34,587 nt of DNA, taken from a virus. Positions 1 to 34,587 of the stretch are shown here, in pieces. The stretch lies in IMG/VR virus record IMGVR_UViG_3300030060_004779, positions 1 through 34,587 of that record, one strand, 5' to 3'. Under the pieces are notes generated by a model. The model saw nothing but the letters and a program-made list of their open reading frames with translations. It searched no databases and had not been told where the DNA came from. The position numbers and the translations under genes were made by a program. Position 1 is the first letter of the stretch, and every line of letters begins with the position of its first letter.

Positions 1-61
1 CATTTATTAGTTTACCATTTTTATTATAGTAATAGATGTTTTTATATTCAAATCCTAGCAT
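1..61 (-). CDS. Partial small gene running off the left edge
   Basis: The reading frame starts with ATG at 61-59 and is still open at position 1, giving 20 residues beginning MLGFEYKNIYYYNKNGKLIN. The start is well supported: a GGAGGG site lies 7 bases upstream, inside the end of the preceding gene, whose stop codon ends just before. The product is unknown. If the window is circular, the frame continues into position 34587 and stops about eight codons later, giving a peptide of about 28 residues. The gene would then belong to the leftward early unit that also fills 28054-34477. Confidence 0.55.
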   Translation of the reverse strand, partial: MLGFEYKNIYYYNKNGKLIN

Positions 62-62
62 A

Positions 63-431
63 TTAAGCCCTCCCACATTCATATAATTCTTCTAAACATT
101 CTTCAAGGCCTAAATTGTCATCATAATAAGCCTTAGCACTATCACCCCACCAACAACCTTCAACGCATTTATTCCTAGTATTTATTGTAATATTTGGGCC
201 ACCAAAAGCAACCAAAACCTCAGCCCCTTTGAATATTCCATCACTTCCGACTATATAATCAATACTCAAAGCATCATTTAAATAATCATATGCTGTTGGT
301 TCTTCACCTTCATTTTCTTTTTTAAATTCTTCAACCCATTCACCATTAAAGCCATTTGTTATATCTTCGGCTATAATTTCACAATGATGACGAAGTCTAA
401 CTTGCTCTGCTGTTTCTATTTGTGTGTTCAT
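63..431 (-). CDS. Hypothetical phage protein, 122 aa
   Basis: No function can be assigned. The protein is soluble and acidic, with no signal peptide or membrane segment. Its middle reads VAFGGPNITINT and is followed by CVEGCWWGDSAKAYY, a pattern I associate with small early proteins recurring in phages of many hosts, though this is memory of a family look and not a search. The start is chosen because AAAGGA lies about 10 bases upstream of the ATG. It lies between the 97-residue gene (stop about 36 bases upstream, after a small hairpin) and the partial gene at the left edge, all in one leftward unit probably transcribed early. Confidence 0.75.
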   Translation of the reverse strand: MNTQIETAEQVRLRHHCEIIAEDITNGFNGEWVEEFKKENEGEEPTAYDYLNDALSIDYIVGSDGIFKGAEVLVAFGGPNITINTRNKCVEGCWWGDSAKAYYDDNLGLEECLEELYECGRA

Positions 432-460
432 TGTTTATATCCTTTCTTTTAATTGTTTAA

Positions 461-478
461 AGGTGGCTTAGGCCACCT
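461..478. other. Intergenic hairpin in the leftward early unit
   Basis: AGGTGGC and GCCACCT form a perfect 7-bp stem around a 4-base loop. On the minus strand it overlaps the last codons and stop of the 97-residue gene and is followed by TTTAAACAATT, too poor in U to be a strong terminator. It may slow RNA decay or reduce read-through into the next gene. Confidence 0.5.
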
Positions 479-761
479 CTAAGTTCTTTAATTTGTAATC
501 ACTACCATATTCTTCAAAAACACCTACTAAAAATACGTCTGGCTCTTTTTCTTTTGTTATTGGATGGATAAAGCCTTTTTGGTCTAATTCAATCCATACT
601 ACACCTTTTTTAACTAAAGAACCAACAACACCCCTAACTGATTTCATATCATCACTACAACCACTACAATAACCATAAACTAAACCATCATCGCTTTCTT
701 GTGTAGTGTAGTCTTGTTCCATTTCTTTTAAAAACTTATATTCTTTTTCTGTTACTTCCAT
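468..761 (-). CDS. Hypothetical early protein, 97 aa, possible small regulator
   Basis: Function unknown. The N-terminal third, MEVTEKEYKFLKEMEQDY, is predicted helical, and residues 42-58 (SVRGVVGSLVKKGVVWI) resemble a recognition helix followed by a wing strand, as in small winged-helix proteins, but no family is recognised. A single CSGC motif lies at about residues 32-35. The start follows AAAGGATATAAAA with good spacing. This is the first gene of the leftward unit: a candidate promoter lies about 50-80 bases upstream, and the control region separating it from the rightward terS gene follows. First position in an early operon is compatible with a regulator or host-takeover protein, but that is inference. 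Confidence 0.7.
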   Translation of the reverse strand: MEVTEKEYKFLKEMEQDYTTQESDDGLVYGYCSGCSDDMKSVRGVVGSLVKKGVVWIELDQKGFIHPITKEKEPDVFLVGVFEEYGSDYKLKNLEVA

Positions 762-812
762 TTTTATATCCTTTATTTTATTTAATTATTCGGTTCTTTT
801 GGCCGATAGTCA

Positions 813-841
813 AATATAGAAACATTCTAATAATTAAGCAA
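813..841 (-). promoter_or_regulatory. Candidate promoter for the leftward early unit
   Basis: On the minus strand TTGCTT (836-841) and TATATT (813-818) are separated by 17 bases, a sigma-70-like arrangement. Transcription would start near 806 and leave a leader of about 45 bases before the ATG at 761. The -35 box is only a partial match, so this is a sequence-pattern call. Confidence 0.35.
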
Positions 842-859
842 GCATTAATGTAAACTTTT

Positions 860-889
860 TTGTAATCATACTTAATAATTATTTATATA
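860..889 (+). promoter_or_regulatory. Candidate rightward promoter upstream of terS
   Basis: TTGTAA (860-865) is followed after 18 bases by TATATA (884-889). The shared 13-mer ATGTAAACTTTTT lies directly over and upstream of the -35 box, as another copy does upstream of the better promoter at 2849-2876. The following AT run offers several alternative -10 boxes. Confidence 0.3.
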
Positions 890-914
890 TATATTTTGTT
901 ATTGTTGTAGATAT

Positions 915-930
915 GTAAGTGCTTACTTAC
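915..930. repeat. 16-bp dyad, copy 1 (GTAAGT-GCTT-ACTTAC)
   Basis: Perfect 6-bp inverted repeat around a 4-base centre. A second copy differing at one base lies at 1921-1936. The two copies bracket terS, so they may be binding sites of a dimeric or oligomeric protein such as TerS itself or a repressor. Confidence 0.55.
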
Positions 931-1255
931 TATTATTTATGGGTGGTTATCGGCTCAGCTTGCACGCTCTTAGTTCATTACAAGGCCTAAAAACTAGGCT
1001 GTGCTACTATATGTTGTATGTCTTACCTATCATTTAAAGTATTACTTTATATTTCTCGACGTGAACCCCCATTAAAAAAGTTAACATATTACATGTTATC
1101 AGAATCCCAAAGGAGAAATAATTTAGGGGGTAGAGCGTATGTAAATTCTCTTCCCTTAACAGCTCCCATCCCACACAAAATAGGATTTAAAAGGTCAATT
1201 CGGTGCTATAAAAAAAAATTTGAAAATAAGGTCAAAGGTTGTATATATTAGAATA

Positions 1256-1912
1256 ATGAATAAGCTTGCCAAAATAAAAGAAAGACAAAAAGCTGCTGAA
1301 ATGATGGCATTTAACCCTGAAATGAGCGTAAAAGAGATAGCTACAACGCTTAAGGTTGCCCCTACAACAGTACAACATTGGCGCAGAGACCCAAACTTCG
1401 TAGATATGGTTTATGAGCTTTATATGATTGAATTTGGATCAGATATACCTGCTGTGTTAAAGTCTATGGTTAGGGAAGCAAAGGCAGGAAATGTCCAAGC
1501 TGCACGTTTAGTCTTGGAGCATAGTGGAAAACTTGTGAAGAATATAAACGTAACGATTGATAGTCCTTTTGAAAAGTATTTAAAGGCAGATAAAACGCCT
1601 GTAGACTTTGTAGATGCAGAGGTACAAGATATTGTAGAAGATATTCCAGAGATGCCAGATATAGACCTTCCAGAGCGTAAGATTGAAGATCAAGAAGAGC
1701 GTACCAGGACTGAATATACTACTATTAAAAGGGAAAAGCATAAGCATAGGCGCAAGGTGAATAGAAATAGAATGTATCACTGGAAAAAGCGTGCTAAAGC
1801 TGTAGGTGTAGACGTTTTACCTAATGGTAGGCCAACAAAAGCGCAAAAGCAAGAGTGGATAAAGAAGGTTAAGGCAGCAGAGCTTGAAGCAAAAAGAGCA
1901 AATAAGAAATGA
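1256..1912 (+). CDS. terS: Candidate terminase small subunit (TerS), 218 aa
   Basis: The N-terminal part (about residues 1-45, with VKEIATTLKVAPTTVQHWRRDP) is a clear helix-turn-helix of the kind found at the start of phage small terminases. It is followed by a helical segment, a central region rich in acidic residues, and a very basic C-terminal tail (KREKHKHRRKVNRNRMYHW and onward). TerS recognises the packaging site and hands DNA to TerL and the portal. The chosen start is ATG 1256. A TTG at 1220 would add 12 residues, and neither has a strong ribosome site. It is unusually far from terL (5988-7313) and on the opposite strand. A transcriptional regulator remains possible, but the length and architecture favour TerS. 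Confidence 0.65.
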   Translation: MNKLAKIKERQKAAEMMAFNPEMSVKEIATTLKVAPTTVQHWRRDPNFVDMVYELYMIEFGSDIPAVLKSMVREAKAGNVQAARLVLEHSGKLVKNINVTIDSPFEKYLKADKTPVDFVDAEVQDIVEDIPEMPDIDLPERKIEDQEERTRTEYTTIKREKHKHRRKVNRNRMYHWKKRAKAVGVDVLPNGRPTKAQKQEWIKKVKAAELEAKRANKK

Positions 1913-2157
1913 TAGACGTTGTAAGTGGTTACTTACTTTTTTTATTGATTATACAGCCTGTAGAGGAAGTATATAATTGTAATCACCCTAATTTAGTTGG
2001 GACTCAAAGATATCACGCTCTATGTGACTGGGATGAAGATGATTTTTACACAAACATTAAAGGCAAAAAGATTTTAAGGCCAAAAAGAAAGAAAGATAAT
2101 CGTATTAAGTCGTATTATAGGAGAAAGTACTGGAGTGAGATGAAATGGACGTTATGA
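1909..2157 (+). CDS. Hypothetical protein, 82 aa, hydrophobic N-terminus
   Basis: Unknown function. It starts with ATG overlapping the stop of terS by four bases (ATGATAG), so it is probably translationally coupled. Residues 7-16 (GYLLFLLIIQ) are hydrophobic and followed by Cys at about position 23, which could be a weak signal or membrane anchor. The rest is polar and becomes strongly basic near the end (RPKRKKDNRIKSYYRRKYW). The first codons include the second copy of the 16-bp dyad found upstream of terS. The coding density of the block and the overlaps at both ends support a real gene. Confidence 0.6.
   Translation: MIDVVSGYLLFLLIIQPVEEVYNCNHPNLVGTQRYHALCDWDEDDFYTNIKGKKILRPKRKKDNRIKSYYRRKYWSEMKWTL
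1921..1936. repeat. 16-bp dyad, copy 2 (GTAAGT-GGTT-ACTTAC)
   Basis: Same dyad as at 915-930 with one changed base in the centre, both arms identical. It lies just after the terS stop, inside the next coding frame. Confidence 0.55.
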
Positions 2158-2345
2158 AAAGTGGATATGACCTCTGGCAAGAGAAAAAGCACAAAAGTAG
2201 GTTTAAAGATGGTGGAATTGAGTGTAATGCCTGCAAAGAGATTAAAAAGCCAGAAGATTATGGCTCAAGTAAGAGTAAATGTAAAAAATGCTTAACAGCA
2301 TACTATAAAAAACGAAATAAAAGGGCAAGTCAAAGTCTTTGGTAA
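2145..2345 (+). CDS. Small zinc-finger-like protein, 66 aa
   Basis: A CNAC motif and a CKKC motif, about 20 residues apart, form a typical Cys4 zinc-binding pair in a basic protein (KKxYKKRNKRA at the end). Similar short treble-clef proteins are frequent in phages and are sometimes remnants of HNH nucleases, but no catalytic His-Asn-His set is visible, so nuclease activity is not claimed. It overlaps the preceding gene by 13 bases. An inner ATG at 2154 is a possible alternative start. It is followed by the structured element at 2381-2445. Confidence 0.65.
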   Translation: MDVMKSGYDLWQEKKHKSRFKDGGIECNACKEIKKPEDYGSSKSKCKKCLTAYYKKRNKRASQSLW

Positions 2346-2380
2346 AAAATAGGTGAGCAGAGATGCTTTCTAGTCGAAAA

Positions 2381-2445
2381 GAGATAAGGGAAGGGCAAAT
2401 TGTTAACAGGAGCGTTATAATTTGGTGCAAACCTTCCCTAGTCTC
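2381..2445 (+). promoter_or_regulatory. Structured leader element before the 2464 gene
   Basis: GAGATAAGGGAAGG (2381-2394) pairs with CCTTCCCTAGTCTC (2432-2445) at 12 of 14 positions, and CAAATT (2396-2401) pairs with AATTTG (2419-2424) inside it. The folded block ends 18 bases before the ATG at 2464, just ahead of its ribosome site AAAAGGAAAA. A smaller stem AGCA/TGCT precedes it near 2356-2367. No U-run follows, so it is not an ordinary terminator. A cis-acting RNA control element or protein-binding site is likely. Confidence 0.5.
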
Positions 2446-2463
2446 ATAAAAAAAGGAAAAACA

Positions 2464-2676
2464 ATGCCGAAACTAACAAATAAAGAAAGAGATCAGCAAC
2501 TAAGATGGCTTACAGGCCAAATCCAAAATATGAACAGCTTATTTGCAAGTTATGTAGAGTGGAGAGGCTTATCTGCTGATTTTCAGAAGCATATAATCGA
2601 TTTAAACGAAGAACTAAAGAAAAAGGCTGAAAATGATACAAGCACTGATAATAAAGTGGATTCTAAAGAAGGGTAG
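2464..2676 (+). CDS. Hypothetical helical protein, 70 aa
   Basis: Unknown function. The start MPKLTNKERDQQLRW is chosen because AAAAGGAAAA lies about 5 bases upstream. An upstream in-frame GTG at 2422 would put the start inside the folded leader. The protein is mostly amphipathic helix (residues 10-55) with an acidic, Asn/Ser/Asp-rich tail. Its last 44 bases overlap a 50-codon ORF in another frame. Confidence 0.65.
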   Translation: MPKLTNKERDQQLRWLTGQIQNMNSLFASYVEWRGLSADFQKHIIDLNEELKKKAENDTSTDNKVDSKEG

Positions 2677-2785
2677 TATTGAGTTTTTGTTATTTGTAGG
2701 TGAATTAATCGTAAAAACCACTAAATCGAAGAAAGATGATAAGATGTGGAAAGAAATTAAACCTATAATAAAAAAATATAAATAA
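2633..2785 (+). CDS. Small basic membrane-associated peptide, 50 aa
   Basis: ORF overlapping the end of the previous gene. It begins MIQALIIKWILKKGSIEF, has a hydrophobic stretch at about residues 16-28 (IEFLLFVGELIVK), and ends with a Lys-rich tail. The conventional ATG, the overlap and the TAA at 2783-2785 just before a gap support a real gene, but no function is recognised and there is no strong ribosome site, so expression would depend on coupling. Confidence 0.45.
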   Translation: MIQALIIKWILKKGSIEFLLFVGELIVKTTKSKKDDKMWKEIKPIIKKYK

Positions 2786-2843
2786 ATTTAATCTCTCCTC
2801 TATAAAAACCTCCTGATTTCAATAATCATGTAAACTTTTTACT

Positions 2844-2876
2844 TGACATTGTCATATATTGTTCGTAAATTATAAT
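2844..2876 (+). promoter_or_regulatory. Promoter with overlapping operator-like dyad
   Basis: TTGTCA (2849-2854) and TATAAT (2871-2876) are separated by 16 bases. A perfect inverted repeat TGACA-T-TGTCA (2844-2854) covers the -35 box, as expected for a repressor site. The 13-mer ATGTAAACTTTTT lies just upstream (2828-2840). This is the clearest promoter in the window and serves the single gene at 2930-3454. Confidence 0.6.
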
Positions 2877-2929
2877 AGATGCTAAATAGTTTAGCATTGT
2901 TTTTTGACAAAAAAAGGAAAGGAAAAGTT

Positions 2930-3454
2930 ATGAAAAAACAAGAACACGATTATCTAGATAAAAATATAGTAGAATTGTTAAAGTCGGGCGACATTCCAAA
3001 AAGTAGGAAAGCCATTATGGTTAAAGTTGCATCTAATTTAAAAAAGGCTAAATTCCCTATGAAAAATATTAGAATGTATAATGATGGAAAGAAGCACAGG
3101 AGTGGAACAACGATTAAAGAGATTTTCCCAAGAATACTGTGTGATGACTTTGAAATAGAAATATTGAAAAGTGGGAAGTGGTATCAGATTCTGTTTGAGG
3201 GGAAACCTGAAAAAATAGAAAAACATAGAGATGGAAGAGTCTCTATTACTCCTAACAAAGACGACTATAAATACAATCTTGAGTCCTGTGCCTTAACTGG
3301 ATATACTTGGGATAAAAAAGGTCATCCTGAAGGATACTATTTAAAGTGGAATTTAACACAAGTTAAGTTTCTTTTAAAATATGTGTATAAAATACCAAAG
3401 GAAATAGTGAATATGTTTAAGCACAATGGTTGGTATCCTAATTCTTGTGAGTAG
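2930..3454 (+). CDS. Hypothetical protein, 174 aa, separately transcribed
   Basis: Not recognised. The start MKKQEHDYLDKN is chosen because AAAGGAAAGG lies about 7 bases upstream. The longer frame from 2879 would begin at the -10 box. The N-terminal half is basic (SRKAIMVKVASNLKKAKFP), and the C-terminal half is rich in aromatic residues (GYTWDKKGHPEGYYLKWN). It has its own promoter with an operator-like dyad and its own terminator, so it is a one-gene unit between terS and the leftward head operon. Isolated, repressible units of this kind in phages are often regulators or host-modifying genes, but the sequence gives no direct evidence for either. Confidence 0.75.
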   Translation: MKKQEHDYLDKNIVELLKSGDIPKSRKAIMVKVASNLKKAKFPMKNIRMYNDGKKHRSGTTIKEIFPRILCDDFEIEILKSGKWYQILFEGKPEKIEKHRDGRVSITPNKDDYKYNLESCALTGYTWDKKGHPEGYYLKWNLTQVKFLLKYVYKIPKEIVNMFKHNGWYPNSCE

Positions 3455-3469
3455 GTAAATAGCGAAATT

Positions 3470-3501
3470 GGGGTGTACTTAGGTATACCCCTTTTTGTTT
3501 T
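3470..3501 (+). terminator. Rho-independent terminator
   Basis: GGGGTGTAC (3470-3478) pairs with GTATACCCC (3483-3491), nine pairs with one G-U, around loop TTAG, followed by TTTTTGTTTT. It ends the 2930-3454 unit and lies in the gap where the leftward head operon also ends. Confidence 0.85.
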
Positions 3502-3536
3502 ATTGCCTAAATGATATAATTTTGGAAGTTTTTTTC

Positions 3537-4076
3537 TTACCGACTAGATTCTATCCCACCAACGCCCTGAACTATAACTTTGTCGTCAATAGGTATCTCT
3601 TCTGGTATAAGTTGGCAATAGCAGTTCTCTTTACAGACTGAAAACCCACTTGCAGGTAAACCAGCAGCTTGCCAGTTTTCCCAAGTATCGATTTGACCAA
3701 TCCTAGAAGCACAATCACCACATATTTTAGGGCTTCCAACAGAAACCCAACGCATCATTACGTTATCCCCATAAATATTGTCTTGTCCGACCCTGAAACC
3801 TTGCATAACACCTCCAACAATTCCACGCTTAATGGTATTTCTGAACTCTCCAAAAATTCTTCCTCCAGTCCTAAGATCATCGGACAGAATTTGGATAATT
3901 GCTCTATCTCCGACTCCAGACCCTCTGAGTACTGCAATTTCTCGTTCAATTCTTGAAGCAAATACATCAATTCCATAAGCAAGTCCGAGTGCGACCCAGA
4001 GAAGGGTGTCTTCGTCTTGCTGTTCAATTTCTTCGGCATCTAAAAATTCCTCCAGGGTTTCGTATTGTTCAGCCAT
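3537..4076 (-). CDS. Minor head protein, Mu F / SPP1 gp7-like, 179 aa
   Basis: The C-terminal half carries the Cys pattern of the phage head-morphogenesis family: C119-x2-C122, then W132 and W135, an AAGLPASG segment, and C148, C152, C154 (residues 115-156). The family sits next to the portal and helps DNA exit or head assembly. The first 110 residues are helical and acidic at the N-terminus. Usual family members are longer (250-400 residues), so this is a short form keeping mainly the metal-binding C-terminal domain. It is the last gene of the leftward operon TerL-portal-77aa-157aa-this, and its ATG shares a base with the preceding TAA (TAATG), indicating coupling. Confidence 0.75.
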   Translation of the reverse strand: MAEQYETLEEFLDAEEIEQQDEDTLLWVALGLAYGIDVFASRIEREIAVLRGSGVGDRAIIQILSDDLRTGGRIFGEFRNTIKRGIVGGVMQGFRVGQDNIYGDNVMMRWVSVGSPKICGDCASRIGQIDTWENWQAAGLPASGFSVCKENCYCQLIPEEIPIDDKVIVQGVGGIESSR

Positions 4077-4549
4077 TACCTAGACCTTTTCATCATTTTT
4101 CTGTTCATTCTTTTTACTATCCTTTCTTCAACTTTTTTCAGAGCATCCTTATCTTGATTTAATGTTGCGATAAATGGCCTTGGTGGGACTTTCTTATTTT
4201 CACTAGTCGTAAATCCTTCTTGGTGTATTAAGCCATAATCCATCATCTCAAGACCATCTTTAGTTGGCTTTATTGAATCAAACAATCTTTTAGTATAAAG
4301 AAGAGGCCTTGTTTCATTTGTAGGTCTTGGATTATGACCCTTAAAGCTACTAATACCTTTTTGCCTAGCCTCTATAGTTGCATTAGATAATCTTCTAGTT
4401 GATGCAGTTAAAATATTCTTTTTTGTATTTCTTGCGATTGAATCAGTTATCTCTTTATTTGAGTCGCCTAAAACTTCATCAATATCAGCACTTAACTTAG
4501 AAAACCTAAAATTAGAAGTAAATGTTACTTTATATAATGGCTTCGCCAA
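4076..4549 (-). CDS. Phage virion morphogenesis / tail-completion-like protein, 157 aa
   Basis: Length and motifs suit the virion morphogenesis family (P2 gpS / Mu gpG-like): an N-terminal helical region, a basic middle (KGHNPRPTNETRPLLYTKRLFDSI), then YGLIHQEGF and the characteristic VPPRPFI near residue 123, and a basic C-terminal helix. Members help close the neck or tail end. Here it is unusually in a head operon next to the portal and transcribed against the tail genes. It overlaps the 77-residue gene by 20 bases and is coupled to the F-like gene by TAATG. Confidence 0.65.
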   Translation of the reverse strand: MAKPLYKVTFTSNFRFSKLSADIDEVLGDSNKEITDSIARNTKKNILTASTRRLSNATIEARQKGISSFKGHNPRPTNETRPLLYTKRLFDSIKPTKDGLEMMDYGLIHQEGFTTSENKKVPPRPFIATLNQDKDALKKVEERIVKRMNRKMMKRSR

Positions 4550-4763
4550 ATTCTTCTCCTAGTTTTCGTGCTTTTTTAATTCTATCTATATTCTGAAGTA
4601 ATATTTTATTAGCTATCTTCTCAGCGAACGCTTTTGGGTCTACTATAACTTCGCTAATATCTCCATCAATGTCAATATCTATTTTATGAAGGTCTTTGAT
4701 TTTGCTGACGTATTCTCTCAAAAATTGATTGTTGTTCGTTTTCTTGCTTGTTTGCTCTGACAA
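4530..4763 (-). CDS. Hypothetical protein in the portal operon, 77 aa
   Basis: Unknown. The start is TTG at 4763, supported by GAGGAGG ten bases upstream. It overlaps the portal gene by 80 bases at its start and the morphogenesis gene by 20 bases at its end. The product is a charged helical protein with an acidic patch (KIDIDIDGDISEVIVD) and a C-terminal helix. The strong ribosome site inside the portal gene is the best evidence that it is expressed. Confidence 0.6.
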   Translation of the reverse strand: MSEQTSKKTNNNQFLREYVSKIKDLHKIDIDIDGDISEVIVDPKAFAEKIANKILLQNIDRIKKARKLGEEFGEAII

Positions 4764-5988
4764 TTTCTCTCGCCTCCTCTATAGATAAATCTTTGTTTTG
4801 TTTTACAAGTAGCTCTGGTTGCGTAGTAAGATTATTTTGTAATGCATGATTATCAAGTAGAATCTGATCTTGTACTGTCTTAGGATATTCAGGTTCAATA
4901 AAATCAAGCTTTAGTTCATTTGGTAAGTTAATACCATTATAACCTGCAATCGCACGCTCAACGTGATAAAGTTCATGCTCATACATTCTCCAAAGCTCTA
5001 AATCATCTTGATAATCTTCAAATCGTTCTAAATCTTTAATTTTAAGTGCGATACCTGATGGAACTTCGCCTCCATCTTGAGCAAATTGAACATATAAGTG
5101 ATTGTTTTGTGCTACAAGGTCTACCTGGAACTTAACACTTTCTATTACAGACTGGATATCACCTTGTGGAGCAGCAATACCAAAAGTAGAACCTTCAGGA
5201 AGGTCAAGTATTTGATCACTACCAGTTCTCTTCATACCTTTATCACTATATACTCCAGTAACAAATGGCTGCCCAAACATCTGGAATCTAAGTCCAAGCT
5301 GTAGCTCAGTCATTGTAATATTAACTTGCTCATTACAATCAATAATATCATTAGCCCCCTCTACAAAGAAAGAGTCTAGTTGATTTTCTCTATGTGTAAA
5401 TACAAAAGGAATAACTCCATATCCATGTTCATATTCATTCATTATATTACCATCTTCATCATAATGCGCATACATATTGGCATCCCAATACGCATATTCT
5501 AGTTTTGTAGTATCATAAACTTCATTCACGTTATGTAAGATGGGATAAGTAATTGCAGTAGGTATAAATGGATTATCCTCCATGTGAACATCAAAGTAAT
5601 ATACTGGTCTGTAATCAAAATGTGGCATATCCCCATCTTTAAAGATAACTTGCGTGGCTACAGTTCCAAGAAGTCTTGTCATTTTTTCGATATGCTTCAT
5701 TCTAGCATCTTTTTTTATAGTCAGCTCATCGTATTTTTTCCCCACGTTACGATTTGCACCTACATTATAAATTCTAGACATCTTATTTATAAAACGCTTA
5801 GTAAAATTTGCATTATATAAAGGAATTTCTCTAAACGCATCAGCATCAAAGTAATTATCAATATACTTTTGAGTTTCTGTTCCTGAATAATAATCTATAA
5901 GCCTATATATCTCTTGCCTTCTTCCTTGTGCGTGAGAAAGCTTTAAATCTCTTATAGATTCTTGTATAATTTGTTCAACTGTAGTCAT
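4684..5988 (-). CDS. Portal protein, 434 aa
   Basis: Position directly after terL, length and composition identify the portal, the ring at the head vertex through which DNA is packaged. The N-terminal part (RLIDYYSGTETQKYIDNYF, then FTKRFINKMSRIYNVGA) matches the usual opening of SPP1/HK97-type portals. The middle has beta-rich wing segments (HFDYRPVYYFDVHMED), and DIIDCNEQVNITMTELQLGLRFQ is the typical stem-helix region, followed by SGIALKIKDLERFED. The last 40 residues are Gln/Glu-rich. Its ATG overlaps the terL stop (TAATG). No protease or MuF domain is fused. Confidence 0.88.
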   Translation of the reverse strand: MTTVEQIIQESIRDLKLSHAQGRRQEIYRLIDYYSGTETQKYIDNYFDADAFREIPLYNANFTKRFINKMSRIYNVGANRNVGKKYDELTIKKDARMKHIEKMTRLLGTVATQVIFKDGDMPHFDYRPVYYFDVHMEDNPFIPTAITYPILHNVNEVYDTTKLEYAYWDANMYAHYDEDGNIMNEYEHGYGVIPFVFTHRENQLDSFFVEGANDIIDCNEQVNITMTELQLGLRFQMFGQPFVTGVYSDKGMKRTGSDQILDLPEGSTFGIAAPQGDIQSVIESVKFQVDLVAQNNHLYVQFAQDGGEVPSGIALKIKDLERFEDYQDDLELWRMYEHELYHVERAIAGYNGINLPNELKLDFIEPEYPKTVQDQILLDNHALQNNLTTQPELLVKQNKDLSIEEAREIVRANKQENEQQSIFERIRQQNQRPS

Positions 5989-7313
5989 TATCTATTCCTC
6001 ATTATTAATTTATTTCGTTTGATTGGAAATTGGTTTATAAAAAAATACCTAAGCATATCACAACCATGGTCGTGAAAACCATCTTTTAGTGGGTCAGGTT
6101 TTAAGTCTTTATTCTCAATAGCTTCTGGATAGCGATAGTTTTCAAGATCTTGAGCCAGTCCCACGCATTTATTATCCAGATGCAAATATCTATTATTATT
6201 AGCATTTTCAATAAATCCCCTAACGTGAGTAATTCCAGAGGCAATATTTCTTGAAGTTTTATCTCTTACAGACCTTACGTTGATACCATGTCTCCTAAAA
6301 ATTTCTATATCTCCCAGCCCTGACTGTCCTTGAGCTTGCATACCTGCTGGGTCGCCATAATAAGCTCTAACAGGATATCCTTTTTGTTCAATTTTAGCAA
6401 TAAGTTCATCTGTCTTTATATTCTTCTCATGTATAATCTCGTCAATAACATTTATATGCCATTCTCCATTTATTCTATGAGTTTGAAACCAGCCCACTGC
6501 TGGCATCCTATATCCAAAGTCGATAGAGCAATACGTTGGAAAGTTAGGATTATAAGGAAAGTGACCAACGTCTTTATTTCTATCGAAAGGATAAACTTTT
6601 CCTTCAAACGATGTAAATGCAGAACCAAACTCTTGGTCAAACATTTCCTTAGACATATTCCTCTTTCTTTCAACAAGAAAAGGGTCATCTATCCCTTCAG
6701 GAAACGCATATTGATTTTCCCACGATGGGGCTTGATGCGACTCCCATAACTTATCAGACTGACCTAATAAATAAAGATCATATATCCAATTAAATCCTTC
6801 TGGGGTAGTAATAAAAATACATTTACTATCTTTCTTATCTGCTAGGGTAGGAGATAAGTACATCTCCCATATTTTTCTTTTAACCTTAGCTGCCTCGTCA
6901 ATAACAAGTAGATCAAGACCAGCCCCCACTAAAGAATCTGGGTTATCTGCTGATTTTGCTTCTACTACGCTACCCCACTTGAAGCGTATATATCGTTCTT
7001 TCTCTGAGGCTTTTTCTATATCATTAGCTTTACCAACGACCATTCGCTTCCAAACTTCTCTAAACATAATGTCTGCTTTATCGTAGGATAATCCAACAAG
7101 CCATATTCGCTTATCAGGTTGGGATGCGTAATACGTTGCCTCCATAGCTGCTGCTGTTGACTTTCCAAACCTACGACCACATACCATGACAAAAAACCTT
7201 GCAGCTTCCTTCGATGGAAAGTGCAATTTAATTTGACCATTATGAGGACTATACCCCATAAAGTCAAACCATTTATCCTTAAATTTTTTTAGATTGTTAT
7301 TAAATGTTTGCAT
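5988..7313 (-). CDS. terL: Terminase large subunit, 441 aa
   Basis: Complete two-domain packaging motor. ATPase domain: Walker A GRRFGKST at residues 46-53, Walker B LLVIDEAA at about 135-142, coupling motif IFITTPEG at 166-173. Nuclease domain (RNase H fold): acidic residues in YCSIDFGYR (D265), YYGDPAG (D321) and HDHGCDMLRY (D415/D419). The length is normal. It is first in a leftward operon with the portal and faces away from the scaffold and capsid genes, separated from them by only 88 bases. The small subunit is not adjacent but lies at 1256-1912 on the other strand. Confidence 0.95.
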   Translation of the reverse strand: MQTFNNNLKKFKDKWFDFMGYSPHNGQIKLHFPSKEAARFFVMVCGRRFGKSTAAAMEATYYASQPDKRIWLVGLSYDKADIMFREVWKRMVVGKANDIEKASEKERYIRFKWGSVVEAKSADNPDSLVGAGLDLLVIDEAAKVKRKIWEMYLSPTLADKKDSKCIFITTPEGFNWIYDLYLLGQSDKLWESHQAPSWENQYAFPEGIDDPFLVERKRNMSKEMFDQEFGSAFTSFEGKVYPFDRNKDVGHFPYNPNFPTYCSIDFGYRMPAVGWFQTHRINGEWHINVIDEIIHEKNIKTDELIAKIEQKGYPVRAYYGDPAGMQAQGQSGLGDIEIFRRHGINVRSVRDKTSRNIASGITHVRGFIENANNNRYLHLDNKCVGLAQDLENYRYPEAIENKDLKPDPLKDGFHDHGCDMLRYFFINQFPIKRNKLIMRNR

Positions 7314-7401
7314 TTATAACCCAACATAATATAACTTACGCAATAGGAAACATACAAGATATTGTGTGTTTGCAACAAAAAAAACTATATATGGAGGCAG
7401 T
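7314..7401. promoter_or_regulatory. Divergent gap between terL and scaffold
   Basis: Both flanking operons start here, so at least one promoter pair is expected. On the minus strand TTGTAT (7352-7357) and TATATT (7328-7333), 18 bases apart, are a weak candidate but would leave only about 8 bases of leader. No convincing rightward -35/-10 pair fits, so late genes may need a phage activator or be reached by read-through. Confidence 0.3.
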
Positions 7402-7935
7402 ATGTCACAAGAAAATAGTGAAGTAGAAAGCAACACAGTAAGTGAGCAACCTACAGTAGAAACCAATGATAGCTCGACCGATATCAAAGGATTGGTACTT
7501 GAAAATAAAAAGTATCGTCAAAGGTCGCAGGAAGCTGAGGAAAGATTAGCTAAACTTGAAAAAAAGCTTGCTAGTGCAGAAGAAGCTAAACTTAAAGAAA
7601 AAGAAGACTTTAGAGCATTATATGAAAAAGTATCTTCTGAGAATGAAAGTTTATCTGCAAATGCACAGAAGTGGAACAAGTATGAAGAGAATCGAAGAAA
7701 TACTTTATTAGAATCAGCCCCTGAAGAAGAGAGAGAAAGATTAACAGGACTTGATCTTGACACTCTTGAATATGTAACAGGAAAACTTTCTTCTTCTAAG
7801 CCTAATGCACCACAGGTAGCTGGAAATCCAAGAGGGCGTGTTGATTTGCCTAAAAATTGGACAAGTATGTCTGCTGCTGAACTAAGAGAAAATTGGAGTG
7901 GTATAGTAAATGAGGCAAAGAATAAGAATAGATAA
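7402..7935 (+). CDS. Capsid scaffolding protein, 177 aa
   Basis: Located directly before the major capsid gene, with the composition expected of a scaffold: a polar, Ser/Thr/Glu-rich N-terminus, a long coiled-coil-forming segment at about residues 30-110 (ENKKYRQRSQEAEERLAKLEK onward), and a basic C-terminal region (NPRGRVDLPKNW) that could dock on the capsid protein. The start is ATG 7402 because GGAGG lies 5 bases upstream. The longer frame from 7366 has no ribosome site. No maturation protease is present, so the scaffold probably leaves the head intact or is degraded by the host. Confidence 0.75.
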   Translation: MSQENSEVESNTVSEQPTVETNDSSTDIKGLVLENKKYRQRSQEAEERLAKLEKKLASAEEAKLKEKEDFRALYEKVSSENESLSANAQKWNKYEENRRNTLLESAPEEERERLTGLDLDTLEYVTGKLSSSKPNAPQVAGNPRGRVDLPKNWTSMSAAELRENWSGIVNEAKNKNR

Positions 7936-7967
7936 AATTAAACTACCTTTATAGGTAAGGAGAAAAA

Positions 7968-8969
7968 ATGAATCATTTATTAAATAACATTCAAGGCTAT
8001 GCTCAGAATGGTTACGCAGGTAACCATTTAATGATGGCATTTGGAGATAATCAATCTAGTACAGATGTTAGTGCTACTTATGGCGCTTCTGCTGGTGCTT
8101 CAGCTTTTGTTCCAGAGTTATGGGCTACTGGAGTTGCAGGATATTTTGAAAAGCCTACTACATTTGCTTCACTAGCAGATAGCAGTTTATCTGGCTTAGT
8201 TCAAGCTTCTGGGGATACAATACACATTCCAAAGATGGCTGCGCATACTGCAACTGCAACAACACCTCAAGCAATTTCTGCATTAAGCGATGCAACTATT
8301 GCTTATCATTCAAATGATGATGGCGAAACAAAGCTAACTATTAATAAGTTGGCTTATTCTGCTCACATTATTGCAGATGTTGTTAAAATTCAAGCATCGC
8401 CAGAGCTAATGACTATGTATACTCAAGGCATGGGCTACGCCATTAAACAAGATGTTGAAAATTATCTTGGAGATCTTTTCTCTAATGGCACTATTGGCAA
8501 TATGATAGAGTCAACTCTAGGTACAGATAATGAGTTTGACTTAGATGATGCTAAAACGCTATTACAGTTAATGTACACAAATGGTGTTCATCCTTCTGAT
8601 GGCTTTGTTATGGTGGTTTCACCTGAACTAGCTACACACATGGTTGGAATTGCTAATTTTACATCTTCAGACTATGCTAGTATAGCGCAAATATCACCAA
8701 GACTAGGTCAAGGTGGCGATATTCATGCTTCTGGGCAGTTGTTCGGTATGCCAGTATATGTATCTGATAGATTTACTAATACTGGTACTACTAATACTAT
8801 TGTAGGGGCTGTATTTAAGCCAGATAACTTGAAGGTTGCATATCAAGTTTCACCAACAGTAGTTAGTGAGTATTCTGTAGACCATCTAGGTACAAAGATT
8901 GCTGCATATGTTGCATATGGAGCGACTATTGTAGACGAAGGTCAAGTGTTTGGAATTACTCAAGCTTAG
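7968..8969 (+). CDS. Major capsid protein, HK97-type, 333 aa
   Basis: Position after the scaffold, size and internal pattern (AFVPELWATGVAGYFEKPTTFASLAD, then DTIHIPKM and ALSDATIAYHSNDDGETKLTINKLAY) fit an HK97-fold coat protein, including the YAIKQDVENYLGDL spine helix and the C-terminal PDNLKVAYQ region. The first 21 residues, starting MNHLLNNIQG and ending GYAGNHL, are not part of the usual fold and reappear in the major tail protein at 17232. AAGGAG lies about 6 bases upstream. A strong hairpin follows the gene. Confidence 0.85.
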   Translation: MNHLLNNIQGYAQNGYAGNHLMMAFGDNQSSTDVSATYGASAGASAFVPELWATGVAGYFEKPTTFASLADSSLSGLVQASGDTIHIPKMAAHTATATTPQAISALSDATIAYHSNDDGETKLTINKLAYSAHIIADVVKIQASPELMTMYTQGMGYAIKQDVENYLGDLFSNGTIGNMIESTLGTDNEFDLDDAKTLLQLMYTNGVHPSDGFVMVVSPELATHMVGIANFTSSDYASIAQISPRLGQGGDIHASGQLFGMPVYVSDRFTNTGTTNTIVGAVFKPDNLKVAYQVSPTVVSEYSVDHLGTKIAAYVAYGATIVDEGQVFGITQA

Positions 8970-8983
8970 TAATTTCTAATAAA

Positions 8984-9012
8984 ATATGGGTGGTTCTTTG
9001 AGCCACCCATAT
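8984..9012 (+). other. Hairpin after the capsid gene
   Basis: ATATGGGTGG (8984-8993) pairs perfectly with CCACCCATAT (9003-9012), with one further wobble pair and a short loop. No U-run follows, so it is more likely an mRNA-stabilising or partial attenuation element that keeps capsid mRNA abundant than a full terminator. Confidence 0.6.
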
Positions 9013-9030
9013 AATTAACAAGGAGCAATA

Positions 9031-9306
9031 ATGATAATCTCATTAAAAGCAAATTTTAAAAACGCATTGCCATACATTTTTTCCGATAAAGCAAAGCTAG
9101 GTAAGGACGTATACGAAAAGCTATTAAATGGAGAATCTGTAACTGTAGATAGCGTTCCTTCAGATGCAGAAGGTTATTTAAATATTTCAGAAACATCAAA
9201 ACCAACATCTAGCAATACTATAGCTGAAATAAAAGCATACTTAGACTCTGTAGGCACATCTTACGACTCTAGCGCATCTAAGTCTGAGCTGTTAGCTTTA
9301 GTTTAA
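9031..9306 (+). CDS. HeH/LEM-domain protein, 91 aa
   Basis: The last 30 residues, starting NTIAEIKAYLDSVG and ending SKSELLALV, are a typical HeH/LEM-like helix-extension-helix motif, seen at the end of small phage proteins placed after the capsid gene. The N-terminal half (MIISLKANFKNALPYIFSD) resembles the start of short head proteins of that group. The role is unknown, with head-tail joining or DNA contact being common guesses. AAGGAG is 6 bases upstream. Confidence 0.7.
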   Translation: MIISLKANFKNALPYIFSDKAKLGKDVYEKLLNGESVTVDSVPSDAEGYLNISETSKPTSSNTIAEIKAYLDSVGTSYDSSASKSELLALV

Positions 9307-9311
9307 AATAA

Positions 9312-9734
9312 ATGAACCTAGATAACTTAAAAAAACAGATTGCACATCATGAGGGCTATGAGCCTCGTGTTTATAAATGCACCAATGGTTACGATACTAT
9401 TGGTTATGGGTTCGCTATAAAAGATTTGGTGATGGATCGTGAAGTTGCAGACCTCATTTTAGATGGAAAAATAAATAATATAATTAAAAGTATAGGCAAT
9501 CACGATGATTGGAGCGAATGGTTTTTTGAAAAACCAAAGGCTATACAAGAAGTACTTATAAATATGATATTCCAGATTGGATTTTCTGGAGTACGAAAAT
9601 TTAGAAAAACAATACAATATATAAAAGATGATAACTTTTTGAAGGCTAGCGAGGAGATGCTCGATTCTAAATGGGCAAAGTCTGACAGTCCTAATAGGGC
9701 TAAAGAGTTAAGTGAGATAGTAAAATCACAATAA
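9312..9734 (+). CDS. Endolysin, T4-type lysozyme (GH24), 140 aa
   Basis: The catalytic pattern of phage lysozymes is visible: E14 in HHEGYE, eight residues, C23, five residues, T29 in DTIGYG. This matches E-8-(D/C)-5-T, with Cys where T4 lysozyme has Asp20, a replacement also found in other active members. The protein cuts peptidoglycan, most likely at lysis. No signal peptide or anchor is seen, so it needs a holin, and candidates follow at 11004 and 11314. No ribosome site is evident and the gap to the preceding gene is 5 bases, suggesting coupling. Placement between head genes is unusual but seen in some phages. Confidence 0.85.
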   Translation: MNLDNLKKQIAHHEGYEPRVYKCTNGYDTIGYGFAIKDLVMDREVADLILDGKINNIIKSIGNHDDWSEWFFEKPKAIQEVLINMIFQIGFSGVRKFRKTIQYIKDDNFLKASEEMLDSKWAKSDSPNRAKELSEIVKSQ

Positions 9735-9746
9735 GCTAGGAGGTCT

Positions 9747-10961
9747 ATGATAGACCCTAAAAAGTTAGTTTGTCCTAACTGCTATCATATAGGTTTAGCC
9801 AAAAAAGGCAAGTGTGCCAATACAGGTAAACAGAGGTATGGTTGCATCAAATGTGGCTCAAGAACTATATATCCTATATGGGATGCTGACTTAGATATCG
9901 TACGAGAAAATGTAAGGTTATCTAAGCAGAAACAGAAAGCCCAGGACAATAACAGAATCTACAATAAAGCATTTCGTGAACACGCAAGAATCGAAAATGC
10001 TATAGAAGAATACACAAAAGAATTAAAAACGCTTTTTGAAAATAATAAGTTAAACAAGTCTACTAATAAATTTAGTGTTAACGATAAAGCTTGTGGGGTA
10101 TTACAACTGAGTGATATCCACTTCAATGAAATCGTAGAATTAGAAAACAATCGATATGATTTTAGCGTTGCATCGGAAAGAATAAGAACTTTCGTAAATA
10201 AGGCTAAAAAGTACTTTAAAACAGCAAACATAACTAATATAGTTGTTGCTATGACTGGGGATATGATGAATAGCGATCGTAGGCTCGATGAACTCTTAAA
10301 TCAAGCTACTAACAGAGCTAATGCTACATTCCTTGCTGTGGATATCCTCCAACAAGCTATTTTAGACTTAAATAAAGACTTTAATGTAACTGTGGCATCT
10401 ATTATTGGTAATGAAGGTAGAGCTAACCCTGAGATGGGATGGTCGAAGATAATAGCTTCTGATAACTATGATTATACAATCTTTCAATGTTTAAGGTATT
10501 TATTTAGAGATAGTTGTATTAAATTTATACAAGGGAATCCATCAGAATTAGTGATAAATGTAGCAGGTCAAAACTTATTAATGCTACATGGGCATGGATC
10601 TTTAAGGGGCAAGCTAGAATCAGCAGTAAACCAAATAATAGGAAGATACTCCTTAAAAGGCATAGCAATAGACTATATGATTTTTGGTCATGTACATTCT
10701 GCAAGAATAGGAGATGGTTACGCCAGATCAAGTAGCTTAGTTGGAAGTAATGACTATGCAGAAAAAGCTCTAAACCTAAGTGGTAGAGCAAGTCAAAATT
10801 GCTACATATTTTATGATGATGGTAACAGAGATGGAATTAAAATAGACCTACAAAATACAGATGGCGTAGGTTACAATATAGACAAATCATTAGAGGCATA
10901 CAATGCAAAAAGCGCAACAAAAGCAAAAGAAAAAAAGACAATCTTTGAGATTGTCATATAA
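9747..10961 (+). CDS. Zinc-ribbon metallophosphoesterase, 404 aa
   Basis: Residues 9-36 form a zinc ribbon (C9-P-N-C12, C33-I-K-C36) like that of InsA-type transposase and transcription-factor ribbons. A basic helical linker (about 50-110) leads to a calcineurin-like phosphoesterase domain: D123-x-H125 (LSDIHFNE), GD171-172 with N175, GN221-222, HGH at 281-283 and GHVH at 314-317. The usual GNHE/D motif is changed to GNEGR, so the catalytic His is replaced. The enzyme probably acts on nucleic acid or nucleotides. AGGAGG precedes the start. It lies in the late block between lysozyme and holin candidates, which does not reveal its job. Confidence 0.8.
   Translation: MIDPKKLVCPNCYHIGLAKKGKCANTGKQRYGCIKCGSRTIYPIWDADLDIVRENVRLSKQKQKAQDNNRIYNKAFREHARIENAIEEYTKELKTLFENNKLNKSTNKFSVNDKACGVLQLSDIHFNEIVELENNRYDFSVASERIRTFVNKAKKYFKTANITNIVVAMTGDMMNSDRRLDELLNQATNRANATFLAVDILQQAILDLNKDFNVTVASIIGNEGRANPEMGWSKIIASDNYDYTIFQCLRYLFRDSCIKFIQGNPSELVINVAGQNLLMLHGHGSLRGKLESAVNQIIGRYSLKGIAIDYMIFGHVHSARIGDGYARSSSLVGSNDYAEKALNLSGRASQNCYIFYDDGNRDGIKIDLQNTDGVGYNIDKSLEAYNAKSATKAKEKKTIFEIVI
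10937..10955 (+). other. Hairpin at the end of the phosphoesterase gene
   Basis: GACAATC and GATTGTC form a perfect 7-bp stem with a 5-base loop over the last codons. The bases after it (ATATAAG) are not a U-run, so termination would be weak at best. Confidence 0.45.
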
Positions 10962-11003
10962 GTATTGGAGTGATACAACGCCAATGCTAAAATTTTATAG
11001 ATA

Positions 11004-11300
11004 ATGGACATTTTTGAGTTAGTTAAAGAGTATGGAATAAGTTTAGTAGGCCTTGTGGCTCTAGCTTATTATGTTAAGACTCAGAATGATTGGATAACAA
11101 ACGAACTACAAACAGAGCTTAGAGAATCTTTTACTCGCCTTGAAGGGATAGTGATTAAGCTTATCGACAACAGTAAGAAGGTTGAGATAAAGCAATCAGA
11201 GCTAAAAGCAAGTTACAGGGCGATAGTAGAAATATTAGCTTCTATGAGTGGTAATGGGTTAAAGGAAAAATTCATGCGAAAGCAAGATAAACATTATTAA
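11004..11300 (+). CDS. Holin-like small membrane protein, 98 aa
   Basis: One hydrophobic segment at about residues 11-24 (ISLVGLVALAYYVK) follows a short N-terminus, then a long charged amphipathic helix (QTELRESFTRLEGIVIKLIDN and on) and a basic tail. This one-anchor-plus-coiled-coil layout resembles BhlA/XhlA-type holins and haemolysins. Two genes after the lysozyme, it is a plausible lysis partner. No clear ribosome site precedes the ATG. An unrelated membrane-anchored virion or exclusion protein cannot be excluded. Confidence 0.55.
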   Translation: MDIFELVKEYGISLVGLVALAYYVKTQNDWITNELQTELRESFTRLEGIVIKLIDNSKKVEIKQSELKASYRAIVEILASMSGNGLKEKFMRKQDKHY

Positions 11301-11313
11301 AAGGAGATAACAG

Positions 11314-11622
11314 ATGTTAGATTCAGTATTAGGAATGTTGGGAAATAATTCAAGTTTAATGGTAGGTGGTGGAGCATCTGCTGTAGTTTTATGGGTACTA
11401 AAAAAAGTGCCTAACGAGCATATTTGCTCAGTAGTAGAAACAGCACTAGAAGCTGTTGGAAGATTGATGACTTTAAATTTAAGTAAATGGAGTGTCACTA
11501 AAAAGGTTTGGAATAGCACAATAGAGCCATGGTTTATAGATTTAATAGACAATGTTTTCGGCTCTATGATAAGAGGATTGATTAAAGGGCTAAGAACTGA
11601 TGATAAAGTGGCTGGCAAATAA
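11314..11622 (+). CDS. Small membrane protein, 102 aa, second holin candidate
   Basis: A Gly/Ala-rich hydrophobic segment at about residues 15-29 (LMVGGGASAVVLWVL) is followed by KKVPN, and the rest contains amphipathic helices (SKWSVTKKVWNSTIEPWFIDLID). I recall similar short proteins in other marine-type phages without a proven function. AAAAGGAG is 8 bases upstream of the ATG, a much better ribosome site than that of the 11004 gene. It could be the holin, or pair with 11004 as holin and antiholin. Confidence 0.6.
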   Translation: MLDSVLGMLGNNSSLMVGGGASAVVLWVLKKVPNEHICSVVETALEAVGRLMTLNLSKWSVTKKVWNSTIEPWFIDLIDNVFGSMIRGLIKGLRTDDKVAGK

Positions 11623-11818
11623 ACTAGAACCATTTATACAGATACAAGGGTGGGTCATTAATATTTTTAAGAGACTTGACAAACTAGAGGACAATACCCA
11701 CCCTCCTCTATTTGAAAAGGATCAAGTCAACAAAATACATAAAAGATTAGAAGATTTGGAGATTGCCAAGTTTGTTGATAAGTTTCCAAAGATGAAGAAT
11801 TACGAAGGTACAGATTAA
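11600..11818 (+). CDS. Hypothetical protein, 72 aa
   Basis: Overlaps the previous gene by 23 bases. It begins MIKWLANKLEPFIQIQGWVINIF, an amphipathic rather than fully hydrophobic stretch, and continues as a charged helix (KRLDKLEDN, KIHKRLEDLEIAKFVDKF). No family is recognised. Its place just behind two small membrane proteins suggests it belongs to the same lysis or membrane group, but it lacks a signal peptide or lipobox expected of a spanin. Confidence 0.55.
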   Translation: MIKWLANKLEPFIQIQGWVINIFKRLDKLEDNTHPPLFEKDQVNKIHKRLEDLEIAKFVDKFPKMKNYEGTD

Positions 11819-11820
11819 CA

Positions 11821-12693
11821 GTGTTTATAAACGAAAATTATCTAAAATTACAGCACAAACTAAAGTCTGATAGGCAAGTTGTAAAAGTCGGAGATGACTC
11901 TAGTGGCTTACTATTAAAAGATAATCGAGTTTATGTAGAACAGCAACCATCTGAAGAACAAGAGGTAGCTACAAAGAAATATGTAGATGATAATGCTGGA
12001 GGTGGTGCATCAGCTTTAAATGATTTATCAGATGTAACTTATTCGAGTGGAGATTTAACAATTACTAGTTTAGATAAAATTGTAGCAGATGACTTTGTTG
12101 TAGATTCTGGTGCTAGTATAGAGTTAGATTCTCATAATGGTAATTTTGTAGCTAAAAAAGCAGGGACTGAATTTAGTGCAGCTAATAGTGCTTATGCTGG
12201 AATGATACTTGGATATACAAGATTAACTTCTACAGGTGGTACTACAAGTTTTGAAATACAAAACTCAATGACTGTTGAATCTGATTTACATAAAATAACT
12301 TTTAAAACTCCACCAAGCGAATTAGTAGAGATAGAAATGTCAGCTTTAATAAACGTCGTATCAACAAGTACGCATATAGAAACAAGTTTAAGTACGCAAA
12401 ACGCTACAGATGGTTATAGTGCGCTGTCGCAAGAATACGAATACGATGGTGTTGGAGTTTTTCATTCTGATGGAGAGGCTGACGATGAGATTATAAATAT
12501 AAAATGGGTTTTAGATGCAGATGATTTAGCAAGTATTGGAAGTGATAATACATTTTGGGCAGCATTTAGTACAAATGGTGAAACAAAAACAGCATATTTA
12601 CAATATGGAGGGCGATTGTCAACAAATCAAGGTAATCATCCATTTATTTTAAAGGCAACAGCATTACCTGCAACTATATACGATGGCACATAA
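11821..12693 (+). CDS. Virion surface or fibre-like protein, 290 aa
   Basis: Starts with GTG. Near residues 48-60 lies EVATKKYVDDNAGGG, where ATKKYVDD is a common joint motif in phage fibre proteins. After it come Thr/Ser/Asn-rich beta segments without hydrophobic helices, typical of trimeric exposed proteins. No Cys is present. It opens a run of three structural genes before the neck genes, so it could decorate the head (head fibre) rather than the tail, since recognised tail-tip genes are 10 kb downstream. Confidence 0.6.
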   Translation: MFINENYLKLQHKLKSDRQVVKVGDDSSGLLLKDNRVYVEQQPSEEQEVATKKYVDDNAGGGASALNDLSDVTYSSGDLTITSLDKIVADDFVVDSGASIELDSHNGNFVAKKAGTEFSAANSAYAGMILGYTRLTSTGGTTSFEIQNSMTVESDLHKITFKTPPSELVEIEMSALINVVSTSTHIETSLSTQNATDGYSALSQEYEYDGVGVFHSDGEADDEIINIKWVLDADDLASIGSDNTFWAAFSTNGETKTAYLQYGGRLSTNQGNHPFILKATALPATIYDGT

Positions 12694-12702
12694 GGGGAAT
12701 AA

Positions 12703-13491
12703 ATGAGTTTATCAGGAAAGACAATAAAAAATTCTTATGTAGATTTATTACAATTAGATAATTCCAATAGTGGAGTTCCTACATCAGTTACATCTGTCAA
12801 GGATGGATCTGGTTCAAGTACAGCTTTACAATTATCAGACGATAATGTAAGAGTTTTACCACAGAATGACGACACAGCTACAGCATTTGCAGTTAGAGCA
12901 AAGTCAGGTGCAACAGTATTAAGTGTTGATACGACAAATGAACTTGTATCTGCATCAGGGAATACAGTAAATACACAATATACTTATTTTTCTATAGGTA
13001 ATGCAGAATCAGCTTTTTTCTCTACAAATACACATACTGCTATAGCATTTTCTTCAGCTAATTTTGGAACATCTGCTACTCCTCCTACATTTGGGACTGG
13101 GACAGATCCTGCAACAACATTTACAACAGCAGACAGTAATGGAGAAAGAGCATCAGATTTAGTACCAACTATCTGGTATGTAGCTGATAATATGGTTATT
13201 GATGCAGTATATTCAATAGAGGGTGCAGATGCTGCAACTGGTGATACTACTCGTATGCACCTAATGAGCTATGACTTTACATCAGGTGTAGTAAATTGTT
13301 TGAATAATGGAACATTATTAGCTCATAATTCAGATGTAACTAACGCAGGAAGTGAGCAGCCATATCTATCTAGTTGGACAATAGATTCGTCATCAGTATC
13401 ATCAGGAAAAGTAATTTTAGCATTATTTAGGTCAGACAGTATAAACTCTGATTATTCAGTAAATATTAAAGTAAAATATCATTTAACGTAA
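12703..13491 (+). CDS. Virion surface protein, 262 aa
   Basis: A Ser/Thr/Ala/Asp-rich beta-type protein with low Lys content. The N-terminal part (TSVTSVKDGSGSSTALQLSDDNVRV) resembles the shaft segment of marine-phage fibre or decoration proteins, and the C-terminal half (DLVPTIWYVADNMVIDAVYSIEGAD through IKVKYHLT) looks like a compact jelly-roll-type domain. No catalytic motif is seen. It lies 9 bases after the fibre-like gene, with a GGGG-A-A ribosome site, and probably works with its neighbours on the capsid or neck surface. Confidence 0.55.
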   Translation: MSLSGKTIKNSYVDLLQLDNSNSGVPTSVTSVKDGSGSSTALQLSDDNVRVLPQNDDTATAFAVRAKSGATVLSVDTTNELVSASGNTVNTQYTYFSIGNAESAFFSTNTHTAIAFSSANFGTSATPPTFGTGTDPATTFTTADSNGERASDLVPTIWYVADNMVIDAVYSIEGADAATGDTTRMHLMSYDFTSGVVNCLNNGTLLAHNSDVTNAGSEQPYLSSWTIDSSSVSSGKVILALFRSDSINSDYSVNIKVKYHLT

Positions 13492-13501
13492 GGAAAGAAT
13501 T

Positions 13502-15058
13502 ATGACAAAGTATGCAATAGAGTACACTGGGGGTAGTGGAGGTGCTACAAGAAAAGCTAAATCGCCAAGAACAACCACAACAAAGTCTATATCATATAGC
13601 GATACAACTAACGACTTATTATTAGATATTAGTAAGAGTGCAAGTGCTTCATCGCAAAAGTCTGGTGATATATCTATGGTAAGAGTTTCCAATACTGGTT
13701 CTACCCCTGCTGTAGCAATCTTTGGGTTTCAACAATGGACAGATGAAGATACTATAGGCAATGAAAACTTTTTACATTTCTTATTAAGCCCAGGCGAAGT
13801 TATAAGTATGCCAGCAACTAGAGCTATTATGACCGATAATGATACAGATTTATATGAAGGAGACGTAATAACATCTGTAGCGCCAAACTCAAATGAGTAT
13901 GTAGACTCAACAGCAAATGTAGATAGTGCAACAGCAGATGGTATTGTTAATGATGCCTCTGATACTACTGTATATTTAGAGCCTTGGACTTCAGCAGCTG
14001 ATTGCACAGCAAATCTCTTTAGAGTTGGCGACTTAATTAGAGTCGATAATGAAATAATGGAGGTTACAGGAATTGGAGCAAAAGCAGCGCTAGAAACAAA
14101 TACATTAACTGTAAAAAGAGGTATGTATGGCTCAACAGCAGCAACTGGCGCAGCAGATGGTGACCCAGTAAGTCTACCATTCTTCAATGCCTATCATGAT
14201 TTTGATAAGTATACTGTAGCACAAACAGATAGCCTTGGTAGATTTAAAGCGATGAACTTTTTTGGTTATGGTAGAACAGCAACAGCTCTATGTGGAATAA
14301 CACCAGGGTCAGTTGCAATACAATTTTACACAAAAGGATATCAAGGTTTAGGATTATCTGATGTTACATCGAATACACCTACAGGACTAACAGCTTCTAC
14401 TACATATTACCTCACAATAGCAGCAGATGGAGGTTCAGCGTTAGAGATAAACTTTACTACAGATGCAGCTAATGGTAATTTTGGTGGAACTAATGGGCTA
14501 ATCTCAAAAATACAAAATGCTTTAGATACAGCTTACTATACAGCAGGAAATCTATTTGAGAAAAAAGTAAATGTGTTTATAAAAGGTGGAGATGTTATAT
14601 TTGAATCTCAAAGTAAATTATCCACATCGGCAATAGCATTAACAGCAGGAACAAGTGGATCTGGCGCATCAGTTAGATTCTTAGCTCAAGCTAATGGCAG
14701 AATACCAGCACTTGCAAATATAGCAAGCGCAGTAAATGCAAGGCTAGAGCCAGAGTTAAACTACGACAGAGTAACCTATAGTTCATCTTTCAAAAATATA
14801 TTTATAACAGATGATGGGCGTGGAAATCTAAAGTATGCTGGTAGAAGCGTAGGAAGAATAAACTACGAGACAGGCGCAGTAGATTGGCAGATATCAAGCT
14901 GCCCAAATGCAGAGTTCGTAGTAAGCGCATTATACAACGCACCATTTAGTGGTAAGCAAGATTCCACAGATGCAGCAAAAGTAAATTCACTAATGGAAGT
15001 ACTAGGAAACACTCCACAGCAAAAAGGTGGAGCAACATTAAAAGTAGAAACATTCTAA
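13502..15058 (+). CDS. Structural virion protein, 518 aa
   Basis: A large late protein rich in Ala, Thr, Ser, Gly and Asp, with no membrane segment. Around residues 175-215 it carries RVGDLIRVDNEIMEVTG and TLTVKRGMYGSTAA, a beta module that recurs in the head-tail connector gene at 15580 and that I know from other phage virion proteins. C-terminal residues (ALANIASAVNARLEPELNYD onward) are more helical. It probably forms part of the head or neck surface. A tail-sheath function is unlikely because the tape measure and tail genes look siphovirus-like. Confidence 0.55.
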   Translation: MTKYAIEYTGGSGGATRKAKSPRTTTTKSISYSDTTNDLLLDISKSASASSQKSGDISMVRVSNTGSTPAVAIFGFQQWTDEDTIGNENFLHFLLSPGEVISMPATRAIMTDNDTDLYEGDVITSVAPNSNEYVDSTANVDSATADGIVNDASDTTVYLEPWTSAADCTANLFRVGDLIRVDNEIMEVTGIGAKAALETNTLTVKRGMYGSTAATGAADGDPVSLPFFNAYHDFDKYTVAQTDSLGRFKAMNFFGYGRTATALCGITPGSVAIQFYTKGYQGLGLSDVTSNTPTGLTASTTYYLTIAADGGSALEINFTTDAANGNFGGTNGLISKIQNALDTAYYTAGNLFEKKVNVFIKGGDVIFESQSKLSTSAIALTAGTSGSGASVRFLAQANGRIPALANIASAVNARLEPELNYDRVTYSSSFKNIFITDDGRGNLKYAGRSVGRINYETGAVDWQISSCPNAEFVVSALYNAPFSGKQDSTDAAKVNSLMEVLGNTPQQKGGATLKVETF

Positions 15059-15069
15059 GGAGGTAGACT

Positions 15070-15165
15070 ATGCCTTATGGTAAAGGTACGTATGGTAAAA
15101 AAAGAGGAAGACCTAAGAAGTCTAAAAAAAGAAAAATGAAAGTTAGAAGAAAAAGGAAAAAGTGA
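15070..15165 (+). CDS. AT-hook-like basic micro-protein, 31 aa
   Basis: A strong AAGGAGG site lies 6 bases before the ATG. The peptide begins MPYGKGTYGKKRGRPKKSK and ends in a run of Lys and Arg: 18 of 31 residues are basic and none is acidic. KKRGRPKK is an AT-hook core (RGRP flanked by basic residues), which in known proteins binds the minor groove of AT-rich DNA. It is first of three consecutive basic small genes between structural proteins. A role in packaged DNA, like the phiX174 J protein, is a fair inference but not shown. Confidence 0.75.
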   Translation: MPYGKGTYGKKRGRPKKSKKRKMKVRRKRKK

Positions 15166-15166
15166 G

Positions 15167-15424
15167 TTGGCTAAGTATAGAGGGAAGTCAGTTAGACTCA
15201 ATAAACCTTCTCGCATTAGAAAGGGTCAGCCAAGCTATGGTAGAAAAAAGTTCCAAGTCTATGTTAAGGCAGGAAATAGAGTAAAAAGAGTGACCTTTGG
15301 AGACCCTAATATGAGAATAAAAAAATCTAGCCCAGCTAGAAGAAAATCATTTAGAGCTAGACATAAATGCTCGACAGCTAAAGATAAAACAACAGCAAGA
15401 TATTGGTCTTGCAAGAAATGGTAG
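15167..15424 (+). CDS. Conserved basic phage protein, 85 aa
   Basis: Starts with TTG at 15167, one base after the stop of the 31-residue gene. It begins MAKYRGKSVRLNKPSRI, continues GRKKFQVYVKAGNRVKRVTFGDPNM, and ends FRARHKCSTAKDKTTARYWSCKKW. The VTFGDPNM and RARHxC...ARYWSCKxW blocks are a conserved signature I recognise from many tailed phages, where its function is unknown. The two Cys and one His could bind a metal. It is strongly basic and lies between head-surface and connector genes, so a DNA-contacting virion role is plausible. Confidence 0.75.
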   Translation: MAKYRGKSVRLNKPSRIRKGQPSYGRKKFQVYVKAGNRVKRVTFGDPNMRIKKSSPARRKSFRARHKCSTAKDKTTARYWSCKKW

Positions 15425-15433
15425 GAGATTGTT

Positions 15434-15580
15434 ATGCCTAGAGCAAAGAAAAAAGTTAGTTGGACTTATGGTGGCAAAAGATACTCTGGTACATTAATAC
15501 CATCAAGGGAGACTAAGACTCATAGATTTGCAAGAACAGCAAATGGTAAAATAAAAAAAATTCGTAAAAGAGGTAAATAA
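15434..15580 (+). CDS. Basic small protein, 48 aa
   Basis: Begins MPRAKKKVSWTYGGKRYSG and ends KIKKIRKRGK, basic throughout with two acidic residues at most. AGGAG lies about 8 bases upstream, and its TAA shares a base with the ATG of the connector gene (TAATG), so the two are translationally coupled. It is the third of the basic trio. Function is unknown. Its small size, charge and coupling to a neck gene make a DNA- or neck-associated virion peptide likely. Confidence 0.7.
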   Translation: MPRAKKKVSWTYGGKRYSGTLIPSRETKTHRFARTANGKIKKIRKRGK

Positions 15581-16776
15581 TGGCATCAGCTCCAATATAT
15601 TGTACACACAAAGAATTAAAAAGAGTATTTCCACAGCTTGATGAGTATGATCAAAAGACTCCAGTATATGGTTGGACAAGCGAATCACAGTTCGGAACAA
15701 CATTTTATGTGGCTTATGATTCAGGATTGATGACTCATCTATTTATTGATGGAAAATCTCAACAATCAGGAAATCAAACAGTTGCTACAGCAGCATCAAC
15801 AGCAGTGAATAATGGGTCAGGATATGCAGCAGATGCTACAACTATTGTAGTTGATAGTGGTTCAGCTCTAACAAATCAAACATATATAAAAATAGGCGAT
15901 GAAATTTTAGGTATAACAGGAATATCTACCAATGAATTGACAGTTGTAAGAGGGCAACTCGGAACAAATGCTGCTGCTATAGTAGATGATGCTCCAATAT
16001 ATAAGCATTTTCAACCATCTGCAGTTGGAGACAATTTGTATGATGAAGATAATGACTTTATAATATATAAAGGCTCTGACCCTAATGATTCACTTGCTGA
16101 AGTTGGTGAAGATTTTAAAGGAATGGTAACAGAGTTCAGAACTGATGCAAGTAGATATTTAGATTCAAGGCTTGACCCTAAGCTTCCTAAGAATATGTGG
16201 AAAGATAAAAGTGGTAATTTTGATTACATGATTATCAGAACAACAGCTTTATATGCTGCTGCGTTTATGGTAAAGACTAAAGACCCAACATCAGAACTAG
16301 CAACTGCGCTTATGACAGAAGCTGACAATAACGTGCAACTTCTAAATGAAGGTAGGGCTGCACTTTCCTGGCAGAATACTGGAGATGCTTCTAAGGGTGT
16401 ACTTAGGGATGTTAGTTATACAGATGGTTCAGTTAGGCCAGTAGACTTTAGAGGTAGAGCAGGTGGCGTTGATTATGATTTAATAAAAGTTTCTATTAGT
16501 GGTTCTGCAGGAGGAGCTATAGGAACTGCAAAATACAATGTATACGTTAAAGACAGCACAGGGCTAAAAACAAATCAAGTAGTTACAGAAGAGGTTATTA
16601 CTGGAGATTATCAAGCCTTAGCTTATGGTCTGCAAGTAAGATTCGCTGGGACAGCAAATAATAGTGAAGCTACAGCTACTAATGAATGGGAAGTTGAAGT
16701 CAGAGGATACAACGAAGAAGTTGATACTGGAGACTTAAAAGGAATAAAAATGACTAGAAGAAGGCATTATTTATAA
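15580..16776 (+). CDS. Head-tail connector-like protein, 398 aa
   Basis: The central part (about residues 185-275: VTEFRTDASRYLDSRLDPKLPKN through TALYAAAFMVKTKDP) resembles the four-helix head-tail adaptor fold (HK97 gp6 / SPP1 gp15). Before it, residues 85-135 hold a beta module with IKIGDEILGITGI and ELTVVRGQLGTNAAA, related to one in the 13502 protein. After it is a beta domain (about 300-395, VEVRGYNEEVD). It is thus longer than usual adaptors by two added modules. It is followed at once by the tail-completion gene, which supports a neck role. Confidence 0.65.
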   Translation: MASAPIYCTHKELKRVFPQLDEYDQKTPVYGWTSESQFGTTFYVAYDSGLMTHLFIDGKSQQSGNQTVATAASTAVNNGSGYAADATTIVVDSGSALTNQTYIKIGDEILGITGISTNELTVVRGQLGTNAAAIVDDAPIYKHFQPSAVGDNLYDEDNDFIIYKGSDPNDSLAEVGEDFKGMVTEFRTDASRYLDSRLDPKLPKNMWKDKSGNFDYMIIRTTALYAAAFMVKTKDPTSELATALMTEADNNVQLLNEGRAALSWQNTGDASKGVLRDVSYTDGSVRPVDFRGRAGGVDYDLIKVSISGSAGGAIGTAKYNVYVKDSTGLKTNQVVTEEVITGDYQALAYGLQVRFAGTANNSEATATNEWEVEVRGYNEEVDTGDLKGIKMTRRRHYL

Positions 16777-17213
16777 TGGCTGTAAATTTTACTAACAACT
16801 TTAAGAATATTCTTGATAAATTACGTAACACGATAAGAGACGAATTCAAGGGTGCATTGCCTGTATATATAGGTCATGAGACCAGTCAGGCAGGTGCGCA
16901 ATTTTTAAGATTAGACCCAGTAGGGTCTGAACTAACATCATTCACATCAAACTCAGAAACAAGAGAGTTTACAGTGAATATGTATTATTATTTTTTAGAT
17001 AAAAACATTAAGAAGTCATCTCTTGACCATGTCTTGAGGTACGTCTCTCGAATAGAGGCATTATGTCACGATTACCATATCATGACATTATCAGATTCTT
17101 CTAGGGTATTTGAAGCTAGAGTAGAATCAACGAGTCTTAATACACTAGAAGAAGAAAATGAGTATGTTGTCGAGATGGTATGGAAGGGACAGCATACAGG
17201 GAACATGACATAA
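16776..17213 (+). CDS. Tail completion / terminator-like protein, 145 aa
   Basis: Size, position directly before the major tail protein, and the alternating alpha/beta pattern fit the minor tail (gpU-like) group that caps the tail and joins it to the neck. The N-terminal helix FKNILDKLRNTIRDEF is followed by LPVYIGHE and REFTVNMYYYFLD. It overlaps the connector gene by one base (TAATG). No catalytic motif is seen. The call rests on synteny more than on motifs. Confidence 0.65.
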   Translation: MAVNFTNNFKNILDKLRNTIRDEFKGALPVYIGHETSQAGAQFLRLDPVGSELTSFTSNSETREFTVNMYYYFLDKNIKKSSLDHVLRYVSRIEALCHDYHIMTLSDSSRVFEARVESTSLNTLEEENEYVVEMVWKGQHTGNMT

Positions 17214-17231
17214 AACACCAAAGGAGAAACA

Positions 17232-18479
17232 ATGAATAAATTATTGGGTAACATACAAGGATGGATAGAAGGAGGTTATGCTGGAAACCATCTACAGGAC
17301 GATCTTTCTAATTCTGCTGAATTTGCAAAAACATATTCTGGAAGAGAATTTTCAGTATATGTAGCAGAAGATGGTAGTGCATCTAACGCTAAAATTGGAA
17401 CAGTTAATGATACTCCAGGAGACTATCAGCAATTTGATGTAGAGGGGATTACTCTACCAACATTCACTCCAGATCAAGAGTTTGAAATGCGTTCTGGTAC
17501 TGGTAGAGTTGCACAGTTTTCAGCTATGTATAATAATAGTAAAGGGGTTATGACTGAATTTACTTTATCTGGAAGGCTTGACCTTAATACACTTGCAATA
17601 TTAATGCAAAACGTCACTGCAACAGCAGTTACAACAGATGAATCTACTGAAGCTGATGCTCAAAATGTAGTATTGATTCCAGGTGGTGGTACTTACTCGC
17701 CTACTCACTTAGAGCATGATGATACTGTTGCTGCTGATGCTTTCAATAAAACATTATCTATTTACTTTTTAGCTCCAGAGGCAGCCAATTCTTATCAATT
17801 TACTGGGTGTGTATGTACTTCCTTAGAGATTTCAGCAGACATGGGAACTGCAAGTGGAAGATTTAATTACAGCGCAACATTCCAAACAGGTTATGCACCT
17901 ACAAAAGGGGCAATAGGTTCTTTTACTGGCTTCGGTTCTATAGGCGATAACGTATTTATGACAGACCTTGGGTTTAGATATATGAATATGATTGATGTAG
18001 ATGCTGCTGGGGAAGACTATTTTAAAATGAAACCTATTTTCAACACAATGACTTTTACGATTGAATCTCCAAGCGTTATGCTAGGCGCTCAAGGCACAAA
18101 TAATGAGCCACAAGTTATAGCAAGAGCAGTACCTGAGCTTAATATCACATTTGGTGGTTCTTTAAAATACGATACAGATACAGATAAGTTGCTTGAAGCT
18201 CACAGAGATGCAGGTCAAGGTTCTTATATTCAATTCTTTGGTGCAACTCACGATAATGATTCAAGCGCAGCTATTTCAACTAGTGCTATATTCCCACAAG
18301 ACCTTGCTTTTGAAGATAACAATGCGCATGGCTTAGGGATATTATTCCATAAAGCTAAATTAATCAGCGCTTCTGTTGGTAGTGGAGATGTTGCAACGCT
18401 TGACTTTGAAGCAAAAGTCGTTGATGGAGGCTCAACTTACGAAGTTCTACAAGTTGCAGTTGGTGATACTAATACATAA
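17232..18479 (+). CDS. Major tail (tube) protein, 415 aa
   Basis: Lies just before the chaperone and tape-measure genes and has the all-beta, Gly/Thr/Asp-rich composition of tail tube proteins (TLPTFTPDQEFEMRSGTGRVAQF, and a repeat-like domain with CTSLEISADMGTASGRFNYSATF). It is larger than the usual 150-250 residues, so it likely carries an extra surface domain. Its first 21 residues, starting MNKLLGNIQG and ending GYAGNHL, match the start of the major capsid protein at 15 of 21 positions. AAAGGAG is 6 bases before the ATG. Confidence 0.75.
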   Translation: MNKLLGNIQGWIEGGYAGNHLQDDLSNSAEFAKTYSGREFSVYVAEDGSASNAKIGTVNDTPGDYQQFDVEGITLPTFTPDQEFEMRSGTGRVAQFSAMYNNSKGVMTEFTLSGRLDLNTLAILMQNVTATAVTTDESTEADAQNVVLIPGGGTYSPTHLEHDDTVAADAFNKTLSIYFLAPEAANSYQFTGCVCTSLEISADMGTASGRFNYSATFQTGYAPTKGAIGSFTGFGSIGDNVFMTDLGFRYMNMIDVDAAGEDYFKMKPIFNTMTFTIESPSVMLGAQGTNNEPQVIARAVPELNITFGGSLKYDTDTDKLLEAHRDAGQGSYIQFFGATHDNDSSAAISTSAIFPQDLAFEDNNAHGLGILFHKAKLISASVGSGDVATLDFEAKVVDGGSTYEVLQVAVGDTNT

Positions 18480-18491
18480 TAAGGGCTAAAT

Positions 18492-18674
18492 ATGAAATAT
18501 TATAAAGTAAGGAATCAAATAAGAGTTAGAATTGTTGCAGATGAGGATGTAGATTTAGTCCCATCTCATTGGGTTGACGTTAGTGATATCCAAGTACCAA
18601 GAAGTGGCGACAAGCCTAATGTTAAATTTGATAGGCCTAAGCCTAAAAAAGTAAAAAAGAAACAAAAAAAATAA
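18492..18674 (+). CDS. Hypothetical basic protein, 60 aa
   Basis: A short beta-type N-terminal part (KYYKVRNQIRVRIVADEDVDLVPSHWV in outline) is followed by a Lys/Pro-rich basic tail (PKPKKVKKKQKK). It lies between the major tail protein and the tail chaperone, preceded by an AAGGG site. Similar small proteins occur at this place in other siphoviruses with unknown purpose. The pattern is consistent with a real, expressed gene. Confidence 0.6.
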   Translation: MKYYKVRNQIRVRIVADEDVDLVPSHWVDVSDIQVPRSGDKPNVKFDRPKPKKVKKKQKK

Positions 18675-18689
18675 AAAGAGGGAATAACT

Positions 18690-18971
18690 ATGGAATTTAA
18701 AACTAAATCTGGTAAGAAGGTTGTATTTAAAGATATATCTATAGACGAACAAGATATGTTGCTCGATTCTATTGAATATAAGTACGATGAAGATGGTACT
18801 GTAGGTACATTTAAAATGATGAACACTACAATAACAAAGTGGCTCAGAACTGGATTAAAAGGAGATACTTCTGATAAATTCTTAAAAACACTTTCTATAG
18901 AAGATAGAACAGAAATATTTTTAGAATTACAAAAGTATATAATGGTGGGGGAAGAGAAAGCCTCCAAGTAG
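18690..18971 (+). CDS. Tail assembly chaperone, 93 aa (gpG-like)
   Basis: Between the major tail protein and the tape measure, where lambda gpG/gpGT-type chaperones are found. The short acidic helical protein (FKDISIDEQDMLLDSIEYKYDEDG through IEDRTEIFLELQKYIMVGEEKASK) fits that group. It ends just after a run of five G bases (18947-18951), beyond which the -1 frame is open into the next gene. A minor frameshifted product of about 230 residues is therefore likely. A GAGGG-type site precedes the ATG. Confidence 0.65.
   Translation: MEFKTKSGKKVVFKDISIDEQDMLLDSIEYKYDEDGTVGTFKMMNTTITKWLRTGLKGDTSDKFLKTLSIEDRTEIFLELQKYIMVGEEKASK
18945..18954 (+). other. Probable -1 programmed frameshift site
   Basis: In the reading frame GTG-GGG-GAA, a -1 slip of the Gly tRNA on GGG re-pairs perfectly. 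Frame -1 is then GGA-AGA-GAA and stays open through 18983 to 19393. The A-site codon does not re-pair fully, so the heptamer is not ideal. Position between chaperone halves before the tape measure is where such shifts occur in many siphoviruses. Confidence 0.5.
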
Positions 18972-18982
18972 AACTCAATGTA

Positions 18983-19393
18983 ATGGTTGAGCAGTGTGGA
19001 GGCTGCAAATTTCATAGTTATCCTTACGAGGCACAACTGCCTGTTATGGTTAATGGCGAGTATGAGACTCGAACATTTACTTGCGATGAAGATGTTTGGG
19101 ATGTTGTTGATTTAATTATTGAAGAAACTAAGGAAATAAGCTTGAAACAAAACAAAGATTTTAGTATAGCTAGTTCTGTAAAATCTCAACTCCCATTCTT
19201 TGCTTGCAGTAATATTGTATATGACAAGCAGTGCCAAAAAGATATTCAAAGATATATATACTCAGAAAACTTTGGGATACAGCCATATAGTGGATCTTAT
19301 GGTGACCAACCAAGTAGATGGGTACAAAAATCTTTTATAATAAAAAAAGCATTGAATAAAGTTCAAGAAAAGGCTGCAAAAGATGTCAAATAA
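18983..19393 (+). CDS. Tail chaperone C-terminal part (gpT-like), 136 aa or frameshift extension
   Basis: The frame is open from before 18950 in the -1 frame relative to the 18690 gene, so it may be translated only as a fusion. The first ATG (18983) has no ribosome site, supporting that view. It contains CGGCKFHSYPYE, and later CDED, FACSNIVYDKQCQKD, with Cys pairs that could bind zinc. The end is basic and overlaps the tape-measure start by 11 bases. In gpGT-type pairs the T part recruits the tape measure. The Cys pattern is not a known hallmark of the family. Confidence 0.65.
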   Translation: MVEQCGGCKFHSYPYEAQLPVMVNGEYETRTFTCDEDVWDVVDLIIEETKEISLKQNKDFSIASSVKSQLPFFACSNIVYDKQCQKDIQRYIYSENFGIQPYSGSYGDQPSRWVQKSFIIKKALNKVQEKAAKDVK

Positions 19394-21281
19394 AATTACA
19401 GTAAAATTTGAAGCTCAAGGGGCTAGTTCTTTAAAAAGAGCTATAGATCAATTAGCTAATGCGCAAAGAAAATTAGAAAAGGGAACTGGTAAGTATGAAG
19501 CTTCTCTAAATGATTTAAATAAGCAGACAAGTAAAACTTCTAAGGGCTTATTTGATATAAGCAACAAAGGTAGGTTAGTAGAAAATAGTTTTGCGACTAT
19601 TCGTTCTAAGTTATTACTTGCTTCTTTCGCATTTAGCCTTGTAAATGCCAGTGTATTAAAACTTGGTAGAGCTTATGGAGAACAAGAGCAAGCCGAGAAA
19701 AGACTAGAAGGTTTAGTTGGGTCATCTGTAGATTCTTTAAAAGCCAAAGCATCTGCATTACAAGAAACAACAAGATTTGGAGATGAGCAAACATTAGGGG
19801 CGATGAGCCTAGTATCTGCTTACACCTCAGAGCAAGCTGCGATATCTCAACTAACAGAAGCAGCAATGGATTTAGCTACAGTAAAAGGTATGGATTTAAA
19901 TACTGCTACTGATATGCTTGCAAAAAGTGTATTTTCTTCAACAAACTCAATGTCAAGATATGGAGTTGAGATTGAAGGTGCAGCAGGCTCAGGAGCTAGA
20001 TTAAATAGTGCATTAAAAGCGATATCTACACAAATGGGTGGAGCATCAGAAAGAGATGCACAAACTCTTCTTGGTGCTATGGATCAGATGAACAATGCAG
20101 TTGGGGATTTAGCTGAGAGGATGGGTAAGATATTAGCACCTGTAATAATCTCTGTTGCTAATGCAACCAAAGAATTTGCAAACAATATAGATGCAGAGGA
20201 AATAAAGTCTTATGCGACTGCCATCGGAATAGCAGGAACAGCATATCTTTCCTATACAACTGCTATAAACTTAGCCACAAAAGGAACTACACTTTTTACA
20301 AGAGCAACTAAAAAGAATCTCGTTATTCTTGGAGCGACATTTGTAATCGCAGAATTAATAGATATGACAGACTTATTTGCAGACTCAACGAAAGATGTTG
20401 CAGATGAGCTAGATAACTTAAATAAAAAACTAGAAGACAATAGAGATTTAAATAAAGATAAAATAGATGATCAGTTAAAAATTTTTGACAATGACACTAA
20501 AAAAGCGTTGCTTGATGCAAGACTTGACGCATTAAATAAAATAAAACTTGAAACTGATAAAAAACAACTTGAATCAGAAATGAAGCTAAGAGAGGTTACC
20601 TTGGCTCATTCAGAAGCGCAAGAGGAGCATAATAGATTAAAAGAAAGAGAACTTCTCATGACTGCTGAACAAATTACAGCTGCAGATCATGAGATAAAAA
20701 AGAAAGAGGCGCTTATAAAAATTGATGAATTATTTATACAGAAAGGCATTGAAGAAGTAAAAGTTCAAGAAAGAAAGAAGAAAGCATTTACAGATTTAGC
20801 CAATCAAGGGATAAAAGATTCTTTGAGGCTAGCTAAAGAATTTGCAAAAAATGAGAAACAGCAAAAAGCAATCGCCTTTGCTGGTGCGATGGTTGATGTT
20901 ATTGCTGCTTCTATAGCTACTTTTAGAAAAGTTTCAGAAATATCATTGCCCCCAGTGCCTCAAATTGCTGCTGGAATACAACTTGGGATAGGAACAATAA
21001 TGGCAGCTAAAATAAATCAATTTGAACAAGGTGGACTTGTTGGTGGCAGAAGACATAGCCAAGGAGGCACAATTATAGAGGCAGAGCGTGGAGAGTATGT
21101 TATGAGCCGAAATGCTGTAGATTCTATTGGTGTTGATAATTTAGATGCTATGAATGAAGGTGGCGCTGGGACATCAATCGTAATAAACAATCCTATAATT
21201 TCTTCTGAATTTGTAGAAACAGAATTACCTGAGCTAATTGCAGAGGCAGTTAGAAAAGGTGCAGACTTTGGGATGTCATGA
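19383..21281 (+). CDS. Tape measure protein, 632 aa
   Basis: Long helical protein setting tail length. It has an N-terminal coiled region (SSLKRAIDQLANAQRKLEKGTG), a hydrophobic segment (LLLASFAFSLVNASVLKLG), a GMDLNTATDMLAKSVFSSTNS block seen in tape measures, a hydrophobic part near 280-320, a charged coiled coil (about 335-490), and a C-terminal end with FEQGGLVGGRRHSQGG and ERGEYVMSRNAVDSIG, a signature I know from phage tape measures. At roughly 0.15 nm per residue (established rule) the tail would be about 95 nm. The stop overlaps the next start (ATGA). Confidence 0.88.
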   Translation: MSNKITVKFEAQGASSLKRAIDQLANAQRKLEKGTGKYEASLNDLNKQTSKTSKGLFDISNKGRLVENSFATIRSKLLLASFAFSLVNASVLKLGRAYGEQEQAEKRLEGLVGSSVDSLKAKASALQETTRFGDEQTLGAMSLVSAYTSEQAAISQLTEAAMDLATVKGMDLNTATDMLAKSVFSSTNSMSRYGVEIEGAAGSGARLNSALKAISTQMGGASERDAQTLLGAMDQMNNAVGDLAERMGKILAPVIISVANATKEFANNIDAEEIKSYATAIGIAGTAYLSYTTAINLATKGTTLFTRATKKNLVILGATFVIAELIDMTDLFADSTKDVADELDNLNKKLEDNRDLNKDKIDDQLKIFDNDTKKALLDARLDALNKIKLETDKKQLESEMKLREVTLAHSEAQEEHNRLKERELLMTAEQITAADHEIKKKEALIKIDELFIQKGIEEVKVQERKKKAFTDLANQGIKDSLRLAKEFAKNEKQQKAIAFAGAMVDVIAASIATFRKVSEISLPPVPQIAAGIQLGIGTIMAAKINQFEQGGLVGGRRHSQGGTIIEAERGEYVMSRNAVDSIGVDNLDAMNEGGAGTSIVINNPIISSEFVETELPELIAEAVRKGADFGMS

Positions 21282-24200
21282 TAGATTTAAATTCTAATTT
21301 TAATTTAATAGATGATGTAGATAATTTTGAATTTTATGTTATAATTAATGCCCCTGTAACAATAAGACTATCTACTAAACAAGGGATGTTTGATGGACAA
21401 TACTACAGAGATTTAGATTTAAATATAGGCTCGCTGAAAGAAAGTATTGACTTCAAGTCTAAAAAACTAAAAATGTCCAGTACTACTATAAGCGTAAGTA
21501 ATCATGCTGTAGATGGAGTTAGATTTATAGACTATACTAGAAATGGAATATTAAATGCTGACGTAGGTATATATATTGCAACTCCAAATATTACAAGTAT
21601 TTCTGATTTAATTTCAATAGCAAACCTAAGCGTAACAAGAATAAATGTTGCTTCTGGTCGAGTTTCCCTACAATGTGATGAAAAACTATCAGAATCTTTA
21701 GAGTCTGAACTTCCAAGAAAAGAATATACTTTATTTTCTGAAGACAATACTGGCGCTTATCTTGACGTAACAACTAAGGAAGTTTATAATGATACAAGAG
21801 TGCCAATTTTATATGGACATCTACAGGAAGCGCCTGCGATATCATTTATAGACAGTAATAATAAAATTAAAGTTATTGCAGATAAGGCTTATTTTGATGG
21901 ATATGATATTGCTGGAATAAAAACAATGCCATCTGTTTATGATGTTCCTGACTTAGGCCCTTATGTAGGGGATGATTACTTAGGAGTCAAAGTAACTCAA
22001 CTTGTTGACCAAGATATACTAACTGTTAAACTAGGAGATGGTGGCGCTAGAGTTTACAGACAAATACCTAGACAATCAAATGACAGAATACTAAGAAGTC
22101 CATTTGACAGGCAATTTGATATTTACAATAACTATATAGAATTTTACACTGAAACTTTAGATGGTCTCAGATCTTCACAATATTTAAACCAAGGCTCTCT
22201 ATTGGTTGGCGAGCTGTCAAAATTAAGAAATGCTACAATACATCATAATTTTTATACTGTTGATACTACTGGCGACTCAGATAATAATTATGGAAGATTT
22301 AATTTAGGGCAAGAGATAAACCCTATAGATTTTTCTGGTACAGATATATTTACAAATACTCATGTTAGATGGGGAGATTACACGAATGCTTTCGATAGTG
22401 GCCCGAATAATATAAATTTTTCTCAACAGGTAGTTGGAAACCACGAAGTTAATATATTTTTAGAAGGTGCTGGTGGAAATCACAAGGTTATAAGCAATCC
22501 TTGCATAAATTTTGAATTTGAAGAAATGCAGTGCGACTCTGATGTTTATGTAGATAATAGAGGGATTGAAGCTCCTTCTGACCACAATTTAATAACTTTT
22601 GCTAAGGTACATCATGGCCAAGAGCAAGGACAATACGATGATTTTTATGGACTTAGACCAAAACTAGCTTGGTGTTTTTTCCCTGGTCAAGGCGATCAAG
22701 ATTTTGGTAATGCTATTGATTTTACTACTAACGACACAGAACTAGAAAATCATTTTGAAGAGGGGCAAATTCAATCTGAAAATCCTATAGGGTTTGTTTC
22801 CCAGGTTATAGGTGGTGCGACAGCAGATTTTGATGGCGTAGATGATGAAGAAAATACTTATGATGGGCTAGAAGATAAAGATTATTACTATGATGCTCAA
22901 AAAGTCCCATCTAGATTAGCCCCAATGCAATTAGTGTCAACAAGAAATTATAAAGCTAGTGGGACTATAGCTCATAACAGTGACCCTTTTGAAGCCGAAC
23001 CTATATTAGAGTATAGACATCCTTTTAATCATCCAATAAATAATGAAAGCGACAAAGAAAGAAATCAATGGAGAAATAGAAGTGGATGGGTTTCTTCTTA
23101 CTCTATGCACGATACAAATTCAGTTCTTTTAAATTTCGTTCCTTACAATGGATATAATGATAATAATTACGATTCTGCTTACGACTTAGGATATATAAAA
23201 ATGGATTTCTATGCAGATTTCTCAGGAATGTTAATGAGAAGGACATGGTATCAAAAAAATGCCCTAAATAATAAATTCTTTTTAAATGCAAAAGGTAGAT
23301 ATGAAGGCTATGTGCAAAATGATGACAATAGAATCTGGTCTATAACTGATAGTCCTTTAATTGTAATATCGAATAATAAAAGGCCACCATCAAGTGAAGA
23401 CGATGCTGATTTAAGAAGCTCAGTAACCTCGCAAGATGATTTTCTATTAAGGAATGTTCTTGATTATATTGGAAATAAAAAATTAAAACATAATTTCCAA
23501 GATGGATTGTATTCAGAGGTAATGTTAAAAGTAAATTGCAACCCAGAAGATACTGTTGCAGTCAGTCAAGATTACGATAGTCTATCTGAATCTGGGATGG
23601 AAGACGAAACTTTTTATATTTTTGACTTAGATATGACTCAATTTCATGATACTGTAGAGATAGGCGAGCTTGTTGTATATCCATTTCAAATAAGTGGAAC
23701 TTTGTTTAGGCAAGATAGCCCCTATTATGAATATAATGATGAATATACAGATATATCTGAAGGCATATATTTAAATTGTAGGAATATTAGTTTGGTTTAT
23801 TGCCTTAAAAATACAGATTCAAATGGGAATATCACCTCAATAGAAGAAACAGATGAAATTATAAATTTTAAAGATTACTCTACAGATGACGAAGAGTATA
23901 CTACTTTAGCTTTAAAAAGTGAAAATATAAGCGAAGCAAAAAAAATAATAAGACAGCCTAAAAAAGTAATTTCTCATCTATTAGATAAAGAGTTTAATAG
24001 GCCTTCAAATTACACTCAAGTTATAAATGTAGATGATATTGATTATAAACTAGACTTTTCAATAGATACTCCCATAAGAACAGCAGATTTAATGCAAGAA
24101 ATATGTCAAAGCTCAAATTTCTTTTTTAAAAGTAGACTAAAAGACTCTAAGCCTTGTATGATTGGATTAAAAGCGACTTATTCTGATGGAGATGTAAATA

Positions 24201-26581
24201 AAACAATCTATACTGATTATATACAATCTTATAAGTTTACAAAAACAAAAATAGAAGATTTGGCTTTAAAATGTAGGGTCAAGTATGGATATGATTATAT
24301 AACAGAAGAATATAAAAATGTTACAGACGAAATGGGATACTTTAATGGAGATGTTACAGCTATAGCGCTTGCAAGAAATCATTATGGATTAGGGGCAAAT
24401 GACTTTCAAAGTGAGGATTACCTTTTAGAACATGAATCAAAATATATACAAGATCACAATACAGCGATTACTTTAAGAGACCATTTATTTCAATTACATA
24501 AAAATCAACACGTTATTGTAAATTTTAAAATCAATTTATCGCAAGGTTTTAATCTTGAATCAGGTGATATAATAAACTTTGATAGTATTTCTGAGGGAAA
24601 TTACGATGATTTCTTTTCTCCTTTTGGCGCAAGTATTAAGTCTCCATATTATATTCTTACTAGTATAGGTGAATCTGGGCAAATAGCCCTACCTTACTTT
24701 ATGATTACAGATATAATAAAGACGATGGATAGTGTTACTATTACAGCTATACAATTACATACTTTAGGTGATGGCGAAATAATAGATGATGGCGACCAAG
24801 AAGAAGAAGAAGAAGATCAAGATGAAGATGGAGATGGAACTGATCCTGGTGATGATACTGGTGATGACACTGGTGATGATACTGAGGAAGAAGAGGAGGA
24901 AGAGGAAGAAGAAGAGGAGGAAGAGGAAGAAGAAGAGGAAGAAGAAGAGCCATTGCCAGAATATACACTAGGGGATTTAAATAGTGATGGAAATGCCTAT
25001 ACAGTATTAGATTATTTAATATTATATGACCATGTAAATGGCACGAATTATACTGGAATTACGCTAGATGAAGCAGGTTTATTAGCAGCTAATCTCAGTG
25101 GAGATGAATATGGATTTGTAAACAATGAAGATCTTGCTATATTTAATTTTGATTACATATACAACGCAGGTGGTACATTTAAATCCACTGGAGATTATGA
25201 CAAAGATGGATATGTCCTAGAAAATGACTTGGAAGTAGCCCAAAGTATTGCCAACCAAGACCAAGAAGCTATTGAAAATTTAACTTTTGAGCAAATAGCT
25301 ATTGGAGATCTTAATAATAGTGGAATGATAACGCAAGAGGATGTAGATTTAATGGAAGTATTATATCCTCCAAGCCCAGTAGAGACTTATCTAGGTAATG
25401 TTATATTTAATTATAATTTAATAGGTGCTGGGCCATACTCAATAACGTATGATTCAATATCTAAAGAAATACAGATAGAAGTAGTTGCTACTGACACTTC
25501 TGCGCCACTTCAAAGTGGGGGGCTTCAGTCGGTAGGGGATTATTTACAGCAGCTAGAAGACTCAAACCAAACTTTAGTTGGAACTATTGTAACTTTCCAA
25601 CCATTTTTATCTGGCGCTCTTTTACACCCAGAATATTGGGATTGGATTGGAGCAGGTGGAGACTATGAAATTTTAAGAATAGAAGATAGTACTTTTATGG
25701 CTTTTGAAACTAAAGTAATTGTTCTTGATGCAAGCGTTGAGTCTTTTACTTATAATGATTTGCCAAATATTGGAGATGGATATCATGCGCCTAATTTAGC
25801 AAACTTTGAGCTTCATGGAACCCCAGTGTCAACAGGAGATGACGATACAGATGATGATACAGATGATGATACAGATGATGATGCTAGTGATGATCCTTAC
25901 GTATACGTAATGGGCCTCAAGCATACTCCTTCATTCTTTACAGAAAACGACCAATATTTGCCAGGTGCCAACATATACTGGACAGATAAAAGAAGTTTTA
26001 TTTCTAGAAATAGTGGTGCTAATACATTTCAAATTTATACTAGCATGAGTGGAAATTTTATGATGACAGGAGATGATTATGTGGTTGAGGGGCTGCAAAA
26101 CTCCAATGCATTTAATTTTCATGATTTGGTGTCAAGCAGCTCTGACCCATATCACTTTATTACAGATTGGGTACATAAAATAAGAGTTCAGATTAGAGAA
26201 GAATTTATTGATAATTTAGAAGAATTGCCTGCTGGATTAGAAGAACAAGTGAATACTTTTGATGGATTTTTTGGCGATTTATATCAAGAAAATTACAATG
26301 TTTATACAGGCTACTCTTCATTTCATGGCTATATGTATAAAATGTTTAAATTAAAAGATTTAAAAGATAAGTATGGCAATGATGTTTCTTATATTTATAC
26401 TAGTGGTGAAAATTTCCCAATAACTTTAACTAAGAACGTAGGAACAATTGAAGAAGAATCATTTGTCTTTAGACCGAACCCATCAATTCCAAGGTTTACG
26501 TTAGATTATTTTAGTTCGTCAGATTTGAAATATATTGATATTAACATTTACGCCATTCCAAACGAAGAGGACATGGAATAG
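21278..26581 (+). CDS. Giant tail-tip protein with dockerin-like insert, 1767 aa
   Basis: Follows the tape measure and is the largest protein, so it is the central tail-tip or host-recognition component. Residues 1-200 (with VPILYGHLQEAP) resemble the N-terminal hub of marine-phage tip proteins. About 985-1165 (TADLMQEICQSSNFFFKS, DLALKCRVKYGYDY) is a further hub-like region. Residues 1170-1224 are an acidic linker ending in 22 Glu. Residues 1231-1360 hold EF-hand/dockerin-like loops, clearest at D1306-D1317 and D1344-D1355, plus D1233 with an extra residue and a degenerate one near 1272. A second acidic linker (about 1521-1539, DDDT repeats) precedes the last 230 residues. Acidic linkers and loops suggest calcium binding. 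No enzyme motif was seen. Confidence 0.75.
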   Translation: MIDLNSNFNLIDDVDNFEFYVIINAPVTIRLSTKQGMFDGQYYRDLDLNIGSLKESIDFKSKKLKMSSTTISVSNHAVDGVRFIDYTRNGILNADVGIYIATPNITSISDLISIANLSVTRINVASGRVSLQCDEKLSESLESELPRKEYTLFSEDNTGAYLDVTTKEVYNDTRVPILYGHLQEAPAISFIDSNNKIKVIADKAYFDGYDIAGIKTMPSVYDVPDLGPYVGDDYLGVKVTQLVDQDILTVKLGDGGARVYRQIPRQSNDRILRSPFDRQFDIYNNYIEFYTETLDGLRSSQYLNQGSLLVGELSKLRNATIHHNFYTVDTTGDSDNNYGRFNLGQEINPIDFSGTDIFTNTHVRWGDYTNAFDSGPNNINFSQQVVGNHEVNIFLEGAGGNHKVISNPCINFEFEEMQCDSDVYVDNRGIEAPSDHNLITFAKVHHGQEQGQYDDFYGLRPKLAWCFFPGQGDQDFGNAIDFTTNDTELENHFEEGQIQSENPIGFVSQVIGGATADFDGVDDEENTYDGLEDKDYYYDAQKVPSRLAPMQLVSTRNYKASGTIAHNSDPFEAEPILEYRHPFNHPINNESDKERNQWRNRSGWVSSYSMHDTNSVLLNFVPYNGYNDNNYDSAYDLGYIKMDFYADFSGMLMRRTWYQKNALNNKFFLNAKGRYEGYVQNDDNRIWSITDSPLIVISNNKRPPSSEDDADLRSSVTSQDDFLLRNVLDYIGNKKLKHNFQDGLYSEVMLKVNCNPEDTVAVSQDYDSLSESGMEDETFYIFDLDMTQFHDTVEIGELVVYPFQISGTLFRQDSPYYEYNDEYTDISEGIYLNCRNISLVYCLKNTDSNGNITSIEETDEIINFKDYSTDDEEYTTLALKSENISEAKKIIRQPKKVISHLLDKEFNRPSNYTQVINVDDIDYKLDFSIDTPIRTADLMQEICQSSNFFFKSRLKDSKPCMIGLKATYSDGDVNKTIYTDYIQSYKFTKTKIEDLALKCRVKYGYDYITEEYKNVTDEMGYFNGDVTAIALARNHYGLGANDFQSEDYLLEHESKYIQDHNTAITLRDHLFQLHKNQHVIVNFKINLSQGFNLESGDIINFDSISEGNYDDFFSPFGASIKSPYYILTSIGESGQIALPYFMITDIIKTMDSVTITAIQLHTLGDGEIIDDGDQEEEEEDQDEDGDGTDPGDDTGDDTGDDTEEEEEEEEEEEEEEEEEEEEEEPLPEYTLGDLNSDGNAYTVLDYLILYDHVNGTNYTGITLDEAGLLAANLSGDEYGFVNNEDLAIFNFDYIYNAGGTFKSTGDYDKDGYVLENDLEVAQSIANQDQEAIENLTFEQIAIGDLNNSGMITQEDVDLMEVLYPPSPVETYLGNVIFNYNLIGAGPYSITYDSISKEIQIEVVATDTSAPLQSGGLQSVGDYLQQLEDSNQTLVGTIVTFQPFLSGALLHPEYWDWIGAGGDYEILRIEDSTFMAFETKVIVLDASVESFTYNDLPNIGDGYHAPNLANFELHGTPVSTGDDDTDDDTDDDTDDDASDDPYVYVMGLKHTPSFFTENDQYLPGANIYWTDKRSFISRNSGANTFQIYTSMSGNFMMTGDDYVVEGLQNSNAFNFHDLVSSSSDPYHFITDWVHKIRVQIREEFIDNLEELPAGLEEQVNTFDGFFGDLYQENYNVYTGYSSFHGYMYKMFKLKDLKDKYGNDVSYIYTSGENFPITLTKNVGTIEEESFVFRPNPSIPRFTLDYFSSSDLKYIDINIYAIPNEEDME
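24884..24949 (+). repeat. GAR tract coding for 22 glutamates
   Basis: A pure purine tract of GAA/GAG codons. A 21-base unit (GAG GAG GAA GAG GAA GAA GAA) occurs twice in direct tandem, followed by a partial third copy, so slippage or duplication has lengthened it. Its length may vary between relatives. Confidence 0.8.
25838..25894 (+). repeat. 12-base tandem repeat coding DDDT units
   Basis: GATGATGATACA-type units repeat about three times after a first GATGACGATACA, giving a second acidic linker in the tail-tip protein. With the tract at 24884 it brackets a module of about 300 residues. Confidence 0.75.
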
Positions 26582-26583
26582 CT

Positions 26584-27051
26584 ATGAAAATAACTCAATA
26601 CGAAAAGCACGTTGATTTCGATTCCAAAGGAAATATCAGCTTAATATCTATAGCTTATGAGGGCAAAATGGCTATCGATATTAATATAGAAGTTAAAAAT
26701 GTTGAGATTTATGAAAACTTAATTAATATTTATCTTTACAAAGGAACAAAAATAAAAGATACTCTCTTTACATACAAGGGGTGGCTATATATTAAAAACG
26801 TAACGTGTTTTAGTAGTCGTGGCAGGTCTTTAGTGACAAAAAAAGTTGTAGATTCTACTTTTCAAAAAGTTTCAGACAAATGGGATGAAACACATACAAA
26901 TACATGGGAGTCTTATGATAGCATTGTAAGTATGGCTGGAGAGACTCGAAGATCTGTTAGATATAAAAGAAAAGGATTAGTTTATAAAAAATCACCGAAA
27001 GTAGATAAATTTAAAAGCCGAGGGGCAAGCATAGGAGAAGAAATGTTATGA
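26584..27051 (+). CDS. Tail-associated hypothetical protein, 155 aa
   Basis: Unknown. The N-terminal half is beta-rich (NISLISIAYEGKMAIDINIEV, LINIYLYKGTKIKD) and the second half is basic (RRSVRYKRKGLVYKKSPKVDKFK). It starts three bases after the stop of the giant protein and overlaps the following tail gene by four bases (ATGA), so it is part of the tail operon. No membrane segment or signal is seen. A tail-tip or assembly accessory is the natural reading from context. Confidence 0.6.
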   Translation: MKITQYEKHVDFDSKGNISLISIAYEGKMAIDINIEVKNVEIYENLINIYLYKGTKIKDTLFTYKGWLYIKNVTCFSSRGRSLVTKKVVDSTFQKVSDKWDETHTNTWESYDSIVSMAGETRRSVRYKRKGLVYKKSPKVDKFKSRGASIGEEML

Positions 27052-28076
27052 GTTATGGGGTGGTTCAAACGCCAAGAGTTTATATAGACAATGTATTATT
27101 TGCAAGAGCTATAGGTATGCCACTTAGAGTAACTACTGGCCCAGCAGAGCTTTGGGATTTTGACCCTATTAGGACAAAAAACTTTTCAACCTCAGAGACA
27201 AAAGTACAATCAGAGTTAACATTTGATAGTGAGTTTCATAATGGATTTTCATCAATTTTAGAAACGTCAAATTATTTTGCTATACTTAATCATAACCTCG
27301 CATCTGGAGGTGATGAAAGAATTAATCTAAATGGAGATTCTCTTGCCTACAATGGAAATTATGATCAAACAGTATATAACTCAAGTGGAACTATAACTAT
27401 TGAGGATAATAAAGTTGGAACATTAAGTGGAGACATTACAACAGATGGGTTTGCTTTAGCTGAAATTTCATTAAGTAGCTCATATAATCAATTTACGCAA
27501 TTTGATTTTTTATTTGACACTCCTGAATCGCAGTGCAACTATAATATAGGATGCTATTCACTAGGAACTTATTTAGACTTTCCATTTTCACCTGACCTTG
27601 AAGTTAAGGCGCAATATTCTCATGAAGGAGTTAGTTCTAAAAGAACAGTCGCAGGTAAAGATATAACTCATGTTTCATATTATGGCGCACCAAATTGGGG
27701 AGACTTGCCACCTTTTACAGAGACAAATACTAATAATGAAGGTGTATATTTTGCAGGTGCTGGGTTAACTGGAAGAAAAAGTTGGGATATGAAGTTTTCG
27801 TATGTAGATAAAACAGATATGTTTAACCAGTTTCAATATGGAAGCTCAGCAGGCACACACAGCCTAAGTGGCGATAATTATATTTTGTCAGAAGAGCAAT
27901 CAATACTTGGAACATACTTATCAAGAACTTTAGGTGGTAAGCTAAAGCATATACTGCAACCTGATAATACTAAGAATGAATTTTATTTAGTTAAGTTAAA
28001 TCAAAAATCAATTAATATAAATCAAGTAGCGCCTGGCGTATTTGAAATAAGTCTTAAGTTTGTTCAGGTTTGGTAG
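27048..28076 (+). CDS. Tail protein, possible receptor-binding, 342 aa
   Basis: Last gene of the rightward late block. It begins MSYGVVQTPRVYIDNVLFARAIG and is beta-rich and aromatic (PELWDFD-like AELWDFDPIRTKNF, GAPNWGDLPPF), ending ISLKFVQVW, a C-terminal strand typical of virion proteins. No motif fixes the role. Distal position behind the tip gene suggests a distal tail or receptor-binding protein. The last 23 bases overlap, tail to tail, the end of the nuclease gene on the minus strand, leaving no room for a terminator between them. Confidence 0.6.
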   Translation: MSYGVVQTPRVYIDNVLFARAIGMPLRVTTGPAELWDFDPIRTKNFSTSETKVQSELTFDSEFHNGFSSILETSNYFAILNHNLASGGDERINLNGDSLAYNGNYDQTVYNSSGTITIEDNKVGTLSGDITTDGFALAEISLSSSYNQFTQFDFLFDTPESQCNYNIGCYSLGTYLDFPFSPDLEVKAQYSHEGVSSKRTVAGKDITHVSYYGAPNWGDLPPFTETNTNNEGVYFAGAGLTGRKSWDMKFSYVDKTDMFNQFQYGSSAGTHSLSGDNYILSEEQSILGTYLSRTLGGKLKHILQPDNTKNEFYLVKLNQKSININQVAPGVFEISLKFVQVW

Positions 28077-28428
28077 GTTTATATAGCTCTAATTCGTCTT
28101 TTAACTGTCTATATCTGCGCATTTCTGCAAGATAATCCTCATACCTAATAACTATGTAGGCTTCGCCCCTATCCTCTCTAATAAGCTGAGAATCTATAGC
28201 ATCATCTTTTGGGAAAATATAAGTAGGTAAACGCTTTCTTATCTTACATTGAACGTGCATTTCATCATTATAGTTTTTATCACCCAAAACAATATCTACC
28301 TCTGGATGTAATCCTAATGATCTACCATCTGAACCCCATGCTCTTTTGCTTGGTATTTCAAATAGTTCTGCTTTTTTACAGCAATCTCTTTCAAACTTAT
28401 TGCCTTTGATCTTACTTGGATGGCTCAT
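28054..28428 (-). CDS. PD-(D/E)XK nuclease, Hjc-like, 124 aa
   Basis: Fold signature of archaeal-type Holliday junction resolvases: GNKFERD (E13), RAWGSDGRS, EVDIVLGD (D45) and HVQCK (Q60, K62), where the family usually has E-x-K. The Gln substitution in the metal site is tolerated in some PD-(D/E)XK groups. It probably cuts branched DNA before packaging. A strong AAGGAG site is 5 bases upstream. It is the most distal gene of the leftward early unit and overlaps the Dam gene by one base (TAATG). Confidence 0.65.
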   Translation of the reverse strand: MSHPSKIKGNKFERDCCKKAELFEIPSKRAWGSDGRSLGLHPEVDIVLGDKNYNDEMHVQCKIRKRLPTYIFPKDDAIDSQLIREDRGEAYIVIRYEDYLAEMRRYRQLKDELELYKPTKPEQT

Positions 28429-28889
28429 TATTCTCCTTTTTGTTGAAAAACTATTATTGCAGATGGAAATGGTGCAGGGTCTTTTGATTTTCCATCTACC
28501 TCAAATTTTACCCTACCTCTTAAAAACTCTATATTAGCTGCGTTTGGGAATATATAATCATGCCAGTAAGTTGTATCTGTCCTTGCAGGTATCAAGCAAA
28601 CTACTGTGCATCCTAAAATAGATTCATCTAATGCTTTCTTTATCCATTTTTTAATATCTCTACCATAAGGAGGATTCATAAAAACAACTTCACCCTTCCA
28701 GTTTTTTGAAAGGCCATTATCTTCTTTAGTATAATATTTTTTACATTTTGCATTTGTATGTGTTGCACAAGGATCAAGCGTGAAACGATAAATTGCATCT
28801 AGCTTATCAAATAATTGCTGTGGAGTTTCCCAATCATCCTTATTAGATGTTTTTATTATATCTTTTGAATAAAAGCCTTTTTCATTCAT
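28428..28889 (-). CDS. dam: DNA N6-adenine methyltransferase (phage Dam), 153 aa
   Basis: Motifs of the phage N-6-adenine-methyltransferase family: DWETPQQLFDKLD near the start, TLDPCAT (about 38-44), FMNPPYG with the catalytic NPPY at 72-75, and CLIPARTDTTYWHDYIF. Length matches the short phage form. It transfers methyl from SAM to adenine, likely in GATC-like sites, and may protect phage DNA from host restriction. GAGG lies about 10 bases before the ATG. It overlaps the upstream Cys-rich gene by eight bases. Confidence 0.88.
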   Translation of the reverse strand: MNEKGFYSKDIIKTSNKDDWETPQQLFDKLDAIYRFTLDPCATHTNAKCKKYYTKEDNGLSKNWKGEVVFMNPPYGRDIKKWIKKALDESILGCTVVCLIPARTDTTYWHDYIFPNAANIEFLRGRVKFEVDGKSKDPAPFPSAIIVFQQKGE

Positions 28890-29094
28890 AATTTTCCTCT
28901 TCTTTTAGTTCAGCTATTCTTTCTTCTAACATATCTATGTCGTTAAATCCCTGTAATTGTATAACCATGTCTGTCATTGAAGATACGCACCACACACAAA
29001 AAGCTACAGGACATATGCCAAAGTTTCCTATCACATCTCCATTATCCTCTTCTATCTCAGAGTCGCAAATATTGCAATTCACTACTTGCCCCAT
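28882..29094 (-). CDS. Cys-rich small protein, 70 aa
   Basis: CNIC at residues 7-10, and Cys residues in GICPVAFCVWC form a plausible Cys4 zinc site. The C-terminal half is an acidic helix (MLEERIAELKEEENYE). Family not recognised. It overlaps the neighbouring genes on both sides (13 and 8 bases), which supports expression as part of the leftward unit. Confidence 0.6.
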   Translation of the reverse strand: MGQVVNCNICDSEIEEDNGDVIGNFGICPVAFCVWCVSSMTDMVIQLQGFNDIDMLEERIAELKEEENYE

Positions 29095-29432
29095 TTATTT
29101 GCCCTTAATACCATCAACATATTTGCATAGTTCATCATATCAATCGCTGTATCTTCTATAGATTCTTTTACAGCAGATGATTCTTCCATATCTTTTTTAT
29201 ATAAGTTAATTAACCTACTGATTTTATCGTTCATTCTAATCACGATACCCAACTGGGCTAGCCTATTGTTTTGCGAACGCTCGGATGAGGAGGAGTCAAG
29301 GTCTAAGCCCAATCGGATATTAGAATCGCCATAATCATGCTGTTTTTTACAAAAAAGCTTATATGCCCTTTCTTGATTATCAAGTAATTCATTGGTACAT
29401 TCTGGATATAATTCTTCTATTTCTTTTATCAT
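29082..29432 (-). CDS. Nmad1 / DUF1599-like nucleotide-modification protein, 116 aa
   Basis: The core pattern of nucleotide-modification-associated domain 1 is present: KKQHDYGDSNIRLG, then MNDKISRLINLY, then VKESIEDTAIDMMNYANML. This domain is known next to hypermodified-pyrimidine genes in phages. The start is ATG 29432 (MIKEIEEL), with GGGAG 6 bases upstream, rather than the TTG at 29444. It overlaps the upstream nuclease gene by four bases (ATGA). No thymidylate or hydroxymethylase gene is in the window, so the partner modification pathway is not visible. Confidence 0.8.
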   Translation of the reverse strand: MIKEIEELYPECTNELLDNQERAYKLFCKKQHDYGDSNIRLGLDLDSSSSERSQNNRLAQLGIVIRMNDKISRLINLYKKDMEESSAVKESIEDTAIDMMNYANMLMVLRANKWGK

Positions 29433-29869
29433 ATTTTCTCCCAAGGTATTTTATAATATGCTTTTCCATTGTCTTCATAATAATCTATCTTGCACGTTGC
29501 TACAATCTCTGTTATTTTATCAAGTGCAACAATTTTTTTCTCTTTAAACTTAGTTGAGTAGCTAAAAATATAAAGTTTGCACAAATTATTCCAAAAATTA
29601 TAAGCTTTTAGGTCGCTTAACTTTAATTTTAGTAAGTCAAAGCATCCTTTTGCTTCTAAAAAAAATGCAGAGTCTCTAAAAACCATATAATCTGGTGTAG
29701 ATCTTAAATTTTCAGGTATTTTCATAAAATCTTTTACAGAAACATCGTGTAGGCAGTCAAATCCATACCTAGTAAATAAAATATTGTTTTTTTGTAAGTA
29801 TTCCACGCATTTTTCCTCTGCTGTATTGATTGTATTCCTTTTTTTAAATGACTCTTTATAATTAGGCAT
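29429..29869 (-). CDS. PD-(D/E)XK nuclease-like protein, 146 aa
   Basis: STPDYMVFRD (D60) followed by FFLEAKG (E72, K74) is a textbook PD-x-ExK centre, preceded by a helix with E19 in TAEEKCVEYL. The alpha/beta pattern around it is that of small restriction-type or VRR-NUC-like nucleases. The specific substrate is unknown. It overlaps its neighbours at both ends. With the Hjc-like and RecB-like genes it gives the early unit at least three nucleases of this fold. Confidence 0.7.
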   Translation of the reverse strand: MPNYKESFKKRNTINTAEEKCVEYLQKNNILFTRYGFDCLHDVSVKDFMKIPENLRSTPDYMVFRDSAFFLEAKGCFDLLKLKLSDLKAYNFWNNLCKLYIFSYSTKFKEKKIVALDKITEIVATCKIDYYEDNGKAYYKIPWEKI

Positions 29870-30071
29870 TAAATGCTTCTTTAAATTGCTTTATTGTTTT
29901 ATATTTACCCTCTCGCAGCGCACATTTTCCACATATAATAAGCTTCTCTGAAGGTGTTTTGGGTAAAATCCCATAAGTATAAAAAACATAAGAAAAGTTG
30001 TGAAAATAATTACTTTTACACATATCGCAAGTGAATGAAGATTTTTTTAATTGTTCTTTGAGGCCATACAT
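29862..30071 (-). CDS. Zinc-ribbon-like small protein, 69 aa
   Basis: CDMC and CGKC lie about 32 residues apart (positions 15-18 and 47-50), a zinc-ribbon pattern. The N- and C-terminal ends are short helices. The ATG at 30071 has no ribosome site. Directly before it on the minus strand are a GC stem and six U residues (30072-30147), so its expression may depend on that structure. No specific function is recognised. Confidence 0.6.
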   Translation of the reverse strand: MYGLKEQLKKSSFTCDMCKSNYFHNFSYVFYTYGILPKTPSEKLIICGKCALREGKYKTIKQFKEAFNA

Positions 30072-30079
30072 AAAAAATT

Positions 30080-30147
30080 GGCTACCCTGTTACCAAAGTA
30101 ACAAGGAGGAAAAGAAAGGATATGGAAAACCTCCAAAATGGGTAGCC
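30080..30147 (-). promoter_or_regulatory. Three-way-junction RNA element before the 30071 gene
   Basis: Outer stem GGCTACCC/GGGTAGCC (30080-30087 with 30140-30147), inner stems TGTTAC/GTAACA (30088-30093, 30098-30103) with a 4-base loop, and GGAGG/CCTCC (30105-30109, 30130-30134). On the minus strand the outer stem is followed by AATTTTTT, terminator-like, and the next gene starts at once. It reads as an attenuator or regulatory leader. It matches no riboswitch class I know. Confidence 0.6.
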
Positions 30148-30159
30148 TCCATAATATAA

Positions 30160-30306
30160 TCAATCCTCAAATACTTTAGTAGTAATTTTGTCTATCTCTT
30201 CCAAGGTTTTTACTGCAATAGGATTCTCAGTCATTTGCTTTAATCCTTCCCTTGCTACCTCAAGTGCTTCATATACAACTTGCAAATGTTTAGCTATATC
30301 TGTCAT
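30160..30306 (-). CDS. Small acidic helical protein, 48 aa
   Basis: Begins MTDIAKHLQVVYEALEVA and ends TTKVFED, a single amphipathic helix pair. Its ATG overlaps the stop of the DnaT-like gene (ATGA), and its stop lies 13 bases before the three-way-junction element. Function unknown. It may act with the DnaT-like protein, to which it is translationally coupled. Confidence 0.6.
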   Translation of the reverse strand: MTDIAKHLQVVYEALEVAREGLKQMTENPIAVKTLEEIDKITTKVFED

Positions 30307-30728
30307 TTTTTATACTTTTGCTCCATTTGTTTAAATGCTTCAGCTAACTTATTACGTTTTTTAATCTGATATTCATTCTTTTCTTCTTCTGCTACCATTG
30401 TAGGATTTGCTCTTGCAATCCAATTATAACAAAATTTCTTCAAGTCTTTTTTATAAGACTTATTAGATATAAGCCACATTTTTGCTTTGTCAAGCTCATT
30501 TTTAATATTAATTCCAGGGAAAGCCTTACCCATATCAGATAACCATTGTTTGTCTAGGGATATTTCGGCAAAGAAATTATCTAATTTTTCTGAGTAAGGC
30601 ATTGGTTTCCCTTTAGCTTTCTGTGACCTTCCTTCATTTTTTACATAACGCTCGTACAACCAAGCAAATACTTTATCCCCATCTGCCCAGTATTCTTTAT
30701 TATTTTTTTGGATGTACAGCTTAATCAT
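30303..30728 (-). CDS. DnaT-like replication protein, 141 aa
   Basis: The segment FPGINIKNELDKAKMWLISN followed by LKKFCYNWIARAN is a pattern shared by the C-terminal part of DnaT-like and phage O/P-type replication proteins (helical domain acting on ssDNA). The N-terminal half (IQKNNKEYWADGDKVFAWLYERYV) is unassigned, and the C-terminus is a charged helix. It lies directly after the SSB-like gene, which supports a replication role. No DnaC/DnaB-type ATPase is visible, so it would have to recruit host helicase. Confidence 0.6.
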   Translation of the reverse strand: MIKLYIQKNNKEYWADGDKVFAWLYERYVKNEGRSQKAKGKPMPYSEKLDNFFAEISLDKQWLSDMGKAFPGINIKNELDKAKMWLISNKSYKKDLKKFCYNWIARANPTMVAEEEKNEYQIKKRNKLAEAFKQMEQKYKK

Positions 30729-31099
30729 TAGAAAGGTATGTCTTGATCTGCCTTAGCAGTTTCTTGTTTAGATTGCTTTACATTTGGCGCATCTGGATTA
30801 TACTTAGTCCATCCACCATCATCAAGCCAATTACCATCTGCATCTTTTCTTCGTGGAAATAAGCTACCATCTTTTTTAGTCTGACCAAATTTAAGAGTAT
30901 GGAATGTATCTCTATCATACATCTCATAGTACTTATTGCCATCTACCTCTCTACATCTAAAGCCAATATTCTCACTGCCATTTGCTTTATTCTTTGCATT
31001 TCCAAATACACTATCAAATGTTGCTAGTTGCTCAAAGATTTCTTTGATGCCACCTTCAACTTCGACATTATATTTTCCAGAATTATATGTTACTTTCAT
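30728..31099 (-). CDS. Putative ssDNA-binding protein with SSB-like tail, 123 aa
   Basis: The last residues KADQDIPF match the tail of bacterial SSB (acidic, ending IPF), known to recruit repair enzymes. The body (NIGFRCREVDGNKYYEMYDRDTFHTLKFG) is beta-rich and aromatic, and may be an OB fold or a different one. I do not recognise it as classical SSB. A Gly/Asn/Lys-rich linker precedes the tail. GGAG is 8 bases upstream. It lies between the recombination nuclease genes and the DnaT-like gene. Confidence 0.55.
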   Translation of the reverse strand: MKVTYNSGKYNVEVEGGIKEIFEQLATFDSVFGNAKNKANGSENIGFRCREVDGNKYYEMYDRDTFHTLKFGQTKKDGSLFPRRKDADGNWLDDGGWTKYNPDAPNVKQSKQETAKADQDIPF

Positions 31100-31115
31100 C
31101 TTTACTTCTCCTTTG

Positions 31116-31688
31116 TTAAATATAAGAATTACTTAAATTGTGCAATAATACTTTGCTTTTCATAACGCTGATATCGTTTGTTTTTTTCATCTCCTCGTAG
31201 CCATTCATATCTTTTAACAACTTACCCCATACTTTTTTATTGGGATTATCAAAATAATTTTCACTTGGCGACAAAACTCTTTCAAATTCTCCATACCTAT
31301 TAAAACCAAAAACACTTGTTAGACATTCTATTGGCACTGCTGCATCTACATCGCATAGCCAATACTGAAACCCATATTTATCCTCAAACCTACTGTAATC
31401 TTCTATTTCTCCCAATATAATATGGTCAGGAGTTATACAATATAAGTCTGGCAAGAAATGAGGATAATAAAAAGATTCTTTATACTCAGTATAGTTGTCA
31501 AATTCTATATATTCATCTTCATATTTTTTTCTATACATTAAATGCTCATAAATAGCCCTTTTAAATCCATATATTTTAAAAGATGGGTAGTTATTTATAA
31601 CATTTGTATATGCGTGTCTTTGCCTTGCATATCTTTCACCAGTGTTGTTTTTAAGAAACTTTGTTAAATCTTTTTGGCTTTCTAGCAT
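31116..31688 (-). CDS. Hypothetical protein, possible degenerate nuclease, 190 aa
   Basis: Contains FLPDLYCITPDHIILGEIEDYS, where LPD and GEIED stand like the PD and ExK of PD-(D/E)XK enzymes but with Asp or Glu in place of Lys. It could be an inactive or altered relative of that fold, or simply a different protein. The N-terminal half is basic and aromatic. It is adjacent to the RecB-like nuclease C-half (stop and start one base apart), suggesting joint work in recombination. Confidence 0.5.
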   Translation of the reverse strand: MLESQKDLTKFLKNNTGERYARQRHAYTNVINNYPSFKIYGFKRAIYEHLMYRKKYEDEYIEFDNYTEYKESFYYPHFLPDLYCITPDHIILGEIEDYSRFEDKYGFQYWLCDVDAAVPIECLTSVFGFNRYGEFERVLSPSENYFDNPNKKVWGKLLKDMNGYEEMKKTNDISVMKSKVLLHNLSNSYI

Positions 31689-31689
31689 C

Positions 31690-32169
31690 TTATCCTTTGT
31701 TTAATGTAAACTTTGTTTCAAATTCTTTTTTAAATCGTGGCTTTGGTGCATCTCCTTTAGTGCTAGAGTTGTGCCACTTCCATAAATCATAGCAATTCTT
31801 TACCAAATCATAATCAATATTATAATATTTAAGAGTATAGGTCGGTGCTTTAATCCAAGTGCTTTTAAGATGCAAACACGCAACTTTTGTTATTGGATAC
31901 TTTGGAAATAATTTATTCCATATCATTGCATACGCTGATAACTGAATTTGATGTACAGGGTAATTCAAGCCTGTTTTATAATCAACTAAAGTTATGTCAG
32001 ACTTATTTGTCTTTGGATTTGTTATTAAGCCTACAAAATCAGCAGTACCACAAAAAGGTATATCTTTGTGATGTAGCTGAATTTCTGATGCAAATGCGAT
32101 AGGTTTATAATCCTCCCAAAACTTCATAAAACCCATTAGTCTTTTATTAATCTGATTACTTGGTATCAT
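31690..32169 (-). CDS. RecB-like (Cas4/AddB) nuclease, C-terminal half, 159 aa
   Basis: Contains core motifs of the RecB nuclease family: E29 in FASEIQ, GTAD (D44), LVDYKTG (D63, K65) and the QxxxY motif QLSAY (Q76, Y80). What is missing is the N-terminal motif I His, which is found in the separate ORF 32397-32762. The start has a ribosome site AAGGAT about 9 bases upstream. An in-frame TAA just upstream closes the frame, so it is not part of one long gene. It overlaps the inserted 83-residue ORF by 14 bases. Confidence 0.75.
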   Translation of the reverse strand: MIPSNQINKRLMGFMKFWEDYKPIAFASEIQLHHKDIPFCGTADFVGLITNPKTNKSDITLVDYKTGLNYPVHQIQLSAYAMIWNKLFPKYPITKVACLHLKSTWIKAPTYTLKYYNIDYDLVKNCYDLWKWHNSSTKGDAPKPRFKKEFETKFTLNKG

Positions 32170-32407
32170 GTGGCAGTATCCTTATCCCTTTATGTGTTAT
32201 ATAGTATAATTTAGTAAAAAAGTTAACTGGTCGCTTATCAAGTCTTCCCATAACAAATCCAGGATCATCGCAATCGATAACATCCTCTACAAATTCTACT
32301 GCATATTTTTTTGTTTTTTGTGTATATGGTCTTAACGTATTTTCTAGCTCTTTTTTCTTAGCCATAAAATTTCGATAGTTAGAATATATAAGTGTATTAT
32401 TCTTCAT
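32156..32407 (-). CDS. Unknown 83-aa ORF between the nuclease halves
   Basis: Starts at ATG 32407 within the end of the N-half gene (11-base overlap) and ends within the start of the C-half gene (14-base overlap). The product, MKNNTLIYSNYRNFMAKKKE onward, is basic at the N-terminus, has YAVEFVEDVIDCDDPGF in the middle and ends KGIRILPHDTK. No family is recognised and no strong ribosome site is seen. It is either an insertion into an ancestral nuclease gene or an intended partner translated by coupling. Confidence 0.55.
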   Translation of the reverse strand: MKNNTLIYSNYRNFMAKKKELENTLRPYTQKTKKYAVEFVEDVIDCDDPGFVMGRLDKRPVNFFTKLYYITHKGIRILPHDTK

Positions 32408-32762
32408 CAGAATTGTACCCAAAATTATAATGCTTACCATTGTAGTTAAAGCCTTGACGTATATCAATATCCTCGCCTTCAACAAGCATATCAATATAAG
32501 CGTGGACTATTGTACCAATTAAAGCTTTCTCATCTCTAATCTTAATTGCATCGAATCCATTAGTCATTAGCCAATTATCATAATGTTCACCCTTAGAAAC
32601 AATAGAATCAAAACTCGTAACTGAAATATAATACTTACCCTTAGATTCGTACCATCTACCATTAGATAGATCGTGTCGCTTCAAATCCACGTTCTCATTA
32701 TAATTCTTAACGATTGTTTTAATGTTCTCTGGTTTTCTCTTGGTATTCTTCTTCTGTGTCAT
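32397..32762 (-). CDS. RecB-like nuclease, N-terminal half, 121 aa
   Basis: ISVTSFDSIVSKGEHYDNWL and ALIGTIVHAYIDMLVEGE are typical N-terminal blocks of RecB/Cas4-type exonucleases, with the motif I His at position 87. The protein ends at residue 121 (GYNSDEE) before the GTAD and DYK catalytic motifs, which are in the next-but-one gene. Alone it cannot be active. Together the two halves have the right order and length (about 280 residues). Start overlaps the XRE gene by 44 bases. Confidence 0.7.
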   Translation of the reverse strand: MTQKKNTKRKPENIKTIVKNYNENVDLKRHDLSNGRWYESKGKYYISVTSFDSIVSKGEHYDNWLMTNGFDAIKIRDEKALIGTIVHAYIDMLVEGEDIDIRQGFNYNGKHYNFGYNSDEE

Positions 32763-32958
32763 AAAAATCCCTTAGTTTACAATGACATAACCTTGCTATA
32801 TGCTTTAATGTTTCGTGCGAAGGATTACGTCTTCCAGTACAATAAAAGGTTAATGTTATTCGGTGAAAGCCTAGCTTATCTGCTATAAACTTAGATTTAA
32901 GCCCAGACTCTTTTATCTTTTCTTTTAGCTTTGTATAATTAAAATGTTTTAGTTTCAT
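32719..32958 (-). CDS. XRE-family (Cro/CI-like) regulator, 79 aa
   Basis: A single helix-turn-helix domain: LKEKIKESGLKSKFIADKLGFHRITLTFYCTGRR is followed by NPSHETLKHIARLCHC. Length and layout match small Cro-type repressors or transcription activators. It has no C-terminal dimerisation/protease domain, so it is not a full CI. It may bind the TGACA-T-TGTCA dyad at 2844-2854 or sites near its own start, but that is untested. It lies at the head of the recombination genes, just after the folded non-coding region. Confidence 0.8.
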   Translation of the reverse strand: MKLKHFNYTKLKEKIKESGLKSKFIADKLGFHRITLTFYCTGRRNPSHETLKHIARLCHCKLRDFYDTEEEYQEKTREH

Positions 32959-32973
32959 GCTTCAAATATAAAA

Positions 32974-33078
32974 TTAAATGTTTACCAAATGCAAACAAAA
33001 AATATAACAAACTAGGAATTCAGACGAGAAATATAATGAAATATCAAAATGCACTTGGAAAATATAATAGATTATCAT
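32974..33078 (-). CDS. Possible hydrophobic micro-protein, 34 aa
   Basis: A short frame with ATG 33078 preceded by AAGGG (11 bases), product beginning MIIYYIFQVHFDISLYF and ending CLHLVNI. It is mostly hydrophobic and AT-rich, so it could be chance in this composition. Three AATATAAY motifs about 30 bases apart overlap the same DNA. It is listed because similar tiny membrane peptides with better signals lie upstream. Confidence 0.25.
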   Translation of the reverse strand: MIIYYIFQVHFDISLYFSSEFLVCYIFCLHLVNI

Positions 33079-33137
33079 ATTTTATAAACCCTTATGGTTT
33101 GACAACTATGTACTTTTTGCATAAGGTTATTATAAAT

Positions 33138-33385
33138 GTGGTTACAAAAAGGGATTTCAGTATAGCCACAATCAAAGACGAACTCTAAACTTGATCTGAT
33201 AGGTAGCTTACTACCGAAAATGGAATTAGAGCGAAAATTATAGTAAGATTTATAATTTTTAGGCATATCCGAAGCGATAACTCAAGGGGATAGATAAGCC
33301 TAGAATCCACCCTAGCTTTATAATTAGGCTAGGGATAGGGATTCCTCTAGGCAAAACTCTTAGCTCTAATCTAAGGGGATAGATA
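33138..33385. ncRNA. Densely folded non-coding region (ncRNA or origin candidate)
   Basis: Within the 449-base gap 32959-33407 lie consecutive stems: GTGGTTA/TAGCCAC (33138-33144, 33163-33169, one G-U); CTCTAA/TTAGAG (33183-33188, 33226-33231) enclosing GGTAG-CTTA-CTACC (33202-33215); GCCTAGA/TCTAGGC (33298-33304, 33346-33352) enclosing ATCC/GGAT and CCCTAGC/GCTAGGG (33310-33316, 33328-33334); and CTTAG/CTAAG (33359-33375). Two direct copies of AAGGGGATAGATA (33284-33296, 33373-33385) bracket the long hairpin. No tRNA or known riboswitch fits. It is either a structured RNA or a replication origin with iterons. The strand is undetermined. Confidence 0.55.
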
Positions 33386-33407
33386 TAAAAGCAAGTTATA
33401 ATTATAA

Positions 33408-33539
33408 TTAATCCTCCTCTTTATTACATTGTTTATATAAATAATCATTACACCCTTCACACGCTATCTCTTGACCTAAATCCAAGTCAATAATATAATA
33501 GGTGTATAAATTTTCACGATCGCAGTAAGTGCATTCCAT
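33408..33539 (-). CDS. Cys-rich micro-protein, 43 aa
   Basis: CTYC at residues 3-6 and CEGC at 27-30 make a zinc-ribbon pattern, in the sequence MECTYCDRENLYTYY onward, ending KQCNKEED. GGGAGGG is about 7 bases before the ATG, and the start shares a base with the stop of the preceding gene (TAATG). Function unknown. Similar Cys-pair micro-proteins recur in this early region. Confidence 0.7.
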   Translation of the reverse strand: MECTYCDRENLYTYYIIDLDLGQEIACEGCNDYLYKQCNKEED

Positions 33540-33712
33540 TATTTGCCCTCCCTATATATTGGATTCTGAATTACTCCAATAGCATATTCTAAAGCCTCAA
33601 CCCATCCTTTATATTGATGATAGTTATCCCAATCAGACATTCCATCAGCTTGATTCATACTTTCTTCTTCAATCTTTAAGGTTGCTTTTAACTCTTTTAA
33701 TATTTTTTCCAT
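33539..33712 (-). CDS. Hypothetical helical protein, 57 aa
   Basis: MEKILKELKATLKIEEESMN and later YKGWVEALEYAIGVIQN form two amphipathic helices. GGAGG is 7 bases upstream of the ATG. It overlaps the 69-residue gene by 16 bases and the 43-residue gene by one. The pattern WVEALEYAI is common in small early phage proteins but names no function. Confidence 0.7.
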   Translation of the reverse strand: MEKILKELKATLKIEEESMNQADGMSDWDNYHQYKGWVEALEYAIGVIQNPIYREGK

Positions 33713-33906
33713 CGTGAAACCTCCAATTCAACTACATCACTATTTATAATATTAACTCCATAATCATCATCGATATTATCTTTTAAATAAGCAATAGCAT
33801 CATTGTCATCAACAGCATGAAATACATAATTGATATTTTGTTTATAAATATCGCAATGCTGAGATGTAACACAAACTATTGCACAATACATTTTTTCTTT
33901 TTCCAT
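33697..33906 (-). CDS. Hypothetical early protein, 69 aa
   Basis: Alpha/beta-type small protein: MYCAIVCVTSQHCDIY, then NYVFHAVDDNDAIAYLKDNIDDDYGVNII, ending SRWKKY. Acidic in the middle. AGGAGG lies about 5 bases before the ATG, one of the best ribosome sites in the region. It overlaps both neighbours. No family recognised. Confidence 0.7.
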   Translation of the reverse strand: MEKEKMYCAIVCVTSQHCDIYKQNINYVFHAVDDNDAIAYLKDNIDDDYGVNIINSDVVELEVSRWKKY

Positions 33907-34103
33907 TATTCCTCCTCTTCGTTTTTTTGTTCTTCAATTACATTTTCCCAACATTCTTCACACCAACCTCTTACAAAATTCCCATCAGAGTCATTGTAAG
34001 CAATGACAAGGCCAGTTGTATATGGAGTTCTTCCATCATCATCGCATCTACAGCATTTTTGCTTACTCATTATTTCGTAATATTCTTTTGTATTGTTATC
34101 CAT
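33906..34103 (-). CDS. Cys-rich small protein, 65 aa
   Basis: CCRC near the start and CEEC near residues 47-50 are a zinc-binding pair, with RGWCEECWENVIEEQKNEEEE at the end. The start is ATG 34103 (MDNNTKEYYEIM), with AAGGAG 5 bases upstream. A longer frame from 34136 has no such site. Stop and next start overlap by one base (TAATG). Function unknown. Confidence 0.7.
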   Translation of the reverse strand: MDNNTKEYYEIMSKQKCCRCDDDGRTPYTTGLVIAYNDSDGNFVRGWCEECWENVIEEQKNEEEE

Positions 34104-34150
34104 TATAACTCCTTTATCTTTTTTTTTATTATTCAAAATTTAAATCCAAT

Positions 34151-34246
34151 TTATAATCCAAGTGAAAAATATAACAAGATCAGAATCCAAGCTGAAAATA
34201 TAATCAGAATGGAGATTAAAATTATAATTTCTATAAAATCTTTCAT
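34151..34246 (-). CDS. Single-span membrane micro-peptide, 31 aa
   Basis: MKDFIEIIILISILIIFSAW onward is one hydrophobic span almost to the end (ILILLYFSLGL), with three charges at the N-terminus. AAGGG lies 5 bases before the ATG. The core LIIFSAWILILLYF closely resembles LIIFIVWIILILF of the next peptide (34310-34393), so the two are probably duplicates. Possible roles are a toxin, superinfection exclusion or membrane modulator. Confidence 0.5.
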   Translation of the reverse strand: MKDFIEIIILISILIIFSAWILILLYFSLGL

Positions 34247-34309
34247 TTTTTCCCTTGTTTTAAAAATTAAGTTTATATTTATAATTGAGGTTAAAAATAT
34301 AATCCTAGC

Positions 34310-34393
34310 TTATATTTCAAAGTCTGTAAATAATATTAATATTATCCATACTATAAATATAATCAGATGGGTAAATCCTAAAATAATATCCAT
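34310..34393 (-). CDS. Single-span membrane micro-peptide, 27 aa
   Basis: Begins MDIILGFTHLIIFIVW and ends LFTDFEI. It has a good AAGGAG site 9 bases upstream, located inside the end of the 26-residue gene. Similarity to the 31-residue peptide (LIIFxxWI and LILxF) suggests paralogy. Confidence 0.55.
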   Translation of the reverse strand: MDIILGFTHLIIFIVWIILILFTDFEI

Positions 34394-34396
34394 TGT

Positions 34397-34477
34397 TTAA
34401 AACTCCTTATTTTTAAGAGCTTTTTTATATCTAAGCAATATAATAAAGCATATTATTAAAATGGTTGTTAAAATCAT
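34397..34477 (-). CDS. Single-span membrane micro-peptide, 26 aa
   Basis: MILTTILIICFIILLRYKKA followed by LKNKEF: a short hydrophobic span with a basic cytoplasm-type tail. Its ATG shares a base with the stop of the upstream Cys-x2-Cys frame (TAATG), and AAGGG lies about 10 bases before it. Third of the membrane-peptide row. Confidence 0.5.
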   Translation of the reverse strand: MILTTILIICFIILLRYKKALKNKEF

Positions 34478-34557
34478 TAATTATAACCCTTATATTCTAA
34501 GACTTCGCACGTTTCGCAACGTTCAAAGTTTCTGCTTTTAGCTTCATCAGTTAGAAT
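34477..34557 (-). CDS. C-terminal part of a Cys-pair protein at the right edge
   Basis: An open frame with no ATG: ILTDEAKSRNFERCETCEVL onward, ending EYKGYN, then TAA joined to the next ATG (TAATG). The CETC pair, the coupling and the non-random composition suggest a real protein whose start is lost, either by an in-frame TAA (34558-34560), a rare ATT start, or a base error near the window end. If the window is circular, the same frame upstream passes an ATG at positions 3-1. Confidence 0.35.
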   Translation of the reverse strand: MLTDEAKSRNFERCETCEVLEYKGYN

Positions 34558-34587
34558 TTATTTAATTAAACCTCTTTTTATTTTTTC

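Follow-up and report, generated by a model that had tools for sequence, protein, structure and literature searches.

The question raised by this locus is whether a gene-free stretch lying between a cluster of very small genes and an XRE-type regulator gene, dense in possible stems and repeats, encodes a phage RNA, forms a long leader of the neighbouring operon or marks a replication origin. The window analysed here, an IMG/VR virus record of 34,587 bases, is a nearly complete genome, and in it the two exact copies of AAGGGGATAGATA described in an earlier note were found at 33284-33296 and 33373-33385, 89 bases apart; this is the sole 13-mer recurring within 150 bases in the window, with the exception of two low-complexity stretches at 24.8 and 25.8 kb, both located in one coding gene. 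The long bulged hairpin at 33298-33352 that the repeats were said to bracket was present in the computed fold (P0 below), and the stretch was likewise less AT-rich than its surroundings, with a GC content of 35% vs 21% and 27% in its two flanks. As a single sequence it folds only moderately better than chance (z of -2.9 and -2.8 for the two strands, with 2-3 of 200 shuffles equally good), so the question had to be decided from relatives.

Relatives were gathered through the XRE protein, the exonuclease and the terminase of the window, as well as through DNA patterns from the stretch, and a covariance model together with pattern scans placed the RNA family in more than 35 uncultured phage contigs, which are presumably of marine origin, as read from the sample numbers. 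Among close relatives, the more distant ones retain 50-60% identity in the XRE protein and 77-85% in the DNA of the stretch, indicating that the stretch is the better conserved of the two. The core covariance model detected seven more distant members in loci fetched by terminase alone; the RNA was present in all 10 of the 10 contigs of at least 33 kb fetched in this way, and one copy was observed in each of the 16 records matching model R1. The RNA occurs in two phage types, the terminases of which do not match each other. No match was found by DNA similarity in cultured phages and plasmids, among which close matches were searched; one DNA pattern run against 84,980 sequenced prokaryote species gave 15 matches, all due to chance; and a looser viral scan yielded no further members.

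Compensatory changes among these relatives support a predicted fold of at least nine helices, including two pseudoknots (P3 and P6 against P1/P4) and a loop-loop kiss (P7), in agreement with the dense stems first noticed. The structure as drawn comprises 64 pairs; across ten close relatives 97.5% of the cells were paired, and both-sided changes, most of which sit in P1, P2 and P3, were observed at 21 pairs and in 56 cells vs 14.2 in shuffles, whereas pairing fell to 34-51% when the partners were slid by 1-3 bases as a control. For 28 divergent sequences, strands were sought at set distances from a conserved CCC anchor, and partners were exchanged between phages as the control; these swap tests gave 0/20000 for each of P4, P5, P6 and P7. 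P7 is changed on both sides in the L003 and L104 types (CUUAUUG/CAAUAAG) and reads CUUUUGG/CCAAAAG in others, and P6 connects the P4 loop with the interior of P1. The number of distinct strand pairs among twenty sequences reached 16 for P4, 18 for P5, 17 for P6 and 12 for P0, at nearly constant offsets, in a table that is supporting and not independent as its strands were placed by hand. The covariance analysis proposed in the earlier note thus points to a structured RNA, with pairings kept under compensatory change; homologues keeping the sequence and losing the pairings had been named as the sign of a DNA site only, and the opposite was observed, the pairings staying while the sequence changes. 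The stretch is real, but the interval 33138-33385 first given to it was too short, since the conserved unit covers about 33085-33392 on the + strand, some 300 bases with an undefined 3' end, and the predicted promoter lies at 33055-33083. The features are as follows, with the strand of the RNA as argued below.

32719-32958, - strand: XRE-type regulator gene, divergent neighbour outside the RNA (context).
32988-33074, no strand assigned: 27-bp repeat in three copies spaced about 30 bp, lying between the RNA and XRE and overlapping the predicted -35; repeat seen, putative operator.
33055-33083, + strand: predicted promoter, TTGGAA, 17 bases, TATTTT, transcription predicted to begin near 33090; relatives have closer matches at this position.
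33085-33392, + strand: structured non-coding RNA, conserved unit (homologues, covariation, strand tests).
33090-33126, + strand: hairpin P5, CCUUAUG / CAUAAGG (18 distinct strand pairs in 20 sequences; swap test 0/20000).
33113-33151, + strand: P7, loop-loop kiss of P5 and P4, CUUUUUG 33113-33119 with CAAAAAG 33145-33151 (compensatory change; swap test 0/20000).
33138-33169, + strand: hairpin P4, GUGG / CCAC (16 distinct strand pairs in 20 sequences; swap test 0/20000).
33157-33199, + strand: P6, long-range helix from P4 loop UCAG 33157-33160 to CUGA 33196-33199 (17 distinct strand pairs, constant offsets; swap tests 0/5000 and 0/20000).
33171-33195, + strand: P3, pseudoknot AUCAA 33171-33175 / UUGAU 33191-33195, interlocked with P1 (3/5 pairs changed on both sides; 98-100% paired).
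33182-33232, + strand: P1, ACUCUAA / UUAGAGC, outermost A-C probably unpaired (5/7 pairs changed on both sides).
33202-33215, + strand: hairpin P2, GGUAG / CUACC (4/5 pairs changed on both sides).
33234-33259, + strand: hairpin H (2/9 pairs changed on both sides).
33260-33264, + strand: element b, upstream copy UAGGC, complementary to b' 33298-33302 (swap test 0/5000; L012 alters b together with P0).
33284-33296, + strand: putative recognition segment A, copy 2, AAGGGGAUAGAUA (exact repeat; changes jointly with copy 1).
33298-33352, + strand: hairpin P0, b' GCCUAGA ... UCUAGGC, the latter being the downstream b copy (12 distinct strand pairs; pairs kept 97-99%).
33373-33385, + strand: putative recognition segment A, copy 1, AAGGGGAUAGAUA (exact repeat; changes jointly with copy 2).

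About 40 extra bases were observed between P4 and P5 in L010 (1-183), indicating that this linker tolerates insertions.

The RNA is very probably encoded on the + strand, opposite to the flanking genes. The non-Watson-Crick pairs in P4-P6 comprise 34 C-A and 12 G-U when read on the gene strand, and 34 G-U and 12 C-A on the + strand; the folding energy was lower on the + strand in 28 of 28 sequences, with means of -68.0 vs -55.1 kcal/mol. A sigma70-like promoter on the + strand ends a few bases before P5, with z = 13.0 vs shuffles, a value flattered by permitted positions that were set after a first scan and by the relatedness of the 28 sequences, and z = 0.2 at the corresponding place on the gene strand. 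The -10 box of the window itself is weak (TATTTT), and at the same position TTGACA-18-TATATT was observed in L071 and L073, and TTGCAA-17-TATAAT in L016 and L125. Within clade 1 alone the drawn pairs fit the gene strand slightly better (97.5% vs 95.1%), mostly owing to one invariant terminal pair of P1. An RNA on the gene strand was also considered, as the unconstrained consensus fold showed more covariation there, and was dropped on the wobble count, the energy and the promoter tests. The + strand evidence, including the promoter predicted just before the first helix, indicates that the stretch is probably a stand-alone phage RNA gene, transcribed as a unit of its own, and not an XRE leader; the suggestion of a phage small RNA thus gains support from the covariation and from the promoter predicted at the 5' end. 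No terminator was found at the 3' end, so the RNA may extend further.

The 3' part exhibits a tandem organisation in which P0 is flanked by two copies of a unit b-spacer-A. Strand b' of P0 complements both b copies, and all three vary together (0/5000 in a swap test on 18 sequences with P0 found automatically). The A copies, spaced 65-89 bases apart across the relatives, show a likeness of 11.1/12 within a phage vs 9.2 between phages (0/5000 swaps), and they change jointly even among close relatives, such as L108 with UAUAACCC, L111 with UAUAUCCC and L110 with UAUAAACC (gene-strand reading, both copies each), and likewise differ between L104 and L107. In most fetched loci, some of them partial genomes and the window nearly complete, the A core occurs exactly twice with no further copy or complement, and L104, L112 and L123 contain one further short, chance-like match each. 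As the two A copies change together and almost never recur, directly or as a complement, elsewhere in the fetched phage DNA, they probably bind one fast-evolving partner outside the phage genome; they could instead be protein-binding sites in DNA and not RNA segments. A search for targets of A in the own genome found none in most loci, and only the single chance-like matches in L104, L112 and L123. The A segment of L101 resembles a T3 promoter, and A as a promoter of a T7-type polymerase was likewise set aside, since A occurs only twice per genome and no such polymerase was found in 12 records, although the control genomes were likewise unmatched. In the window, the + strand at 34478-34498 reads ATTATAACCCTTATATT, the sequence that segment A of L101-type RNAs has when read on the gene strand; on the - strand this site falls in the ribosome-binding region of a 26-residue ORF, and the identity is possibly due to chance.

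In the main phage group the RNA holds a constant position at the border between micro-genes and operon. Upstream in the direction of the genes lies the cluster of very small genes, towards which the RNA runs head-on from the other strand, and downstream lies an operon whose first gene is XRE or another and which also encodes an exonuclease and Sak-like or Erf-like annealing proteins; no convincing gene follows the RNA on the + strand. In L104 and L107 the neighbours of the RNA are instead terminase genes, encoding a small subunit and a large subunit from another family, and records of this type show no match to the terminase of the window, while L150 and L151 carry nearly the same RNA beside different next genes. 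This independence from any one neighbouring gene speaks for an RNA acting in trans. Repeats containing AAATATAAT, about 30 bp apart, form groups at 32988-33074 in the gap between XRE and the RNA and at 34152-34368 in the micro-gene region, and are possible XRE operators. The upstream micro-genes differ among relatives right up to the A1 segment, and about 760 extra bases were observed in L002 exactly at 33411-33412, on the micro-gene side of the RNA. L002 also links the window end at 34576 to its start at 1 with about 195 bases between, indicating that the genome is circular or circularly permuted and that the window misses a small piece. Both contig ends of L003/L022 (IMGVR_UViG_3300030450_002812) lie inside the A1-P0 part and overlap over a short length, resembling a circular assembly opened at this repeat.

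None of the 4227 models of Rfam 15 reached the gathering threshold in the window or in four divergent relatives, where matches stayed at chance level, ARAGORN found no tRNA or tmRNA in the window, and no earlier description of the RNA was found in the open-access literature. Within the limits of Rfam and that literature, the family and its architecture match no RNA class testable here, in line with the first impression that no known class fits; a class of structured RNA is established, and its function we infer. Structured RNAs encoded by phages are in themselves nothing new. The P4 CI and P1 c4 RNAs act through short complementary segments, which match within a phage and differ between relatives, and their target is the phage's own transcript; in the present RNA b' matches both b copies, and A has no convincing complement in the fetched DNA. 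The HK022 put RNA, a phage processive antiterminator of about 70 bases and two stem-loops, lies within the transcript it controls and acts, without a phage protein, on the polymerase making it (PMC9378689). The new RNA is similarly a phage-encoded structured RNA tied to an early promoter, but its conserved unit is far longer, at about 300 bases, its nine or more helices include two pseudoknots and a loop-loop kiss, and it is read away from the adjacent operon, whereas put suppresses termination of its own early transcript. Comparative genomics is the main source of knowledge on GOLLD, ROOL and OLE, which are large RNAs of ornate structure (PMC12286853, PMC2864571); the present RNA is ornate and was recognised in the same manner, but is smaller, has no Rfam match and shares no recognised motif with them. 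A protein-coding gene through the RNA was rejected as well, since the conserved bases fall in differing reading frames, and insertions or deletions of one base are frequent. A stop-free frame over 277 bases was observed in about one third of the RNAs (L044, L041, L071, L112, L123 and others), above expectation, with no frame conserved.

Comparison of the relatives shows the position of the predicted promoter and the proposed helices P0-P6 along with the P7 kiss; it also shows that the two A segments change jointly, as do b/b'/b. The explanation that we tentatively prefer, at a little below even chances, is a structured phage RNA some 300 bases long that stands alone and is read from its own sigma70-like promoter on the + strand; probably acting in trans, it would serve as a two-site RNA of the guide, antisense or decoy kind. 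Its transcription would diverge from that of the XRE/recombination operon and proceed head-on towards the micro-genes; its 5' part (P5-P4-P7-P6-P3-P1-P2) may form a rigid scaffold binding a conserved, probably host, protein; and its 3' part may expose both A segments, identical in sequence, to a rapidly evolving partner located outside the genome of the phage. As b' pairs with either b copy, the 3' part might switch between two hairpins during synthesis. The bolder version, a new class of guide RNA combining a conserved pseudoknotted scaffold on a host protein, two copies of a fast-evolving guide that would be aimed at nucleic acid outside the phage genome, such as a host gene, a rival phage or a defence element, and a built-in two-hairpin switch, we consider rather unlikely.

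Among the other explanations, control in cis is one we also give only a minor chance. The nascent RNA would here act on its own polymerase, as the put RNA does (PMC9378689), or on convergent transcription of the micro-genes by antisense or interference, which is consistent with a structured RNA at the transcript start, with its constant position at the border and with a transcript that, lacking a 3' terminator, may continue antisense into the micro-genes; yet no convincing + strand gene lies downstream for antitermination to serve, the RNA with its pseudoknots is far larger than put, and the two identical, fast-changing A segments would be left unexplained. Those segments, which differ between near-identical relatives (L104/L107; L108/L111/L110), and the complementarity of b' to two b copies that change together would suit RNA-based immunity or copy control of the P4 CI or P1 c4 style, in which short pairing segments diverge fast between immunity groups; this appears quite unlikely, as the nearly complete window and most other fetched phage DNA contain no complement of A elsewhere and no integrase was noticed in the window.

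An origin at which the transcript serves as primer and A1/A2 are DNA sites seems very unlikely. The phage encodes recombination proteins, with no polymerase or helicase recognised among its genes, and AT-rich repeats adjoin the RNA; against this, the conserved structure far exceeds the needs of a primer, the GC skew has its extremes at 7339 and 28086 (7.3 and 28.1 kb), where the gene direction changes, and not at the RNA, and the A copies are inconstantly spaced. A occurs only twice, 65-89 bases apart and not in a regularly spaced array, so that the origin with iterons once suggested for this stretch finds no support. The long regulatory leader suggested alongside it, here a 5' leader or riboswitch of the XRE and recombination operon on the gene strand, fares worse still and is highly improbable: the RNA always lies upstream of the operon in the main phage group and the gene strand is a marginally better fit for the pairs of clade 1, but wobble, energy and promoter evidence place the RNA on the + strand, reading away from XRE, several relatives have promoter-like sites between the RNA and the next gene, and different genes follow it in other phages. 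Interlocked pseudoknots are typical of ribozymes, and their presence would fit a self-cleaving ribozyme; with no match to any Rfam ribozyme model, a size above that of most known self-cleaving classes and no role for A1/A2, we attach hardly any probability to it.

New RNA classes featuring several interlocked pseudoknots are seldom found, and phage non-coding RNAs are mostly known from cultured model phages. The RNA was present in every long terminase-fetched contig of one phage group, is shared with an unrelated type and has a predicted promoter, suggesting from comparative data that it is probably important to infection. Two identical segments changing fast and jointly on a conserved scaffold represent a pattern expected when an RNA tracks a changing partner, and the identity of that partner would show the purpose of large phage RNAs, a question common to GOLLD and ROOL; in addition, the family definition makes the RNA searchable in metatranscriptomes.

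Elsewhere in the window, the RecB-like exonuclease (phrog_298) at 31690-32762 on the - strand is split, a short unrelated ORF separating its N half (32397-32762) from its C half (31690-32169); the same split was observed in close relatives, and in L102 and L115 the exonuclease is apparently one intact gene. The + strand at 21278-26581 encodes a protein of 1767 residues that has a long run of glutamates as well as GDLNSDG repeats resembling those of dockerins.
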